NCBI GenBank assembly: GCA_024239075.1
Contig: JANBVI010000055.1
Location: 62,001 to 126,000, forward strand
Length of the DNA stretch: 64,000 bases
DNA from: Fischerella sp. CENA71
GTDB lineage: Bacteria; Cyanobacteriota; Cyanobacteriia; Cyanobacteriales; Nostocaceae
Direction of reading: 5' to 3'
Below the pieces are notes generated by a model. It did not search any database. It worked only from the letters and a program-made list of their open reading frames with translations, and had not been told where the DNA came from. The translations under genes and the position numbers were made by a program. Of the stretch, positions 1 through 64,000 are shown in pieces (position 1 is the first letter of the stretch; each line of letters starts with the position of its first letter).

Positions 1-603
1 GAGAGGCGAAGCACCATCCAGGGAAGCTACTGTATCTTCCTCAAAAGTCGGCTCAATCAGACGCAAAAGCTTACCTCGCTTTTCTCTACCAAAGCCTCTG
101 ACTTCAAATAAATCAGCAAAATCGGCATCAAAGCTAATACTCAGTTCAAAATTGATTGTACTTGTGCTATAATTCGATACTTCTAATTCCTCAAAAAGTG
201 CGCCATTCAGGACTAGTTCTCGGCGAATCCCGACTGTATCAGCTTGGAGGCGATCATCGATTCTTGGATTAGTACATAAAACTGACAGTGAAAAACCCTT
301 GTCAGCAGTACTACTTAATAAAACTGGCGATCGCCCATCAATTTGCAACTCTAAGCGGCTTAAAAATCGTGTATCAGCGCAAAATAGACCCATACTAGGG
401 TTGCCGTCCGTGAGCGAACACGCAGAAATATTACCTAGAGTATCTGTAACTAAAAATAAGTCATCATCTTTAACAGTCAGTGTCAACTGCGCTCTTTCGG
501 TAATTACACAAGGCCATTCAGGTATAGGTAGTAGTTCTGCCGGGACAAAAGTTTTTCCATCCAGAAAAATCTTCTCCGGTGTCATCAATATATCCGGTGT
601 CAT
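1..603 (-). CDS. Glycogen debranching enzyme (amylo-alpha-1,6-glucosidase), N-terminal part
   Basis: A minus-strand frame stays open for 201 codons from an ATG at 603 to the window edge, so the gene is truncated by the window and not by mutation. The product starts MTPDILMTPEKIFLDG; a second in-frame ATG at 585 is an alternative start. Residues about 55-200 contain the blocks FCADTRFLSRLELQIDG, NGALFEELEVSNYS and DFADLFEVRGFGR, which are typical of the N-terminal beta-sandwich domain of bacterial and cyanobacterial glycogen debranching enzymes. That domain precedes a catalytic (alpha/alpha)6 barrel, which lies outside the window. The expected role is removal of alpha-1,6 branches during cytosolic glycogen breakdown. 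It is divergent from the kinase gene at 1059. The family call rests on motif recall. Confidence 0.8.
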   Translation of the reverse strand, partial: MTPDILMTPEKIFLDGKTFVPAELLPIPEWPCVITERAQLTLTVKDDDLFLVTDTLGNISACSLTDGNPSMGLFCADTRFLSRLELQIDGRSPVLLSSTADKGFSLSVLCTNPRIDDRLQADTVGIRRELVLNGALFEELEVSNYSTSTINFELSISFDADFADLFEVRGFGREKRGKLLRLIEPTFEEDTVASLDGASPL

Positions 604-1058
604 CAGCCAATATTCCGTATAAAATCTATATTTTTCAGGTTCAGTTGAGCGTCAACATCAAAAAAGACACGTGATAAAAACTTTGTGAGTTATGCTACCA
701 AAAATAAATGATAATCACATTTAGCTAGTGGGCAAAAACGCATCAAAGTCACATTATCAAATCTTTATAATTCTAAAGTGAAATAAAAATTTGCGTAGAT
801 AAACACAAAACATAGGAACTTTCATCTCAATTTTTTGATTGAGTTTTTGAGTTTCTTGGCAATGAATCCTGTTCATTGTTCCGCCTCCACGACTTTTGCG
901 TGATTGCGTTCTTACCCACTCTACAGCGTCACTCTGCTGACAGTGTTCACCATTCTTTACATATTGCAACGAAATGCTTGATTTGAAAGGCCGTTGTAAT
1001 TTGTACAATGCAGCTGTGACGTGAATCATGTCCAGATTGTGGCTCTTTTAGGACGTTC
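604..1058. other. Divergent intergenic region, no gene seen
   Basis: This 455-bp spacer lies between the divergent debranching enzyme and DICT kinase genes, so it must hold both promoters. The part at 660-860 is AT-rich. Two short minus-strand frames (757-1029 and 947-1132) look like chance: they overlap each other, one runs into the kinase gene, and neither resembles a known protein. No tRNA or strong hairpin was seen. Confidence 0.5.
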
Positions 1059-3074
1059 ATGAGCATTTCAACTTCCGTGCTGAGTGATTTGCTACAGGCT
1101 ATACCCAACCTGCGGCCCCAACTATACTTCAAAGCATCGCTAACAGCCTTATCCCACGCGATGGAGGATCAGGTTTTAGCTGCTACTTTAGAGCAGCCTT
1201 TGGTAATTGCTAGCTTTCAAAGAGAGCGATTTTATCGTCAGGAAGCTCATCGCTATCAGCGACTTGCCCAGCGAAGTAATCAGGTATATGTATTATCTGC
1301 GCCAGAAACTGATTTTACTAACAGTTCGGAATTTTACGAAAAGGTCGCTTTTGAGCCAGATGATGCTCTCAGCCAAGAGTGGCATTTGGTGGTCATAGCT
1401 CAAAACTATGCTACTTGTTTAGTCTGTCGGGAAAGTCTAGGTTCTTTAGCTAAGAATAGGGAAATACGAGAATTAAGTCCTGGGCTGGATATGGACGCAG
1501 CGCGGAGATTTGAGGGAATTTGGACAGCGGAACGGGGAGTCAGCCTCAAAGCTGCCGAACTTTTGCTGAAACGGATTTCAGTTTATAGACCAGAGTTAAG
1601 AGATAAAATCGAGCAAGCGCTTCAGCGTTTTGGCATTGGAGGGCGCAAGAGTAGCACTAGAGCCAAGCAAGTACTAAGTGAATACGCTTGCGATATTGAT
1701 ACTGATCCGTTTGTGCAACGCTTGGTGACTTATTTGCAAGCAAGTCAATACAAATTGCATAAAGCTTACCGTTCGATTTCTGCCCAAGCACGTAAAGAAA
1801 GATTAGTCAACTCAATTAGTACCGCAATTAGGCGATCGCTCGATCCTCACGAAATTCTCAGGGTAGCAGCCCAAGAATTAGGACAAAATTTAGGGGCTTG
1901 TCGCTGTTTAATTTACCGCGCTCAAGCTACAGACGCCCAAGCCATCATTGAACATGAGTTTTTAATTCCCGGTGTTTTGTCTTTTTTGGGACAAACTTGG
2001 CCTTTAGAAAACAATCCTCTGTTTGAGGAAGTGGTAATCCAGAGTGAAGGTGTTCGAGTGGCCGATACTTTCAACGACTCGCGGGTAATTAACTCTAAAG
2101 CACTATGGCAAATTGTCGAGAGATATGGAATTCGCTCTTGGCTGATGGAACCAGTGCTTTTTCAAGGGCGGCTATTAGGCATAGTAGAATTACACTATTG
2201 TGGTGAAACTCCCCATGATTGGCACGCTGGCGAATTAGATTTAGTAGAAGCGATCGCCACTCAAATCGGAACTGCTCTCATTCAAGCCGAAGCCTATGCT
2301 AATCTTGGAGAACTCAACAAACAATTAGAAGCTCTAGACCGTACACGTAGCAACCTGATCGCCATCACCGGTCATGAATTGCGTACACCTTTATCCACAA
2401 TTCAGGTGTGCTTGGAAAGCTTGGCTACTGAACCAGATATGCCCTTAGAACTGCGCCAGGTAATGCTAAATACCGCTCTTTCCGACTCTGAACGGATGCG
2501 AAAGCTGATCCAAGATTTCCTCACACTTTCTAACTTAGAAAGTGGACGAGTAGAATGGCATCCTGAATCACTAACGTTACAAGAGTGTGTGGATTTAGCC
2601 CTGAGTCGTCTTCGCACCCGCTTGGCAGGGGATGAAAAATTGCCCCAGATCACAACAGAACTAGCACGTAACCTGCCTTTAGTCAAAGCTGACGGTGATT
2701 GGTTGGTCGAAGTAATTGCCAAACTAGTAGACAACGCTTGCAAATTCACACCCCCCAATGGGCTGATTACCATCAAAGCCGTTCGCAACGACGATCCAAT
2801 GGTTGAAGTCACTGTAGCAGACACAGGACGAGGTATTGAACCCAATCGTTTAGAAATTGTGTTTGACCGCTTTTATCAAGAAGAGGGAGCGCTTAGACGT
2901 AGCACAGGCGGTACAGGCTTAGGTCTAGCAATATGTCGTCAAATTGTCAATGGCTGGGGAGGAGAAATTTGGGCAGAATCAGAGGGCAAAAACCAGGGTA
3001 GTCAGTTTCATTTCACTATACCTATAGTTGAAGGCAGCCAGGAAAAAAGACCATCAAGAGTCAAAATTCAATAG
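1059..3074 (+). CDS. DICT-GAF sensor histidine kinase
   Basis: The 671-residue product lacks membrane segments, so it is a soluble sensor kinase. Residues about 1-135 match the DICT domain, a sensory module found with diguanylate cyclases and two-component systems and common in cyanobacteria. A GAF domain follows at about 250-405. The HisKA domain has the H-box ITGHELRTPLS with the phospho-accepting His at residue 439. The HATPase domain shows an N-box (VDNACKFTPPN), a G1 box (DTGRGIE) and a G2 box (GTGLGLAI). No receiver domain is attached and no response regulator gene is adjacent, so the partner is unknown. The ATG at 1059 is preceded by AGGAC, an acceptable ribosome-binding site; an upstream ATG at 1028 is out of frame and soon hits a stop. 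The signal sensed by DICT is not known. Confidence 0.9.
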   Translation: MSISTSVLSDLLQAIPNLRPQLYFKASLTALSHAMEDQVLAATLEQPLVIASFQRERFYRQEAHRYQRLAQRSNQVYVLSAPETDFTNSSEFYEKVAFEPDDALSQEWHLVVIAQNYATCLVCRESLGSLAKNREIRELSPGLDMDAARRFEGIWTAERGVSLKAAELLLKRISVYRPELRDKIEQALQRFGIGGRKSSTRAKQVLSEYACDIDTDPFVQRLVTYLQASQYKLHKAYRSISAQARKERLVNSISTAIRRSLDPHEILRVAAQELGQNLGACRCLIYRAQATDAQAIIEHEFLIPGVLSFLGQTWPLENNPLFEEVVIQSEGVRVADTFNDSRVINSKALWQIVERYGIRSWLMEPVLFQGRLLGIVELHYCGETPHDWHAGELDLVEAIATQIGTALIQAEAYANLGELNKQLEALDRTRSNLIAITGHELRTPLSTIQVCLESLATEPDMPLELRQVMLNTALSDSERMRKLIQDFLTLSNLESGRVEWHPESLTLQECVDLALSRLRTRLAGDEKLPQITTELARNLPLVKADGDWLVEVIAKLVDNACKFTPPNGLITIKAVRNDDPMVEVTVADTGRGIEPNRLEIVFDRFYQEEGALRRSTGGTGLGLAICRQIVNGWGGEIWAESEGKNQGSQFHFTIPIVEGSQEKRPSRVKIQ

Positions 3075-3080
3075 TCATCC

Positions 3081-3261
3081 GATTTTGGATTTTAGATTTT
3101 GGATTTTGGATTTTGGATTGACCCTACGGATAAATCCGAGGGCTTGAAGATTTTGGATTTTGGATTTTGGATTTTCGATTTATTCCACAGATAAATCTGG
3201 GGACTTGCACCCTGCTCGGAATTTTGGGTCAATCCAAAATCCAAAATCTAAAATCCAAAAT
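3081..3261. repeat. Heptad STRR cluster (GGATTTT / AATCCAA) with conserved core
   Basis: Two runs of the heptad GGATTTT (3081-3119 and about 3149-3179) are followed by the complementary run AATCCAAAAT at 3231-3261, so the RNA could fold into a long hairpin. Between the runs lie two copies of a related core, ATAAATCCGAGGGCTTG near 3130 and ATAAATCTGGGGACTTG near 3191. The same heptad recurs at 10724-10865, 35154-35189 and 48216-48235, and the core recurs near 10803 and 48290. This is a dispersed repeat family of the short tandemly repeated repetitive type known in Nostocales. Confidence 0.85.
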
Positions 3262-3274
3262 TGTTTGACCAACT

Positions 3275-3292
3275 GTTACAGTTCCTTACACA
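3275..3292 (+). promoter_or_regulatory. HLR1-like element (RpaB box) upstream of psaD
   Basis: Two TTACA cores with start-to-start spacing of 10 bp (GTTACAGT, two bases, CTTACACA) match the arrangement of HLR1, the direct repeat bound by the response regulator RpaB at photosystem I promoters. The element ends 59 bp before the psaD ATG. A possible -10 box, TACGAT, lies at about 3321, which would put HLR1 near -48. Consensus flank positions are only partly matched, so this is a good candidate and not proof. Confidence 0.55.
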
Positions 3293-3351
3293 ATCGCCAT
3301 ATGTCCCCATCAGCGGTGTTACGATGCCCTAAAAACGTTGAGAGACGCTTT

Positions 3352-3774
3352 ATGGCAGAAACACTTTCTGGACAAACTCCGAAATTTGGCGGCAGCACTG
3401 GCGGTTTGCTCAAAAAAGCAGAAGTCGAAGAGAAATACGCTATCACTTGGACTAGCCCGAAAGAGCAAGTCTTTGAAATGCCTACAGGTGGCGCTGCCGT
3501 TATGTCGCAAGGACAAAACTTGCTATATTTAGCTCGTAAAGAGCAAGGCATTGCTCTGGGTGGGCAACTCCGGAAATTCAAAATCACAGATTACAAAATT
3601 TACCGGATTTATCCTAACGGCGAAACGGTTTACATTCATCCGGCAGATGGTGTCTTCCCTGAGAAAGTCAACGCAGGTCGGGAGAAAGTACGTTACAACG
3701 ATCGCAGAATCGGTCAAAACCCCAGTCCTTCTAAAGTCAAATTCAGTGGCACAGCTACCTACGACGCTCCTTAA
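3352..3774 (+). CDS. psaD: Photosystem I reaction center subunit II (PsaD)
   Basis: PsaD is the stromal-side (cytoplasmic) extrinsic subunit of photosystem I that forms the ferredoxin docking site with PsaC and PsaE. The product is 140 residues, the usual cyanobacterial length, and begins [20 protein letters not shown]. The blocks [31 protein letters not shown] and YRIYPNGE are diagnostic. The frame stays open for 64 codons upstream through repeat DNA, but MAETLSG is the conserved family start. GAGAG 9-14 bases upstream of the ATG may serve as a ribosome-binding site. trpE follows on the same strand after a 431-bp spacer with its own hairpin, so the two are probably separate transcripts. The psaD-trpE neighbourhood is known from other cyanobacteria. 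Confidence 0.97.
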
Positions 3775-3805
3775 TCAATACTGAATTAGGGAAATTGTCA
3801 CTAAC

Positions 3806-3896
3806 GCAGACACGGTAAACCAAAGACACGGAGATACGGGGAAAATGTTTCTCAAACTTTCTCCGTTTCGCCGCGTCTTTTAGTCTCCGCGTCTGC
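3806..3896. repeat. Imperfect palindrome after psaD, possible terminator
   Basis: The arms at 3806-3844 and 3858-3896 are near-complementary over about 39 bases (GCAGACACGG pairs with CCGCGTCTGC), separated by 13 bases. Transcribed RNA would form a long stem just after psaD, so termination or mRNA protection is plausible. The sequence style resembles dispersed Nostoc repeats. The rest of the 431-bp spacer (3897-4130) is AT-rich and shows no gene. Confidence 0.6.
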
Positions 3897-4130
3897 TCTA
3901 TATTGTCTTTCTGAAAATAATTAAGAATTAATAACTAAAGTAGTACAAGTTCTGAAATATAAAATATAAAATCTATCCAGCCCTACAGTCAGCCCCTCGT
4001 AGGGCTAGTGTTATTTTATGGTTTAGCTTTAGTGTTTAATACCAAAATAAGTGCCTAAACAAAATTAATTACACCTGCTCGATATGGAAACAAGGAATAA
4101 AGATTAGGGAAAAGAAAATCCACACCCATT

Positions 4131-4190
4131 CCCTGTTCCCTGTTCCCTGTTCCCTGTTCCCTGTTCCCTGTTCCCTGTTCCCTGTTCCCT
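4131..4190. repeat. CCCTGTT heptad tandem repeat, 8.5 copies
   Basis: Eight perfect copies of CCCTGTT plus four further bases fill 4131-4190 and end 15 bp before the trpE start codon. This is a classic heptanucleotide STRR. Its position means it lies in or just upstream of the trpE leader, where copy-number change could alter promoter spacing or translation. Confidence 0.95.
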
Positions 4191-4205
4191 TTATTTGATT
4201 TTGAT

Positions 4206-5729
4206 ATGATTTTCCCTGATTTCTCTCAATTCTCCGAATTAGCTAAAAATGGTAATTTTGTCCCGGTATATCAGGAATGGGTAGCAGATTTAGATACACC
4301 TGTTTCCGCTTGGTATAAAGTATGTGCTGGACAACCTTATAGTTTTTTGTTGGAATCGGTAGAAGGTGGAGAAAATATCGGGCGTTATAGTTTGTTGGGT
4401 TGTGATCCACTGTGGATTTTAGAAGTTAGGGGCGATCGCACGACTCAAATGCACCGTGATGGTTCACAAGTTGTATTTACAGGTGATCCATTTACAGCTT
4501 TAACAAGATGTTTAGAACCTTTTTATCCAGTCAAATTACCCCAGCTACCACCGGGAATTGGTGGTTTATTTGGGTTTTGGGGCTATGAATTAATCAATTG
4601 GATTGAGCCGCGTGTACCAATTCATCCACAAGATGACCGTAATATTCCTGATGCTGTATGGATGCAGGTAGACCATCTGTTAATTTTTGACCAAGTGAAG
4701 CGGAAAATTTGGGCTGTGGGTTACGCCGATTTGCGTGATCCAAATGTGGATTTACAAACAGCCTACAAAAAGGCTTGCGATCGCGTGACTCGCATGGTCG
4801 ATAAGTTATCTCTGCCTTTATCAGGACAAAATACTTTATTAGAATGGAACCCTCCAGGAACTAAGAGAGTAACGGAAGTAGGAGGAGTCGAGGAGTATAA
4901 GAGTAATTTCACCCGTGATCAATTCTGTAACAGCGTTAAAAAGGCAAAAGAATACATCAAAGCCGGGGATATCTTTCAAGTAGTAATTTCCCAGCGCTTA
5001 TCGACAGAATACACAGGCGATCCTTTTGCTTTGTATCGTTCCCTGCGTCAGATTAATCCTTCGCCTTACATGGCATTTTTCAACTTTCAGGATTGGCAAA
5101 TTGTTGGTTCGAGTCCCGAAGTGATGGTAAAAGCCGAACGCGATTCTGAAGGAGATTTACTGGCTACAGTGCGTCCCATTGCTGGTACTCGTCCACGGGG
5201 TAAGACAACCCGCGAAGACATAGCTTTAGCAGAAGAATTACTCAAAGATCCCAAAGAAATAGCCGAACATGTCATGCTTGTTGACTTAGGACGTAATGAT
5301 TTGGGGCGCGTGTGCCAAAGTGGTACGGTGAAAGTAGACGAGTTAATGATCATTGAACGCTACTCTCATGTGATGCACATTGTCAGCAATGTGGTAGGGA
5401 AATTAGCACCCGGTAAAACAGCCTGGGATTTACTCAAAGCTTGTTTTCCAGCCGGAACAGTTAGCGGCGCACCCAAAATTCGCGCAATGGAGATTATCAA
5501 TGAGTTAGAACCGAGTCGGCGCGGCGTGTATTCCGGTGTGTATGGATATTACGATTTTGAAGGACAATTGAATTCTGCGATCGCCATTCGCACAATGATT
5601 CTACGGAATAATACAGTATATGTCCAAGCCGGCGCAGGGTTGGTAGCTGATTCGGAACCAGAAAAAGAATACGAAGAGACTTTGAATAAAGCTAGAGGTT
5701 TGTTAGAAGCAATACGTTGTTTGCGATGA
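4206..5729 (+). CDS. trpE: Anthranilate synthase component I
   Basis: TrpE converts chorismate to anthranilate using ammonia supplied by the TrpG glutamine amidotransferase; it is the first step of tryptophan synthesis. The 507-residue product has the N-terminal regulatory motif FLLESVEGGENIGRYS, whose LLES element binds feedback tryptophan. The C-terminal chorismate-binding half shows IKAGDIFQVVISQR, VRPIAGTRPRG, DLGRNDLGRV and CFPAGTVSGAPK. Length is normal and all landmark motifs are intact. TrpG is not fused and not adjacent. The start codon lies 15 bp after a CCCTGTT repeat; no clear Shine-Dalgarno sequence is visible. PabB is the main alternative, but the LLES element and overall similarity favour TrpE. 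Confidence 0.93.
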   Translation: MIFPDFSQFSELAKNGNFVPVYQEWVADLDTPVSAWYKVCAGQPYSFLLESVEGGENIGRYSLLGCDPLWILEVRGDRTTQMHRDGSQVVFTGDPFTALTRCLEPFYPVKLPQLPPGIGGLFGFWGYELINWIEPRVPIHPQDDRNIPDAVWMQVDHLLIFDQVKRKIWAVGYADLRDPNVDLQTAYKKACDRVTRMVDKLSLPLSGQNTLLEWNPPGTKRVTEVGGVEEYKSNFTRDQFCNSVKKAKEYIKAGDIFQVVISQRLSTEYTGDPFALYRSLRQINPSPYMAFFNFQDWQIVGSSPEVMVKAERDSEGDLLATVRPIAGTRPRGKTTREDIALAEELLKDPKEIAEHVMLVDLGRNDLGRVCQSGTVKVDELMIIERYSHVMHIVSNVVGKLAPGKTAWDLLKACFPAGTVSGAPKIRAMEIINELEPSRRGVYSGVYGYYDFEGQLNSAIAIRTMILRNNTVYVQAGAGLVADSEPEKEYEETLNKARGLLEAIRCLR

Positions 5730-6163
5730 ATTGAACTTACCAACTCCCTCTTTATTAATAGTTTTTGCCGTTATTCAGAATATAGGGAGTCACTCTAAAT
5801 AGAGGTAAAAATTAGATTAAGGATATACATAAAATAATGTATATATGTTTAATTTTTAACTATCTTGAGAATTTTGCTTAAGTGTACAAATGGGGTGATC
5901 CTACAGTAAATCCAACATGTATCAGGATTTTTGTAAAACAGTATAAGCTAACTATGATACGTCTCTAAATAGTTCATGTAGTAAACATCGCATCAAATAT
6001 TTCAAGTATTTTCACAATATTAATTTGAGTTGCAAAATCTGTTTATATTTCAGTAGATACTGAATAGTAAAAGTATAATAATCCGTCATCCAAAACCTTT
6101 GATTTCGGTGCATATACGTGTTTGCACACTTTACCTAACTACATAAATCAAAAGCACATAACT
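5730..6163. other. Intergenic region with likely cytochrome gene promoter
   Basis: This AT-rich 434-bp spacer has no convincing gene. A perfect sigma70-type -10 hexamer, TATAAT, lies at 6074-6079, 85 bp before the ATG at 6164. No good -35 hexamer is seen at the usual spacing, so an activator may be needed. No NtcA box (GTA-N8-TAC) was found. Confidence 0.45.
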
Positions 6164-8236
6164 ATGAAAAATAAAAAAACAGTCCCTAAACAAAGTGGAT
6201 TTAGGGGATTTTTTGCATTCAAGGCTAGAATTTTCTTTTTGGTCTTCGTTTTTATAATTAGTTTTTCTGGCATTTTACTATCCAATTGGTTGATGACAGG
6301 TCAGCCAAGCCTAGCAAACATCAGTCTTTTACAACCTGCACCCACTCAACCGCTTGGCTATTACGACTACTTCGGTAAACTCCTGAGTCCTGAAAATGCG
6401 GCAAAATTGGTACAAGAAAATAAACTTGATCCGAGTGACCCAATTTCATATCAAAAAATTGGAGCAGTCGAAATTACGCAAGAATTAATTAACAAAGGCG
6501 AAGATATATTTTTTAACCGGAAAATAGGTGATAACTTCGGTTTGCAGGATGTGTTTGGTTTTAAACAGGGCTTATTTCGCATATTGCCAGAATTAACTAC
6601 AGCGATCGCACAATTACGTGGACAGTCAACCAACAACTTACAAATAACCCTACAAAAAGATATCACACTGGGTAGTCGAACTTTTCCCAAAGGAACTGTG
6701 CTGAACACAGGTTTTAAAGTGGAAAGAGGAACGCTTTTTCCTTTGGGAATCAAACAAAACGGCGATATTAGCTGTGCAGTGTGTCACGCAGTTGTTTCAG
6801 GCCAAGGTAAACGCCTAGCAGGGATACCTAATGGTGAACTTGCTATTCCCTTTTTGATTGCCTTAGCACCAAATTCAGCCGCCGGGTTTGCTAGGTTAAA
6901 TTTTAATCCCTCAGATCCACAGTATCAAGGTAAAGGCAAGACAATTATTGATAGTCAAGGTAAATTAGTCAAACTACCCGACCCTGATAAATTTGAGCAA
7001 GCCTTCGATGATGCTGTGTTAGATGTACCTTTTGGTCACTTTGAAAGTTCACCAGATGGCATTGACAATACTACTCAAATTCCCAGTGTATTTACTTTTC
7101 AGACACATCCTTATTCTTCTGATGGTCAGTTTGCTGTTGGGCCGTTTGCTGGACTCAGTGCTTTCAACAATGGTGTGCATTCTTCAGAAGTGAATCTGTT
7201 AGCAGCAGCTCAACTAAGTCAAAAAACTCTTGGTATAGACTCAGAAGTCTACATTGGGACATTTCTCCAAAATGCTGCTGATCCACGTTTGCGTTTACCA
7301 CTGGGAAAACCAGTTAAACCTTCCGAGTGGCTACGTCAGGTTGCACCAAATGTTACCCAAGCAGAATTAGAAGACCAAATTCCTGCCCCTGGAACAGGTA
7401 CTTACCCAGATTTAAACCCTAGTTTATTTACATACAATGGTTTGGTTTTTAGCCCCAATACTGACAAATCAGATGATATCGCCAGTGGTAAGTTCTTATT
7501 TGCTAACAATGCTATGTCAGTATTCCAAAATAACTTAGTACCGCCCGCTAACCGTACTCGCGAAAATTGGCAAGCACTCAGAAACGGTTCTGTTGTGCAG
7601 GGGGCAAAAATCTTTCAGGAAGCCGGATGTGCGACTTGCCATATTCCACCTTTCTTTACTGACAACAAAATTCATCCAGTGAGTGAAATTGGTACTAACC
7701 CAGAACGTGGTAAGTCTCGCCTCAAGCTCAATAATTTTTTAGTGCCACCAAAAATATACAGCTTTGATACACCTGTCCCTGTACCTGCCAATGCTACAGT
7801 TTTGGATGTACCAACAGAAGGCATTTCTGTTAACTCTACAACTTTACCAACAGGTATATTGCCAGAGGGAGGTTATAAAACTACCTCTCTAAGGGGCCTT
7901 TACTTGAGCGCTCCCTATTTGCACGATGGTGGTGCAGCAGTACGAGCAGGAAGTTTGCAAGTTAACCAGGATGGTAGCTTTAATATAGTTGACCCAAATG
8001 GCTTGGGATTGACTGGTACTCTTAGTCAAAGCATACCCGCCGATCCTGCTAGTAGCTTACGCGCCTTGCTAGATGAGGAACTTCGCACCCAAGTTATAGC
8101 AACAAACAAAGCTAATCCTGCTTTGGTAAGGAGTAATCTTGATGGTACTGGTCATGAATTCTATGTGGATCGCAACAAGCAAATTGATTTAATTAACTTC
8201 TTGTTAGCACTGGATGACGATCCTAGTCGATTTTAA
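6164..8236 (+). CDS. Membrane-anchored or secreted di-heme cytochrome c (peroxidase/MauG-like)
   Basis: The 690-residue protein begins with a basic stretch and a strong hydrophobic segment (about residues 17-42), so it is exported or anchored by a signal sequence and acts outside the cytoplasm. Two CXXCH heme c sites are visible: CAVCH at 204-208 and CATCH at 489-493. Near the C-terminus, TTSLRGLYLSAPYLHDGGA matches the conserved block of the di-heme cytochrome c peroxidase/MauG superfamily. The substrate is unknown; the protein is much longer than classic peroxidases (about 300-350 residues). The frame extends upstream to a TTG at 6122, but the ATG at 6164 precedes the signal sequence neatly. 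A hairpin at 8304-8327 lies downstream. Confidence 0.75.
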   Translation: MKNKKTVPKQSGFRGFFAFKARIFFLVFVFIISFSGILLSNWLMTGQPSLANISLLQPAPTQPLGYYDYFGKLLSPENAAKLVQENKLDPSDPISYQKIGAVEITQELINKGEDIFFNRKIGDNFGLQDVFGFKQGLFRILPELTTAIAQLRGQSTNNLQITLQKDITLGSRTFPKGTVLNTGFKVERGTLFPLGIKQNGDISCAVCHAVVSGQGKRLAGIPNGELAIPFLIALAPNSAAGFARLNFNPSDPQYQGKGKTIIDSQGKLVKLPDPDKFEQAFDDAVLDVPFGHFESSPDGIDNTTQIPSVFTFQTHPYSSDGQFAVGPFAGLSAFNNGVHSSEVNLLAAAQLSQKTLGIDSEVYIGTFLQNAADPRLRLPLGKPVKPSEWLRQVAPNVTQAELEDQIPAPGTGTYPDLNPSLFTYNGLVFSPNTDKSDDIASGKFLFANNAMSVFQNNLVPPANRTRENWQALRNGSVVQGAKIFQEAGCATCHIPPFFTDNKIHPVSEIGTNPERGKSRLKLNNFLVPPKIYSFDTPVPVPANATVLDVPTEGISVNSTTLPTGILPEGGYKTTSLRGLYLSAPYLHDGGAAVRAGSLQVNQDGSFNIVDPNGLGLTGTLSQSIPADPASSLRALLDEELRTQVIATNKANPALVRSNLDGTGHEFYVDRNKQIDLINFLLALDDDPSRF

Positions 8237-8265
8237 ATTATACTTCTTGCAAAAGTCGAATCAAC

Positions 8266-8369
8266 CTAGCCCTTTTAAGGTGGATAGAAAATATTTGCTC
8301 TTTGTGTCTACCCTTACGGGTAGACACCAAGAAATTTTCATTTTCCAGATTTACACCTTGAAAGGGTTG
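8266..8369. repeat. Interspersed repeat (AGCCCTTTCAAGGTG arms), copy A
   Basis: The arm CTAGCCCTTTTAAGGTG (8266-8282) is complemented, with mismatches, by CACCTTGAAAGGGTTG (8354-8369). The same arms occur at 13128-13200. The right arm lies inside the 3' end of nagB, so the last codons of that gene are repeat sequence. Confidence 0.7.
8304..8327. terminator. Perfect 10-bp hairpin between convergent genes
   Basis: GTGTCTACCC and GGGTAGACAC are perfectly complementary around a TTAC loop. The hairpin sits between the convergent cytochrome and nagB genes and inside repeat copy A. No uninterrupted T-run follows on either strand, so it is a weak intrinsic terminator candidate. Confidence 0.5.
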
Positions 8370-9129
8370 AAGCAGAATCTTGATCCAAAAACAGTGTTGC
8401 TTGAGAATATTTGCGAAGAATAGAAGCAGGACAATCTGTACTGATATTTTCTTGTAGCATCTGTTGCACTATTTTAGCTTTGTGTAATCCTGGTGCAAGA
8501 CAGAAAATTTTTTTAGCAGAACAAATCATGGGAATCGTAACAGTAAAAGCATATTTTGGTACAGCTTCTAAACTCGCAAAATGACCTTGTTTGACTTGCT
8601 GTTCGTGATTTGCTTGATCTAATTTTACTAATTTCACACTGTAAGCATCTTGGAAATTAGCCACAGATGGATCATTGAAAGCAATGTGTCCGTTTTCTCC
8701 AACACCCAAACAACATAAATCTATTGGTTGTGCTTGTAACAATTTGCTGTAGCGATCGCATTCTACTAAAGGTTCTAAAGTGTCGCCCTGGATATAGTGA
8801 AATTCTTGCAGATTGACTCGTTTGTGAAAACGTTCCCGTAGATAGTGTCGAAAACTAGCAGGATAATCAGCAGAAATTCCTAAGTACTCATCTAAATGGA
8901 AACAAGTAATACGCGACCAATCTATACCACCCAATGCGATCAATGCATCGAGAAATTTTATCTGAGAATTACCTGTGGCTAGCAATACAGCAGCATGACC
9001 ATTTTTGTGGAGAATTTCTTGTAAATAATTACGGGCAATTTCTGCTACACTCTCGGCTAATTCAGTTTCACTGTTATGAATTTGCACATTTAGGTCATCA
9101 ACACGAAAAAGTTTTTTGGTGACTGGCAT
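8338..9129 (-). CDS. nagB: Glucosamine-6-phosphate deaminase
   Basis: NagB converts glucosamine 6-phosphate to fructose 6-phosphate and ammonia in amino sugar breakdown. The 263-residue product has the family's landmark motifs: LLATGNSQ near the phosphate site, CFHLDEYLG with the catalytic acidic residues, and CLGVGENGHIAFNDP. Length is typical. The ATG at 9129 gives the expected N-terminus. The gene stands alone on the minus strand, converging with the cytochrome gene. The C-terminal tail (about the last 11 codons, ending CKSGK) is encoded by the dispersed repeat at 8354-8369, so the original stop codon may have been displaced. The related 6-phosphogluconolactonase family is less likely because LDEYLG and GENGHIAFNDP favour NagB. 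Confidence 0.88.
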   Translation of the reverse strand: MPVTKKLFRVDDLNVQIHNSETELAESVAEIARNYLQEILHKNGHAAVLLATGNSQIKFLDALIALGGIDWSRITCFHLDEYLGISADYPASFRHYLRERFHKRVNLQEFHYIQGDTLEPLVECDRYSKLLQAQPIDLCCLGVGENGHIAFNDPSVANFQDAYSVKLVKLDQANHEQQVKQGHFASLEAVPKYAFTVTIPMICSAKKIFCLAPGLHKAKIVQQMLQENISTDCPASILRKYSQATLFLDQDSASTLSRCKSGK

Positions 9130-9357
9130 TGAATTATCAAAAATATAGTTTATTGTTCAGAGATTTTTGATTTCTTTTGAATTCTAATTGAAGATTCTTG
9201 ACTGAACTAAATTCTGAGCAAGGAAAGCCAAGAGGATTTACAAAACTGAAATTAGAAAGGAAGATTGAATGAGATTGCTACTAATTAAATGGTAAACAGA
9301 TAAAAAGAACAGCTCTAATCGCTACAATAAAGATTTGCAGTATTCTGCACCGAGATT

Positions 9358-10719
9358 ATGAGACTTCCTATCGTAGCTATTATTGGTCGCCCGAATGTGG
9401 GTAAATCGACTTTCGTCAATCGTTTGGCAGGAGAGCAATCTGCTATTGTTTATGACCAACCAGGAGTAACGCGCGATCGCACATACTTACCTGCTTTTTG
9501 GCGCGATCGTGAATTTATGGTTGTCGATACTGGTGGTTTAGTCTTTAATGATGATACCGAATTTTTACCATTAATTCGTCAACAGGCTATGGCTGCGCTT
9601 GCAGAAGCCAGTGCGGCTATTTTTGTAGTTGACGGTATGACTGGCCCGACAGCAGCCGACGAAGAAATCGCTACATGGTTACGACAACAACCAGTACCCG
9701 TGCTGTTGGCTGTAAATAAATGTGAATCTCCAGAACAAGGTTTAATCCAAGCTGCTGAATTTTGGAATTTAGGATTAGGGGAACCTTTCGCCGTCTCTGC
9801 CATTCATGGTAGTGGTACGGGAGATTTACTAGATACTTTGGTAACTTATTTACCACCAGTCCAAGATATTCCCGACATTGATGAAATCAAAATCGCAATT
9901 GTCGGACGCCCAAATGTCGGAAAATCTAGCTTATTGAATGCTTTTGTTGGTGAACAAAGAGCAATTGTTAGCCCAATTTCCGGTACTACACGGGATGCAA
10001 TTGATACCAAGATTGAACGTGATGGTAAAACCTATCTTTTGATCGATACCGCCGGAATTCGCAAAAAGAAAAACGTCGAATATGGTCCTGAATTTTTTAG
10101 TATTAACCGCGCTTTTAAAGCAATTCGTCGTGCCGATGTCGTTTTATTGGTAATTGATGCTATTGATGGTGTTACTGAACAAGACCAAAAGTTAGCCGGA
10201 CGGGTAATCGAAGAAGGACGAGCCTGTGTTGTTGTGGTCAATAAGTGGGACGCGGTAGACAAAGACTCTTACACGATCTACGATTACGAAAAACATTTGC
10301 AAGAAAGGCTGCATTTTACTGAGTGGTCAGAAACTATATTTGTCAGTGCTTTGACTGGACAAAGAGTAGAGAAGATTTTGGAATTGGTGAATCAATCAGC
10401 CGAGGAACACAAGCGCCGCGTCAGCACATCGGTAATCAATGAAGTTCTGGAGGAAGCTGTTCGCTGGCATTCACCATCAGTCAGCCGCAGTGGCAAACAG
10501 GGTAAAATTTATTACGGTACGCAAGTTAGCACTCAGCCACCGACAATAGCATTGTTTGTTAATGACGCTAAACGTTTTAACGATAACTACCGCCGCTATA
10601 TCGAACGACAATTCCGACAGCAATTAGGATTTAAGGGTACTCCGATCCGATTGTTCTGGCGGAGTAAAAAAGCACGAGATGTGGAAAATGCTACTAATAA
10701 TAGAGCAGCCCGCGTCTAA
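9358..10719 (+). CDS. der: Ribosome-assembly GTPase Der (EngA)
   Basis: Der is an essential tandem GTPase that acts in 50S ribosomal subunit maturation. The 453-residue product carries two complete G domains: the first P-loop is GRPNVGKST near residue 10, with DTGG and NKCE; the second is GRPNVGKSS near residue 182, with DTAG and NKWD. The C-terminal KH-like domain is present ([21 protein letters not shown] and [15 protein letters not shown]). Length and architecture are normal. The CbiQ-type gene follows after a 149-bp repeat-rich spacer. Confidence 0.96.
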
Positions 10720-10723
10720 AATT

Positions 10724-10865
10724 TTGGATTTTGGATTACTCTATCGAGAAGCCGCACTTCGTGGTCTATGGATTTTAGATTGGGTAAACCTGTCTAAAAT
10801 CATAAATCTGGGAACTTACAAGTAGTTTAATAATCCAAAATCTAAAATCTAAAATCTAAAATTGA
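10724..10865. repeat. Heptad STRR cluster between der and cbiQ-type gene
   Basis: A GGATTTT run near 10724 and the complementary run of AATCTAA/AATCCAA units at about 10832-10865 flank a variant of the conserved core (ATAAATCTGGGAACTT near 10803). It is the second copy of the family described at 3081-3261 and ends three bases before the next start codon. Confidence 0.8.
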
Positions 10866-10868
10866 AAC

Positions 10869-11816
10869 ATGGATTTACTGCGATCGCTACCCATAGGTCT
10901 TTATCTAGAACAACCGCAAACTTGGTTACATAAACTTGACCCACGTGTCAAGTTTATCTGGTTGATGAGTTTTCTTACAACCTACATTTTTGCTAACAAT
11001 TTATGGCGAGTATTACTGGTAGCATTGTTAATTTTTGCTACCCTAATCGCCAGAATTCCCAAGCGAGTTTGGCAGCAGCAGATGGGCTGGTTGTTAATGC
11101 TATGCTTTTTTGTGTTAGTGATTGCTGCTATTAGCCCCGATGGTTTGGGTATAAGCTATCAACCACGTCTACCGGCTAATGATGTAATCTTAACTCAGCA
11201 ACCAAATCCCACTAATTCTGCAACTCCAACTGTAACTCCAACTAATAAAACTTTACCCACTCAGAAGCAACAAAAATATAGTTATGTACTATTTGAAAAA
11301 GGCGCAATCAAAGTAACTCGTCGTTCTTTAGATTTAGCAATCAGCCTAAGTACAATATTATTTACTGTTATTTATAGTACTAATTTATATCTTCTAACAA
11401 CCGCACCAGAAGAAATTACAGCTGCCCTCGAAAGCTTAATGCAACCGCTACAGAGGTTTAATATACCTATAACTGAAATCACATTAATGTTGACTTTATC
11501 GTTACGATTTATACCTTTAGTTTTAGAAGAAATACAGAATTTAGTTCGCTCTGTTATGACAAGAGCAATAAATTGGAAAAAATTGGGATTCAAAGGAGCA
11601 GTCAAAGTTTGGATGCTAGTAGCAGAGAGACTGTTGGAAAATCTACTACTAAGAGCAGAACAAATGGCGAATGCCATGATGGTTAGAGGTTTTACCAGTC
11701 CCAATGAACATCGAGTCCAATGGCACGATTTACGCCTCAAAAGACGTGACTGGCTAGCTATTGCAGCTTTAATTATCTTTTGGGGAGTGCGGTTGGCGAT
11801 CGGTACTGAGATTTGA
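10869..11816 (+). CDS. CbiQ/EcfT-family transporter transmembrane protein
   Basis: The 315-residue protein is an integral membrane protein with several hydrophobic segments: about residues 30-55 and 75-95, further ones in the 155-215 region, and a C-terminal one. It matches the T component of energy-coupling factor transporters and CbiQ: the N-terminal LDPRVKFIWL motif and the C-terminal coupling helix with AEQMANAMMVRGF (the A-R-G-type motif) that contacts the ATPase. Residues about 100-140 form an extra proline- and threonine-rich linker. No ATPase or S component gene is adjacent, so it probably uses shared partners encoded elsewhere; the substrate is unknown. The start codon follows immediately after a heptad repeat. 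Confidence 0.82.
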   Translation: MDLLRSLPIGLYLEQPQTWLHKLDPRVKFIWLMSFLTTYIFANNLWRVLLVALLIFATLIARIPKRVWQQQMGWLLMLCFFVLVIAAISPDGLGISYQPRLPANDVILTQQPNPTNSATPTVTPTNKTLPTQKQQKYSYVLFEKGAIKVTRRSLDLAISLSTILFTVIYSTNLYLLTTAPEEITAALESLMQPLQRFNIPITEITLMLTLSLRFIPLVLEEIQNLVRSVMTRAINWKKLGFKGAVKVWMLVAERLLENLLLRAEQMANAMMVRGFTSPNEHRVQWHDLRLKRRDWLAIAALIIFWGVRLAIGTEI

Positions 11817-11817
11817 T

Positions 11818-11848
11818 TCAGTTATCAGTTACCAGTTATCAGTTATCA
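11818..11848. repeat. AGTTATC heptad-like tandem repeat
   Basis: Four near-identical units of CAGTTATC/CAGTTACC occur directly after the stop codon of the CbiQ-type gene, another short tandem repeat of the kind seen throughout this window. Confidence 0.7.
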
Positions 11849-11880
11849 AATTTAATTACTCACTATTAACTGAGAACTGA

Positions 11881-11913
11881 TTCCTAAGCAATAACTAATT
11901 TATTGCTTAGGAA
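11881..11913 (+). terminator. Hairpin after cbiQ-type gene
   Basis: TTCCTAAGCAATA (11881-11893) pairs perfectly with TATTGCTTAGGAA (11901-11913) around a 7-base loop. There is no T-run afterwards, so it could also be a barrier or operator upstream of hppD. Confidence 0.5.
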
Positions 11914-11984
11914 TGACTTGAAAATTCAGCAAAAAAGGCAAAATAACGAGACAGATAGGCTGTTGTGCTGGATTCTCCTACCTT

Positions 11985-13079
11985 ATGAAAATTAATTGGG
12001 TTCACTTTTACGTGGAAGATGCTAAAGCTTGGCGTGATTGGTTTGTCAGTCATCTTGGTTTTCAAACCGTAGAAAGTTCGACACTCTTAAATCCCTTTAT
12101 ACACATAGACAACGAAAGTAGTTTTCACACCTGTACAGAAGCAGTGAAAAGTGGTTCTGTTTGCTTTTTATTATCTTCACCACTATTACCTATCAGTCCA
12201 GTCGCAGATTTTCTCTGCAAACATCCCCCCGGTGTAGCAGATATTGCTTTTGCAATTGAAGATGTAGAAGCAGCGATCGCTCGCGCTCAAGCATACGGTG
12301 CTCAAGTATTACAACCCATCCAACATCATCAACAAGGAAATAAATACATTAAGTGGAGCAAAATAGCTGCTTGGGGTTCTGTGACACATACGTTGATTGA
12401 AAGAGGTTCTTTAACCAATACAGTTTTGGAAGACGCAGACAATCGTGAAACATTAGTCTCCGCGTCCTCTTCAATCACCGCTATAGATCATATTGTCCTC
12501 AATGTTACAGTGGGTGATCTAGAGCGTGCGGTAACGTGGTATGAAAAAATTCTTGATTTTCAACCCCAGCAGACATTTAAAATTCAAACTGATCGCTCGT
12601 CTTTGTCTAGCCAAGTGATGGTTTCTCGCTGTGGCAATGTACAATTGCCCATTAACGAACCAACTTCACCTAATTCCCAAATTCAGGAATTTCTAAATGT
12701 TAATCAAGGGCCAGGAATTCAACATATTGCTTTACGTACTGTGAATATTGTGAGTGCGATCGCTCAATTTCGTGCTTGTGGTTTATCTTTTCTCCCAGTT
12801 CCTCAAACTTATTACTCCCAGATCAAAGAACGTCGAGAAGTTCCCCTGACTGGTGAGGAATTAGAAGCGATCGCTCAACAAGAAATTTTGGTAGATTGGA
12901 ACCCACAGACTCCCCATGCTTTACTACTACAAATTTTCACTCAGCCCATCTTTGGACAGCCAACTTTTTTCTTTGAATTTATAGAACGTCGTCGCCAAGC
13001 TCAAGGTTTCGGTGAAGGTAATTTTCAAGCTTTATTTGAAGCCATAGAACGAGAACAAATGAAACGGGGTGCTTGTTAG
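11985..13079 (+). CDS. hppD: 4-Hydroxyphenylpyruvate dioxygenase
   Basis: HPPD converts 4-hydroxyphenylpyruvate to homogentisate, which cyanobacteria use for tocopherol synthesis. The 364-residue product has the two-domain vicinal oxygen chelate fold. The expected non-heme iron ligands are present: His169 (IDHIVLNV), His247 (IQHIALRT) and Glu331 (FFFEFIERR). The C-terminal GFGEGNFQALFEAIEREQ helix that gates the active site is intact. Length matches bacterial HPPD. It stands alone between two hairpin elements. A phhB gene lies far away at 49737; linking it to phenylalanine/tyrosine turnover is inference only. Confidence 0.93.
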   Translation: MKINWVHFYVEDAKAWRDWFVSHLGFQTVESSTLLNPFIHIDNESSFHTCTEAVKSGSVCFLLSSPLLPISPVADFLCKHPPGVADIAFAIEDVEAAIARAQAYGAQVLQPIQHHQQGNKYIKWSKIAAWGSVTHTLIERGSLTNTVLEDADNRETLVSASSSITAIDHIVLNVTVGDLERAVTWYEKILDFQPQQTFKIQTDRSSLSSQVMVSRCGNVQLPINEPTSPNSQIQEFLNVNQGPGIQHIALRTVNIVSAIAQFRACGLSFLPVPQTYYSQIKERREVPLTGEELEAIAQQEILVDWNPQTPHALLLQIFTQPIFGQPTFFFEFIERRRQAQGFGEGNFQALFEAIEREQMKRGAC

Positions 13080-13127
13080 AGGTTTGGGAGTGAGGAGAAA
13101 AGCAAACCACTAAAAACAATTCTATGA

Positions 13128-13200
13128 CCAGCCCTTTCAAGCTGAAAAGACCTAAATTCGGGAATTTATTGAAGATTTTTACCCACCTTGAAAGGGCTGG
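13128..13200 (+). terminator. Interspersed repeat copy B, terminator-like
   Basis: CCAGCCCTTTCAAG (13128-13141) and CTTGAAAGGGCTGG (13187-13200) are perfect inverted arms around 45 bases, followed by TTTT. It lies about 50 bp after the hppD stop and is a second copy of the family seen at 8266-8369. It could end the hppD transcript. Confidence 0.6.
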
Positions 13201-13310
13201 TTTTAAATTCGATTAGTAATCTAAAACTCATTCATAAAATATTTAAAACTCAAACACGGTTAAATCTGGGCTAGTGTAAAAGTAAATTTAAATATTATTT
13301 TTTTAACAAA

Positions 13311-14015
13311 ATGTTAAGACTTATTACAGACTTTGACGGCCCAATTATGGATGTTTCAGAACGATACTACCGTGTGTATCAGTTCTGCTTACAGGAAATC
13401 CGCCGTCCGTCTCAACAAGTGCAAGAACTTTCAAAAGCAAAATTTTGGCAAATGAAGCGATCGCGTATCAGCGAAATCCAAATCGCTATGGCTTCTGGTT
13501 TAGATGAATTACAAGCACAAGAGTTTTCTAAGCTGCGGCGAAATACGGTACATACGCAACCTTATTTCCAGTATGATTGCCTAGCAGTTGGTGCTGTTGA
13601 TACTTTGTTAAAACTTCAAGAAGCTGGCGTTGATTTAGCGGTTATGACTATGCGCCGAGTCAGAGAGCTAGACTATGCTTTCCAACAGTATGATTTAAGT
13701 AAATTTTTCCCAGAGAATCGCTGTTATTGTCTGAGTAATGATTATATAAAAACCCGTGACATTGATGATAAACCCTTATTAATGGCACGAGCATTAAAAG
13801 AACTACCAGTCGCTACAGATACATGGATGGTAGGAGATACGGAAGCTGATATCACTGCTGCGAAAAAGCATGGTATAAAGGCAATTGCTGTAGAGAGTGG
13901 CATCCGCGATCGCGCGCAACTAGAATTTTATCAGCCAGATTTCATTGTTAAGAATTTTAGTGCAGCTGTTGATTTAGTTTTAGAGCAAGCTTTACAAACA
14001 ACTAGAACTAAGTAA
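13311..14015 (+). CDS. HAD-superfamily hydrolase
   Basis: The 234-residue product shows the haloacid dehalogenase signature: motif I DFDGPIMDV with the nucleophile Asp and the acid/base Asp two residues on, motif II around VMTMRR, and motif IV VGDTEADITAAKKHGI with the metal-binding acidic pair. It is predicted to be a Mg-dependent phosphatase of the phosphoglycolate phosphatase-like subfamily. The proline after the second Asp (DFDGP) is a departure from the common DxDGT/V. The substrate cannot be deduced. It stands alone, with the convergent CPP1-like gene downstream. Confidence 0.8.
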   Translation: MLRLITDFDGPIMDVSERYYRVYQFCLQEIRRPSQQVQELSKAKFWQMKRSRISEIQIAMASGLDELQAQEFSKLRRNTVHTQPYFQYDCLAVGAVDTLLKLQEAGVDLAVMTMRRVRELDYAFQQYDLSKFFPENRCYCLSNDYIKTRDIDDKPLLMARALKELPVATDTWMVGDTEADITAAKKHGIKAIAVESGIRDRAQLEFYQPDFIVKNFSAAVDLVLEQALQTTRTK

Positions 14016-14105
14016 TTGGTAATTAATTGAGTTAGGGTTAAAGGTTAAAGGAGTTTTTTGATCACATTTGACCATTCTCCTTTTTCCTTCTCCCTGTTTC
14101 GAGTA

Positions 14106-14735
14106 TTACTTAAGGAAACTACTAATCAACCACAATAAAACAAAAGTTACTACCGTAGAAAACTGATTTGGTGTCAGACTCACAAACTGCTGTATTTGTG
14201 GTAATACCAAATTAGCAATTATTCCTCCAGCAATTAAACCAGTAATTAGACCAACTAGAATAAATAAAACTGCTCGACCAAATTTACCTTCTTTACGATT
14301 GATAAAGTAAATACTAATACCTACACCAACCACTAACGCCAATTGTAAAACTTGATCGCCTCCACCTGGGTAAAACAGACTAATGGCACTTAAACCCAGA
14401 TACCAAGCACCAGGTAAAATTACATCTGCTGGTGTTGGTTTATCCAATAAATTTTGCAGCCATACAGGCGACTTTTCGCGAGGCGCGGGCGTTTCTTTAG
14501 GAGGTGGTTGGACTAGGCGTTCTGGAAATCGGATGCGTTCTGGTACTTTAATTTTTCCTTCTTGGCGCATCCGCAAGCGATCCATCAAAATCGCATCGTA
14601 AGCCGTTTCAATGACTTCTAGACGCTTGCTATCGCCGCTGTGTTGCTGCAAGAGGCGATTACGAACATCTTGAATTTCATCAAAGCTAGCTTCTTCAGAT
14701 ACCCCAAGTTTTTCGTAGGGACTTTGCTCGCTCAT
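14106..14735 (-). CDS. CPP1-like (DnaJ-related) membrane protein
   Basis: The 209-residue product has an N-terminal J-domain-like region (MSEQSPYEKLGVSEEASFDEI) that lacks the HPD motif of true J proteins, then a proline-rich linker (about 65-95) and three or four membrane segments in the C-terminal half. This layout matches the CPP1-like family, named after the plastid chaperone-like protein of protochlorophyllide oxidoreductase. A role in holding a chlorophyll-synthesis or membrane protein is inferred from the plant family; the cyanobacterial function is not established. A downstream hairpin was not seen. Confidence 0.78.
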   Translation of the reverse strand: MSEQSPYEKLGVSEEASFDEIQDVRNRLLQQHSGDSKRLEVIETAYDAILMDRLRMRQEGKIKVPERIRFPERLVQPPPKETPAPREKSPVWLQNLLDKPTPADVILPGAWYLGLSAISLFYPGGGDQVLQLALVVGVGISIYFINRKEGKFGRAVLFILVGLITGLIAGGIIANLVLPQIQQFVSLTPNQFSTVVTFVLLWLISSFLK

Positions 14736-15419
14736 GGTGAGTTTGTTGGTTTAGCCTGACTCGGCAGCAATCTTTAATTTACAAAAAATAACTTGAGATT
14801 TTGTGTCGGTCGAAACCAATGTTTCGGTCGATTTATTATATATCATACCTGAATCGTAGCACGTGTAAGCAGAATCGACCTGGTGCTTTTAACTATAGAC
14901 ACTTTAACATATTGTTATAACTCCGTGTATCCCCTCATGTCGTTCACAAATTCTAGCTCTACTCTAGAATTTGAGTTAAAAATACCTACAAGTCTTTCAT
15001 TTTATGAAAAAAATACCTTTTCCCTTTCCAATTTGGTTGTTGACTGTACCTTGATGAAGTTTGAATTAGGAAGCCTTGCATTCCTTTGTACCATAAAGCC
15101 GCATATAGATTTAAAATTAATAGCGTTGAAAATACTAAGTAAATAAGATACTAATGTATTTTACTTTACTAAGGCTTGCGGCTAACGTAAGAGCATCTAC
15201 TTATTACAATCAAGGTTAACAGCTATTAACCTAAAACTGTTCAGGGTGGCATCATAATTAAAAATTCGCACTCTAGTAGTGGAAAGTCCTGATTAAACTA
15301 ATATTTGGATCATTCAGGAAATTTGTGCCTTAACCTTGTAGATTTTATTTTGTCCTCGGCAGGAAATGCGTTTTTAGCGCAACCTGTATGTTTATCCTAA
15401 TAAATTTTTGTGTAAAGTG
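14736..15419. other. Long promoter region before response regulator
   Basis: This 684-bp divergent spacer lies between the CPP1-like and response-regulator genes. A plus-strand frame at 14883-15146 (87 codons) was considered but has a composition and content typical of chance. A duplicated GGTCGA motif (GGTCGAAACC and CGGTCGATTT) lies at about 14806-14834, just upstream of the CPP1-like gene. A long 5' leader of the regulator gene is possible. No RNA gene was recognised. Confidence 0.45.
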
Positions 15420-16145
15420 ATGGTCATGGCTCCCGCCAAGATTCTTGTTGTTGATGACGACCCTGCGGTACGGAATTTAATCCAACGCTTTTTGATGAAG
15501 CAGAACTATCAGGTGGAGGCTGCTGAAGATGGTAAGACTGCTTTAGCTCTGTTTGAGCAATTTAATCCAGATTTGGTCATTTTGGATGTTAATTTACCAG
15601 ACATGATCGGCTTCAACCTTTGTCAAGAAATGCAAAGCCGCAATGGCGTTTTTGTTCTGATGTTAACCAGCCGTGCAGATGAAGCTGACAAGATTCGCGG
15701 CTTTTCTAAAGGTGCTGATGACTATCTCACCAAGCCATTTGGTTTGGGAGAACTTGAAGTCAGAGTTGCAGCTATTTTGCGGCGTCAGCGGGTTGTAACC
15801 ACAGCAGAACAGAAACGTCTGATCTTTGAAAAATTGATGATCGATCCGGTGCGACGAGAGGTAACACTCAATCATGAACCAGTACCCCTAACCGCTTTGG
15901 AGTTCGATTTGTTGCATTTTTTGGCTAGTCATCCCGGTCGAGTTTGGCGAAGAGCTGAACTCATCCAAGAAGTTTGGGATTATGAATACGTCGGCGATCA
16001 ACGGGTTGTAGATGTACACATAGGTCAAATTCGCAAGAAAATAGAAGTTGATGCTAGTCAGCCAGCATTAATTCAAACCGTACGTGGTGTTGGCTACAAA
16101 TTTGAATGTCCTCCTCAATCTCAGCAGCCAGACAAACCACAGTAG
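15420..16145 (+). CDS. OmpR-family response regulator
   Basis: The product (241 residues from the ATG at 15420) has an N-terminal receiver domain and a C-terminal winged-helix DNA-binding domain. Asp56 in LVILDVNLPD is the expected phosphorylation site; the acidic pocket VVDDD and the Lys in LTKPFG are present. The effector domain includes LTALEFDLLHFLASHPGRVW, VDVHIGQIRKKIE and RGVGYKFE, typical of the OmpR/PhoB class. The frame is open to a TTG at 15408, and an ATG at 15426 (MAPAKIL) is equally possible; no clear Shine-Dalgarno sequence decides. It is not RpaA or RpaB by its receiver sequence. No kinase gene is adjacent. A hairpin follows at 16263. Confidence 0.88.
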   Translation: MVMAPAKILVVDDDPAVRNLIQRFLMKQNYQVEAAEDGKTALALFEQFNPDLVILDVNLPDMIGFNLCQEMQSRNGVFVLMLTSRADEADKIRGFSKGADDYLTKPFGLGELEVRVAAILRRQRVVTTAEQKRLIFEKLMIDPVRREVTLNHEPVPLTALEFDLLHFLASHPGRVWRRAELIQEVWDYEYVGDQRVVDVHIGQIRKKIEVDASQPALIQTVRGVGYKFECPPQSQQPDKPQ

Positions 16146-16246
16146 TCAATGCTCAATGGTCATTGGTTATTAGTCATTAGTCATTGGTCATTGATTAATA
16201 TTTACTATTTGTTACAAATGACAAATGACAAATAACAAATGACAAA
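16146..16246. repeat. TCATTGG / ACAAATG heptad STRR, inverted arms
   Basis: A run of TCATTAG/TCATTGG units (about 16154-16193) is followed by the complementary run of ACAAATG units (about 16212-16246). The same heptads occur at 23970-24004, 53914-53968, 54074-54111 and 59554-59579. Here it follows the stop codon of the response regulator. Confidence 0.85.
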
Positions 16247-16262
16247 GGCAAATACAAACTTT

Positions 16263-16280
16263 GAGCGGCTTGCGCCGCTC
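16263..16280 (+). terminator. Terminator-like hairpin after response regulator
   Basis: GAGCGGC pairs with GCCGCTC around a TTGC loop, and a T-rich stretch follows within about 20 bases. The remainder of the spacer to 16683 is AT-rich and shows no gene. Confidence 0.55.
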
Positions 16281-16683
16281 GACAATTTAGTTTATTTTTA
16301 CTTTCGGTAGATAGCTACGTACAAGTACGGATGACGATATTGTTTTGATCCGCACTTGAATTAACTGAATATTTACAAAGCTGTAATCAAAGAACTTGCA
16401 AAGATTAGTTGTGCTTGCATCCTATTTTTAATGTCAGTAGTTGCGCGACCTAGAGCAACTACTCGAAATTTCATACAATTTTGCTTGATTTTTTGATTTT
16501 GATGCTTACCCTAAACCAATGGTCGCTTCATGTTCACGAAAATTTGGCTACTTAGGATAGTAAGTGTTAAATGTGATGCTAAATCATCTTGTACACTTAA
16601 TGGTGTTGCTAACCGAAACACCCGTTAATCAAGATGTCTACTGAATTAGCTTTTAGGCATAATTTAGTACACAGTATAGGTAT

Positions 16684-16881
16684 TTAGCAGTGATGAAATA
16701 ACGTTTCCAAGTATACACGAGCAGCATGGCGATCGCTATCTCCATTTTGGAGTAAAAACAATGACAGTGCCGCCGTTAAGACCCGGTTTTGATCCCAATC
16801 AGGATGCTTTTCTAAGTAGGTTTTGAGAGATTCGTGCAGTGTTTCAGGAATTTCTGTAAAGATGCTAACAGTTGTATTCAT
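16684..16881 (-). CDS. DUF2811 small protein
   Basis: The 65-residue product begins MNTTVSIFTEIPETLHESL and continues with KHPDWDQNRVLTAALSLFLLQNG, which I recognise as the cyanobacterial DUF2811 family. The frame is open to 16908, but an AGGAG nine bases upstream of the ATG at 16881 supports the shorter start. It is predicted soluble, helical and of ribbon-helix-helix-like size; its function is unknown. It is a single gene with long spacers on both sides. Confidence 0.82.
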   Translation of the reverse strand: MNTTVSIFTEIPETLHESLKTYLEKHPDWDQNRVLTAALSLFLLQNGDSDRHAARVYLETLFHHC

Positions 16882-17447
16882 GAGGTTTTTCTCCTTGGCG
16901 GTGTCCATTGACTAGGAAATCTTGCTTAGAGTTATAGCCACAGGATGAGAGTGTGTAGTCTCTTTCTTTGCCTGCCAACAGAGCAGACTAAAAAGGTAAG
17001 CCGCATCATTTTGCGTCAAAGGGGGGTGGGGTTGTCAATGCTGCAAAATATTACGAATCAGTTTATGAAAAATACATATTTACGAAAGTATAAGGCTTTT
17101 AAGACTTTTTTGTAATGTTTCTTAACTTAAACTCAGTCTTAAATATCTTTGATAGTTCTGAACAAACAATCCCCAAGCAAAGGTCAAAAGCCGATATCAT
17201 CGTAAATTATCTGTGGAAAACTAGGAAATAGCCTGTGGAAACTCTGTGGAATCAGTGAGGAAAATTTCCGAGAATAATAAGAATTACAAAAAGATTAGAT
17301 TACTTTATTTAAGTGATTAGTTTTTACTAATTGTTCATCAGCACAATGTGGGTGTAAGGATTTTTACTACCCTTACACTCCTATAGATTCAAAATTGATT
17401 TTTAGTTAAACGAACTGCTCATCAGCGTATAAATAAATACATATGAA
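16882..17447. other. Intergenic region, weak hairpin near hisIE end
   Basis: No gene is supported in this 566-bp spacer. GTGTAAGG (17352-17359) and CCTTACAC (17371-17378) form an 8-bp stem about 70 bp after the hisIE stop codon and might end that transcript, though no T-run follows. A G-rich run lies near 17021. Confidence 0.45.
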
Positions 17448-18098
17448 TTAGCGCCGACGCTCCTGCAACTTGCGATACACTGATTTCAAGTCAACTTGAT
17501 GGTGAGCAAGAGCGACAAGGGTATGGTAAAACAAATCTGCAACCTCTGATGCGATCGCATCGTGATCATCATCTTTAAATGCCATGACGACCTCTGCGCT
17601 TTCCTCGCCAATTTTTTTCAAAATCTTATTATCACCACCAGCCAATAGTTTACATGTGTATGAACTTTCCTGGGGTTGATCACGGCGATCGCAAATCACA
17701 GCAAATACTTGTGATAAAGTATCAGCCGGTGGTGGAGTGATATTTCCTTCTACCTGATGAAAACAACTGCGCTCACCAGTGTGGCAGGCAATTTCTCCTA
17801 CCTGCTCAACTCCAATAAGTAATGCATCACTATCACAGTCGTAACGAATACTTTGTACTTTCTGAATGTGGCCAGAAGTCTCTCCCTTATGCCATAACTC
17901 CTCACGGGAACGACTCCAAAACCAAGTTTCTTTCGTTTCTAAAGTTTTTTGTAGGGACTCCCGATTCATCCACGCCATCATTAAAACAGTACCATCAAGA
18001 TAGTCTTGGACAATAGCCGGGACAAGACCACGATCATCGTAGCGAATTTGATCAATAGGAATGACTTGGTGTTGAGAATTGCTCGCAGAAAAAAACAT
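17448..18098 (-). CDS. hisIE: Bifunctional phosphoribosyl-AMP cyclohydrolase / phosphoribosyl-ATP diphosphatase
   Basis: HisIE performs the second and third steps of histidine synthesis. Residues about 10-120 form the cyclohydrolase domain: [32 protein letters not shown], the zinc and Mg ligand region YDCDSDALL, and CHTGERSCF. Residues about 125-216 form the pyrophosphohydrolase domain with the MazG-like [14 protein letters not shown] motif and EVADLFYH. Length (216) is normal for the fused enzyme. It is not in a his operon, as usual in cyanobacteria. The ChaB-like gene lies upstream on the same strand. Confidence 0.95.
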
Positions 18099-18199
18099 AC
18101 CAGGTGCTTCAAAAAAAGCGAGAATGATTCATGGGTTCACGATACCATTCTAAAGAGGGCAACTGGCACTTTTTGTCTGAAGATTTTTTCTATCCAGAC

Positions 18200-18388
18200 T
18201 TAGATAACATAACTTTTATGCATAGCAGACTGGATTTTAACAGCACTTAGAGCGACTTGATGAGCCTTTGTAGCTTCACCATACCAATGAATTGCCGAAT
18301 TGTAAGCTGCTCGGTAAATATCTTGGTATGCCTCGGATAAGCGAGTGCGAATCTCTACAGGCAAGTCTTGATTGGACTTGTATAACAT
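18200..18388 (-). CDS. ChaB-like small protein
   Basis: The 62-residue product starts MLYKSNQDLPVEIRTRLSEA and contains QDIYRAAYNSAIHWY, matching the ChaB family (annotated in E. coli as a cation transport regulator, though that role is poorly supported). The C-terminal part has ALSAVK where family members have a similar AWAAVK block. It is shorter than E. coli ChaB (76) but complete at both ends. It is upstream of hisIE on the same strand with a 101-bp gap. Function here is unknown. Confidence 0.75.
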   Translation of the reverse strand: MLYKSNQDLPVEIRTRLSEAYQDIYRAAYNSAIHWYGEATKAHQVALSAVKIQSAMHKSYVI

Positions 18389-18497
18389 ATTGTTATTTTC
18401 TTGGTTCAGGTAATTTTATACGATAGAAGTTCTGAAAATACTTCACCCCTATCTCAAGATAGAGCTTTAATTATTTCCCACTGTTGAGGAGAGAACC

Positions 18498-19796
18498 TTG
18501 GTTAATACAACAATTAAAACAACAAAATCACAGGAAATATTCGCAGCCGCCCAAAACCTGATGCCAGGAGGGGTAAATTCCCCTGTTCGCGCCTTCAAAT
18601 CTGTGGGAGGACAACCAATTGTATTTGACCACGTTAAAGGCGCATACATTTGGGATGTTGATGGCAATCAATACATCGATTATGTCGGTACTTGGGGACC
18701 AGCTATTTGTGGTCATGCTCACCCAGAAGTAATTGCAGCGCTGCATGAAGCCTTAGAAAAAGGCACTAGTTTTGGTGCGCCTTGTGTGCTAGAAAACGTC
18801 TTGGCAGAAATGGTCATTGATGCTGTTCCTAGCATTGAAATGGTAAGATTTGTTAACTCCGGCACCGAAGCCTGTATGGCAGTGTTGCGATTAATGCGGG
18901 CTTTCACTGGACGTGAAAAAATCATCAAGTTTGAAGGCTGCTACCACGGTCATGCTGATATGTTTTTGGTAAAAGCTGGTTCAGGTGTGGCTACGTTGGG
19001 TTTACCAGATTCTCCAGGTGTTCCCAAATCAGTAACTAGTAGTACCCTAACTGCGCCTTTTAATGATTTGGAAGCCGTGAAAGCTTTATTTGAAGAAAAC
19101 CGCGACCAAATTGCTGGAGTAATTTTGGAACCAGTGGTAGGTAATGCTGGGTTTATCCCTCCCGATACTGGATTCTTAGAAGGATTACGGGAACTTACTC
19201 ACGAACATGGTGCTTTATTAGTATTTGACGAGGTAATGACAGGCTTTCGCATCGCCTATGGTGGCGCTCAAGAGAAGTTTGGTATTACCCCCGATCTCAC
19301 AACTTTGGGTAAAGTAATTGGTGGTGGTTTACCCGTCGGAGCCTATGGTGGTCGTCGGGATATCATGTCAATGGTTGCCCCTGCTGGTCCAATGTATCAA
19401 GCGGGGACTCTGTCTGGTAATCCTCTGGCTATGACTGCTGGTATTAAGACTCTGGAGTTACTACAAAAAGCTGGTACTTACGAGTACTTAGATCAGATTA
19501 CCAAGAAACTGGCAAATGGTTTGTTGCAAATTGCCCAAGAAACTGGTCATCCAGCTTGCGGCGGTTCCATCAGTGCTATGTTTGGTCTGTTCTTTACTGC
19601 TGGCCCTGTTCATAACTACGAAGATGCCAAAAAATCAGATTTGGCTAAATTTGCTCGCTTCCATCGCGGGATGTTAGAGCATGGTATTTACCTAGCACCA
19701 TCACAATTTGAAGCTGGCTTTACTTCTTTTGCTCACACAGAAGAAGATATTGACAGAACACTAGAAGCAGCTAAAGATGTAATGTCTCAACTTTGA
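18498..19796 (+). CDS. hemL: Glutamate-1-semialdehyde 2,1-aminomutase
   Basis: HemL (GSA-AM) is a PLP enzyme that makes 5-aminolevulinate from glutamate-1-semialdehyde, feeding chlorophyll, heme and bilin synthesis. The 432-residue product shows [55 protein letters not shown] and the PLP-lysine block [16 protein letters not shown]. The start is a TTG preceded by GGAGAG at good spacing; no ATG is available before the conserved N-terminus. A GC-rich hairpin with a T-rich tail follows at 19840. Confidence 0.97.
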
Positions 19797-19839
19797 TTTT
19801 TCTCGCACTAAAATCACAAAGATTCTAAGCAAATACCAG

Positions 19840-19875
19840 GCACGGAGCTAAAACCTCCGTGCTTTGCTTCCTTTG
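19840..19875 (+). terminator. Terminator after hemL
   Basis: GCACGGAG (19840-19847) pairs with CTCCGTGC (19855-19862) around a 7-base loop, followed by a pyrimidine-rich TTTGCTTCC stretch. It lies 44 bp after the hemL stop. Confidence 0.65.
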
Positions 19876-20011
19876 TTTCCATGGTAGAAGCCTCTAGATT
19901 TATCTGTGGAATCTATCCAAAATTCAAAATTCAAAATCAGTTGACGGCTAGACCTGTAAAACTGCAAAATGAACCAGCGCGTCTATATAAAAACATAGGG
20001 GGAAACTGGCA

Positions 20012-21640
20012 GTGGAGAACCCAGAAATACCATCTGTGCGAAAAATCGTAGCAAGTCAGATTGTGGCAGTGACGGTGTACTCTGACAAAGCTTTGGTAAC
20101 CAGAAGAGGTGTAGTATCCTTAACAGGACAAGAAAAAGAATTAGTAGTTACTCCACTGCCGGAGATAGTTGAAACAGAGTCTGTCAGGGTAAGTGGTCAA
20201 GGGGAAATAGCAGTACGTTTGCTGGAAGTCAAGTGCGATCGCATGTTTTCTACTGAACCCGTAGCAGCAAAAGTTGCTCACCTGACTCAGCAAATTCAAC
20301 AATTAGAATTAGAGTGGCAGCATCTGCAAGCACAAGTTGATGCTTTGGCGTTACAGTCTAGTTTTATTCAAGGTTTGCGTGAGAAAACAGAAGAACAGTT
20401 TTCGATCAGTCTGGCGCGGAAAAATCTCAATCTGAGCGAAACATTAGATTTTCTTAATTTTATCGGAAGTCAGTACAGTGAGTATGCGATCGCCACAACT
20501 GAGTGCAAAACTCGTCAGAAAGAATTAGACAAGCAATTACAAGCACTCCGCCAGCAGTTACAAACTATCCAAACACCCCATCCCAAGGAAAGTTTAAGCT
20601 TGAGTGTAGGTGTAGAACCTGCGGGTGCAGGCGAATTTGAACTCGAAGTATCTTACCTAGTTAGTCGTGCGAGTTGGACTCCTTTGTATGATTTACGGGT
20701 AAGCAGTAACAGCAATGTTGTCAATCTCAGTTATCTTGCAGAAGTAACACAAAGCACAGGTGAAGATTGGCTGGGTGTAGCTCTTACCCTTTCTACTGCC
20801 AAACCAGGACTAGGTACACTTCCACCCAAACTACAACCTTGGTATATTGACATACCTCGTCTCATGCCACAAACTTACGTAATGACAGCAGTACCGATGC
20901 GTGCAAGAAGTCAGATAGGTGCTGGGGAAGCAGATACTGCAATGCCAACTCCCGCAGCAGCAAGTGCAGAAGTACAAGCAGACATACCAGCAGAAACTGT
21001 GGTAGCAGAAGTATCTAAAGAAGGGAGTGTAGTTACTTTTAAACTGAGTAGTAGCGGAAATATACCTAGTGACGGCACACCCCACAAAACTACAATATTT
21101 AATGACGATTTTCCATGTAGTTTTAATTACATAGCAATGCCGCGTCTAGTGAGTTTTGCTTATTTGCAAGCAAAGGTAAAAAATAACTCCGAAGGTGCGA
21201 CTTTGTTACCTGGTAAAGCGAATGTTTACCGTGACAATATTTTTGTGGGTAGTACTCAGCTAGAAAATGTCGCGCCAGGACAAGAGTTTAAGGTTAACTT
21301 AGGTATTGACGAAGGTTTGAAAATTGAGCGTGAGTTAGTTGAACGCCAAGTTGAGAAAAAATTAATTGGTAGTAACCGCAGAATTACTTATGCTTATCGG
21401 TTAATAATTACCAATTTGCTCAACCAACCAGCGAATTTAAAATTGACTGAACAATTACCAGTCAGCCGTAATGAACAAATTAAAGTCCGTCTAACTCGCA
21501 GTAATCCCCAAATTCAATTAGGTGAAATGGGAATGCTGGAATGGGATGTGATTATTTCTGCTCAGGTAAAACAGGAGATATATTATCAATTTATGGTTGA
21601 GCATCCGCCGCATTTAACTGTAGTGGGGTTGGATGTTTAA
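20012..21640 (+). CDS. DUF4139 (mucoidy inhibitor MuiA-like) protein
   Basis: The 542-residue product matches the family with an N-terminal DUF4140 segment (VTVYSDKALVTRRGVV), a coiled coil (about residues 85-185, rich in Q, L and E) and a C-terminal DUF4139 beta-rich domain (VSYLVSRASWTPLYDLRV, LTLSTAKPGLG, FNYIAMPRL, GIDEGLKIERE). No signal peptide or membrane segment is visible. A low-complexity Ala-rich linker lies near 300-335. It starts at a GTG preceded by a G-rich stretch (AGGGGG). The biochemical role is not known. The hicB-like remnant follows 12 bp later and may once have been cotranscribed. Confidence 0.82.
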   Translation: MENPEIPSVRKIVASQIVAVTVYSDKALVTRRGVVSLTGQEKELVVTPLPEIVETESVRVSGQGEIAVRLLEVKCDRMFSTEPVAAKVAHLTQQIQQLELEWQHLQAQVDALALQSSFIQGLREKTEEQFSISLARKNLNLSETLDFLNFIGSQYSEYAIATTECKTRQKELDKQLQALRQQLQTIQTPHPKESLSLSVGVEPAGAGEFELEVSYLVSRASWTPLYDLRVSSNSNVVNLSYLAEVTQSTGEDWLGVALTLSTAKPGLGTLPPKLQPWYIDIPRLMPQTYVMTAVPMRARSQIGAGEADTAMPTPAAASAEVQADIPAETVVAEVSKEGSVVTFKLSSSGNIPSDGTPHKTTIFNDDFPCSFNYIAMPRLVSFAYLQAKVKNNSEGATLLPGKANVYRDNIFVGSTQLENVAPGQEFKVNLGIDEGLKIERELVERQVEKKLIGSNRRITYAYRLIITNLLNQPANLKLTEQLPVSRNEQIKVRLTRSNPQIQLGEMGMLEWDVIISAQVKQEIYYQFMVEHPPHLTVVGLDV

Positions 21641-21652
21641 GGAAGAAAATTA

Positions 21653-21935
21653 ATGCGTTATGCAATTGTAATTGAAAGAGCAGAGGATAATTATTCTGCC
21701 TATGTTCCAGATTTACCTGGATGTGTAACAACAGGTTTAAATGTTGAAGAAGTAAAGGAACAGATGAGAGAAGCTATTGGGGATAAAGCAGCGATCGCAT
21801 CTGCTACAACTGCTACCCTAAAGGGAAATGCAACGTGCGGAACAAGAAAAACAACGTGCAGAACAAGAAAAACAAAGAAGCGATCGCTTGGCGGCAAAAC
21901 TGCGAGAATTAGGTGTAAATCCAGATTCTTTGTAA
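21653..21935 (+). pseudogene. hicB-like 5' fragment joined to a Uma2-family 3' fragment
   Basis: The first 44 codons (MRYAIVIERAEDNYSAYVPD to QMREAIG) match HicB-type antitoxin N-termini. After that the frame changes to low-complexity residues and runs on to 21940 without HicB similarity. In a different frame, 21825-21935 reads EMQRAEQEKQRAEQ and then RLAAKLRELGVNPDSL with a stop, which is the characteristic C-terminal tail of Uma2-family (DUF820) proteins. The locus therefore looks like a recombination scar between two accessory genes. No HicA toxin gene is adjacent. A 36-codon frame at 21951-22061 follows and is not recognised. Confidence 0.7.
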
Positions 21936-22087
21936 TTTAAAATTTATCTGATGCAAACGCCAAATGATCATATTGTGAATTGGGTGCGATCGCATCAGGA
22001 TAACTTAGCTTCAGTTTTAAATCAAAAATTTAAAATCCCCCGAATTTGGGGGTGCAGATAATAAAATTCTGTTTTAGAAATTCATAA

Positions 22088-22279
22088 TTATGGATCTTCT
22101 GGAAATACCCATTTTGGCGGTTCCATAAGTTTTTTGAGTCTTGCAGCTTCAGCAATCTCATGCATTTTGTCTAAAGAAGTTTCTTCGATAAACTTAGAAG
22201 CTTCCTCTACATAAGATTTTTCATCTTTAATATTAGACTTGTTGCTGGCTTGGGGGTTATTTATTTTACCCGATTCCAC
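22088..22279 (-). CDS. Small conserved-looking hypothetical protein
   Basis: A 63-residue frame starts at a GTG with a strong Shine-Dalgarno sequence, AAGGAG, seven bases upstream. The product is charged and helical, with no membrane segment; its C-terminus reads LKKLMEPPKWVFPEDP. I do not recognise the family. The ribosome-binding site and the isolated position in a spacer that otherwise lacks genes support it as real. No partner is evident. Confidence 0.5.
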   Translation of the reverse strand: MESGKINNPQASNKSNIKDEKSYVEEASKFIEETSLDKMHEIAEAARLKKLMEPPKWVFPEDP

Positions 22280-22581
22280 GCTGAACTCCTTGATTACACT
22301 AGTAATTGCTGTTAGGCAAGAATACTTGAGCTATTCTCATAAATCTTAACCTTGTGACTGCTTCTCGAAACATTGATGTAACATTTCTAAAATCATAATC
22401 GCCGTGCAGAGTCAAAAATCAGTCATTCACAAACTTTTCGACCACAAGAGGGGATAAAAATGGGACTCCTTCTACACCTGTCAGCACCCTTACGCCCCCA
22501 CACCCATTTTCTCGGCAGGCGATTACATAAACTCACTACAATCGACAATAGATTTAATCATCATTCCTGAAAAAGGCGCCG
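22280..22581. other. Divergent spacer before mnmE
   Basis: This 302-bp region separates the small minus-strand gene from mnmE. No gene, hairpin or known operator was recognised. Confidence 0.4.
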
Positions 22582-23964
22582 ATGTCGGAAACTTTTGCCA
22601 CAACTGGAACTATCGCTGCGATCGCAACTGCTATTGTTCCCCAACAAGGTAGCGTCGGAATTGTGCGCGTCTCTGGTTTAGAAGCAATACCCATTGCCAA
22701 AACTATTTTTCATGCGCCTGGGCGTCAAGTTTGGGAAAGTCACCGCATTCTCTATGGTTATATCCGTCATCCCCAAACACGACAATTAGTGGATGAAGCA
22801 CTACTGCTGATTATGCAAGCACCTCGTTCCTATACCCGTGAAGATGTTGTCGAGTTTCATTGTCACGGAGGAATTATGGCGGTACAGCAGGTGTTGCAAC
22901 TATGTTTAGAAAATGGCGCTAGACTCGCACAGCCTGGAGAATTCACCTTACGGGCGTTTTTAAATGGACGCTTAGATTTAACCCAAGCAGAAAGTATAGC
23001 TGATTTAGTCGGAGCGCGATCGCCCCAAGCTGCACAAACTGCTTTGGCTGGTTTACAAGGCAAACTAGCTCAACCAATTCGGCTATTACGTGGTCAATGT
23101 TTGGATATTCTAGCGGAAATTGAAGCGCGGATTGATTTTGAAGAAGATTTAGCACCGCTGGATTATGAAAGCATAATATCAGAAATTGAGAGAATTTCCA
23201 CAAAAATAACTCAGCTACTAGCAACCGCTGATCAGGGCGAACTGTTACGCACAGGTCTAAAAGTAGCGATTGTCGGGCGTCCAAATGTGGGAAAATCCAG
23301 TTTGTTGAACGCTTGGAGTAGGAGCGATCGCGCCATTGTCACCGATTTACCTGGTACAACTCGTGATGTTGTGGAATCACAATTAGTGGTCGGTGGAATT
23401 CCTGTGCAGGTGTTAGATACTGCGGGTATTCGAGCCACAGAAGACCAAGTAGAAAAAATTGGGGTCGAGCGTTCTCGCAGCGCTGCCCAAGCTGCTGATT
23501 TAGTCCTGCTCACCATTGATGCTTCCGCAGGATGGACAACAGACGACCACGAAATTTACGCACAGGTAAAACATCGTCCTTTAATTTTAGTGATTAATAA
23601 AATTGACCTAGCATCAGCAGAAACAGTACAGTATCCCAGAGACATTAACCAAGTCGTGAAAACAGCAGTTGCCCAAAATCAAGGAATTGAAGCTCTAGAA
23701 ACTGCGATTTTAGAACAAGTACAAGCTGGAAAAATCCAAGCTGCTGACATGGATTTGGCAATTAATCAAAGACAAGCCGCTGCACTTGTCAAAGCTAAAA
23801 CTTCTTTAGAACAAGTGCAAGAAACGATCGCTCAACAATTACCTCTCGATTTTTGGACAATTGATCTACGCGGAGCAATTTATGCTTTAGGAGAAATTAC
23901 AGGAGAAGAGGTAACAGAATCTGTCTTAGATAGAATTTTTAGTCGGTTTTGTATTGGTAAATAA
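22582..23964 (+). CDS. mnmE: tRNA modification GTPase MnmE (TrmE)
   Basis: MnmE with MnmG installs the (carboxymethyl)aminomethyl group on wobble U34 of tRNAs. The 460-residue product shows the N-terminal folate-binding domain ([29 protein letters not shown]), a helical domain, an inserted G domain ([25 protein letters not shown]) and the C-terminal FCIGK motif carrying the catalytic Cys. All are intact and the length is typical. The partner gene mnmG begins upstream of the right window edge and its 3' end is at 63618. mnmE is the last housekeeping gene before the AT-rich island. Confidence 0.97.
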
Positions 23965-23969
23965 GAAAT

Positions 23970-24004
23970 TAGTTATTAGTCATTTGTCATTTGTTATTTG
24001 TCAT
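23970..24004. repeat. TCATTTG heptad STRR at island left border
   Basis: Units of TCATTTG/TTATTTG occur between mnmE and the aminotransferase gene. On the minus strand the last codons and stop of the aminotransferase (CAT GAC AAA TAA) are part of the repeat. Confidence 0.8.
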
Positions 24005-25103
24005 GCTCTAAGTTCAAGTAAAAATTTTTCAATAGTTTACATATATATTCAATTTCCTCATTTTTTAAATCGGGATAACTAGGAAGATTTATACCACGCC
24101 CACCAATATCCTCAGCAACTCTATGGCGTTCATCTTTTTGAGAATACATCGGCATGGTATGAACTGGGTAAAAAACTGGTCGAGTCTCAATACCAGCCTT
24201 AGCTAAATATTCTCTCAAGCTGTCGCGTTGACTTGCTTGGGGAGTAAGAATAGAAACCATCCAATATGAATGAAAAACATCACCTATTTCCGGATGAACT
24301 TTTAATTTTGTATCTTTTAAGTATTTCTTATAAAGTTCAGCAATATGGCGCTTTTTTGGCAAAATTTCATTAATTTTTTCTATTTGGGCTAAACCTATAG
24401 CTGCACAAATATTAGTCATGCGGTAATTGTAACCAACTACATCATGCCAATACTCTCGGTACTTAGCTAAACCTTGTCTTTTAAAATGAAGCGCACGTTC
24501 AAAGATACTTTGGTCATTGGTGATCAACATTCCTCCTTCACCAGTTGTGATAGTTTTGTTTCCATAAAAACTAAAACTAGCGACATCACCAAAAGAACCT
24601 ACATGCTGATTTTGATATTTAGAACCTATAGCTTCAGCACAATCTTCAATTAGAAATAGTTTATATTCATCAGCTATTTCTTTAATAACTGACATTTCAC
24701 AAGGATGACCATATAGATGTACAACTAAAATGGCTTTAGTTCTATTTGTTATCCTTCTACGAATTTCTTGGGGATTTATTTGCCATGTATCAGGAAGAGA
24801 GTCAACAAATACAGGAGTAGCACCTGTATAAAAAATAGCATTAACTGAAGCAATATAAGTTAGTGTTGGAACAATTACTTCATCCTCACAACCTATACCA
24901 AGTGATAATAAGGCTAGATGTAAAGCCACCGTTCCATTACATACTCCTGTGGCATGTTTTACATTAACATATTTTGCAAATTCCCTCTCGAATAAAGATA
25001 CATATTTTCCTTTAGAAGAAATCCAATTAGAATCAAGACAATCGTTTACATATTTTTTTTCATTACCTGATAGACTTGGTTGATATATAGGAATTTTATA
25101 CAT
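23994..25103 (-). CDS. DegT/DnrJ/EryC1/StrS-family aminotransferase
   Basis: The 369-residue product is a PLP-dependent sugar aminotransferase. Motifs include GNEKKYVNDCLDSNWISSKG, GVCNGTVALHLAL, VIVPTLTYIASVNAI, IEDCAEAIGSKY and the PLP-lysine block SFSFYGNKTITTGEGGM. Similarity is closest to GDP-perosamine synthase-type enzymes that aminate a keto sugar nucleotide. No membrane segments. It is divergent from the five-gene plus-strand row at 25840-31712 across a 736-bp AT-rich spacer and forms the left edge of the accessory island. The C-terminal residues are encoded by a heptad repeat. The exact sugar substrate is not known. Confidence 0.9.
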   Translation of the reverse strand: MYKIPIYQPSLSGNEKKYVNDCLDSNWISSKGKYVSLFEREFAKYVNVKHATGVCNGTVALHLALLSLGIGCEDEVIVPTLTYIASVNAIFYTGATPVFVDSLPDTWQINPQEIRRRITNRTKAILVVHLYGHPCEMSVIKEIADEYKLFLIEDCAEAIGSKYQNQHVGSFGDVASFSFYGNKTITTGEGGMLITNDQSIFERALHFKRQGLAKYREYWHDVVGYNYRMTNICAAIGLAQIEKINEILPKKRHIAELYKKYLKDTKLKVHPEIGDVFHSYWMVSILTPQASQRDSLREYLAKAGIETRPVFYPVHTMPMYSQKDERHRVAEDIGGRGINLPSYPDLKNEEIEYICKLLKNFYLNLEHDK

Positions 25104-25839
25104 TTTTGAGCAAGCCTTTTATTAGTAATACTTGAGCGCAAGTATTCTCAAGAAAAGATTAAACAATTTTTCTATCAGACTCATATTTAATATAAAAAAA
25201 TAACTAATTACACCTCTAAGCGAATTCTTAGTTTGTGAAGAGTTGCTTATTTTCCAAGTAAGTTTATAAATTAAATATAACTGCTATACATTTACATATA
25301 TTTATTTTATTAAATTTGACTGTTTCATATCTTATGTTGAAAAGATACTCATTTTCAACTCAAATGCAACTTAAATGCAACTCATATGTAATATGGTCAA
25401 AATTGATTTGTTTTATCATTAATCAACAAAACCAGTTCTAATAGCACTATCTGAGTCAATATTATTTACTCTATTCAGGACTTATTACCCTATTTTATAA
25501 AGAATTATCTACTATGACATTTGTAAAGATGTAATTTGTATTACAAAATTAAAAATGTTGCATATGAGTTGCAATCAACTATCTCATTGGCATAATATTC
25601 GTATCAATCCAACTTGATAGAAAAAAATTGAAATATATAAATCAAGACAGTATAAGCATAAGCAATTTTGATTTATTTCTCAAAAGGTTGGCATAGTTTG
25701 AATAGTTTAGACCTGTTGAATACAGCATTAATATAAGCAATTCATCTGTTCCAAAATTAATAGATGAATCAGAAGTATACAATTTTATTGTGTACAAAAC
25801 CAAGTTCACATAGTCTCTAACTTAATAAGATTGTTAACT
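25104..25839. promoter_or_regulatory. AT-rich divergent control region with 13-bp inverted repeat
   Basis: The spacer holds no gene. TGCAACTCATATG (25376-25388) is perfectly complemented by CATATGAGTTGCA (25561-25573). Just before the left arm, AAATGCAACT is directly repeated twice (about 25363-25382). The placement between the divergent aminotransferase and SDR genes suggests a shared operator for the island; that is inference. Confidence 0.45.
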
Positions 25840-26688
25840 ATGACAGTTATCACAAATAAAACAGTAATTTTGACAGGGGCATCACGTGGTTTAGGAGTAC
25901 ACATTGCTCATGCTCTAGCAAAAGAAAAGGCAACGATTATTGGTATTTCTCGTTCAAAGTCTGGGCTGAATAAAACACGTGATGAAGTCAAAGCTCTAGG
26001 TGGTCAATTTATTGGTTTTACATTTGATCTCGCAAATGTAGAAAGTTTATCATTGCTAGTACAACGTATTCATAACACAGTCACTCCAGTTAATATTTTA
26101 ATTAATAATACTGGAATGGAAATTTATCAATCTTTTGCCAATTATTCTCTCAATGATCTCCAGTCAATATTAACAACTAATTTACTAGCTGCAATGGAAT
26201 TAACCCGTTTGTTATTGCCAAGTATGTTAGATCAAGGTAATGGTCACATTGTTAATATTTCTTCTCTAGCTGGAAAAAAGGGAGTTCCTTACAACAGTAT
26301 TTATTCAGCGAGTAAAGCTGGTTTGCTCATGTGGACTGATTCTCTGCGACAGGAATTAGTTCATAGTGGAATCAATTTTTCAGCAATCTGTCCAGGATAT
26401 ATTTCTAAAACCGGAATGACCGTTGATAGTGGTTTACCTATTCCCATGTTAGCGGGTAAATCTAGACCTGAAGAAGTAGCAAAAGCAGTAATTAAAGCTA
26501 TTCAGAAAAACAAAGCAGAGGTCATTATCAATGAGAGTCCTAGCACAGAATTTTTGACAAAAGTCATGTTTGGTATTGGACAAGTTGCTCCACAATTTGT
26601 AGATACTGTTTATCGATTGATTGCTGTAACTAAGCTCAACCAAATGCGGGCAGAAAACTTCGCTAGGAATCAATATAAACGTGCGTGA
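25840..26688 (+). CDS. Short-chain dehydrogenase/reductase (SDR)
   Basis: The 282-residue protein is a classical-type SDR: the dinucleotide-binding motif TGASRGLG, NNTGME in place of NNAG, catalytic Ser in ISSLAG and the YSASK Tyr-Lys pair. The frame extends to a TTG at 25831, but the ATG at 25840 gives the normal SDR N-terminus. The C-terminal extension (about 230-282) is longer than in most SDRs and resembles lipid- or fatty-acyl-directed SDRs. It is first in a plus-strand row with the FkbM, GT-like and ABC genes, so a role in building or reducing an exported glycolipid or related metabolite is plausible. Confidence 0.88.
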   Translation: MTVITNKTVILTGASRGLGVHIAHALAKEKATIIGISRSKSGLNKTRDEVKALGGQFIGFTFDLANVESLSLLVQRIHNTVTPVNILINNTGMEIYQSFANYSLNDLQSILTTNLLAAMELTRLLLPSMLDQGNGHIVNISSLAGKKGVPYNSIYSASKAGLLMWTDSLRQELVHSGINFSAICPGYISKTGMTVDSGLPIPMLAGKSRPEEVAKAVIKAIQKNKAEVIINESPSTEFLTKVMFGIGQVAPQFVDTVYRLIAVTKLNQMRAENFARNQYKRA

Positions 26689-26857
26689 TAAATCCTTAAA
26701 ATTAAAATCTGGAACCATTTAGATATGTTATAGAGTGGCAAGTTTATCTCAAAAGCTCTTGCAGTCTAGTGTCAATACGATCAGAGTGAGCTTATCAGTC
26801 TGTAAAACTGAATCTGAATAAAGTATTTTGTCAAGAATTAAATTGGAGATAAATTCA

Positions 26858-27571
26858 ATGATTAATAAACTTTTCAGTTCTTCAAAGTTTATGATTCCTA
26901 TGCTAATGGAATTAGAATCTATGAAAAACGAAGTTTTTAGGCTCAGAGACAACGAATATAAATATACTAAATTCCATTCCCAGTTTGGAGAAGACAGATA
27001 TATTTTTGAAAATCTTAATTCGTCGCCTCAAGGAATATTTGTTGATGTTGGTGCTGGACATCCAAGTTATCTCTCTAATACTTATTTTTTTGAAAAAAAT
27101 GGTTGGAGTGGAATTTGTATTGATGCTGATATCAATCAAATTGAACTACTTAAAAAAGACAGGTCAAACGTAGAGTGGGCTGCTATCTCACCAATAGAAG
27201 GAGAAATAGAATTCTTCCAAGCTTCTTCTCCTGAGTATTCTAGTACTGTTCCAAAGGAAGAGTATAAGGAACCAAACCAGATTCAATTCAAAGATACTGT
27301 ACGAGTACCATCTTTCAAACTTGAAACTATTTTAGAAAAACATAAAATTGGTGTCATCGATATTTTAGATTTAGATGTTGAGGGAACGGAATTAGAAGTT
27401 TGGTCAACTTTTAATTATGAAAAACATAAGCCAAAAATTGTTATAATTGAGTACTACACATATGGTTTAGCTGACAATTCAGAACAAATAAAAACTTTTT
27501 TTTCAAAACTTCCCTACAAACTTGTTCATACAACTCCTACAAATTTTATCTTTGTGAATTCTTATACGTAA
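26858..27571 (+). CDS. FkbM-family methyltransferase
   Basis: The 237-residue product carries the SAM-binding motif GIFVDVGAGHPSYLSNTYFFE and the downstream DILDLDVEGTELEVW block that define the FkbM family, whose members O-methylate sugars or polyketides. The frame is open from a TTG at 26828, but GGAGA nine bases before the ATG at 26858 decides the start. No membrane segment. It lies 169 bp after the SDR gene and 143 bp before the GT-like gene. The substrate is probably a glycan or lipid made by the same island. Confidence 0.88.
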   Translation: MINKLFSSSKFMIPMLMELESMKNEVFRLRDNEYKYTKFHSQFGEDRYIFENLNSSPQGIFVDVGAGHPSYLSNTYFFEKNGWSGICIDADINQIELLKKDRSNVEWAAISPIEGEIEFFQASSPEYSSTVPKEEYKEPNQIQFKDTVRVPSFKLETILEKHKIGVIDILDLDVEGTELEVWSTFNYEKHKPKIVIIEYYTYGLADNSEQIKTFFSKLPYKLVHTTPTNFIFVNSYT

Positions 27572-27714
27572 GATCCTACAAATCTAGATGAAGGCGCAGA
27601 TATAAGACATTAAGATTTAAGTAAAGTAGAAGCCACTGCAAACCTACTGTTAAATGGGTAGAAATAGAATTACTCTCTCAAAATAACAAATAGATAAAGC
27701 TTAAGGTGTTTGTG

Positions 27715-28599
27715 ATGACACAAATAGCAAGAGATACAGCACTTTTAAACCAAAAACCAATTACGATTTTTACTGTACCTAAAGCATTTCAAGGACATAT
27801 TGGCATTATTCAAGAAAATGCAATTAAGAGTTGGACATTACTTTGCCCTCGTCCAAAAATTATTTTATTTGGTAATGAGGAAGGTATCGATGAGATTGCT
27901 AAAAAACTTAATGTCATCCACATACCCAATATTCAATTAAATGATTATGGTACACCATTGTTAGATGGAATATTTCGTCAGGCTCAAGAACTTGCTAAAG
28001 GTTCTATCTTGAGTTACGTAAACAGTGACATTATTTTGTTAAATGATTTTTTAGTCGCTGTGAATAAATTACAAGTAGCATCTTTCCATTATTTTTTGAT
28101 GATTGGACAGCGTACTGATGTAAATATTACAGAACGATTGGACTTTGATGAACTTGATTGGGACATTAAGCTTCACCACTTTGCTGTCAAGCAAGGGACA
28201 TTGGCATCAGTTGTGTGTATGGATTATTTTGTCTTTCCCAAGCCACTTTATACTGAGATTCCGTCTTTTGCAGTAGGGCGGGGTCATTGGGATCATTGGA
28301 TGACTTACTATGCCCGTAAATTGGGAATTCCGGTTGTTGATGTCACAGATGTGGTTACAGCAATACATCAGAATCATAATTATACTCACTTATCAGGTGG
28401 CCGGAGTGCAGCTTACGTCACAGGTGAAGAAGCTAAACAGAACGCCAACCTAGCCGGAGATGTGCATATGGCTAATGGATCTGTTGCTACCTGGAAACTC
28501 ACACCTTTGGGACTCAAAAAACGTAACTCATTATCTGCTCTTTTCTCTTTTCTAGTTGACATACCTCGTTACACCAAGTTGGTCAAGGAGATTCATTAA
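27715..28599 (+). CDS. Glycosyltransferase-like protein (GT-A-type fold suspected)
   Basis: The 294-residue product lacks membrane segments. The region SILSYVNSDIILLNDF resembles the central acidic loop of nucleotide-diphospho-sugar transferases, with NSD in place of DxD, and GRGHWDHWMTYYARKLG resembles the acceptor-side block of such enzymes. I do not recognise a named family. The start chosen is the ATG at 27715, preceded by AAGG; a GTG at 27706 is in frame. The neighbours (methyltransferase and ABC exporter) make a glycan or glycolipid role likely, but the enzyme class is an inference. Confidence 0.6.
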   Translation: MTQIARDTALLNQKPITIFTVPKAFQGHIGIIQENAIKSWTLLCPRPKIILFGNEEGIDEIAKKLNVIHIPNIQLNDYGTPLLDGIFRQAQELAKGSILSYVNSDIILLNDFLVAVNKLQVASFHYFLMIGQRTDVNITERLDFDELDWDIKLHHFAVKQGTLASVVCMDYFVFPKPLYTEIPSFAVGRGHWDHWMTYYARKLGIPVVDVTDVVTAIHQNHNYTHLSGGRSAAYVTGEEAKQNANLAGDVHMANGSVATWKLTPLGLKKRNSLSALFSFLVDIPRYTKLVKEIH

Positions 28600-28679
28600 A
28601 CATTTGTGTTATCAAAAGGTCGAATTGATCTGGTTATATACTGTGAAAATTTAAATTTTTTGGCTGTTGAGGATAAGCA

Positions 28680-30320
28680 ATGAACCTTTTCCGCCTTCTA
28701 TTACGCACTTCTGCTCTTTTCCTCAGCCTAGCTGTGTTGGCTGGTATTCTTAGTGGCGGTTGTGCTGCCGGTCTAATTGCCCTAATTAATGCCACATTGA
28801 ATCAGAATCAACCATCAACTACTACCTTAGTTTGGAGTTTTGCTGCTCTGTGTCTAGTACGACTAATTGCTAATTTAGCTTCTCAAATTTTGCTCATTAA
28901 TCTTTCAGAAAAAGCCATTCTCGACCTGCGGATGTTGTTAAGCCGCCGTATACTTGCTTCTCCCTTACGTCAGTTAGAACAGATTGGTGCTTATCGTCTT
29001 TTAGCTACCTTGACTGAAGATATCGGAACAATTTCTGGCACAGTTCTAATTATTCCTTTTTTTTGTATCAATATTGCCATTGTGATTGCCTGCCTAATTT
29101 ATCTGGGTTGGCTGTCTACTACTATCTTCGTCATCGGTTGTTGTTTCCTGTTCGTGGGAATATTCAGCTATTTACTACCAATGATCAAAGCTATGTCCTT
29201 GCTGAAATTGGCTCGCGAGCAGGAAGATCGGTTATTTAAGCATTTCTGCGCCATAACTCAAGGTACAAAAGAACTCAAGCTGCATCGTGAGCGACGGTTA
29301 TCATTTCTCAGAGAAGACCTTCGTACTACTGCTCTATCATCCCGCCGTCATAATGTTGTTGGAATGAGTGTTTTTGCAGCTGCTGGTAGTTGGGGGCAAA
29401 TTCTCTTTTTTGTCGCTATCGGTTTGTTGTTATTCACTCTACCTTCTCTGACAAGAATTCCTCCCACAATCCTATCTGCCTATGCCTTGACTATCATCTA
29501 TATGATGTCACCTTTGGAACACATTATGGGTATGTTACCCAATATAACTAGAGTCTTAGTGGCATTAAAAAAAGTTGAATCGTTGGGTCTTGTATTACCT
29601 AACTGCTCAAACGAAACTCTTTCTGAAGAAACATTTAATTCAGAAAAATTTTGGCAGTCTCTAGAACTGGTTAACGTCAGCCATACTTATTATCAGGAGC
29701 GAGAGGAAACAAACTTTATTCTTGGTCCTATCAACTTGAAATTTCATCCAGGAGAATTAATTTTTATCGTAGGAGGTAACGGTAGTGGTAAGTCTACCCT
29801 TGCTAAACTAATTTCTGGTCTTTATATCCCTGAAACTGGAGAAATTTATCTAGATAGGAAGCAAATCGATAATCACAATAGAGAATGGTATCGTCAGCAA
29901 TTTTCAGTAGTATTTTCTGACTTCTATCTTTTTGAGCGTTTACTAGGTTTAGAAAGTAGGAACTTAGATGCTCAAGCTCAAAACTACCTTGTCCAATTAC
30001 AACTTGATCATAAAGTTAATATCAAAGATGGCGTCTTTTCTACAACAAATCTTTCTCAGGGACAGCGTAAGCGTCTTGCTTTACTCACTAGTTACCTAGA
30101 AGATCGCCCCATTTATATGTTTGATGAATGGGCTTCAGACCAAGATCCTATCTTTAAAGAAATATTCTACACACAACTTCTACCAGAACTAAAAAGTAGA
30201 GGCAAAACTGTACTAGTGATCAGCCATGATGACCGATATTTTCACATAGCTGACCGTATCGTCAAGCTGGAATACGGCAAAGTGAAATACGACAAAAATC
30301 CTAAGTTACTTAACATTTGA
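28680..30320 (+). CDS. Cyclic-peptide-export-type ABC transporter (fused membrane and ATPase)
   Basis: The 546-residue half-transporter has about six membrane segments in residues 1-290 and a C-terminal ATPase: Walker A GGNGSGKST, signature LSQGQRKR (a variant of LSGGQ), Walker B IYMFDEW and the H-loop VISHDD. This organisation and sequence match the SyrD/PvdE cyclic-peptide exporter family. The Walker B aspartate is followed by EWASDQDP, a feature of that family. It is 80 bp after the GT-like gene and 21 bp before the next, indicating an operon. No nonribosomal peptide synthetase gene lies in the window, so the cargo may be a glycolipid or a small glycosylated compound; the direction is presumably export. 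Confidence 0.88.
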   Translation: MNLFRLLLRTSALFLSLAVLAGILSGGCAAGLIALINATLNQNQPSTTTLVWSFAALCLVRLIANLASQILLINLSEKAILDLRMLLSRRILASPLRQLEQIGAYRLLATLTEDIGTISGTVLIIPFFCINIAIVIACLIYLGWLSTTIFVIGCCFLFVGIFSYLLPMIKAMSLLKLAREQEDRLFKHFCAITQGTKELKLHRERRLSFLREDLRTTALSSRRHNVVGMSVFAAAGSWGQILFFVAIGLLLFTLPSLTRIPPTILSAYALTIIYMMSPLEHIMGMLPNITRVLVALKKVESLGLVLPNCSNETLSEETFNSEKFWQSLELVNVSHTYYQEREETNFILGPINLKFHPGELIFIVGGNGSGKSTLAKLISGLYIPETGEIYLDRKQIDNHNREWYRQQFSVVFSDFYLFERLLGLESRNLDAQAQNYLVQLQLDHKVNIKDGVFSTTNLSQGQRKRLALLTSYLEDRPIYMFDEWASDQDPIFKEIFYTQLLPELKSRGKTVLVISHDDRYFHIADRIVKLEYGKVKYDKNPKLLNI

Positions 30321-30341
30321 TTCTGTGAGGAGTATCAAACA

Positions 30342-31712
30342 ATGCTTTTTACAAATCTCAATAAGATTGTTACAACTGGCTTGTTAACTAATAATTTTAA
30401 AGCAAAAGTTTCATTACGCGAAAAACAGGATAGAAGATTAAGAGCAGATGTAGAGAGTGTTTTGTCTTGCAGAGAATGGATTAAGTCTATAACCAATAAT
30501 ACATTTGACAGCACAAGAATACTAGGAATTGTTTCTGTGGCAAAAGGAGCCGAAAATTATTTACCATATACTATCCCCAAAATCATTCAACAAATCTCTG
30601 AAATTGGGATGATGGCTGATATTGTTATTGGTCTCAATAATGGTTTTGAATGTCAGTCTGTGATTGAACGCTTTAATTTGATTCCAAATACTCAAGTCAT
30701 TCATTTATATACTGGAGAAAAGCTTGGAAACAATATTCCAGCTAAGATTTTTGATAATGCAAAGTGTGAAGGAGAATTTTATTTATTAAGTAATGTTGAT
30801 TACCAATCTTCCCAGCACAGGATATTTATTGTCCATCAAAAAATGGGAGAATATACAGCAGGTAAAATCCGGGTTTTGGGAGATATTTATGGTTCTTTAC
30901 TACTGAGGAGTATAGAAAATGGATGGATACCACCTGCATTTTTAGTTGCTTTTGATGCCGAATCTCAGTTTTTAGTAGAGCAAAAAGATACATTCATAGA
31001 GCCAAAATCTAATGGTCTGATGTTAATGGTAAACAAATTTAAGAATGAACCCGAAATAGATATTCTTGGTACAAGAAACAAATTTGCTGTTTACCAAAAA
31101 AGTATATTAGATGGAATGAAAGTTCTCTTGCCTAACTTTAGTGAGGAAATTCCTCCTCTTCAATTTTTTCTAGATGCTGTTCATGGTAGATACATCGGCT
31201 ACCAATGGATGCCAGGAGGAGGCACAATAGGAAAGACTGATGTTCTCATTAGCTTGTTAGTGGTAATTTCTCAAAGGTATCCAGGTACAAGAAGTGAAGA
31301 TTCTCACCTGACTATTTTAGCTAAACACGCGGGCTTTATAGGCAAAATATTCTTAGATGTTGTTTCCATAAACAGAACTCCTAGTCTTACCGAAATGACA
31401 ACTGGAGAAGAACAAAAAAATGCTTGGGTGGAACAAATATTTAGATGGAATACTGGTTATCAAGGATTGAGATTATGCTATGGAGTTCATAATATTAAAT
31501 CGATAGTATGTGATAAAATACCTTTGTCTATTTTTATAGATCCAATGAAATTTTTGAAAATTTTGAAGGGGAAAGATAAAATAAATATAAAGTCAATATT
31601 TAAAAAGGTAAAGACTTTAGCACTTGCCTTTTTAGCTTCTCAAAATATCAAAAAGAAAAGTTCAGGAAATCCGGACATTTTACAAGGAAGTAAAACAAAA
31701 GCTAGTTGGTAA
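30342..31712 (+). CDS. Divergent glycosyltransferase-like protein
   Basis: The 456-residue product is not assigned to a named family. Features suggesting a GT2-type enzyme are ILGIVSVAKGAENYLPYTIPKI near residue 60 (a nucleotide-sugar entry strand), VAFDAESQFLV near 205 and GTRSEDSHLTILAKHAGF near 310, which resembles the ED-x-x-L acceptor motif of processive GT2 enzymes. The C-terminal tail (about 400-456) is Lys-rich. It follows the ABC transporter by 21 bp and ends the row. It could add a sugar before export; this is inference. Confidence 0.55.
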   Translation: MLFTNLNKIVTTGLLTNNFKAKVSLREKQDRRLRADVESVLSCREWIKSITNNTFDSTRILGIVSVAKGAENYLPYTIPKIIQQISEIGMMADIVIGLNNGFECQSVIERFNLIPNTQVIHLYTGEKLGNNIPAKIFDNAKCEGEFYLLSNVDYQSSQHRIFIVHQKMGEYTAGKIRVLGDIYGSLLLRSIENGWIPPAFLVAFDAESQFLVEQKDTFIEPKSNGLMLMVNKFKNEPEIDILGTRNKFAVYQKSILDGMKVLLPNFSEEIPPLQFFLDAVHGRYIGYQWMPGGGTIGKTDVLISLLVVISQRYPGTRSEDSHLTILAKHAGFIGKIFLDVVSINRTPSLTEMTTGEEQKNAWVEQIFRWNTGYQGLRLCYGVHNIKSIVCDKIPLSIFIDPMKFLKILKGKDKINIKSIFKKVKTLALAFLASQNIKKKSSGNPDILQGSKTKASW

Positions 31713-31715
31713 GAT

Positions 31716-31853
31716 AGACATCTGGTGATAATTAAATATGCATCAGCCACAATCCTTGTAGAGACGCGAAATTACCCTACCTTCGGAACCCTCTTCGAGG
31801 GAACGGGAACACCTTCGGTGAACGTGTCTCTACATTTTTTTCACCAGATGTCT
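31716..31853. mobile_element. 138-bp MITE-like element with 13-bp inverted ends
   Basis: AGACATCTGGTGA (31716-31728) and TCACCAGATGTCT (31841-31853) are perfect 13-bp inverted ends. Inside, TGTAGAGACGCG (31757-31768) pairs with CGTGTCTCTACA (31823-31834), and small stems with TTCG loops lie between. Seven T residues follow the inner stem (31835-31841), so the element probably ends the island transcript, since it begins four bases after the stop codon of the last island gene. No target duplication is evident. The rest of the spacer to 32069 shows no gene. Confidence 0.65.
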
Positions 31854-32069
31854 AATGAAAAACTGGCATTTTGCGTATAAATCATCTGAGAGAGCTTTGG
31901 CGGTTGATCTCCGATATGAAAAGCTCGTTTCGTGCCTGTTCTTGTATTAATTCGAGTACAAGGTTTGGACAAACAGTGTTGAAGCTTTTGAGCAGCATAG
32001 ATTGTACTCAATTGCTACTCAAAACGTTAGCTTAAAGATGGTGGATTTATTATCTTTGCAAAGTTCGTC

Positions 32070-34322
32070 ATGTTGCCTAAACCTAAGAAATACTGGACAC
32101 CGTCAAACTGGGCAAGTTGGAAGCCATTTGGTATTGGAGAGCAGTATCCGAATAACTATTGGGAGGTATTTCGAGCGATTTGGTTGTCGCGCGATCGCTT
32201 ACCCTATGCTTGGCAGATTCTTAATCAGGGAGTTTGTGACGGTTGTGCTTTAGGTACAACTGGGATGAAAGATTGGACGTTAGAAGGTATACATCTATGT
32301 AATGTTCGATTGCGGTTATTACGCATGAACACCATGCCAGCTTTTGACCCTCAATTACTGGCAAATGTGGAGCAGTTACAGATGTACAAAAGTGCTGAAT
32401 TGCGGGAATTAGGACGCCTTCCATTCCCGATGATCCGCCGATGCCGAGAAAAAGGATTCCACCGAGTTAGCTGGGATGAAGCTTTAGATGTAATTGCTAC
32501 TCGTATCCGTGCCACAACACCAGACCGCCTCAGTTTCTACATTACCAGTCGCGGCACTGTCAACGAGACTTATTATGCTACCCAAAAAGCTGTGCGGGCG
32601 ATGGGAACAAATAATATTGATAATGCTGCCCGTATTTGCCATTCTCCCAGCACCTCCGGACTGAAAGCAGCTTTAGGTGTAGGGGCGACGACTTGTTCTT
32701 ATAAAGACTGGGTGGGTACTGATTTATTAGTCTTTATTGGCTCGAATGTCGCCAACAATCAGCCTGTCACAGTCAAATATCTGCATTACGCCAAAAAAGC
32801 TGGTACAAAGATTGTTGTCATTAACACATACCGCGAACCAGGGATGGAACGCTACTGGGTTCCCTCCATTCCTGAAAGTGCTTTGTTTGGTACTAAATTT
32901 GCTGAAGATTTCTTTTTAATCAATACGGGTGGTGACATAGCATTTTTAAATGGCACCATCAAGTATATGATTGCCAATGGTTGGGTAGACGAATCTTTTA
33001 TTGACCGTTACACCAGTGGTTTTGCAGAATTAAAGACAAGCCTGGAAAATCAAACTTGGGAAGAATTAGAAAGACTTTCGGGTAGTACTCGCGAGCAGAT
33101 GTACGCCTTTGCCACAATGGTGGGAGAAGCGAAAAAAGCCGTGTTTGTGTGGAGTATGGGTATTACTCAGCATGAATGCGGTGAAGATAATGTTAGAGCT
33201 ATTATTAATCTTGCCCTCACTAGGGGTTTTGTTGGTCGTGAAGGCTGCGGTTTAATGCCAATTCGCGGCCATTCTGGTGTGCAGGGTGGTGCAGAGATGG
33301 GATGTTACGCCACAGTGTTTCCTGGTGGTAAACCCATTACTCCCGAAAATGCAGCCCAGTTGAGTCAGGTTTGGGGGTTTGAAGTACCAACAACTAGGGG
33401 TTTAATTGCCCCAGAGATGATTGATGCTGCATACAATGAGCAATTAGATGTATTGTTCTCTGTAGGTGGAAATTTCTTGGAAGTGCTACCAGAACCTGAT
33501 TATGTGGAAGAGGCGCTTCAGCGTGTACCGTTGCGAGTTCACATGGATATTGTTCTCTCCAGTCAAATGTTAGTGGAACCGAGTGATACTGTAGTACTTT
33601 TACCCGCGACAACTCGCTACGAAATACCTGGAGGAGTAACAGAGACTAGTACCGAACGCCGAGTCATTTTCAGTCCAGAAATTCCTGGCCCCAGAATCAA
33701 AGAGGCGCGTCCAGAGTGGGAAGTGTTTATGGAATTAGCAAGACGGGTTATAGATACACGACATGTCGCGTCTCTACATTTTGAAAATACAGCTATGATG
33801 CGACAAGAAATTGCTCAAGTTATTCCTTTATATGCAGGGATTCAACACTTGCAGCAAGCAGGTGATCAATTTCAGTATGGTGGTTCACATCTGTGCTTTG
33901 GCTGGAATTTTCCCACAATTGATGGCAAGGCACATTTTGCACCATTGTCTCCCAGTGTAGGGGCGCAGAGCAATGCACCTTTACCACCAGATTGTTTTTT
34001 AGTCGCAACCCGCCGGGGTAAACAATTTAACAGTATGGTACAGGAACGCAAAGATGCCATTACAGGTGCATTCCGGGAAGCGGTATTAATGAATGCTGCT
34101 GATGCAGATAGGTTAGGGTTGAAAGATGGGGATGCAGTCATTCTCAAAAATCAGTTGGGAGAGTATCAGGGAAGAGTATATATTGCACCCATTCAGCCTG
34201 GGAATTTACAGATTCACTGGCCAGAGGGAAATGTGTTGTTAGATAAAAGCAAGCGATCGCGCGAAGGTGTACCAGACTATAATGCTGTGGTGCGATTGGA
34301 AATAAAAGATCGGGGGATCTAG
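32070..34322 (+). CDS. FdhF/YdeP-family molybdopterin oxidoreductase
   Basis: The 750-residue product belongs to the molybdopterin-dependent oxidoreductase superfamily, YdeP/FdhF subgroup. VCDGCALGT near residue 56 is the reduced N-terminal CxxC motif of the subgroup, which may not hold a full 4Fe-4S cluster. RICHSPST includes Cys190, which aligns with the Mo-ligand Cys/Sec of formate dehydrogenases. GFVGREGCGLMPIRGHSGVQGGAEMG and the C-terminal NAADADRLGLKDGDAV fold are present. A stretch coding DTRHVASLHFE (about 33755-33785) coincides with half of a dispersed genomic repeat. Cytosolic, as no signal is seen. The electron partner and substrate are unknown. The stop codon sits at the junction with a Uma2 tail. 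Confidence 0.85.
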   Translation: MLPKPKKYWTPSNWASWKPFGIGEQYPNNYWEVFRAIWLSRDRLPYAWQILNQGVCDGCALGTTGMKDWTLEGIHLCNVRLRLLRMNTMPAFDPQLLANVEQLQMYKSAELRELGRLPFPMIRRCREKGFHRVSWDEALDVIATRIRATTPDRLSFYITSRGTVNETYYATQKAVRAMGTNNIDNAARICHSPSTSGLKAALGVGATTCSYKDWVGTDLLVFIGSNVANNQPVTVKYLHYAKKAGTKIVVINTYREPGMERYWVPSIPESALFGTKFAEDFFLINTGGDIAFLNGTIKYMIANGWVDESFIDRYTSGFAELKTSLENQTWEELERLSGSTREQMYAFATMVGEAKKAVFVWSMGITQHECGEDNVRAIINLALTRGFVGREGCGLMPIRGHSGVQGGAEMGCYATVFPGGKPITPENAAQLSQVWGFEVPTTRGLIAPEMIDAAYNEQLDVLFSVGGNFLEVLPEPDYVEEALQRVPLRVHMDIVLSSQMLVEPSDTVVLLPATTRYEIPGGVTETSTERRVIFSPEIPGPRIKEARPEWEVFMELARRVIDTRHVASLHFENTAMMRQEIAQVIPLYAGIQHLQQAGDQFQYGGSHLCFGWNFPTIDGKAHFAPLSPSVGAQSNAPLPPDCFLVATRRGKQFNSMVQERKDAITGAFREAVLMNAADADRLGLKDGDAVILKNQLGEYQGRVYIAPIQPGNLQIHWPEGNVLLDKSKRSREGVPDYNAVVRLEIKDRGI

Positions 34323-34366
34323 CGGCAAAATTGCGAGAATTGGGGCTTGACCCAGATAATTTATGA
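34316..34366 (+). pseudogene. Uma2-family C-terminal remnant
   Basis: In a frame different from the oxidoreductase, 34316-34366 reads DLAAKLRELGLDPDNL followed by a stop. This is the end of a Uma2-family (DUF820) protein, almost the same as the tail at 21825-21935. It overlaps the last codons of the oxidoreductase, so that gene's natural 3' end has been recombined with Uma2 DNA. Confidence 0.65.
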
Positions 34367-34490
34367 ATGTTTGGGAAAAACAATATCCATCTAGACGTCA
34401 CATTCCCACTGTGGCGATGTCCTATTACGTCAGTTTCCCGGACGGTAATATAAGAGCGGTCTTTGGCGATCGCAACGCAAGTATTGCTTA

Positions 34491-34525
34491 AAATTAAAAA
34501 ACATAGCCTGCACAAGCAGGCTATG
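34491..34525 (-). terminator. Intrinsic terminator of the Spy-like gene
   Basis: GCAGGCTATG and CATAGCCTGC form a perfect 10-bp stem with an ACAA/TTGT loop. On the minus strand it is followed by TTTTTAATTT, giving a textbook intrinsic terminator 40 bp after the stop codon at 34565. Confidence 0.85.
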
Positions 34526-34564
34526 GAAAAACAAACAGTTAACAACCGGATATGTTATTGATTA

Positions 34565-35011
34565 CTATTTTGGTTGCTGTTGTTGCTGGCGTCTTACATT
34601 TTGACGATATTCGTCTAGTTGTTTCTTTTGTTGGGGAGTCAGAACAGCTTCCATCTGCTGTTGTGAAGACGCCAAAATTTGCTGCAATTGAGTTTTTTGT
34701 TGTGGGGTAAAATCTAGGGCAGCAAAAGCCTGTTGAGGAGGCTGACCTGATTGCATCGCAACCTTAATTTGATCACGTTGCTTCTGTGTCAGAACCTTCT
34801 CAATACTAGTACGGGCGTTAGCACGAATTTGGGAAATCTTTTGTTGTTGTTGCTGCGATAGCTGAATACGGGGTGGTTGTAATTGTTGGTTAGCTTGTGC
34901 AAGTTGCAAGGGAACTTTTGGAGCGCTTTCTGCTTGCACAGAGCGCTGTGGTATGGCTGTAAAACTGAGGGCAACGGCTGCGGCTATGAGTGACAAATTT
35001 TTGAGTTTCAT
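34565..35011 (-). CDS. Spy/CpxP-like (LTXXQ) periplasmic protein
   Basis: The 148-residue product has a clear signal peptide (MKLKNLSLIAAAVALSFTAI with a likely cleavage near VQAES). The mature part is a Gln-rich helical protein with repeated LTQKQRDQ/FTPQQKTQ/LTPQQKKQ elements, the LTXXQ pattern of Spy/CpxP proteins. E. coli members act as periplasmic chaperones or stress sensors; the role here is inferred. Single gene with its own terminator. The upstream spacer carries a heptad repeat at 35154. Confidence 0.78.
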   Translation of the reverse strand: MKLKNLSLIAAAVALSFTAIPQRSVQAESAPKVPLQLAQANQQLQPPRIQLSQQQQQKISQIRANARTSIEKVLTQKQRDQIKVAMQSGQPPQQAFAALDFTPQQKTQLQQILASSQQQMEAVLTPQQKKQLDEYRQNVRRQQQQQPK

Positions 35012-35153
35012 TTATTGCCTCGTGGATTTCTCCAGTTCGTCTTATTAATTATAGAAACTGATCGTCCATAAGTACGTCCGTGATATTAATGCTTCAGTAG
35101 AATTTCTTGTAAAGCCTGTTTTGAGTGTAGGGGTGTAGGAAGGTAGAACTCAT

Positions 35154-35189
35154 CTAAAATCCAAAATCTAAAATCCAAAATCCAAAATC
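35154..35189. repeat. AATCCAA heptad STRR before aldehyde dehydrogenase
   Basis: Five tandem units of AATCCAA/AATCTAA end two bases before the aldehyde dehydrogenase start codon. This is the third copy of the family at 3081-3261, here in one orientation only and without the core. Confidence 0.8.
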
Positions 35190-35191
35190 GA

Positions 35192-36688
35192 ATGACCACT
35201 CCACTAACTTGTCGTAATTATATTGATGGTCAATGGTTAACCGCCACTGCGGGAGCGACTTTAGACAGCTGCAATCCTGCTAACAAGCGTGAAGTCATTG
35301 CTACTTTTCCGCGTTCTGCCGCAGCTGATGTAGAAGCAGCAGTAGTTGCAGCACGCCAAGCTTACCAGAGTTGGCGATTAGTCCCCGCCCCAGCTAGAGC
35401 AGAATATATTTTTAAAGTCGGGGAAGTTTTAAGTAAATACAAAGAAGAACTAGCACAATTAATCTGCCGGGAAATGGGTAAACCTCTAGCAGAAGCGCGG
35501 GGAGATGTACAAGAAGGAATTGACTGCGCTTTTTATAGTGCAGCCGAAGGGCGACGCTTGTTTGGGCAAACCACACCATCAGAAATGCCCAACAAATTTG
35601 CCATGACAGTACGGATGCCTATTGGAGTCTGTGCCTTAATTACCCCCTGGAATTTCCCGGTTGCTATTCCTTGCTGGAAAGCAATGCCAGCTTTAGTATG
35701 TGGTAACACCGTCATCCTCAAGCCAGCAGAAGATACACCCGCCTGTGCGACAAAATTAGTAGAAATTTTTGTCGAAGCAGGTTTACCACCAGGAGTCATT
35801 AACCTAGTACATGGGGTGGGCGAAGAAGTCGGCAAAGCCCTAGTTTCTCACCCTGATATAGATTTGGTATCTTTCACAGGTTCTTCCGAAACAGGTGCAG
35901 AAGTTGGTTCTATCTGTGGACGCACCCACAAACGTGTCTGTTTGGAAATGGGTGGTAAAAATGCTCAAATCGTCATGGAAGATGCAGATTTGGAACTAGC
36001 CTTAGATGGCGCAGTCTGGGGAGCATTTGGTACAGCCGGTCAACGCTGCACCGCTACCAGTCGTTTGATCCTGCATCGCGATATCAAAGAAAAATTTACC
36101 ACGATGCTCAAAGAGCGTACTAGTAAATTGCGCCTTGGTGCTGGTAGTGATCCAAACACAGAAATCGGGCCGATTATCAACGAAAGACAACTGCAACGAG
36201 TTAGCAAATATCTAGACATTGCCTATGCAGAAGGAGCAAAAATATTAATTGGCGGAGAAATAGCAACAGAGGGAGAATTACAACAGGGTTACTTCTTTCA
36301 ACCAACTATTCTTGACAAAGTGACGCCGCAAATGCGAGTTGCCCAAGAAGAAATATTTGGGCCAGTGGTAGTATTAATAGAAGTGAATAGTTTTGAGGAA
36401 GCGATCGCAATCCTCAACACCACTAAATACGGTCTTTCTTCCTCAATTTACACCCGCGACATCAACCGCGCTTTTACAGCCATGCGCGATATCGAAGCGG
36501 GAATAACTTATATTAATGGCCCCACTATTGGTGCAGAAGTACATTTGCCCTTTGGTGGCGTCAAACAAACAGGTAACGGACACCGAGAAGCCGGAACTAC
36601 CGCCTTAGATATTTTTACAGAGTGGAAGACAGTGTACGTAGACTTTTCTGGTAGCTTGCAACGAGCGCAGATTGACAATCGGGAATAG
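35192..36688 (+). CDS. NAD(P)-dependent aldehyde dehydrogenase
   Basis: The 498-residue product is a complete member of the ALDH superfamily: MPIGVCALITPWNFPVAIPCWKAMPALVCGN cofactor region, FTGSSETG, the general base Glu in CLEMGGKNAQIV and the nucleophile Cys in GQRCTATSR. The C-terminal EVHLPFGGVKQTGNGHREAG is intact. It most resembles antiquitin-like or semialdehyde dehydrogenases; substrate unknown. Cytosolic. The start codon directly follows a heptad repeat with no clear Shine-Dalgarno sequence. It stands alone. Confidence 0.9.
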   Translation: MTTPLTCRNYIDGQWLTATAGATLDSCNPANKREVIATFPRSAAADVEAAVVAARQAYQSWRLVPAPARAEYIFKVGEVLSKYKEELAQLICREMGKPLAEARGDVQEGIDCAFYSAAEGRRLFGQTTPSEMPNKFAMTVRMPIGVCALITPWNFPVAIPCWKAMPALVCGNTVILKPAEDTPACATKLVEIFVEAGLPPGVINLVHGVGEEVGKALVSHPDIDLVSFTGSSETGAEVGSICGRTHKRVCLEMGGKNAQIVMEDADLELALDGAVWGAFGTAGQRCTATSRLILHRDIKEKFTTMLKERTSKLRLGAGSDPNTEIGPIINERQLQRVSKYLDIAYAEGAKILIGGEIATEGELQQGYFFQPTILDKVTPQMRVAQEEIFGPVVVLIEVNSFEEAIAILNTTKYGLSSSIYTRDINRAFTAMRDIEAGITYINGPTIGAEVHLPFGGVKQTGNGHREAGTTALDIFTEWKTVYVDFSGSLQRAQIDNRE

Positions 36689-36820
36689 TAATCTTACTTT
36701 TTACCACTGTGTTCTCTGGATCTAATGTGGTTAAATAAATCACTTTTATAATCACAAAAAAACAGAGAACGCAGAGAAAAAACAAAGATTTTATCTACAA
36801 AATTTTCTCGGAAAATTGCT

Positions 36821-37261
36821 TCAACTGCGAAAACGAGTAGCAAAAACCATCAACGGTGCTGTGATTAGTACCCAAAACATAGGTAGTCCAAAATAAATTG
36901 CTGCGTAAACGGCGTTAGTTGCGCGTGTTTTGATAGGTTCGACAGAAAGCCAAGCATTCATTATGCCAATATTAATCACCCCAAACAGAAAGTGAAGGGC
37001 TAATACGACAATAGTCAGAATCACAATCCAGTGCGTTGCTAAATTCAGGTGTCGTCCCCAAGCAATCACGACTAAAGCAAGGCCAGTGGCGAGAGTCAGC
37101 CAACGTAGCGCCATGACGGGAAAAAAGATAATGACTGCTTCATTGGCATTCATCCCAGGGTGTTTAAATGGAGATAGGGGTAATGACCAGAAAAATAGCA
37201 GGGCGGTAGTAGCAAGTGAAGTGAACCAACAACCCCAGAATAAAGTTTGTTTTATAACCAT
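36821..37261 (-). CDS. Small integral membrane protein, unknown function
   Basis: The 146-residue product has four predicted membrane segments (about residues 5-28, 45-66, 75-102 and 118-140) with His residues in or near the segments (His35, His72, His78, His91). I do not recognise the family with certainty. It may bind heme or metal in the manner of CopD/DUF2269-like proteins, but no motif proves it. It is 108 bp downstream of sfsA on the same strand. Confidence 0.55.
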   Translation of the reverse strand: MVIKQTLFWGCWFTSLATTALLFFWSLPLSPFKHPGMNANEAVIIFFPVMALRWLTLATGLALVVIAWGRHLNLATHWIVILTIVVLALHFLFGVINIGIMNAWLSVEPIKTRATNAVYAAIYFGLPMFWVLITAPLMVFATRFRS

Positions 37262-37369
37262 TACTATTGACGTTTGATCTAATTTGCGAAAACTGAGAAA
37301 TCCAGATTCCCGATTTATTGAAGAAGTCGGGTATCTTTTTGTTCACAAATAATTTTATATGTTAAAGTA

Positions 37370-38197
37370 TCAAAATTTAAGTTTTGCTAAACCCAAGTAG
37401 CGGATACCTATTGGTGAAATTTCAAAACGACAAGGAAGAACTTCTAGACCTAAAGATATTGCTTGGCGTAACAATTTTCCATATACAGGATCGGCGCTAT
37501 CACCAGGGGCAAATTCTTCGCAATCTCCCCGATTAATAAAGTAAAGCATGACTGCCCGACTTTGGGGGAGGAGTGCCATTAATTCTCGCAAATGTTTTTG
37601 TCCTCGTGTTGTTTCTGTATCTGGGAAGAGGGCTAATTTGCCTTGTGTCCAAGTGGTGTTTTTCACTTCTAAATAAATCGAGCGAGCATGATCAGCTAAT
37701 AGTAATGCACTGTTTTCCTGTGATGCTTGTTGAGATAAAATCGGGCTATCTATTTCAATTGACAGTGAATTTGATTGTTGCTCTAGTGTTGCAGTTGTAG
37801 ATAGAAAGAAATCTATTCGACTTTTTTTATCTTGTCCGTAAACAACTTCACCACGAATTTGATGATACTTACCTAATTGGGGGAAAAGATTTTTTTCTAA
37901 TGCTAATTTAATGATGCGATTTGGCAAACCTGTATTAACCCCTACCCATGTTGGTTCATTGTCATGTACTTGAATTAATTCCCAAGTGTAAGCTAATTTG
38001 CGGTTAGGATTATCACTTTTAGAAAGCTGTACTGCATTACCAGGAATGCAAACTCCTGTCATTGGTCCTGTATTGGGACAATGTGCTGTAACTACCTCCC
38101 CAGAAGCAAGTTCAACATCAGCAAAAAAGCGTTTATAGCGTCTGAGTAAGACACCAGGATATAAAGTTGGGTAATAGTAAAGGTAGTCGGTAGTCAT
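37370..38197 (-). CDS. sfsA: SfsA family DNA/RNA nuclease-like protein
   Basis: The 275-residue product matches SfsA: GVLLRRYKRFFADVEL, TAHCPNTGPMTGVCIPG, VGVNTGLPNRII, RIDFFL, the catalytic-type IYLEVKNTTW and FPDTETTRGQKHLREL, with YFINRGDCEEFAPGD near the end. The active-site-like acid residues of the PD-(D/E)XK nuclease fold are present. It is about 40 residues longer than E. coli SfsA because of an insertion near 145-170 (polar, Ser/Gln-rich). The name refers to an early sugar-fermentation phenotype; the true function is unresolved. Confidence 0.9.
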   Translation of the reverse strand: MTTDYLYYYPTLYPGVLLRRYKRFFADVELASGEVVTAHCPNTGPMTGVCIPGNAVQLSKSDNPNRKLAYTWELIQVHDNEPTWVGVNTGLPNRIIKLALEKNLFPQLGKYHQIRGEVVYGQDKKSRIDFFLSTTATLEQQSNSLSIEIDSPILSQQASQENSALLLADHARSIYLEVKNTTWTQGKLALFPDTETTRGQKHLRELMALLPQSRAVMLYFINRGDCEEFAPGDSADPVYGKLLRQAISLGLEVLPCRFEISPIGIRYLGLAKLKF

Positions 38198-38413
38198 TAG
38201 TTAGTGGTTTAGGGGATATTGTAATAATTATTCAACTCATAGTTACAATTATTACTATAGTTATTATTCAAATTGCCTTTTGATCTGCTTGTTTTGAATT
38301 CGTTCTAGGACACTATTGCCATCCGAACGTAGTAGATTCCGAGTGTCCGGATTTTTAAGTTACTGCAAATTTGCTACCCAATTTATTAAGCCCTAATTTT
38401 GACAATTTTGGGG

Positions 38414-39598
38414 CTAAGTAGTCTGTTGCCAATATCTATAGGCTGTATATGCCATTGTCACAACTCCCGTGACGATCGCTGATTCATCAATTTCAAATAG
38501 GGGATGGTGGAGTGGATAATTTATGAGCCGATCTTGGAAACCCACACCTAAACGAAACATACTACCGGGAGAGTGTTCTAAATATACAGAAAAATCTTCG
38601 GCACCAAGGGAAGGTTCGGGTAAAACTTGGACGCGATCGCTTCCCCAGGCTTCTTCTGCGGATGATTGTAATAATTGTGTCAGGAAGTAATCATTCTGCA
38701 CACTAGGAACTCCCTGACGATAGTTGACTTCATATTTCGCACCATAGGAATTGCAGACACTCGCAACTAACTTTTCAATCCAGTTGGGTAAATTAGCACG
38801 GGTTTCGGGATGAAGCGATCGCACTGTTCCCAATAACTGAACTTTGTCAGCAATTACATTCGGCGCTCTACCACCGTTAATTTTGCCTATGCTTAATACT
38901 ACTGGACGCAAAGGATTTTGTGTGCGGCTAATTGCTTGCTGTAGTGTAGTAATAACTTGGGAAGCGATCCAAATAGCATCGATGGCTTCGTGGGGACGAG
39001 CGCCATGTCCTGATTCCCCCATAATAATAATCTCTAGATCATCCGCCGCCGCTGTCAAGGCGCCATAACGCACACCAATTGAACCTGCGGGGATCGAAGG
39101 GAAAACATGAACACCCAAAACACCACTAACTTGATCCATTGCTCCATCTGATACCATCCAGCTTGCTCCTTGAGCAATTTCTTCGGCTGGCTGAAATAAA
39201 AATCGGACTTTCCCAGGAATCTCTTCGCAAATCTGAGACAAAATCATCGCAGTTCCCAAACCGACTGTAGCGTGAACATCATGACCGCAAGCGTGCATCA
39301 CACCTTCTGTACGAGAAGTAAATTCTACATCAGCACGTTCCTGTATGGGTAAAGCATCCATATCAGTACGAATCGCTAAAATTCGTTTATCCTCACCAGT
39401 ACCTAGCAATTCTGCGATCACACCTGTTTTACCTATTCCTTCTTGTACATGCAGTCCATTGGAAGATAAAACTCCAGCCACAAAGGCGGCTGTTTGGTAC
39501 TCTTGACCGCTCAGTTCTGGGTGAGAGTGGATATGGCGACGAATTTCTATTAGACGTGGAGCGATCGTTGTTGCTAAATCTTTAATACGACTAAGCAT
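38414..39598 (-). CDS. M20-family amidohydrolase (hippurate/N-acyl amino acid type)
   Basis: The 394-residue product is an M20D peptidase-family amidohydrolase. Metal-binding motifs are present: MHACGHDVHATVGLG, FQPAEEIAQGASWM and GHGARPHEAIDA in the dimerisation domain. AIRTDMDALPIQE is the first acidic block. Candidate reactions are cleavage of N-acyl amino acids or IAA conjugates; the substrate is not predictable. Cytosolic. The gene stands alone on the minus strand. Confidence 0.9.
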   Translation of the reverse strand: MLSRIKDLATTIAPRLIEIRRHIHSHPELSGQEYQTAAFVAGVLSSNGLHVQEGIGKTGVIAELLGTGEDKRILAIRTDMDALPIQERADVEFTSRTEGVMHACGHDVHATVGLGTAMILSQICEEIPGKVRFLFQPAEEIAQGASWMVSDGAMDQVSGVLGVHVFPSIPAGSIGVRYGALTAAADDLEIIIMGESGHGARPHEAIDAIWIASQVITTLQQAISRTQNPLRPVVLSIGKINGGRAPNVIADKVQLLGTVRSLHPETRANLPNWIEKLVASVCNSYGAKYEVNYRQGVPSVQNDYFLTQLLQSSAEEAWGSDRVQVLPEPSLGAEDFSVYLEHSPGSMFRLGVGFQDRLINYPLHHPLFEIDESAIVTGVVTMAYTAYRYWQQTT

Positions 39599-39958
39599 TT
39601 TTCTATTATTTTAAGGTCTTTAGTTTAATGATAAAGAAGTGTTAATCTACAAATAACTTTTATCCACAACAATGAATGTTACTGAAGCTCAGTTAATGTA
39701 AACTAATTGACAAATTACTTTGACACTTAAAGTACTCCGTAGTCAAGAGCAATTTAGCTTGTTTTCAGTTTCTGGCTCTTGCCATTGGAAAGACAGGGCA
39801 GGTAAGGGAGACAAGGGAGACAAGGGAGAAATTAAATAAGTGAATATAATATTAAATTTATACAAAAATATTAATAAGTGGATGGAAATAGATGAATTCA
39901 ACATTCCAACCACTAAAATTTAGTCTGAGAAAGGTTTTAGGCTTTTTGTTTTTACTGG
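39599..39958. other. Intergenic region with short GGGAGACAA repeats
   Basis: This 360-bp spacer contains GGGAGACAA units in tandem (39804-39830) and otherwise AT-rich sequence. No gene is supported. Confidence 0.5.
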
Positions 39959-40522
39959 TTAATCTGTAGAACAGGTCGAGCCGTTAATTTTATTATCGTT
40001 AAATTTGTTACACAGCCTTGGAGCAAAACGCTGTAAAGACCACCAATAAGGCTTATTAGAGGTAATCACACCATTGGATAGAGTGGTAACTCGGAAGTTT
40101 GCGCCTCGATAATTAGTAAATTGTTCTCTAGCGCCCTTCAGGTTAGCACCTTCGAGATTGGCACCAATAAAACCAGTAAAGCTGAGATTAGTATTGTCTA
40201 GGGATGCTCCTTTTAGATATGTACCTGTAAAAGAAGCAGCGGTGAGATTTGCTCCAGTTAATGTAGCGCTTTCCAGATTTGCACTTGTCAGATCGGCATT
40301 GGTGAGATTAGCACCAGTTAAGATGGCTGCTTTCAGATTAGCTTCGCGTAAATTTGCTCCAGTCAAATTAGCTTTAGTTAAATCAGCACCACTTAAATCG
40401 CACCGAGGACAAGAACCTGATGCTTTTAGCTGGTCTAAATCTAGTTGATTAAAAGCAAAAGCCTGTTCTGTAACTCCAATACAGGCTAACAAGGCAGCTG
40501 TGGCGATAATCTGGAATTTCAT
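39959..40522 (-). CDS. Secreted pentapeptide-repeat protein
   Basis: The 187-residue product has a signal peptide (MKFQIIATAALLACIGV, cleavage near QAFAF) and about fifteen tandem A(D/N)LxX pentapeptides between residues 43 and 145 (LSGADLTKANLTGANLREANL and so on). The repeats should form a right-handed quadrilateral beta-helix. One Cys pair (SCPRC) precedes the repeats and two Cys lie in the C-terminal tail, suggesting disulfides outside the cytoplasm. Function of secreted members is unknown. It lies 372 bp from the Ser/Thr kinase gene. Confidence 0.9.
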   Translation of the reverse strand: MKFQIIATAALLACIGVTEQAFAFNQLDLDQLKASGSCPRCDLSGADLTKANLTGANLREANLKAAILTGANLTNADLTSANLESATLTGANLTAASFTGTYLKGASLDNTNLSFTGFIGANLEGANLKGAREQFTNYRGANFRVTTLSNGVITSNKPYWWSLQRFAPRLCNKFNDNKINGSTCSTD

Positions 40523-40894
40523 GTTTTTTACAGTAATTTCAAAGTTGAAAATTCACTTCAGGTTATGTACTGTTATCATAATAGGACTGACGCCAAAATT
40601 TATCGTTATAAAGCAGACATCAAGAAACTGTAAAACTACTGTGAAATCTAGTGATTTCAGTAGTCAAAACCAAACTAAAGTTTATAAAATAAAGACATCA
40701 AACATTATACTGAAACTCTATAGCCAACGAAATATTGCATTCCCCCAAGCCAAAATAATTAAAAGGCAAGGGGGAATTCTTATTTTGAGTATTGAATTTT
40801 GCTGATATTGAGATTGGGAGAAGACACGGTGAAGGGGAGACGCAGTGACACGGAGAGCGTCTCATCTTTATTCCCCCTTGTCTTTGTTGTCTCT
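40523..40894. other. Intergenic region, no gene seen
   Basis: A plus-strand frame at 40500-40805 overlaps the pentapeptide gene start and lacks protein-like composition. The spacer contains low-complexity GA-rich and CT-rich runs (about 40815-40890) that could pair with each other, perhaps as the end of the kinase transcript. Confidence 0.45.
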
Positions 40895-42682
40895 TCAATT
40901 CCGCCATCCCAACAAGCGCAATCCAGGCACGACTAAGTAATGGCTTATTCCCAACCACAAACTAATTACAACACCTACCAAACCAAAAAAACCTATTTTC
41001 CACAATAATTCATGCCAGTTATTGGTAGGACTAAAAAAGTCGTTGAATATGCTCGGTGGTAGCCCGACATAAAGCAAAAATGCAAACGGTAGTGCTGTAC
41101 CAAAAGCAGTAACTACAGCATGAACTATATGATGGCTACGCAGACCTAAGCCCAGAGTTAGCAGTGAAACTGCTGCTAAAATCAAGGCTATCAATCCTTC
41201 ACCATCTTCTTTTGGTGTGATTAATTGCAGAATGAACCAGCCAAATCCATAACCAAAAATTCCCATCAACGATGCAGTTAAAAACCGTCGTCGCTGTCCA
41301 TAACCTCCGGCTGTTACTATTCCCCATGCAGTACCTAATCCAGCGCCAGCAAACAGAAGAATTTCTGAACCCAACACGGGCTGATTGTTCCCTAACAATA
41401 GAGATAACTGACTAGACAAGGATTCGCCAACTTGTTTTCCCCATTCTGTGTAATTGGCTAAAACATAACCAAAAAAAGTACCTCCAGCAGCGCCAACGCT
41501 GGTGAGAATCATTGTCCAAATGGTGTCCAAACAGGCGCGAATAACTTTTGCGATCGCACCAAATCCAAAAATAATTATTTGAACAATGCTTTTGACAAAA
41601 TTAACAACAGAGCTTTGAATTTGTTTTCTTAAATCAGAGAAAAATCTGAGAATTGAAGATAATCGAGTGTTGGTGAGAACTAAAGTCATGTTGCCACTGT
41701 TCGTCCTGTTTGTCCCTACAGGATTTGGTAGTGATTGATCAATCTGTGCCAAACGTCTTTGGATGACAGCTGTATTTTCCGGACGCGATCGCGCTTCTTC
41801 TTCGATCATTTCATCGAGCAAATCTGCTAACTGTGGGTGAACACGACATTGTGAACGCCAGTGCAACTCTCCCGTCAAGGGATCTTCTAAGTCTACTGGA
41901 TGCTTACCCGTCAGTAATTCAATTATTGTTCGGCCCAGAGCATAAAAATCAGCACTGGGTTCAACATGGCCTCCCATCACTTGTTCTGGTGGACTGTAAC
42001 CAGACGAAAACAACTTTGTAGATCGTGGTTGAGAAACAACATTTGTGGCAGCAAATTGTTTGGCTCCACCAAAATCAATTAGTACTAGCTGATTTGCTTC
42101 TCTGCCTTTTCTGTGATCAAGGGGGGATTTAGACAGAGTACGCAGCATCAAATTAGAAGGTTTGATATCACGATGAATAATATTGCGTTGGTGCAAATGC
42201 CGTAATATTTCCACAGCTTGGCTTAACCAATTCAACACCAAGTCTTGTGGACATCCTTGAGGATACTGCTTATATAATAATTCCTCCAAAGTTTGACCAT
42301 TAATTTTTTCCATCACCAAACAAGGTAGAGTCTGCTGTCCCTTCCCATGAACCCAAATGCGTTGAAAATAACCATCTGACTCGACTTTGGGAACACCAGG
42401 ATGTCGCAAACTGCTTAAAACTGATGCTTCTTGAGCAAACAACTCTCGTGCTTTGGGTGAATCTTCTACCAACACCTTTAGCACCCTTTGGGTTTGAGTT
42501 TTTTGATCCCAAACTGTGTAAATTTGGGCAAAACCTCCCGATCCCAAGCGCCTCATAGGAATATAACGATCTATCAGCTGTAGAGGCGCACCACAGCAAT
42601 GGCAGAATTTGTTCTCCCAACGCTGAGGATAGGGACGCTGACAGTCTGGATTGATGCAGTGAATTTCAGTAGTGTTGAACAC
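40895..42682 (-). CDS. Membrane Ser/Thr protein kinase with zinc-ribbon N-terminus
   Basis: The 595-residue product starts with a Cys4 zinc ribbon (Cys9, Cys14, Cys27, Cys30) followed by a Hanks-type kinase domain: GSGGFAQIYTV glycine loop, Lys in RVLKVL, HRDIKPSN catalytic loop and IDFGGAK metal-binding motif, then SSGYSPPEQ. The kinase part ends near 310. After a short linker come about six hydrophobic segments (about 360-595), so the enzyme is membrane-attached by its C-terminus. The start codon is a GTG. This zinc ribbon/kinase/membrane layout is common in filamentous cyanobacteria. Targets are unknown. Confidence 0.9.
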   Translation of the reverse strand: MFNTTEIHCINPDCQRPYPQRWENKFCHCCGAPLQLIDRYIPMRRLGSGGFAQIYTVWDQKTQTQRVLKVLVEDSPKARELFAQEASVLSSLRHPGVPKVESDGYFQRIWVHGKGQQTLPCLVMEKINGQTLEELLYKQYPQGCPQDLVLNWLSQAVEILRHLHQRNIIHRDIKPSNLMLRTLSKSPLDHRKGREANQLVLIDFGGAKQFAATNVVSQPRSTKLFSSGYSPPEQVMGGHVEPSADFYALGRTIIELLTGKHPVDLEDPLTGELHWRSQCRVHPQLADLLDEMIEEEARSRPENTAVIQRRLAQIDQSLPNPVGTNRTNSGNMTLVLTNTRLSSILRFFSDLRKQIQSSVVNFVKSIVQIIIFGFGAIAKVIRACLDTIWTMILTSVGAAGGTFFGYVLANYTEWGKQVGESLSSQLSLLLGNNQPVLGSEILLFAGAGLGTAWGIVTAGGYGQRRRFLTASLMGIFGYGFGWFILQLITPKEDGEGLIALILAAVSLLTLGLGLRSHHIVHAVVTAFGTALPFAFLLYVGLPPSIFNDFFSPTNNWHELLWKIGFFGLVGVVISLWLGISHYLVVPGLRLLGWRN

Positions 42683-42744
42683 AACCGCTCAAAGACAATG
42701 GCTGAGTTGATTATAATCAGGGGATCGGGGATTGGGGATAGGCC

Positions 42745-44352
42745 CTAACAACTAAACCCATCCCAAGCCATGGGAAAAGTATGTTCTTGGACGGAGGAAT
42801 AGTCTTGATTGTTGCTCTGGGTTTCTTCATCTAAGACTTTAACGACTTTATTATATATTTCGTCTGCTTGTTGAGGAGAATCGCCGATGCTGGTTAAGCC
42901 TAGCTTACCAAACTCGGACAGACAACCCATCAAATGAAAAACTGTACCTGTTTCTGTGCCAGTGTCAAAGTGTAGCCTGTGATGGGCGATGATGTCCATT
43001 AAGTCGTTTGGTAAGAGTCCTCGATAACGGTCTTTTTGTAGGTTGTCGGTGGCGATGTAGTATTTTGGACGTCCTTGCTGGGAGTAAAACAAGCCTGTAG
43101 AAAAGTCATAACGTCCGTTGGTCAATAATTTTAAGGTCATAAACGGATGGGTGGTTCCGCCTTTACGCAAATTAATTTCTATTGCTTGCAGATCCCATTG
43201 TCCATTGTCTTGCTCAACGGCGATAAAATCAACTCCAAATCGTTCGAGTGCGCCTTTTTCTGCCAATTTCATGCCAATTTTTGTGCCTAATAATTGCAGT
43301 TGGAGACGATAGGCTTCATCCGCAGGAAATCGACAACCAAGATAAATCTGTCCATCTGGGCCGCCAAGAATTTGGTCATGGGTAGAAAGGATTTCCACTT
43401 CGCCTAGAGGTGTGATCCGTCCTTGGACACTGGGCGATCGCTTAACTTCACCCTCCACAAATGCTTCTACAATTGCGCCTAACTCAGCAATCCGTCCGGA
43501 AAAGTTTTCCCATGTTTCTTGGCTAGTTTGAAAACCCATTTTGGGCAAGCGATCGCTAATCGCTGCTAAACGTTCAGCATGAGAACCATTCGGAGGTGCG
43601 ACATCCGCGACTGATCTTAAGTCTAATAGCGCATTTCCTTCTCCTGAAAAGCCTTCATTGAGCTTGACAACCATTCTTTTTAATGTCGGCTGGCGTTCCC
43701 ATAATTGCACAGCAGCTTCTTCCAAATCAGCTACACTGTGAACCAAATCACTACCATCTGGATATGGCACGAGCGTTTCTGCAAATATTTGACGGCTACC
43801 ACTTTTTGTTCCCCAAATCTGCAACTCTGGTGCCGCAGCATATAATGGTACATTCAATTTGACAGATAATTCTGCTTCTGATGGCGTTGAATTATAGCAT
43901 ATCATGAATGATTTATCAAGTCTTAAGGCTTGACGAATGCGGCGCAGCAACCGGGGACGTTCTAAAATTTTTTGGCTGAGAGGTTTTAAGGAAGAATCAT
44001 AGGTGGAAAGTAATAGCAAACGATTGCGAGCATGGGAAAAGGGTATACCTGGTAAAAGTTGTAAATAATAATCGATAATACTAGGATGTAACGGCACAGA
44101 TGTGACATAAATTAATCGATTGCGGGGATTCCACAAACGAATCAGTGAAAATAATAATCGCTCTTCATAGTGTTCGTAACCTTCGACTTTTTTAAGTTCT
44201 CGCTGATCAATACTAAGAGAGGGAATAACTAATATATCTACATCACTGCTTTCGGTAGGGCCTTCAATACTTTGCCAGCGATCGCGCAAAGTTAATTGAA
44301 GAAATTTGAATGGGTCAGTTTGCTCTATATGAGAAAAGTTTAATGTTTGCAT
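42745..44352 (-). CDS. PGM1-like ATP-grasp peptide ligase-related protein
   Basis: The 535-residue product belongs to the ATP-grasp group resembling peptide ligase PGM1. Characteristic parts are VKLNEGFSGEGNALLD in the ATP-binding region, VEAFVEGE, and AIEINLRKGGTTHP, which supplies metal-binding Glu and Asn. The first 200 residues are a divergent N-terminal region (FYPR-type HARNRLLLLS and PLHPSIIDYYLQL). The frame is open to 44448, but the ATG at 44352, preceded by AGGGG, gives MQTLNFSHIEQTDPFKF, the better start. The cyanobacterial substrate is not known. The kinase gene lies 62 bp downstream. Confidence 0.78.
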   Translation of the reverse strand: MQTLNFSHIEQTDPFKFLQLTLRDRWQSIEGPTESSDVDILVIPSLSIDQRELKKVEGYEHYEERLLFSLIRLWNPRNRLIYVTSVPLHPSIIDYYLQLLPGIPFSHARNRLLLLSTYDSSLKPLSQKILERPRLLRRIRQALRLDKSFMICYNSTPSEAELSVKLNVPLYAAAPELQIWGTKSGSRQIFAETLVPYPDGSDLVHSVADLEEAAVQLWERQPTLKRMVVKLNEGFSGEGNALLDLRSVADVAPPNGSHAERLAAISDRLPKMGFQTSQETWENFSGRIAELGAIVEAFVEGEVKRSPSVQGRITPLGEVEILSTHDQILGGPDGQIYLGCRFPADEAYRLQLQLLGTKIGMKLAEKGALERFGVDFIAVEQDNGQWDLQAIEINLRKGGTTHPFMTLKLLTNGRYDFSTGLFYSQQGRPKYYIATDNLQKDRYRGLLPNDLMDIIAHHRLHFDTGTETGTVFHLMGCLSEFGKLGLTSIGDSPQQADEIYNKVVKVLDEETQSNNQDYSSVQEHTFPMAWDGFSC

Positions 44353-45051
44353 AATCTTACCCCTATACTCCTGCTTTGTTCCCTCAGCGAGATTTCCTAA
44401 TTTCACATATATCCTAAGTAATAAACCAATGCCGACGTTATGCAACACTTCTTAGAAATTAGTTGGTTTGTGGCTGAAATTTTACGATGTTGCATAAACA
44501 ATTCAGTGAACAAGTGGTTCCTTGTAATCGGAATCAATATATAGTGAATCATCCATTAAATAAGGCAAAAAAACAAGAGTTAACTTTATTGCTAAAGAAA
44601 TACTGAGGAGAAATAATTTTTCGGAATTATGTTTACTTCTTAAGATTGATATATTTTTATTTTTGTTTATATCTTGAGAATGATAAATTGCCATGACTTA
44701 ACAGTTAATTTAATTAGTGAGAGGAGCGATTTTTAATCAAGGCAGATTTGTGTAGTGAGGTTCGTTAACAAGGAGCGTGCTTTTGGTGTGAGGAAAAGCT
44801 CTTTTGTTTACATACTTCTGTTCTAGCGGCAAGTGGTAAGCAAATAGTTCTATTTTTATAGATTATAAATTTTTAAGTTTGCATATGGTAACAGGGTGCA
44901 GTCATCAGAACTAAACCTTGGATTGAATATTCGATCCAAGGTTTATTTTTGATAAATCACTAGTAGGGTGATACAACTGTGTGACTGTCAATTCATTATT
45001 AATTGATTGTAACAATTAACGAACAATAAATAAAAATTCAAGGAGAAATAT
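44353..45051. other. Long spacer, possible small RNA
   Basis: No convincing protein gene is present; a minus-strand 63-codon frame at 44503-44694 is low-quality. TTATGCAACA (44438-44447) and TGTTGCATAA (44488-44497) form a 10-bp inverted repeat. A TATAGATTATAAAT stretch near 44858 followed by the terminator at 44913 would delimit a short plus-strand transcript. Confidence 0.45.
44913..44950 (+). terminator. Intrinsic terminator without an upstream gene
   Basis: AAACCTTGGAT (44913-44923) pairs perfectly with ATCCAAGGTTT (44934-44944), followed by ATTTTTG. There is no plus-strand gene in the preceding several hundred bases, so it either ends a small RNA or acts as an attenuator in a leader of the SDR gene at 45052. 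Confidence 0.6.
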
Positions 45052-45912
45052 ATGCCAGAAGAAAAACCATTACAACCACCACAGCATCAAGCACAACAGC
45101 CGGGTATTGAATCAGAAATGACACCCAAACCCCAAGCGGATGATCGTCAGTATCAGGGAAGTGGCAAATTAAAAAATAAGGTAGCGCTGATTACTGGTGG
45201 AGATAGTGGTATTGGAAGGGCTGTGGCGATCGCCTTTGCAAAAGAAGGTGCAGATGTGGCGATCATTTATCTCAACGAACATGATGATGCTAAAGAAACT
45301 AAACATTTAGTAGAAGCACAAGGACAAAAAGCACTTACTATCTCTGGTGATGTTGGAGATGAAAATTTTTGTCAGCAAGCTATCCAACAAACAGTAGACG
45401 AGTTTGGTAAACTCGATATTCTTGTTAACAATGCTGCGGAACAACATCCTCAAAAAAGTATAGAAGATATTAGTAAAGAACAATTAGAGCGAACTTTCCG
45501 CACTAATATTTTCTCCGTGTTTTTCTTAACCAAAGCCGCACTCAAGTATCTTAAAGAAGGTAGTAATATCGTCAATACCACTTCTGTGACAGCTTACAAA
45601 GGTAGCCAAGAATTACTAGATTATTCTTCTACAAAAGGTGCGATTGTTGCCTTTACTCGTTCTCTGTCACAAAATTTGATAGAAAAAGGCATTCGTGTTA
45701 ATGCTGTAGCTCCTGGGCCAATTTGGACACCTTTGATCCCAGCTACTTTCCCAGAAGAGAAAGTGGCAAATTTTGGCAAACAAGTACCCATGCAACGAGC
45801 AGGACAACCTGAAGAAATTGCACCTAGTTATGTATTTTTAGCATCAGATGATGCTTCTTATATAACAGGTCAAGTTTTGCATCCTAACGGTGGTACCATT
45901 GTAAATGGTTAA
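45052..45912 (+). CDS. Stress-type short-chain dehydrogenase
   Basis: The 286-residue SDR has TGGDSGIGRAVAIAFAKEGADVAI, NNAAEQHPQ, the Ser in NTTSVTAYKGS and the YSSTKGA catalytic pair. A 40-residue Gln/Pro-rich N-terminal extension (KPLQPPQHQAQQPG) and the overall sequence match the YghA/GsiB-neighbour SDR group often annotated as general-stress oxidoreductase. NAD(P)-dependent; substrate unknown. A good Shine-Dalgarno sequence, AAGGAG, precedes the ATG by eight bases. Confidence 0.88.
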   Translation: MPEEKPLQPPQHQAQQPGIESEMTPKPQADDRQYQGSGKLKNKVALITGGDSGIGRAVAIAFAKEGADVAIIYLNEHDDAKETKHLVEAQGQKALTISGDVGDENFCQQAIQQTVDEFGKLDILVNNAAEQHPQKSIEDISKEQLERTFRTNIFSVFFLTKAALKYLKEGSNIVNTTSVTAYKGSQELLDYSSTKGAIVAFTRSLSQNLIEKGIRVNAVAPGPIWTPLIPATFPEEKVANFGKQVPMQRAGQPEEIAPSYVFLASDDASYITGQVLHPNGGTIVNG

Positions 45913-46030
45913 AGACTGGTAGTTTACCAGGGATCTCGTAGTGAGCGCTCGATCGCTCATAGAGCAATACGGTTCAGTTAAGGCTCAAAGTCAGGTAAAT
46001 TAAACATTGTTCCCAAAATAAAAATAAAGT

Positions 46031-46234
46031 GTGGTACATCTCAAAGATTTCTCATTGCTGTCTCCAACGATACAAAACACTGATGTATTCAAAGCGATCA
46101 AAACAGCCATCCCAGCAACGGCAATTGAGCAGGTGCTCGCTAACACCAAAACTAATGAAGAGCGCAAGCGATCACTACCAGCACAGTTTGTGACTTTACC
46201 CATAACTTTGCCGCAACGGCAAGCTTATGGGTAA
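46031..46234 (+). pseudogene. Truncated IS4-family transposase remnant
   Basis: The first about 52 codons (from a GTG) read VHLKDFSLLSPTIQNTDVF, then AIPATAIEQVLANTKTNEER and KRSLPAQ, which matches N-termini of IS4-family transposases. Just after KRSLPAQ the reading frame enters the palindrome at 46184 and ends at 46234. No DDE catalytic region, downstream transposase part or intact terminal inverted repeats are found nearby, so this is a dead fragment. Confidence 0.7.
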
Positions 46235-46247
46235 AGTCACAAAACTG
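46184..46247. repeat. 64-bp near-perfect palindrome
   Basis: The left arm from CAGTTTGTGACTTTACCC (46184) to TTTGCCG (46213) and the right arm CGGCAAG to GTCACAAAACTG (46217-46247) are complementary with one bulge and one short mismatch around a CAA loop. It interrupts the transposase remnant. Such long palindromes are typical of dispersed MITE or REP-like elements in Nostocales; it could also act as a bidirectional terminator between the SDR and the tRNA gene. Confidence 0.75.
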
Positions 46248-46270
46248 ACAATAATTATTTAATGTACAAA

Positions 46271-46343
46271 TGGAGCTAAGCGGATTCGAACCGCTGACCC
46301 CCTCAATGCCATTGAGGTGCTCTACCAACTGAGCTATAACCCC
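46271..46343 (-). tRNA. tRNA-Ala(GGC)
   Basis: The minus strand folds as a tRNA of 73 nt: acceptor GGGGTTA/TAGCTCC, D arm GCTCAGTTGGTAGAGC, anticodon arm CCTCA-ATGGCAT-TGAGG with anticodon GGC, and T arm CAGCGGTTCGAATCCGCT. CCA is not encoded. Confidence 0.95.
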
Positions 46344-46797
46344 AGAACCCTTAGTTAGAAAGCTTTTTAAACCTTTAAATAAGTTTTTAAGCTATCTTCG
46401 TTTTACTAGTATGCAAGTTCGTGCAACTTAAGTCAAGAGATTAACTAAAAACTGGTGACACATTCATCTTACTCCTATTGCAGAGGCTTTGAAGAGGACA
46501 CGGGGAGGGAATGACACTCTTACACGGGGAGTCCCCATAACTAAAGTTACGGGATTAAATTCCCGGAAGAATTCTTTTCTCTCCACGACGCGCATTCGCT
46601 TTTCTCCCCCTCTGGTGCGTCTTTGCGTCTTCTTGGTCAATCAATTTAGAAGCCTACACCATACCCGCAAAGGTTGGTGCTGGGTAATTTACTTATACAA
46701 CTTCAATACCAGTTAGAGGTTGAAAATCGTACTTCTTTACCTATCTACTAAGTTAGGGATAATGATTGAAAATTGCTTGTAGTAAGCCTTTTATCAA
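46344..46797. other. Spacer between two tRNA genes
   Basis: No gene is supported; a plus-strand frame at 46489-46716 is low-quality. Fragments such as ACACGGGGAG and TTACGGGATTAAATTCCCGG near 46520-46570 resemble dispersed repeats and form a small stem. Confidence 0.45.
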
Positions 46798-46871
46798 TCG
46801 GAGCGGCGGGATTTGAACCCACGACCTCCACTACCCCAAAGTGGCGCGCTACCAAGCTGCGCTACGCCCCG
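46798..46871 (-). tRNA. tRNA-Pro(GGG)
   Basis: The minus strand folds as a tRNA of 74 nt: acceptor CGGGGCG/CGCTCCG, D arm GCGCAGCTTGGTAGCGC, anticodon arm CCACT-TTGGGGT-AGTGG with anticodon GGG, and T arm GTGGGTTCAAATCCCGC. CCA is not encoded. The two tRNA genes are 454 bp apart on the same strand. Confidence 0.95.
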
Positions 46872-46954
46872 TACACAACAATTCTTAAAAATAGAATTGT
46901 TTTAGTCAACCTCCTAATTTTAGCAATAAGCCCTGGAATAATCAACTAGTCTAC

Positions 46955-47320
46955 TCAAAAAACTTTCAGCATTCCCGCAGCTTGCAATAAACCCGGAACC
47001 GCCGCAGTGTTCCATTGCCCTTCTGCACAACGATTTGTGTTCAGAATAAAGCGCAAACTATAAGCATGGGGATAACCTTCTACTTCCATCCACAACAAAT
47101 CACTTTCAGCTTCACAGGCTATTTTTTCTTCATCCATTAATTCTGATATCAGTTGTCGCATTGTATCTGCTAACTGCAATAGTAGCCGACAAAAATCATT
47201 TAACTCTGCTTCCGTTAATTCGATCGCCCAATCATCCGTTCCTACTAAACCCTTAAACTCTGGCGCTGATGGATTCCAACCAATACGCCAACCAGATCCA
47301 CTTTTGATGACACGTTCCAT
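46955..47320 (-). CDS. DUF1818 family protein
   Basis: The 121-residue soluble product begins MERVIKSGSGWRIGWNP and contains VGTDDWAIELTEAELNDFCRL and EVEGYPHAYSLRFIL, which I recognise as DUF1818, a cyanobacterial and plastid-lineage family of unknown function. Length is normal. It is 47 bp from the next minus-strand gene and could be cotranscribed with the 47368 gene and rpoZ. Confidence 0.8.
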   Translation of the reverse strand: MERVIKSGSGWRIGWNPSAPEFKGLVGTDDWAIELTEAELNDFCRLLLQLADTMRQLISELMDEEKIACEAESDLLWMEVEGYPHAYSLRFILNTNRCAEGQWNTAAVPGLLQAAGMLKVF

Positions 47321-47367
47321 ACATCAGTTAATAATTAGTTAGTAGAGTGAACTACTAACTAATTATC

Positions 47368-47886
47368 TTAATTTTGGCTGTAAGCATTGACTAATGCTTG
47401 CACTAAGGCGTTGCGTTGCTTGCGGGTGAGGCGACGAATAGCAGCGCGATCGCCTTCAAAGGGATTTTTCCGTAAAGTATCATGACCTGGATAGGATGAA
47501 TCGTACATGACTTCGTTGGCATTCAGATAATCAGCCAAAGTCAATTTCCAATCTAACCGATAATTTGGCGCACGCCCTTTGAGATAGACGTGATACTGAA
47601 TCAGACGACTAACTAGGGTGTTGTTTTGGGCAACTTTCCCTGTTTCTCTGCTGACGTACTGGTTTTCTTTTGGTAAATCAGGTACTTGTTCATACACTTG
47701 CTGCCAGATATCACCTGATCTGACATTTTGAGCATAGGCAGGTGAAGTGGAGAGTAAATTAGTATAGATGGATTGGTTTTGATCTAAGCTCAACCAGAAC
47801 ATACCTAATCCTAAAATCAACCCCACCCCCTTAAAACAGTGGGAAGTAAAAAATGCTTGCCAAAGCTTAAGCATAGTACGCCGCAC
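47368..47886 (-). CDS. Cyanobacterial hypothetical protein with signal anchor
   Basis: The 172-residue product has a hydrophobic N-terminal segment (about residues 18-38) with a possible cleavage near SPAYAQN, so it is exported or anchored in the cytoplasmic or thylakoid membrane. The mature part includes DIWQQVYEQVPDLPKENQYVS, TLVSRLIQYHVYLKGR and LTRKQRNALVQALVNAY. I recognise it as a conserved cyanobacterial family without a known function. The start is a GTG at 47886 or an ATG at 47874. It is 30 bp from rpoZ on the same strand. Confidence 0.65.
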   Translation of the reverse strand: MRRTMLKLWQAFFTSHCFKGVGLILGLGMFWLSLDQNQSIYTNLLSTSPAYAQNVRSGDIWQQVYEQVPDLPKENQYVSRETGKVAQNNTLVSRLIQYHVYLKGRAPNYRLDWKLTLADYLNANEVMYDSSYPGHDTLRKNPFEGDRAAIRRLTRKQRNALVQALVNAYSQN

Positions 47887-47916
47887 CTTACTACCACCTT
47901 CCTAAAAGTTATTGAT

Positions 47917-48153
47917 CTATACTTCTCCGATGATTTCTGGTTGAGTCAGTTCATCTGACATTTCAATAATTGCCCTTAACACTGGCTTCATCATCATATC
48001 ATCGTTACTCTCAAAGTCTTCGTAACGCCGACGTTTAGCACGATTTGCTACCTGAACCGTAATGCGATAACGATTTGAAGCTGCACTAATCAAATCTTCC
48101 GCACGATGCATAATTTGGGTTGGGGTTGTCTCGAATTTAGAACGCTTTAGCAT
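47917..48153 (-). CDS. rpoZ: RNA polymerase omega subunit
   Basis: The 78-residue product contains [29 protein letters not shown], the conserved omega core with NRY and RA-R-R residues that clamp the beta' C-terminus and support assembly. Length matches cyanobacterial omega. It is first in a minus-strand group with the hypothetical gene and DUF1818. Its promoter must lie in the 1.6-kb noncoding region upstream. Confidence 0.9.
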
Positions 48154-48215
48154 ATTTACTGGTTCTTTGGGTCTTTTTTAGTTTAGCAGTATTGTCATAT
48201 ATTCACGGTCAAGCG

Positions 48216-48310
48216 ATTTTGGATTTTAGATTGGCGAGGCACGAGTGGTGAACCTGCGTCGCCACATTGAGTGCCGTCCCCACTGATAAATCTGAGGGCT
48301 TGTACCATCA
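48216..48310. repeat. Heptad STRR plus core, copy 4
   Basis: GGATTTT units (48216-48235) are followed by a unique stretch and the core GATAAATCTGAGGGCTTG near 48288-48305, the same arrangement as at 3081-3210. Confidence 0.75.
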
Positions 48311-48646
48311 AGGAATTATTAGTCAATAGTCTAATGATTTATAAACTAAGTCTGCGTCTGCGTTCTTGAAGGGTAATCAGTCTTAGTTTGTGTAGCTGCG
48401 ACTGATCGTCGTCAGGTATTTTTGAAAAATCGGGATACTCTTATTAGTCAACTTGTTTATTAAATTTTTGCAAATAATCAGTTTCAAAGATAAAACCTTC
48501 CTTTTATCTTACCTTTTAAAATTAGTTGGTGTCTATCACTACATTATTATTTAATAATTTTATTAGTCAATAGATAGATACATTCTTTTTTAAAAAACAA
48601 TGATAATACTTGAGGTCTATGACCCTAACAAAGGCATTGTTGTTTC

Positions 48647-48681
48647 TACCGTTGTGATTTTGCGATCGCGACGGTATTTTT
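48647..48681 (+). terminator. Intrinsic terminator of an unannotated plus-strand transcript
   Basis: TACCGTTGTGA (48647-48657) pairs with TCGCGACGGTA (48666-48676) using two G-U pairs, followed by five T residues. No plus-strand gene lies upstream, since rpoZ points the other way, so it implies a small RNA starting somewhere in 48320-48640. Confidence 0.7.
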
Positions 48682-48944
48682 CAAGCAATCACGCAATTCT
48701 TCATGTTGGAATCAAATCAGTTATTTATTTTTAGCTATTTATGCTCATAAAACTTGATTGAGTAAAAATTTGATGATTTGATTCAAATTCAATTATTTTG
48801 TGTGGAGTGCTACACAATTCCTTAATATTTTACTAACCAACTGGTAGATGTCTTGTAGCTGAAAAGTTCAGATAATAGTCGATGGATAGATAAACTTGTT
48901 TATCGAAACATCCCTTAACTTAGATTAGAAGGCATTATTCCTCA

Positions 48945-48983
48945 AATGTCGTGGTTTTTATGACCACGACATTATTCTTATTT
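48945..48983 (+). terminator. Second orphan plus-strand terminator
   Basis: AATGTCGTGG (48945-48954) pairs perfectly with CCACGACATT (48964-48973), followed by the T-rich ATTCTTATTT. It is about 260 bp after the previous terminator with no protein gene between. Confidence 0.65.
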
Positions 48984-49035
48984 AAGCAATTATATGACAT
49001 TGTTTGAGATTTGGATTAATTGTTACAAAGATTGC

Positions 49036-49077
49036 AAAAAAAAAGCGATCGTAGTGAGTTCCGTATACGCGATCGCT
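49036..49077 (-). terminator. Minus-strand terminator with nine T residues
   Basis: On the minus strand AGCGATCG and CGATCGCT form an 8-bp stem around 18 bases, directly followed by nine T residues (A-run at 49036-49044 on the plus strand). The stem uses HIP1-type sequence. No minus-strand gene lies upstream for more than 1 kb, so it implies an antisense-oriented small RNA. Confidence 0.6.
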
Positions 49078-49286
49078 TCAATCACTCCTATTTAGGAGTT
49101 ATCAATAATAAAGATTGTATGTACTTAATGCCATCAATGATTGCAGTGGCAGCCCCCTCATACCTCTAACCCCTCAATGAAGAAAAAATCATCATTAAAG
49201 AATGACAACTCATAGCGAATAAATTCAGCAGCAAAGGTGTGAAATGGAAAGCGAGTGTATAAGTTAGCAATATCATGCTATAAATA

Positions 49287-49562
49287 ATAAATTCCCTCCT
49301 ATAAAAATATAGGAGGGAAGAAGTTTGCAATGTTGAAGATGTGACAGGTCAAGCAACAAGTAACATCAGACCTTATCGCACTAAGCTTACTAAATGAGAG
49401 TAAGGAAGTTCTAAGGATTTTATAGGCGCTTGTAGATAAGTTGATTAGGATAAAAAATCCCTCCTATTGGCACAGGGGGGAGCAACCTCGAATGAAAATA
49501 ATTATGTATTTGATAAGCTTAGTAAATAATAATAAGGAAAGTATAAGAATTTTATATGAGAA
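49287..49562. repeat. Tandemly duplicated hairpin unit
   Basis: Unit 1 has a perfect 12-bp stem (TTCCCTCCTATA at 49292-49303 with TATAGGAGGGAA at 49308-49319) and later AAGCTTACTAAATGAGAG followed by TAAGGA and ATTTTATA. Unit 2 has a related stem (CCCTCCTAT at about 49460 with AGGGGGGAG near 49477) and AAGCTTAGTAAATAATAA followed by TAAGGA and ATTTTATA. The two units are degenerate copies about 160 bp apart. The paired TCCTCC and GGAGG segments resemble anti-Shine-Dalgarno and Shine-Dalgarno sequences, as in some regulatory RNAs. Confidence 0.55.
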
Positions 49563-49736
49563 TAAAAAATGCAAATGATAGTCTAGTTCTATCAACTTGA
49601 TACAACAGAGTTGTGTCGTAGGTATGTTGATTCCATGGACATGTAGTAAGCTGAAATTAAATTTAATCACGATTTAATCACGATTGATTCACCAGCAAAC
49701 TAAATTGAAACCATTGCTCGTGAAGGAGCAAGAACA

Positions 49737-50081
49737 ATGACAGCATTATTAAAACAGACTTGCGTTCCTTGTAGTGGTGATTCACCGCCAGTAACTGATA
49801 CGGAAATTGCTGAACTTAAACCTCTGATACCCGATTGGGAGATAATTGAGGAAAATAATGAGCTACATTTACAGCGCGTTTACAAGTTTCCCGATTTTCA
49901 CACAGCACTCATATTCACTCAACGAGTGGGTGAAGAAGCTGATAAGCAAGGACATCATCCCGCCTTACTTACTGAATGGGGTAAAGTAACAGTTACCTGG
50001 TGGACACACGCGATTAAAAGACTGCATCGCAACGATTTCATCATGGCTGCTAAAACTGATATGATTGCTACTCAATTTTGA
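49737..50081 (+). CDS. phhB: Pterin-4a-carbinolamine dehydratase
   Basis: PhhB recycles 4a-hydroxytetrahydrobiopterin; in cyanobacteria it may also have other pterin roles. The 114-residue product has the conserved block ELHLQRVYKFPDFHTALIFTQRVGEEADKQGHHPALLTEWGKVTVTWWTHAIKRLHRND reduced here to its key residues: GHHP with the catalytic His pair and WWTH with the third His. The N-terminus has a short Cys-containing segment (CVPCSGDSPP) typical of bacterial members. GGAG precedes the ATG by ten bases. It converges with moaE. Confidence 0.92.
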   Translation: MTALLKQTCVPCSGDSPPVTDTEIAELKPLIPDWEIIEENNELHLQRVYKFPDFHTALIFTQRVGEEADKQGHHPALLTEWGKVTVTWWTHAIKRLHRNDFIMAAKTDMIATQF

Positions 50082-50159
50082 TAACTGAAGCATTAAAGTC
50101 TTCTGCTTGTTGGCGAGCGAATGCTTTTGCACAGCTAATAAAACGAAGCATATTTTGTC

Positions 50160-50648
50160 TCAGCAGTTTTGTTCACAAGCACCAATACTTACCCAACTAC
50201 TAGACAGTTTACCATCTAGCTCGCTAAACCACTCCTTTTTCCAGATTGGTGCATTGTGTTTGAGAGTGTCGATCGCATAGCGACAGGCTTCAAATGCTTC
50301 CGAACGATGAGGACAACCCACTGCCACTAAAACACTAATTTCGCCAATTTGCAGATATCCAATGCGGTGGTGAATAACTACACGATTTACATCAATCCAT
50401 TTTTGCCGAATATCGGCAGCAATTTGATAGAAAACTTGCAAAGCCATTGGTTCATAAGCTTGGTATTCCAGAGCAATTACTGGTTTACCATCAGTTTGAT
50501 TGCGAACAGTACCACTCATCATCACTACTGCTCCATTTGCTGGATCGTTAGCTAGTTGATAGACTTCTTCAACTAGCAATGGTGCAAAAGTAATGGCAAA
50601 GCTATCTTCAGATTTCGGTTTGATGGGAAAGGTGAATGTTGTTGTCAT
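50160..50648 (-). CDS. moaE: Molybdopterin synthase catalytic subunit
   Basis: MoaE with MoaD converts precursor Z (cPMP) to molybdopterin. The 162-residue product has GAVVMMSGTVRNQTDGKPVIALEYQAYEPMA, HHRIGYLQIGEISVLVAV, and HRSEAFEACRYAIDTLKHNAPIWKKEWF, including the conserved Lys pair and the GAC-type C-terminus. The frame is open to 50675 but the first nine codons are repeat-like; the ATG at 50648 gives the better N-terminus. It would supply cofactor to enzymes like the oxidoreductase at 32070. moaD is not adjacent. Confidence 0.92.
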   Translation of the reverse strand: MTTTFTFPIKPKSEDSFAITFAPLLVEEVYQLANDPANGAVVMMSGTVRNQTDGKPVIALEYQAYEPMALQVFYQIAADIRQKWIDVNRVVIHHRIGYLQIGEISVLVAVGCPHRSEAFEACRYAIDTLKHNAPIWKKEWFSELDGKLSSSWVSIGACEQNC

Positions 50649-51096
50649 AGCAGTTAGGATTGGGAAAGGGGACATGGGGGACTTATCAATTAAAAATTAA
50701 ATAGGGACAAGGAAGATACGGGGAAATTATTTAACAAGTCTCTTCCCAATGCCCTACCCACTAAAAAAATGCTTACACAATACACAATTTTGCAATTTTT
50801 AAGTAGTTTTACTCAATTTAATCTCTTATTTTGTCATCTTCCCTAAGGCATATTACTATAGGTTAAGTGACAAAGTTGGCTTATTATCCTTTATTTTAGA
50901 TGACTTGATAGTAACTTGACCTAAATACCAGCTAAAGTAATCACTTAGTAAACTAGCAAGCAAATTTACCGTTGGGGTATTGATCTATGGCGCTTGCAAA
51001 GACACTCATGACTGCTCTTTCCTTTTCATTTCTTACCGTCCTACTTCAGTCATTTCAACACCAACAGTTTGCAAGAAGGTAAGCCGTACATTAGCA
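50649..51096. other. Divergent spacer between moaE and the first kinase
   Basis: No gene, tRNA or strong hairpin is seen in this 448-bp region. GGGGACA-rich stretches near 50660-50720 are low-complexity. The frame of the kinase is open to a TTG at 50980, but the sequence before 51097 shows no domain. Confidence 0.45.
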
Positions 51097-53931
51097 ATGG
51101 TGGGAAAACGTCTCATGAAAACTTTAGTGCCTAATAATGAAGTGAAGAGGCTTGAAGCTCTTCATGAGTATCAAATTCTAGACACTCTACCAGAACAAGT
51201 GTTTGATGATTTGGCGTTTTTAGCGGCTCAAGTTTGTCAAACACCAATCGCTCTGATTAATTTTATTGATGCCAAGCGTCAGTGGTTCAAGGCTAAGGTG
51301 GGAATAGATGTAACGGAAATGCCCAGAGATATCGGTTTCGGTTCCATGTGCATGAACTTGGGCGATGCTTTGATTATTCCTGACACCTTGGCTGATGAAC
51401 GTTTTGCGAATAATCCTGTAGTTACGTCTCACCCCTATATAAGATTTTACACTGGTGTACCTTTGATAACACCAGAAGGAATGCCAATAGGCGCACTGTG
51501 TATAGCAGATCGCGTTCCAAAAGAAATTGCCTTAAACCAAATAGAAGCATTACAGGCTATTAGCCGTTTGGTTATTAGACAATTAGAATTACGGCGAAAT
51601 CTCTGTGAATTAGCCAGTATAAAGACTGAATATAAACAGTCGCAAATAGCACTACAGCAAAGTGAATCTACCCTCCGTAGTTTCTTTGACAGTGCGCCCA
51701 TGATGATGGGAATTGTGGAACTTCAAGATAATGACATTCTGCATATTTCTGATAATGCCACTAGTGCCAAATTTTTTGGACTAACTCCAGAAATGATGCA
51801 AAAGCGCTTTGCTACTGAGTTAGGTGTACCGCAAGAATATGTCAATGAGTGGATTAATTATTACCGTGAAGCTGAATATACTAAATTACCTGTCAGCTTT
51901 GAATATATTCACAACCACGCTCAAGGTCAAAAATGGCTGAGAAGCACAGTTTCATCAATTGGTGGATGTTGTGGTTGTACTTCACAATTTGCTTACCTAG
52001 TAGAAGACATTACTGAGCGTAAATTAGCTGAGGAACATCTCCGTTGGCAAGAAGCTTTATTACGTTCTATGACAAGCGTTGCACCACTAGCGTTTTATGT
52101 TGTAGATAATCGTACAGACAATATCCTATATTTTAATGATCGCTTTTGTGAAATTTGGGGTATCCAACACCTCAAACCATTCATGGAACGTGGTCAATTA
52201 AAAAATCAAGATATCATTCCCGATTGCTTACACTTAATATTAGACATTCCTGCTTTTGCCGAGTCATGTAAACCTCTGCAAAGCGAAGACAACCAATGTG
52301 TTGTTGAAGACGAAATTTTATTTACTGATGGGCGGATTGTGAGACGATTCTCAACTCAAGTTCGTGATGGCAATAATCAATATTTTGGACGTTTATATAT
52401 TTTTGAGGATATCACTGCTCGCAAACAAGCAGAACAACAAGTCCGCGAACAAGCAGCACTACTAGATATTGCCACTGATGCCATAATGCTCAAAGATTTA
52501 TCTCATCAGATTTTACTGTGGAATAAAAGTGCAGAAAATCTTTACGGCTGGCGAGCAGAAGAAGCTATAGGTAAGTATGCTGATGAACTTTTATTTAACG
52601 AACCTTTACCACTACTACGAGAAATTCATAATCTAGTTATAGAATCTGGTTTTTGGCAGGGTGAATTACACAAAAATAGTAAAACTGGCAAACAACTCAT
52701 TGTTGAAAGTCGTTGGACGCTGGTAAAAGATGAGCATCATCAACCAAAATCTATCCTTGTTGTTGACACAGATATTACTCAAAAGAAACAACTAGAAAAA
52801 CAATTTTTACGTACTCAACGTATGGAGAGTATTGGTACTCTTGCTAGTGGTATAGCTCATGATTTAAATAATGTTCTATCACCCATTTTGATGTCGGTAC
52901 AATTGCTGCAAATGAAATGCGAAGACCAACGCAATCGCCAAGTATTATCAATTGTAGAAAATAATGCCAAACGTGGTGCAAATTTAGTCAAGCAAGTACT
53001 GTCATTTGCCAGAGGTATAGAAGGCGATCGCACTGTTTTACAAGTCAAGCATCTGATTTTGGAAATGAAGCAAATTGTTGAACAAACATTTCCCAAATCA
53101 ATTACTGTTAACACCGAAATTCAACCAGATTTGTGGAATGTTTGTGGAGATAGCACCCAGCTGCATCAAGTACTAATGAACTTGTGTCTCAATGCACGTG
53201 ATGCTATGCCCACAAGTGGAAATTTAACCATTTCTGCGAATAACATTGTGATTGATGAAAACTATGCCAGAATGCATCTTGATGCACAAGTGGGTTCTTA
53301 TATCGTTATCAAAGTCTCTGATACAGGAGTCGGTATTTCTAATGAACTATTAGATAAAATTTTTGAGCCATTTTTTACAACTAAAGAATTTGGAAAAGGT
53401 ACAGGACTAGGACTGTCCACAGTCATGGGTGTTGTCAAAGGTCACGGTGGTTTTATCAGTGTTTCTAGTACTATTGGTAAAGGTACAAAATTCCAAGTGT
53501 ATTTACCAGCAGTTCAAACACACACAAAACCACCCTCAGAAGATTTAGAAATGCCAACAGGCCAGGGGCAATGGATCTTGGTTGTAGATGACGAATCATC
53601 TGTCAGAGATATTACAGCAACTTCTTTAGAAAATTACAACTACAAAGTTCTCACTGCTAGTGATGGTATTGAAGCTGTAGCACTTTATGCTCAATACAAA
53701 CACAAAATCAGTGCCGCAATTATAGATATGATGATGCCAAATATGGATGGCACAACTACTATTAACACATTGCTGAAAATGAATCCGCTTTTACGCATTA
53801 TTGCTGTCAGTGGATTAGCAACAGGTGAACAAGTTTTACTCAATCACAAGACAACGCATACAGTTTTCTTACCTAAACCTTATACTGCACAGGAATTATT
53901 AAAAATATTACATATGGTCAATGGTCAATAG
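51097..53931 (+). CDS. Hybrid sensor histidine kinase (GAF-PAS-PAS-PAS-HisKA-HATPase-REC)
   Basis: The product (944 residues from the ATG at 51097; an ATG at 51115 is also possible) is a soluble hybrid kinase. An N-terminal GAF domain (about 10-165: NEVKRLEALHEYQILDTLPE, FIDAKRQWFKA, GFGSMCM, FYTGVPLI) is of the type often paired with PAS kinases. Three PAS domains follow (about 195-570), then HisKA with the H-box GIAHDLNN (His588), HATPase with DTGVGIS and GTGLGLSTV, and a C-terminal receiver with Asp877 in AAIIDMMMP. It is a paralogue of the kinase at 57615, sharing the last PAS to REC module. The last codons are repeat sequence. Confidence 0.92.
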   Translation: MVGKRLMKTLVPNNEVKRLEALHEYQILDTLPEQVFDDLAFLAAQVCQTPIALINFIDAKRQWFKAKVGIDVTEMPRDIGFGSMCMNLGDALIIPDTLADERFANNPVVTSHPYIRFYTGVPLITPEGMPIGALCIADRVPKEIALNQIEALQAISRLVIRQLELRRNLCELASIKTEYKQSQIALQQSESTLRSFFDSAPMMMGIVELQDNDILHISDNATSAKFFGLTPEMMQKRFATELGVPQEYVNEWINYYREAEYTKLPVSFEYIHNHAQGQKWLRSTVSSIGGCCGCTSQFAYLVEDITERKLAEEHLRWQEALLRSMTSVAPLAFYVVDNRTDNILYFNDRFCEIWGIQHLKPFMERGQLKNQDIIPDCLHLILDIPAFAESCKPLQSEDNQCVVEDEILFTDGRIVRRFSTQVRDGNNQYFGRLYIFEDITARKQAEQQVREQAALLDIATDAIMLKDLSHQILLWNKSAENLYGWRAEEAIGKYADELLFNEPLPLLREIHNLVIESGFWQGELHKNSKTGKQLIVESRWTLVKDEHHQPKSILVVDTDITQKKQLEKQFLRTQRMESIGTLASGIAHDLNNVLSPILMSVQLLQMKCEDQRNRQVLSIVENNAKRGANLVKQVLSFARGIEGDRTVLQVKHLILEMKQIVEQTFPKSITVNTEIQPDLWNVCGDSTQLHQVLMNLCLNARDAMPTSGNLTISANNIVIDENYARMHLDAQVGSYIVIKVSDTGVGISNELLDKIFEPFFTTKEFGKGTGLGLSTVMGVVKGHGGFISVSSTIGKGTKFQVYLPAVQTHTKPPSEDLEMPTGQGQWILVVDDESSVRDITATSLENYNYKVLTASDGIEAVALYAQYKHKISAAIIDMMMPNMDGTTTINTLLKMNPLLRIIAVSGLATGEQVLLNHKTTHTVFLPKPYTAQELLKILHMVNGQ

Positions 53932-54111
53932 TCATTTGTCATTGGTTATTGGTCATTTATCATTTGTAAGAGTTGCAGCGATTTGATGTTTCTTAAGATA
54001 GTTATGTTTATATAGATAGTATTGACAAAATTTCAATATCAAACAACAGATAAATCTATCTTTGGCTATAAACTAATGACCAATGGCAAATGACAAATGA
54101 CAAATGACAAA
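53914..54111. repeat. TCATTTG / ATGACAA heptad STRR pair flanking a spacer
   Basis: Units of TCATTTG/TCAATGG (53914-53968) are complementary to units of ATGACAA (54074-54111). The left run encodes the last codons of the kinase at 51097 (MVNGQ) and the right run contains the start codon of the kinase at 54104. The RNA between them could fold into a large stem-loop. Confidence 0.85.
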
Positions 54112-57022
54112 TTTAATTTTGGTTGTCGATGATGACAATTTAGTACGCAGGCAGTTACGTGAATTGCTAGCAACAGCAGACTATGAGGTAGTAGAGGCAA
54201 GTAGTGGTGAGGAAGCCTTAGCTGTCTATACTCAACAGCAACCAAAATTAGTGCTGCTAGATGCTTTGATGTCAGGGATGGATGGGTTTAGTTGCTGCGC
54301 CCAATTAAAATCACTTCCTGGTGGCGATCGCACACCCGTATTAATGGTAACAGGTCTGGTTGAACAAGAATCTCTAGAAAAGGCTTTTGCGGCAGGTGCG
54401 GCAGATTTTATTACCAAGCCCATTAAATGGCCGATTTTGCGCCAACGAGTGCAGCGTCTTTTAGAAGCCAGTAGTGCAATGCAAACACTACAGCAACAAA
54501 CTAAACAGCAGATTCTAGTTGCAGAACTCAGTCAACAGGCACTAGCTGGTATAGATTTAATTTCGTTAATGCAACAGGCAGTAACTTTTATTGCTGAATG
54601 TCTAGAGGTAGAGTATTGTAAGGTTTTGGAACTACTGCCAGATGGAAATAACTTGCTGCTCCGGGCGGGAGTTGGTTGGCAACCTGGGCTTGTAGGACAA
54701 GCAACCGTTAGCGCAGGTATAAATTCTCAAGCGGGTTACACTCTAGTTTCTAACGACCCAGTTATTGTAGAAGACCTCCGCACAGAAACCCGTTTCACAG
54801 GACCACAACTGCTAATAGACCATCAAGTAATTAGCGGTTTGTCGGTAATTATTCATGGCAAAGAGCGTCCTTTTGGTGTTTTGGGCGCACACACAACTAA
54901 ACATCGCATTTTCAGCAATGATGATATTTACTTTTTGCAAGCTACAGCTAACGTTTTAGCTACAGCTATTGCTCGTCAACAAGTTGAAGACGCACTTAAA
55001 GAAAGTGAACAACGTTGGCATTTAGTTTTACAGGGTAATAATGATGGCATTTGGGATTGGAATGTCAAAACTAATGAGGTTTTTTATTCTACACACTGGA
55101 AAGAAATGCTCGGTTATGAAGAAGAGGAAATTTCTAACCATTTGGATGAATGGTCAAATCGAGTACACCCTAATGATATAGGCTGGGTGAGACAACTTGT
55201 CCAAGACCACTTTGAGCAAAAAACTCCATTTTACATAAGTGAATATCGTCTTCTTTGTAAAGACGGTACTTACAAATGGATTTTGGATCGCGGTCAAGCG
55301 CTGTGGAATGATCAAGGTGACGTTGTACGGATGGCAGGTTCTCATAGCGATATTACCGAACGTAAGCTATCAGAAGAAAAATTACGTCAGAGTGAAGAAC
55401 GTTTTCAATTCCTGGCTCGTGCGACTACAGATGTAGTTTGGGACTGGGATTTACTGACAAACTATGTGTGGTGGAATAACAATGTCCAAACATTGTTTGG
55501 TTATTTACCAGAGCAAATCGGGAATAACATTAATTGGTGGTATGAATGTATACACCCGGATGATAGACAGAGAATTGTTGCTGGTGTTCGCGCTGTCATA
55601 GAAAATAAACAACAAGCTTGGTCTGAGGAATACCGCTTTTGCCGTAGCGATGGTTCTTATGCATACATATTTGATCGCGGTTACATTGTCCACGATCGCA
55701 TGGGTAATCCTGTACGGATGATCGGAGCCATGATGGATATTAGCGATCGCAAACGCGCCCAAGAAGAATTACAGCGTCAAAACATCCGATCGCGTTTGTT
55801 TGCTGATATCACTCTCAAAATTCGCCAGTCATTGCAAATCGATGAGATTTTGCAAACTACTGTCACAGAGATACAAAAACTCCTCAACGCCGACCGAGTA
55901 GTCATCTTTAAGCTGCTATCTGAAGGTTACGGAAGTGTAGTTAAAGAAGCAGTCGTTCCTGGTTGCCCCGTAATTATCGGAGAAAACATCGTTGATCCTT
56001 GCTTTAACGAAGCATACATCGATAAATACAAAAGTGGGCGAGTGGGGATAATTACCAATGTCGAAGAAGCTAATCTTCAACCCTGCTATCTAGAAATGTT
56101 GCAAAGATATGCAATCAAAGCTAATCTTGTTGTCCCAATTCTCCAACACAACAAACTATGGGGGCTATTGATTGCCCATCAGTGCGCCCATCCCCGTGAT
56201 TGGAATGAATGGGAAACAGAACTATTGCGACAACTAGCAGATCAAATAGGTATTGCTCTTGCTCAAGCTAAACTCCTAGAAAAAGAAACGCGCCAACGGG
56301 AAGAACTTAGCCGTTCAAACAAGGAACTACAAGAATTTGCCTTTGTGGCTTCCCATGACTTGCAAGAACCACTACGGAAAATCAAAACCTTTGGCGATCG
56401 CCTCAAAGCTAGCTGTGGTGATGTCCTCCCAGAGCAGGGACAGGACTATCTTGAGCGGATACAAAATGCAGCTCGCCGGATGCAGATTTTAATAGAAGAT
56501 TTATTAAGCCTTTCACGAGTTACCACCAGGGCGCAGCCTTTTATCCCAGTGGATCTTTCAGAAATAACCCAAGAGGTGTTGTCTGATTTAGAAATTAGTA
56601 TTCAGCAAACCGGAGCAAAGATAGAAATAGGTGAATTATCCACTATCAACGCCGATCCGTTGCAAATACGACAATTGTTACAAAATTTGATTGTTAATGC
56701 TCTGAAGTTTCACCGTCCAGAAGTAACGCCCATCGTAAAAATTTATAGCCAGGTCTTATCAGAACCATCAGAACATAGTAATACTGAAAAATGCCAAATC
56801 ATTGTGGAAGATAACGGTATAGGATTTAATGAAAAATACTTAGACCGAATTTTCAATGTCTTTCAGCGCCTACATGGTCGTAGTGAATATGATGGTACTG
56901 GTATTGGGTTAGCAATCTGCCGAAAAATAGTTGAGCGTCATCACGGAAACATTACCGCTAAGAGCGAACCAGGGGAAGGAGCAAAATTTATTGTGACTTT
57001 GCCAATTCATCCCCATTCTTAA
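54104..57022 (+). CDS. Sensor kinase with receiver, two PAS and a cyanobacteriochrome-like GAF domain
   Basis: The 972-residue product starts with a receiver (Asp53 in LVLLDALMSG), then a GAF (about 145-295), two PAS/PAC units (about 305-555: NDGIWDWNVKTNEVFY, TTDVVWDWDLLTNYVWW, each closing with a SDITERK- or SDRKRA-type end), a second GAF (about 560-735) and HisKA/HATPase (His751 in ASHDLQEPLRK; GIGFNEK and GTGIGLAI). The second GAF has NLQPCYLEML followed by KANLVVPIL and IAHQC; Cys661 occupies the position of the bilin-binding Cys of cyanobacteriochromes, with Tyr next to it instead of the usual His. The ATG lies in a heptad repeat. It follows the first kinase by 172 bp. Confidence 0.9.
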   Translation: MTNLILVVDDDNLVRRQLRELLATADYEVVEASSGEEALAVYTQQQPKLVLLDALMSGMDGFSCCAQLKSLPGGDRTPVLMVTGLVEQESLEKAFAAGAADFITKPIKWPILRQRVQRLLEASSAMQTLQQQTKQQILVAELSQQALAGIDLISLMQQAVTFIAECLEVEYCKVLELLPDGNNLLLRAGVGWQPGLVGQATVSAGINSQAGYTLVSNDPVIVEDLRTETRFTGPQLLIDHQVISGLSVIIHGKERPFGVLGAHTTKHRIFSNDDIYFLQATANVLATAIARQQVEDALKESEQRWHLVLQGNNDGIWDWNVKTNEVFYSTHWKEMLGYEEEEISNHLDEWSNRVHPNDIGWVRQLVQDHFEQKTPFYISEYRLLCKDGTYKWILDRGQALWNDQGDVVRMAGSHSDITERKLSEEKLRQSEERFQFLARATTDVVWDWDLLTNYVWWNNNVQTLFGYLPEQIGNNINWWYECIHPDDRQRIVAGVRAVIENKQQAWSEEYRFCRSDGSYAYIFDRGYIVHDRMGNPVRMIGAMMDISDRKRAQEELQRQNIRSRLFADITLKIRQSLQIDEILQTTVTEIQKLLNADRVVIFKLLSEGYGSVVKEAVVPGCPVIIGENIVDPCFNEAYIDKYKSGRVGIITNVEEANLQPCYLEMLQRYAIKANLVVPILQHNKLWGLLIAHQCAHPRDWNEWETELLRQLADQIGIALAQAKLLEKETRQREELSRSNKELQEFAFVASHDLQEPLRKIKTFGDRLKASCGDVLPEQGQDYLERIQNAARRMQILIEDLLSLSRVTTRAQPFIPVDLSEITQEVLSDLEISIQQTGAKIEIGELSTINADPLQIRQLLQNLIVNALKFHRPEVTPIVKIYSQVLSEPSEHSNTEKCQIIVEDNGIGFNEKYLDRIFNVFQRLHGRSEYDGTGIGLAICRKIVERHHGNITAKSEPGEGAKFIVTLPIHPHS

Positions 57023-57152
57023 TTTTTCTATTCCTCATCGGTTTATTATAATCCCCATATAAAAGTTTTTTATATTACATTTCTAGTAATTAATTTGTTT
57101 AAATTTAATAATGAATTAATCCTAATCAACATCACAAAGGAGAAAATGCAGA

Positions 57153-57599
57153 GTGAAGGGTCGGCAAACAACCGTCACGATCTTGATGGCTGATGATGAT
57201 GAGGAGGACTACATGTTAGTTCGCGAAGCATTAGCAGAAAGCCGCTTGGCTATGGATCTACGTATCGTTCGCGATGGCGAGGAGTTAATGGATTATCTGT
57301 ATCGTCATGGTCAGTATGCTGATCCTAATATTTCACCTCATCCCGGTCTGATTTTGTTAGATTTAAATATGCCTAAAAAAGATGGTCGTGAGGCGCTCAG
57401 AGAAATAAAAAATGATCCAGAGCTAAGGTCAATTCCCGTGGTAGTACTAACTACCTCAAAAGCAGAGGAAGATATTTATCGTACCTATAATTTGGGAGCG
57501 AATTCATTTATTATTAAACCCGTGACATTCGCTGCCTTAGTTGAGGTGATGAAGGCTATAGGAAAATATTGGTTTGAAATTGTAGAACTGCCGCTATGA
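57153..57599 (+). CDS. CheY-like response regulator (Rcp1-type)
   Basis: The 148-residue product is a single receiver domain with the acidic pocket MADDDEEDYM, phospho-acceptor Asp70 in LILLDLNMPKKDG, LTTSKAEED and the Lys in IIKPV. The insertion between beta3 and the active site (RHGQYADPNISPHPG) is typical of the Rcp1/Rre27 group that partners with phytochrome-like kinases. It starts at a GTG ten bases after AAGGAG; an ATG at 57146 is out of frame. It lies between two kinases, so the phosphorelay is probably kinase 54104 to this regulator to further outputs. Confidence 0.9.
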   Translation: MKGRQTTVTILMADDDEEDYMLVREALAESRLAMDLRIVRDGEELMDYLYRHGQYADPNISPHPGLILLDLNMPKKDGREALREIKNDPELRSIPVVVLTTSKAEEDIYRTYNLGANSFIIKPVTFAALVEVMKAIGKYWFEIVELPL

Positions 57600-57614
57600 G
57601 CGTGGGAGGGAGCA

Positions 57615-59507
57615 ATGAAAAACAACTTGATCAAAGTTCTGCTGATTGATGATGATGAAGATGACTATATATTAACTCGTGATTGGTTTAAAGAATTTCA
57701 AGTAGCTGCTTGTGCTTTAGAATGGGTAAATAGCTATCAAGCTGGTAGGGATGCGATCCTGACGGGTCAATATGATGTTTATCTTGTAGATTATCGTTTA
57801 GGTGAAGGTAACGGATTAGAACTATTACGCGAAGCTATTAATAATGTCTGTGCAGCCCCAATTATTTTTCTCACTGGTCAAGGAGATAGAGAAATTGATA
57901 TTGAGGCCATGAAAGCTGGAGCGGCTGATTATTTAGAAAAAAGTCAATTGGCAGCCCCTCTACTTGAGCGCTCTATTCGTTATGCCTTAGAACGTAAACA
58001 AAATGAGAAAAAAATCCGGGAACAAGCTGCTTTGTTAGATGTGGCTACAGATGCCATTTTTGTACAGGATTTAGATCACAAAATTTTATTTTGGAATAAA
58101 GCTGCTGAACTTCTTTATAAATGGAAAAAAGAAGAAGCTATTGGTAAAAAAGCCTTAGAACTTTGGCAAGAAAAAGACTTATCAAAATTACAAGCAGCCT
58201 TCTCTATTTTGATGAAAAATTGTGCTTGGGAAGGAGAATTACAGCAAATCACAAAAACTGGTCAAGAAATCACAGTTGAAAGTCGTTGGACACTTGTAAG
58301 AGATTTTGACCATAATTCTCAATGCTTTTTAGTAGTAAATACTGATATTACTCAGAAAAAACTATTAGAATCCCAATTTTTACGCGCCCAAAGATTAGAA
58401 AGTATAGGTACTCTTGCTAGCGGTATTGCCCATGACCTTAACAATGTCCTCGCACCAATATTAATGACAGCGCAACTGTTAGAATCACAACTGGATGATG
58501 AGCGCAGTAAGCGACTGTTACCGATTTTAATTACCAATGCCAAACGAGGAGCAAATTTAGTCAAGCAAGTATTATCTTTTACTCGTGGAATGGAAGGCGA
58601 TCGCACCTTGCTGCAATTTAAGCACATAGTCAGAGAAATTCAGCAAGTGATGAGAGAAACATTCCCGAAATCTATAGAAGTTTCTACATCCATCCCGACA
58701 AACCTCTGGACTATATATGCTGATCCCACCCAACTGCATCAAGTACTGATGAATTTGTGTGTCAATGCTCGTGATGCTATGCCTATGGGCGGTAGTTTAA
58801 CTATCTCTGCGGAAAACTTTTCAGTAGACGAAAATTATGCCAGAATGCATTTTGACGCCCGAATTGGCGCTTATGTAGCCATTACCGTTAGTGATACAGG
58901 ATTCGGTATTAATGCTGGAATATTAGATCGAATATTTGAACCATTTTATACTACTAAAGAATTTGGTAAAGGAACTGGTCTCGGTCTTTCTACAGTGCTG
59001 GGAATTGTCAAAAGTCATGGTGGTTTTATCAATGTCTACAGTGAACTTGGCAACGGTAGTCAATTTAAAGTATTTTTACCAGCACAACAGACACCCGAAA
59101 CTACAGAAGAACCAGACAAAGAATTTCCCAGTGGTAATGGCGAACTAATTTTGGTCGTTGACGATGAAGATTCAATTCGCGACATCACTAAAACATCTTT
59201 GGAGACTCATAATTATAAAGCAATCACAGCCTGCGATGGCATTGAGGCGATCGCTCTTTATGCAGAACATCGCGACAAAATATCTGTAGTCTTAACAGAT
59301 ATGCTCATGCCCTCTATGGATGGACTCACAACCATTCGCACCTTAAAAAAAATTAATCCCCACGTCAAAATCATCGCCGTCAGTGGACTAGCATCCACCG
59401 AAAAAGTGAACGCTGCCACAGACATAGGTGTCAAAGCCTTTTTATCCAAACCCTATACCGCCAAGCAATTACTGCAAACCATTGGCGTGGTGAAAAATGG
59501 AAAATAG
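57615..59507 (+). CDS. Hybrid sensor histidine kinase (REC-PAS-HisKA-HATPase-REC)
   Basis: The 630-residue product has an N-terminal receiver (Asp59 in VYLVDYRLGEG), a PAS domain (REQAALLDVATDAIFVQDLDHKI reduced to key residues; about 135-250), HisKA with GIAHDLNN (His273), HATPase (DTGFGIN, GTGLGLSTV) and a C-terminal receiver (Asp562 in VLTDMLMP). It begins 15 bp after the CheY-like gene, consistent with an operon. The PAS-to-REC half is paralogous with the kinase at 51097. The first receiver may be the input from the Rcp1-type protein. Confidence 0.92.
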   Translation: MKNNLIKVLLIDDDEDDYILTRDWFKEFQVAACALEWVNSYQAGRDAILTGQYDVYLVDYRLGEGNGLELLREAINNVCAAPIIFLTGQGDREIDIEAMKAGAADYLEKSQLAAPLLERSIRYALERKQNEKKIREQAALLDVATDAIFVQDLDHKILFWNKAAELLYKWKKEEAIGKKALELWQEKDLSKLQAAFSILMKNCAWEGELQQITKTGQEITVESRWTLVRDFDHNSQCFLVVNTDITQKKLLESQFLRAQRLESIGTLASGIAHDLNNVLAPILMTAQLLESQLDDERSKRLLPILITNAKRGANLVKQVLSFTRGMEGDRTLLQFKHIVREIQQVMRETFPKSIEVSTSIPTNLWTIYADPTQLHQVLMNLCVNARDAMPMGGSLTISAENFSVDENYARMHFDARIGAYVAITVSDTGFGINAGILDRIFEPFYTTKEFGKGTGLGLSTVLGIVKSHGGFINVYSELGNGSQFKVFLPAQQTPETTEEPDKEFPSGNGELILVVDDEDSIRDITKTSLETHNYKAITACDGIEAIALYAEHRDKISVVLTDMLMPSMDGLTTIRTLKKINPHVKIIAVSGLASTEKVNAATDIGVKAFLSKPYTAKQLLQTIGVVKNGK

Positions 59508-59553
59508 TTGGGGGAAGGGGATCGGAGATTGGGGACGCGGGGACGCGGAGAGT

Positions 59554-59579
59554 AACAAATGACAAATGACAAATGACTA
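59554..59579. repeat. ATGACAA heptad STRR supplying a start codon
   Basis: Three to four ATGACAA units precede the next gene, and its ATG (59573) is part of the last unit. The situation repeats that at 54104. Confidence 0.8.
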
Positions 59580-59959
59580 ATAACTCTGAAATTTTAGCCG
59601 TAAATGACGCATTTTACCGTGCATTTGAAAAAAAAGATATTGAGGCTATGAGTGCAGTTTGGTCTCAAGGAACGGGTAGTCTTTGTGTTCATCCGGGTTG
59701 GAATATACTCCGGGGTTGGAAAGCAATTTCTACCTCTTGGGAGAAGATTTTTAAAAATACACCTTATATTGAAATAAACACCGAAATAATTACTGTTGAG
59801 ATCCGTGATCATCTTGCTTATATTGTGTTAGTAGAAAATGTCATGCAAGTGATTAACGGTAGGAAAATTGCAGCGCGATCGCTTGCTACAAATATATTTG
59901 AATTTCTGGGTGGAAAATGGTACTTAATACACCATCACGCCAGCCCAATTATGCGATGA
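59573..59959 (+). CDS. NTF2-like (SnoaL/DUF4440-type) protein
   Basis: The 128-residue product shows the cone-shaped alpha+beta fold signature: VNDAFYRAFEKKDIEAMSAVWSQG, HPGWNILRGWKAISTSWEKIF, AYIVLVENVMQV and the end WYLIHHHASPIMR. Such proteins bind small hydrophobic ligands or act as isomerase-like enzymes; His and Trp residues line the pocket region (HPGW, HHHA). The substrate is not known. The ATG is in a heptad repeat, so the native start may be displaced; the first residues (MTNNSE) are not conserved in the family. Confidence 0.82.
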   Translation: MTNNSEILAVNDAFYRAFEKKDIEAMSAVWSQGTGSLCVHPGWNILRGWKAISTSWEKIFKNTPYIEINTEIITVEIRDHLAYIVLVENVMQVINGRKIAARSLATNIFEFLGGKWYLIHHHASPIMR

Positions 59960-60001
59960 GGTGCGTTAACTTAGTGATATAACTATCACTATGGCAAAGT
60001 A

Positions 60002-60346
60002 ATGAAAAAAATCTGGGTATTAATCTGCCTGGGAACATTGGTATTGATTCTATTCTGGGGTGGTTTGTTTTCTCATCCTGCTGCATCGCAACAAATAGAA
60101 TCTCGCCTGAATAATCTAGAAGCAGATTTCAATCGTTTAGAGTCACAAGTAAATCAACTTCAATCTCAGCTATCAAACCGTCCTTCTTCATCACGAAGAA
60201 CAACCATAACTCCGTCACCCCCTTCTCGGCGTAATCTCTCCCAACAAAAAGATCCCATGTTTGACAGACTGGCTACATTAGTAGTTGAAGTCAAACGGCA
60301 AGTCCAAAGGTTGGAACAGCGAGTTACTGAATTAGAGTCTCGTTAG
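60002..60346 (+). CDS. Small membrane-anchored coiled-coil protein
   Basis: The 114-residue product has a hydrophobic N-terminal anchor (MKKIWVLICLGTLVLILFW, likely uncleaved or cleaved near AASQQ) and two coiled-coil stretches (SRLNNLEADFNRLESQVNQL and VEVKRQVQRLEQRVTELES) separated by a Ser/Pro linker. Family unknown. It lies 42 bp after the NTF2-like gene, possibly cotranscribed. Confidence 0.6.
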   Translation: MKKIWVLICLGTLVLILFWGGLFSHPAASQQIESRLNNLEADFNRLESQVNQLQSQLSNRPSSSRRTTITPSPPSRRNLSQQKDPMFDRLATLVVEVKRQVQRLEQRVTELESR

Positions 60347-60520
60347 AAGTGTAAGAATTTGATTGATTGATAGAGTACTTGGTGTGTTTTTACGCTAAAG
60401 TATAGCAAAGTGAAGCGTAGAGTAACACGGAGTTTTTCGGAATTTAAATGATTACGAATTTGTGCAATTTGGTTAGTTTTATTTTTTGCCTACTTAAGTT
60501 AAGTACTTTATAAAATAAGA

Positions 60521-62017
60521 ATGACTATAGGGATTTGGATTTTAGGTGATCAACTATGGTTGCAACAAGCTGCTTTACAAAGTTGTGACAATCAAGAAAA
60601 TATTTCGATAATTTTAATTGAGTCGCTGGAATATATTCAAAAACGACCTTACCATACACAAAAGCTGGTTTTGATTTGGTCAGCGATGCGTCATTTTGCA
60701 GAAGAATTGCGTCAACAAGGATATACTATCACCTACGAAATAGCAGACGATTTTCAAACAGTATTACAAACATGGATTCATACAAATAAAATTACTGAAT
60801 TGCGGGTAATGACACCCAATGATCGACCCTTCACCCAGATAATTCAAAACTTAGAAATTTCGTGTCCCATTAAGTTTGTTCCTAATAATCATTTTTTGTG
60901 GAGTGTTGAAGAATTTCAGAATTGGGCTAAAAAACGTAAGCGTCTGTTGATGGAAGATTTTTATCGAGAAGGAAGGCGACGTTTTCAAGTTTTAATGGTA
61001 GAAGATCAACCAATTGGTGGACAGTGGAATTTTGACAAAGAAAATCGTCAGCCACCAAAAGGTAAGTTAAATACACCATCTGCACAATGGTTTGCACCAG
61101 ATGAAATTACTCTTGATGTTATTGCTAAAGTGAATTCTCTGCCTTTTTCAACATTTGGAAAAGCAGAACCTTTTTATTGGGGAGTAACCCGCACACAAGC
61201 ACTTCAAGTATTAGATTGGTTTATTCAACATCGCCTTTTGAATTTTGGCCCTTACCAAGATGCAATGGTAACAGCAGAAGAAACAATGTGGCACGCCCTA
61301 CTTTCACCTTACTTAAATATTGGTTTACTTCAACCTTTAGAAGTCATTCAAGCAGTCGAACAAGCTTATCAAGAAAATCAACTACCTTTAAATAGCGTTG
61401 AAGGTTTTATTCGCCAGGTGTTAGGTTGGCGGGAATATATGCATGGTATCTATCACTATGTAAATACAGAGTACTCAGAAAAAAATTGGTTTAACCACAC
61501 TCAATCCCTACCAAAGTTTTTCTGGACGGGCGAAACTAAAATGAATTGCTTACACCAAATTATTACACAAGTGCAACGCACTGGTTACGCTCATCATATC
61601 CAACGGTTGATGGTATTAAGCAATTTTGCTTTAATTGCTGGTTTATCACCGCAAGCAGTAGAAAATTGGTTTCATGCAGCATTTATTGATGCTTATGACT
61701 GGGTAATGCAGACAAATGTGATTGGTATGGGTTTATTTGCTGATGGTGGAGTATTGGCATCGAAACCTTATGCAGCGTCTGCGAATTATATTAATAAGAT
61801 GAGTGATTATTGTAAAAGCTGTGTTTACAATCCCAAGGAACGCACTGGTAAAAATGCTTGTCCGTTCAATTTCTTTTATTGGAATTTTCTTGATCAGCAC
61901 CGGGAGAAGTTACAAAATCAGGGGCGGATGAGTTTTATATTAAAGAATTTGGATAAGATGTCTCAGAGAGAGATAGCAGATATTCGGCAACAGGCGCAAG
62001 ATTGGCATAAAACTTAA
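60521..62017 (+). CDS. FeS-type bacterial cryptochrome/photolyase-like protein
   Basis: The 498-residue product matches the deoxyribodipyrimidine photolyase-related/FeS-BCP group (PhrB-type), which carries FAD, a second chromophore and a 4Fe-4S cluster. The four cluster cysteines appear as Cys343 (KMNCLHQI), Cys431, Cys434 (DYCKSCVYNP) and Cys447 (NACPFN). GWREYMHGIYHYV and TNVIGMGLFADGG are the FAD-domain blocks. These enzymes repair (6-4) photoproducts or sense light; which applies here is open. Cytosolic. It is downstream of the sensor-kinase cluster. Confidence 0.9.
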   Translation: MTIGIWILGDQLWLQQAALQSCDNQENISIILIESLEYIQKRPYHTQKLVLIWSAMRHFAEELRQQGYTITYEIADDFQTVLQTWIHTNKITELRVMTPNDRPFTQIIQNLEISCPIKFVPNNHFLWSVEEFQNWAKKRKRLLMEDFYREGRRRFQVLMVEDQPIGGQWNFDKENRQPPKGKLNTPSAQWFAPDEITLDVIAKVNSLPFSTFGKAEPFYWGVTRTQALQVLDWFIQHRLLNFGPYQDAMVTAEETMWHALLSPYLNIGLLQPLEVIQAVEQAYQENQLPLNSVEGFIRQVLGWREYMHGIYHYVNTEYSEKNWFNHTQSLPKFFWTGETKMNCLHQIITQVQRTGYAHHIQRLMVLSNFALIAGLSPQAVENWFHAAFIDAYDWVMQTNVIGMGLFADGGVLASKPYAASANYINKMSDYCKSCVYNPKERTGKNACPFNFFYWNFLDQHREKLQNQGRMSFILKNLDKMSQREIADIRQQAQDWHKT

Positions 62018-62137
62018 CTTTTTTCAACCCGAAAAATTGAAAATAATGTACCCTAAAGTCTGACCTGCACAAAAGGCGAAATATACTACTGATATTACTA
62101 GTTATTTTTGCCTGATAACCAGCAACAACTAACCAAT

Positions 62138-63415
62138 TTAAAATCTTTGTCCCGCAAAAATTGATCGTACTTCGCCGTTGCGGCGGATGATTGCCTCTTT
62201 GTTCGCAACATCTACTAGTGTCCAACCACTAGAACCTATGCTTTCACCAATATCAACGCGCTGAGTCACACCATTAATTTGAAATAAAGCAGCAGATTTG
62301 GATTTATTCTCTGACTCTAGTAATCCCTCAAGAATATAGGCAGGAGTAGGAGCAGATGCAACAGCTGTCACTTCTGTTTTTACTGGTACTGATGTTGGCT
62401 GTTGATTGATGGTTGATTTGCTTGCTTGTGTGACTGGAATTGGTGTAGTTTTTATATCTATGGGTTTCAGGCTTGTTTGCACTACTGCTAAGACATTTGC
62501 AGGTTTAGTTGGTTTTATGCCAGTTTTGGGAGAAGGTTTAACAACAGATGTAGGTTTAGGTGTATTTGTTGTCTTTTGATGAATAGCAGATGGCATTGGT
62601 GGCAAAGTTGTTGTGCTATTGCTACCAGAAACCTTGGGAGGTACATAGCGCATTGGTAATGGCGCTTGATAAACAGGGATATAGATGCGCTCAACAACAT
62701 TTGTGGAACGATTTGGAGTTGGAGATGTGTTGTTAGCGGTCAAAACTGGTGGTAGGTTAGCAGGCGGTTGATCATTCCTGACATAAGCCAAGGCTGTGCG
62801 GTTTGTTGTAGCTGAGGGTGTGAGTGCAACATTGACAGGCTTAATGTTGGTTTTGGCTTCTTGTCTGTCGATGGCTGCAAGCGAACCCAACATGTAATTT
62901 ACAAAATCTGCTTCTATTTCTGCTTTTGTGGGTAATTTTGGTTGCGGTACTTCTAAAGCTTGTTGAAAAGAGGTTAATTTGGTGTGGTTGAACAAACCGG
63001 AGTTCATTAACCAGACAATGCTGGCGATCGCTAATCCTAAGCTTGTTCCCACGTTCAGCATTTTACTAAACCAGTGTCGTGATTTTAGGCGTACTCTCTT
63101 CACCACTTTACTAACAGGAGCAGTCTTTACTACTACTGCATTTGGGTTGTTTCTGTACTGCGACACTGTTTGCAGGCTTCGCCACGGTTTATCAGGCAAA
63201 ACAATTGGCGGTATCTTTACTGTTTGGAGATGCGTGTGTGTTTGCTGCACCGTGTCCGAAGGTAGATTGGGGCTACCATCTAAAATCGAGTCTATCTCGG
63301 CAAATAGATCATCCATAAACCCATCGGCGTAGGTTTCTATCGTCCAGGGTTCACTGGCGATTAATTCATCTGATGGTTCTGGAATAAGAAGATTTGTGCT
63401 GGCTTGTTGAGACAT
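62138..63415 (-). CDS. Proline-rich bitopic membrane protein with GspC/PilP-like C-terminus
   Basis: The 425-residue product has a cytoplasmic N-terminus (about 1-120), one membrane segment (SLGLAIASIVWLMNSGLF, about 128-146) and a long Thr/Pro-rich periplasmic part (about 200-355). The C-terminal 65 residues (ILEGLLESENKSKSAALFQI, GVTQRVDIGESIGSSGWTLV, NGEVRSIFAGQRF) resemble the beta-rich domain at the end of GspC/PilP proteins of type II secretion and type IV pili. No other secretion or pilus gene is adjacent. The start is the ATG at 63415. mnmG lies upstream on the same strand. Confidence 0.65.
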   Translation of the reverse strand: MSQQASTNLLIPEPSDELIASEPWTIETYADGFMDDLFAEIDSILDGSPNLPSDTVQQTHTHLQTVKIPPIVLPDKPWRSLQTVSQYRNNPNAVVVKTAPVSKVVKRVRLKSRHWFSKMLNVGTSLGLAIASIVWLMNSGLFNHTKLTSFQQALEVPQPKLPTKAEIEADFVNYMLGSLAAIDRQEAKTNIKPVNVALTPSATTNRTALAYVRNDQPPANLPPVLTANNTSPTPNRSTNVVERIYIPVYQAPLPMRYVPPKVSGSNSTTTLPPMPSAIHQKTTNTPKPTSVVKPSPKTGIKPTKPANVLAVVQTSLKPIDIKTTPIPVTQASKSTINQQPTSVPVKTEVTAVASAPTPAYILEGLLESENKSKSAALFQINGVTQRVDIGESIGSSGWTLVDVANKEAIIRRNGEVRSIFAGQRF

Positions 63416-63617
63416 AACGATTTTCAGTTTTAGCTTCGTCGGGGAACTGAATCTGGGAGCAACACCTATTACCCCGTCTCAGTTAGACGAGTTGATGAAG
63501 GATTTGGTATTAAATCCGACTTGTAGTCAGGTAGATGTATGATTGAATTCAGTATATACTGGTGTCATCAATCATACTAAACTATACCCTAATCTACCCT
63601 ACTACTATACTCCCGCT

Positions 63618-64000
63618 TCATAAAGTTTTTTGGGAAGATAAAGCTGAAAACTCAGTATCCGTCTTTGTTCTACGCAATTCTAAATAAATTAATAAAGCAT
63701 TAATATCTGCTGGATTCACACCACCGATACGTGCTGCTTGACCGATTGTCAACGGTTTTACCTTGGTGAGCTTTTCTCGTGCTTCTTTAGAAAGGGTATC
63801 AATTGCTCCGTAATCTAAATCAGCTGGTAAGTGGCGATTGGCTTGACGAGCAATCTGCTCAATTTGATTTTGCTGTCTAGCCAGATAACCAGAATACTTA
63901 ATATCAATTTCTGCACCTTCTGTTTCCGCACGCTCAAGGTGAGTATTTCCTAATCCGTAAGTGTTGAGGTCTAGATAATGAAAGCCTGGACGCCGTAACA
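63618..64000 (-). CDS. mnmG: tRNA uridine-5-carboxymethylaminomethyl synthesis enzyme MnmG, C-terminal part
   Basis: The minus-strand frame entering at the right edge codes the last 127 residues of MnmG (GidA): [47 protein letters not shown] and [26 protein letters not shown], then a stop at 63618-63620. These belong to the C-terminal domain that binds MnmE and tRNA. The N-terminal FAD-binding part lies outside the window. mnmE is at 22582, so both partners are within about 41 kb but not in one operon. Confidence 0.9.

Follow-up and report, generated by a model that had tools for sequence, protein, structure and literature searches.

Hgl-like islands are described in the available part of PMC11804610 as additional islands that are widespread in heterocytous cyanobacteria and of unknown product. 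The survey reported there counted homologues of 19 PCC 7120 genes, and seven genes (hgdC, hgdB, hglE, F, G, C, A) are given as shared. The heterocyst glycolipid (hgl) island itself combines a PUFA-synthase-like polyketide synthase (PKS) with glycosylation and DevBCA-type export. Chain supply of the PUFA-synthase-like type with separate headgroup-forming enzymes is also known from the phenolic lipids of Azotobacter, where two type III PKSs are used; a sugar or export arm is not described in the text consulted (PMC13291983). In Nostoc punctiforme, the nostochlorosides are non-heterocyst glycolipids with a glycosyltransferase in their ngl cluster, for which the accessible sections also list a fatty acyl-AMP ligase and CylC/CylK homologues (PMC10849952). 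In the accessible text of PMC4558948, which surveyed Subsection V clusters in 2015, neither heterocyst glycolipid nor hgl nor resorcinol occurs as a term, and no publication on the gene row described below was found by title or beginning of the abstract in the open-licence PMC literature.

Here we analysed a stretch of 64,000 nucleotides (the window) on contig C55 of the branching cyanobacterium Fischerella sp. CENA71. It carries the row SDR-(FkbM)-GT4-ABC-P6. Probably this row serves for tailoring and export in an hgl-like lipid PKS island from which it has become separated, the island being located on another contig, C64. The make-up of C64 resembles, at the level of protein families, what the seven shared genes, in about five ORFs, would suggest: PfaA-type, KS-AT and PfaD proteins are encoded beside DevB and DevC homologues. 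C64 is additional to another PfaA-type locus with a thioester reductase, on contig C88. The description in the part of that source available to us lacks cl3 (our marker of the PUFA-synthase-like PKS island), PapA, DarAB, P6, GT4 and a TIGR01194 exporter. In the window's genome the arm lies off the island, and the two were found on one stretch only in relatives.

The arm and C64 together would share the three functions of the hgl island. Unlike that island, C64 has a DarB-type ketosynthase, its ORFs gave no match to the ~500-aa ACP-reductase protein over the reductase part, and the arm has an exporter of the TIGR01194 type and sugar enzymes of other kinds. Some cl3 clusters from families other than the window's (L047, L048 and G118) do carry an hgl-type reductase homologue of ~460-506 aa. 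A StlD/DarB ketosynthase takes the place of the two type III PKSs of Azotobacter, and neither the ligase nor the CylC/CylK homologues of the ngl cluster were named among the families scanned here.

Gene content of the row

Each of the six ORFs is open at the position listed in Table 1. A reading made from the sequence alone had described a minus-strand DegT gene divergent from a plus-strand row containing SDR, FkbM and SyrD/PvdE-type ABC genes, with two genes of no recognised family and 21 bp between the last two genes. Coordinates and families were borne out, with matches to PF00106, PF05050 and TIGR01194; the fourth and sixth ORFs (GT4 and P6) stayed below every Pfam and NCBIfam cut-off, and P6 starts 21 bp after the ABC stop codon.

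Table 1. Features of the row and its divergent spacer in the window
Feature	Position	Strand	Evidence and remarks
AT, DegT/DnrJ sugar aminotransferase	23994..25103	-	PF01041 426 bits; membership in the system doubtful
AT-rich spacer between the divergent AT and SDR genes, presumably their promoter region	25104..25830	.	
SDR-family reductase	25831..26688	+	adh_short PF00106 181 bits; homologues in PKS-linked arms of relatives
FkbM-family methyltransferase	26828..27571	+	PF05050 59.6 bits, cut-off 22.7
GT4, putative sugar transferase (not CAZy GT4)	27706..28599	+	without Pfam family
ABC exporter, cyclic-peptide-export type	28680..30320	+	TIGR01194 518, cut-off 286.2; ABC_tran 100.6
P6, orphan protein, putative divergent GT2-like glycosyltransferase	30342..31712	+	invariant DxE, D, QxxRW positions

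The same reading took the six genes as one set. This did not survive a co-occurrence check over 218 genomes of the family, where AT was found in 6, GT4 in 13 and P6 in 35. These counts partly bear out the independent occurrence that the reading had named as counter-evidence, and a single six-gene unit was rejected. ABC and P6 recur as a pair in relatives, SDR and GT4 less strictly. Among the loci compared, the order SDR-FkbM-GT4-ABC-P6 is found elsewhere only in Pelatocladus, with AT not adjoining, and FkbM is likewise found elsewhere only there (L053 match, 95%).

The best solved relatives of AT are perosamine synthetases (3bn1, E 6.7e-100), whose substrate is GDP-4-keto-6-deoxymannose. Five of the six family genomes with AT (E <= 1e-165) belong to the window's genus; the gene adjoins mnmE in four of these five, while in the fifth the PKS cluster is ~2.9 kb away. 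AT is probably a mere neighbour and only possibly the supplier of an amino sugar.

P6 keeps its invariant DxE, D and QxxRW positions across 12 sequences, which we take to be a GT2-like motif pattern. Aligned with GT2 (alignment A3), it reached an hhalign probability of 0.3%, with both alignments shallow, and GT2 homology was not detected; the corresponding comparison for GT4 was negative (0.1%). Profile searches of the PDB with P6 or GT4 returned nothing convincing (best E 0.62, none and 0.59). The AlphaFold models were poor, with a mean pLDDT of 39.8 for P6 (12 sequences) and 34.8 for GT4 (4 sequences), and a fold search was therefore not made. Two of three distant GT4 relatives scanned are fused to GT2 domains (a further PF00535 domain). 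We regard P6 as a putative divergent GT2-like glycosyltransferase and GT4 as a putative sugar transferase.

Association of the arm with the PKS island

The PKS half of the genome lies at about 118,000-149,100 of C64. Its PfaA-type core scored 1821 bits (cut-off 1010), PfaD, KS-AT and cl3 are also present, and the genes for DevC, DevB, the PfaA-type protein, KS-AT and PfaD stand side by side. The ketosynthase passes the StlD/DarB family (581 vs 450) and stays below the resorcinol DarB cut-off (514 vs 550). We assume that a further C64 protein, with no family match to DarA, is its DarA-like partner. No match to ABC, SDR, GT4 or P6 was found in C64:102000-141800, and the ORFs of this region gave no match to an HglB-type thioester reductase by BLAST. 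C64 also encodes a weakly AurF-like protein. On C88, the second PfaA-type PKS, with its thioester reductase (337 vs 213 bits), presumably represents the heterocyst glycolipid island. The absence of NRPS and PKS genes from the window had seemed unusual from the sequence alone; it is explained by a PKS half on a different contig of the same genome.

In two relatives, G229 and G260, a PfaD-DarA-DarB-ACP-cl3-PapA-Epim set is followed by SDR, ABC, GT and P6 on ~30 kb of one contig, with other genes between. The marker cl3 was detected in 111 of the 218 family genomes, including all 35 with P6 and 76 of the 183 others (Fisher p 2.9e-12, without correction for kinship). In 22 of the 35, P6 and cl3 are no more than 20 kb apart on the same contig; in the other 13, the window's genome among them, P6 was not seen near cl3, and some of these copies are at contig ends. 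As 76 of the 111 cl3 genomes have no P6, the PKS works without it. All 13 genomes with GT4 also have cl3 (Fisher p 1.7e-4, without kinship correction), within 11 kb in eight, one of which (G354) has no P6. A further 14 order-sample genomes (n=195), none of them among the 20 with cl3, have distant relatives of GT4, and the wider GT4 family is therefore not tied to this PKS. P6 was found in five order-sample genomes, all with cl3 (two matches in one family other than the window's), and in four of the 244 genomes of the phylum sample, all of the window's family. It was not found on plasmids.

In a tree of 31 ABC rows, a clade of 20 (support 100/99) holds the window's exporter and all 11 PKS-linked exporters examined, and the five rows of the genus form one clade (100/99). 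ABCs at E <= 1e-60 are present in 73 of the 195 order-sample genomes. MsbA and PglK, flippases of lipids and lipid-linked sugars, are solved relatives over most of the half-transporter (E 2.4e-22 and 1.6e-21); unlike them, it has TIGR01194 as its best family, and its best solved matches, to chains of ABCB1, cover the ATPase part (E ~1e-30).

Alternatively, the arm might decorate and export a surface glycan or glycolipid that does not come from the C64 PKS, such as the C88 heterocyst glycolipid headgroup or an exopolysaccharide repeat unit, the co-occurrence with cl3 then being an effect of kinship and of large genomes in which such genes abound. The mainly sugar-type enzymes of the arm, the likeness of AT to perosamine synthetase, the UDP-galactopyranose mutase and polysaccharide pyruvyl transferase in the arm of G229, the second PKS on C88 and the lack of kinship correction all fit this explanation. 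The proximity of P6 to cl3 in most P6 genomes and the 11 PKS-linked rows of the 20-row ABC clade speak against it, none of the six window genes matches a Wzx/Wzy-type family, and we hold it to be unlikely. A match to a heterocyst envelope polysaccharide locus, which the sequence-only reading had itself named as counter-evidence, was rejected by one test, the HepA score (102.7 for ABC, NF045513 cut-off 725).

An exporter of a cyclic peptide or other secondary metabolite made elsewhere, with opportunistic neighbours, seems improbable to us. ABC passes the curated TIGR01194 cut-off (cyclic peptide export ABC transporter), and 10 of the 15 listed among its 29 plasmid relatives are annotated as cyclic peptide exporters. 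The genome also encodes two paralogues with 54-56% identity, and the TubC_N docking domain of cl3 and the Condensation match of the PapA-type protein (44.6 vs 30.6) are both of kinds seen in NRPS systems. Against this, scans of cluster proteins from relatives named no adenylation domain, and the clade with the PKS-linked exporters excludes both paralogues. Least credible is a decaying, functionless remnant left once the arm had moved from the PKS: arm genes are patchy, and in two genus members one of them is broken (SDR reduced to a fragment in G362, P6 in G364), but the six window ORFs are intact, ABC shares 98% amino-acid identity with that of Westiellopsis, and the invariant positions of P6 are kept.

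A split lipid pathway as proposed explanation

We therefore return to a tailoring and export arm of the C64 island, for which we infer every catalytic step, the exporter substrate and the product as follows. The HglE/PfaA-type PKS with the KS-AT and PfaD proteins would build a long acyl chain on ACPs. In the window's genus, the DarB-type ketosynthase and the DarA-like partner may join chains to a resorcinol-type lipid, which PapA-type acyltransferases would acylate. SDR is predicted to reduce a keto group, GT4 and P6 to add sugars and FkbM to O-methylate one of them. The ABC half-transporter, as a dimer, would then carry the glycolipid through the inner membrane, either by itself or in a step preceding the DevBCA exporter adjoining the PKS. 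Among the points against this explanation are the presence of a DevBCA exporter on the C64 island itself (DevA, DevB and DevC all above cut-off) and the possibility that the arm instead serves the PKS on C88. Of the earlier product claim, a glycolipid-type product with its exporter is still the best reading; its assignment to all six genes as one conserved set is not.

What looks like one version of the hgl-like island would thus gain an accessory set (cl3, PapA and, in this genus, a DarB-type ketosynthase) as well as a separable tailoring and export arm, and two protein families without recognised relatives go with it. The predicted product is an exported, glycosylated lipid, of resorcinol type in this genus. 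This gives a first point of entry to an orphan lipid pathway found widely among these bacteria.

PKS set and arm are apart in all five genus genomes, and the genes around ABC turn over among strains (SDR-FkbM-GT4, SDR with a second P6, or a GT1 gene). Tentatively, the genus might have divided an hgl-like pathway in two: a PKS half that is conserved, and a mobile cassette of decoration genes that varies from strain to strain while the exporter at its centre stays fixed. Strains would then show different headgroups on one secreted resorcinolic lipid, in a serotype-like manner. If so, P6 and GT4 would be new glycosyltransferase families recruited to a PKS lipid.

Around the arm, scans for promoters and terminators stayed at chance level, promoter-like matches in the spacer not exceeding chance, and an Rfam scan of the window found two tRNAs and nothing else. 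Repeats around the arm are short. Westiellopsis (L054) and G364 have matches to short stretches of the spacer, 25551-25640 and 25540-25621. The G+C content of the six genes is 30.5-39.0%, compared to 41.9-45.1% in four flanking genes.

The window genes and a probable PKS half on a second contig

The contig carrying the window (C55) belongs to a genome of 7.47 Mb. All six reading frames are open. Family scans place one as a DegT aminotransferase (AT), one as an SDR, one as an FkbM methyltransferase and one as a TIGR01194-type ABC half-transporter (ABC); the sequence-only reading had named DegT, SDR, FkbM and an ABC exporter of SyrD/PvdE type. Two ORFs, the fourth and the sixth, matched no family in these scans; they are labelled GT4 (distinct from CAZy family GT4) and P6. 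The G+C content of the six genes (30.5-39.0%) is lower than that of four flanking genes (41.9-45.1%). The set had been interpreted as a glycan/lipid biosynthesis and export island of six genes. The observation holds, and the interpretation holds in part. The window genes are likely a detached, variable arm for tailoring and export that belongs to a lipid PKS of the hgl-like kind. Arm and PKS are genetically linked on good evidence; what the product is chemically, what the exporter carries, what AT does and which reactions P6 and GT4 catalyse we infer.

The PKS half lies on contig C64 of the same genome. Its flavoprotein scored 110.5 against the Trp-halogenase family (cut-off 21), and the AurF-like protein is a weak match (19.1, below the cut-off of 29.6). 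The protein next to the StlD/DarB ketosynthase matched no family and is presumably DarA-like. Within C64 102,000-141,800 nothing matched ABC, SDR, GT4 or P6; positions 138,000-157,900 were covered as an ORF list with a few proteins scanned. The cluster (about 118,038-149,084; loci L069, L070 and L112) possibly makes a halogenated resorcinol-type lipid. Contig C88 carries a second PfaA-type PKS together with a thioester reductase, presumably the island for heterocyst glycolipids. In G260, from the F. muscicola genus group, and G229, from another genus group, a C64-type set occurs with SDR, ABC, glycosyltransferases and P6 within about 30 kb of one contig, with other genes interspersed.

Of 494 Cyanobacteriia that have an hgl island, 259 carry further ones according to PMC11804610, many of them small and "hgl-like" (hgdC, hgdB, hglE, F, G, C, A), which may yield something other than heterocyte glycolipids. 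By its gene families the C64 half resembles these islands as described there and is a candidate member. According to PMC13291983, PUFA-synthase-like genes act together with type III PKS in making a phenolic lipid in Azotobacter; the DarB-type ketosynthase on C64 hints at a parallel. A further Nostoc glycolipid, described in PMC10849952, is the product of a different cluster.

Features of the arm, the PKS clusters and related loci
Feature	Sequence	Coordinates	Strand	Remarks
AT	window	23994-25103	-	divergent from arm
SDR-FkbM-GT4-ABC-P6	window	25831-31712	+	arm
FdhF/YdeP-type molybdopterin oxidoreductase	window	32070-34322		TIGR01701, 671.5 vs 582.15; directly after arm
tRNA gene	window	46271-46343	-	
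tRNA gene	window	46798-46871	-	
PKS genes	C64	118,038-143,681	-	in order: epimerase, two PapA, cl3, ACP, Trp-halogenase-family flavoprotein, weakly AurF-like protein, repeat protein, StlD/DarB-family ketosynthase, DarA-like protein, PfaD, KS-AT, PfaA-type PKS
DevB, DevC, DevA	C64	145,889-149,084		divergent; after PfaA-type PKS
cl3, example	L044	6098-7960		
Thioester reductase homolog	L047	4749-6269		in cl3 cluster
Thioester reductase homolog	L048	5403-6917		in cl3 cluster
Region matching window 54104-59507, beside the arm in Pelatocladus	L053	1-5968		
UDP-galactopyranose mutase, MGDG-synthase-like protein, polysaccharide pyruvyl transferase	L085	13354-19221		inside G229 arm

Co-occurrence with the PKS marker

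P6 turned up in five of the 195 genomes of the order sample and in 35 of the 218 family genomes, the latter including G364 (only a 99-aa fragment) and G227 (a match split across two contigs). In many relatives it is surrounded by a PUFA-synthase-like PKS set consisting of a KS-AT protein, PfaD, ACP, a PapA-type acyltransferase, an NAD-dependent epimerase-like protein and cl3. The last, a protein of ~620 aa that begins with a TubC_N docking domain and otherwise matches no Pfam or NCBIfam family, served as the PKS marker in the family-wide counts and was found in 111 of 218 genomes. All 35 P6 genomes have cl3, versus 76 of 183 others (Fisher p 2.9e-12, uncorrected for kinship), and in 22 of them the two lie less than 20 kb apart. 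Among the remaining 13, some loci are cut off by a contig border, for instance that of Fischerella muscicola PCC 7414, where GT-ABC-P6 occupies one short contig and a separate contig ends in cl3-PapA-PapA-Epim-...-SDR-...-GT. GT4 is present in 13 of the 218 genomes, all with cl3, at a distance of at most 11 kb in eight, among them G354, which has no P6.

Two observations count against the link. The order sample contains 14 other genomes with more distant GT4 relatives, and not one of them belongs to the 20 that have cl3. In addition, 73 of its 195 genomes encode ABCs at E <= 1e-60. AT at E <= 1e-165 is confined to six of 218 family genomes, five of them from the window's genus. Some cl3 clusters contain a protein of ~505 aa that is homologous to the thioester reductase on C88 (~64% identity), so no sharp boundary separates hgl from hgl-like clusters.

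Exporter phylogeny and the variable arm

The ABC tree comprised 31 rows (29 different), 11 of them from stretches also holding cl3. One 20-row clade (100/99) takes in the window ABC and all 11 cl3-linked exporters; two paralogs from the window genome fall outside. Inside it, all five rows from the window's genus group together (100/99), with Westiellopsis prolifica and Pelatocladus maniniholoensis as the named rows closest to the window. These five sit in a nine-row clade (100/99), to which the exporters of G229 and G260, both PKS-linked, also belong. P6 and cl3 lie apart in all five genomes of the genus. Most simply, an exporter linked to a PKS became detached from it a single time in this genus. 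The tree as a whole requires five changes of the linked label, and therefore further separations exist, some of which are perhaps only contig breaks. Two order-level genomes (G069 and G020; L049, L050) encode ABCs 65-66% identical to that of the window, in a shared neighbourhood that differs from the arm and has no cl3.

At the left of the arm, mnmE and AT are found in four of the five genus genomes, and the gene content between AT and ABC differs: SDR-FkbM-GT4 in the window, an SDR fragment and GT4 in G362, a GT2-family gene, a second P6 and SDR in Westiellopsis (L054), and a GT1 gene in G364. Arms of other genera contain a sulfotransferase, UDP-galactopyranose mutase, an MGDG-synthase-like protein or polysaccharide pyruvyl transferase. 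Nucleotide identity between window and Westiellopsis is 95.4% for mnmE, 91.0-94.4% for seven PKS-cluster genes, 98.4% for ABC, 85.4% for SDR and 80.4% for P6; this unevenness suggests that pieces have been exchanged.

In Pelatocladus, the SDR-FkbM-GT4-ABC-P6 block is located at another site, where its neighbours are homologous to window genes 54104, 57153 and 57615. Some 2.9 kb separate AT from the PKS cluster there. The region directly adjoining this arm corresponds to window 54104-59507, at least 22 kb from the arm in the window, a sign of rearrangement or block movement.

P6 and GT4 as putative sugar transferases

Sugar transfer is the likeliest reading of the putative role of both P6 and GT4. 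Across an alignment of 12 P6 sequences, D205 and E207 (FDAES), D320, Q365, R368 and W369 are among the positions that never vary, an arrangement like that of processive GT2 enzymes. A profile comparison of the P6 and GT2 alignments, both shallow, detected no homology. One relative (L044) has a fusion protein in which the P6 domain follows a GT2 domain. Additional domains also occur in the three distant GT4 relatives scanned (41-43% identity): GT2 in two of them and TPR repeats in the third.
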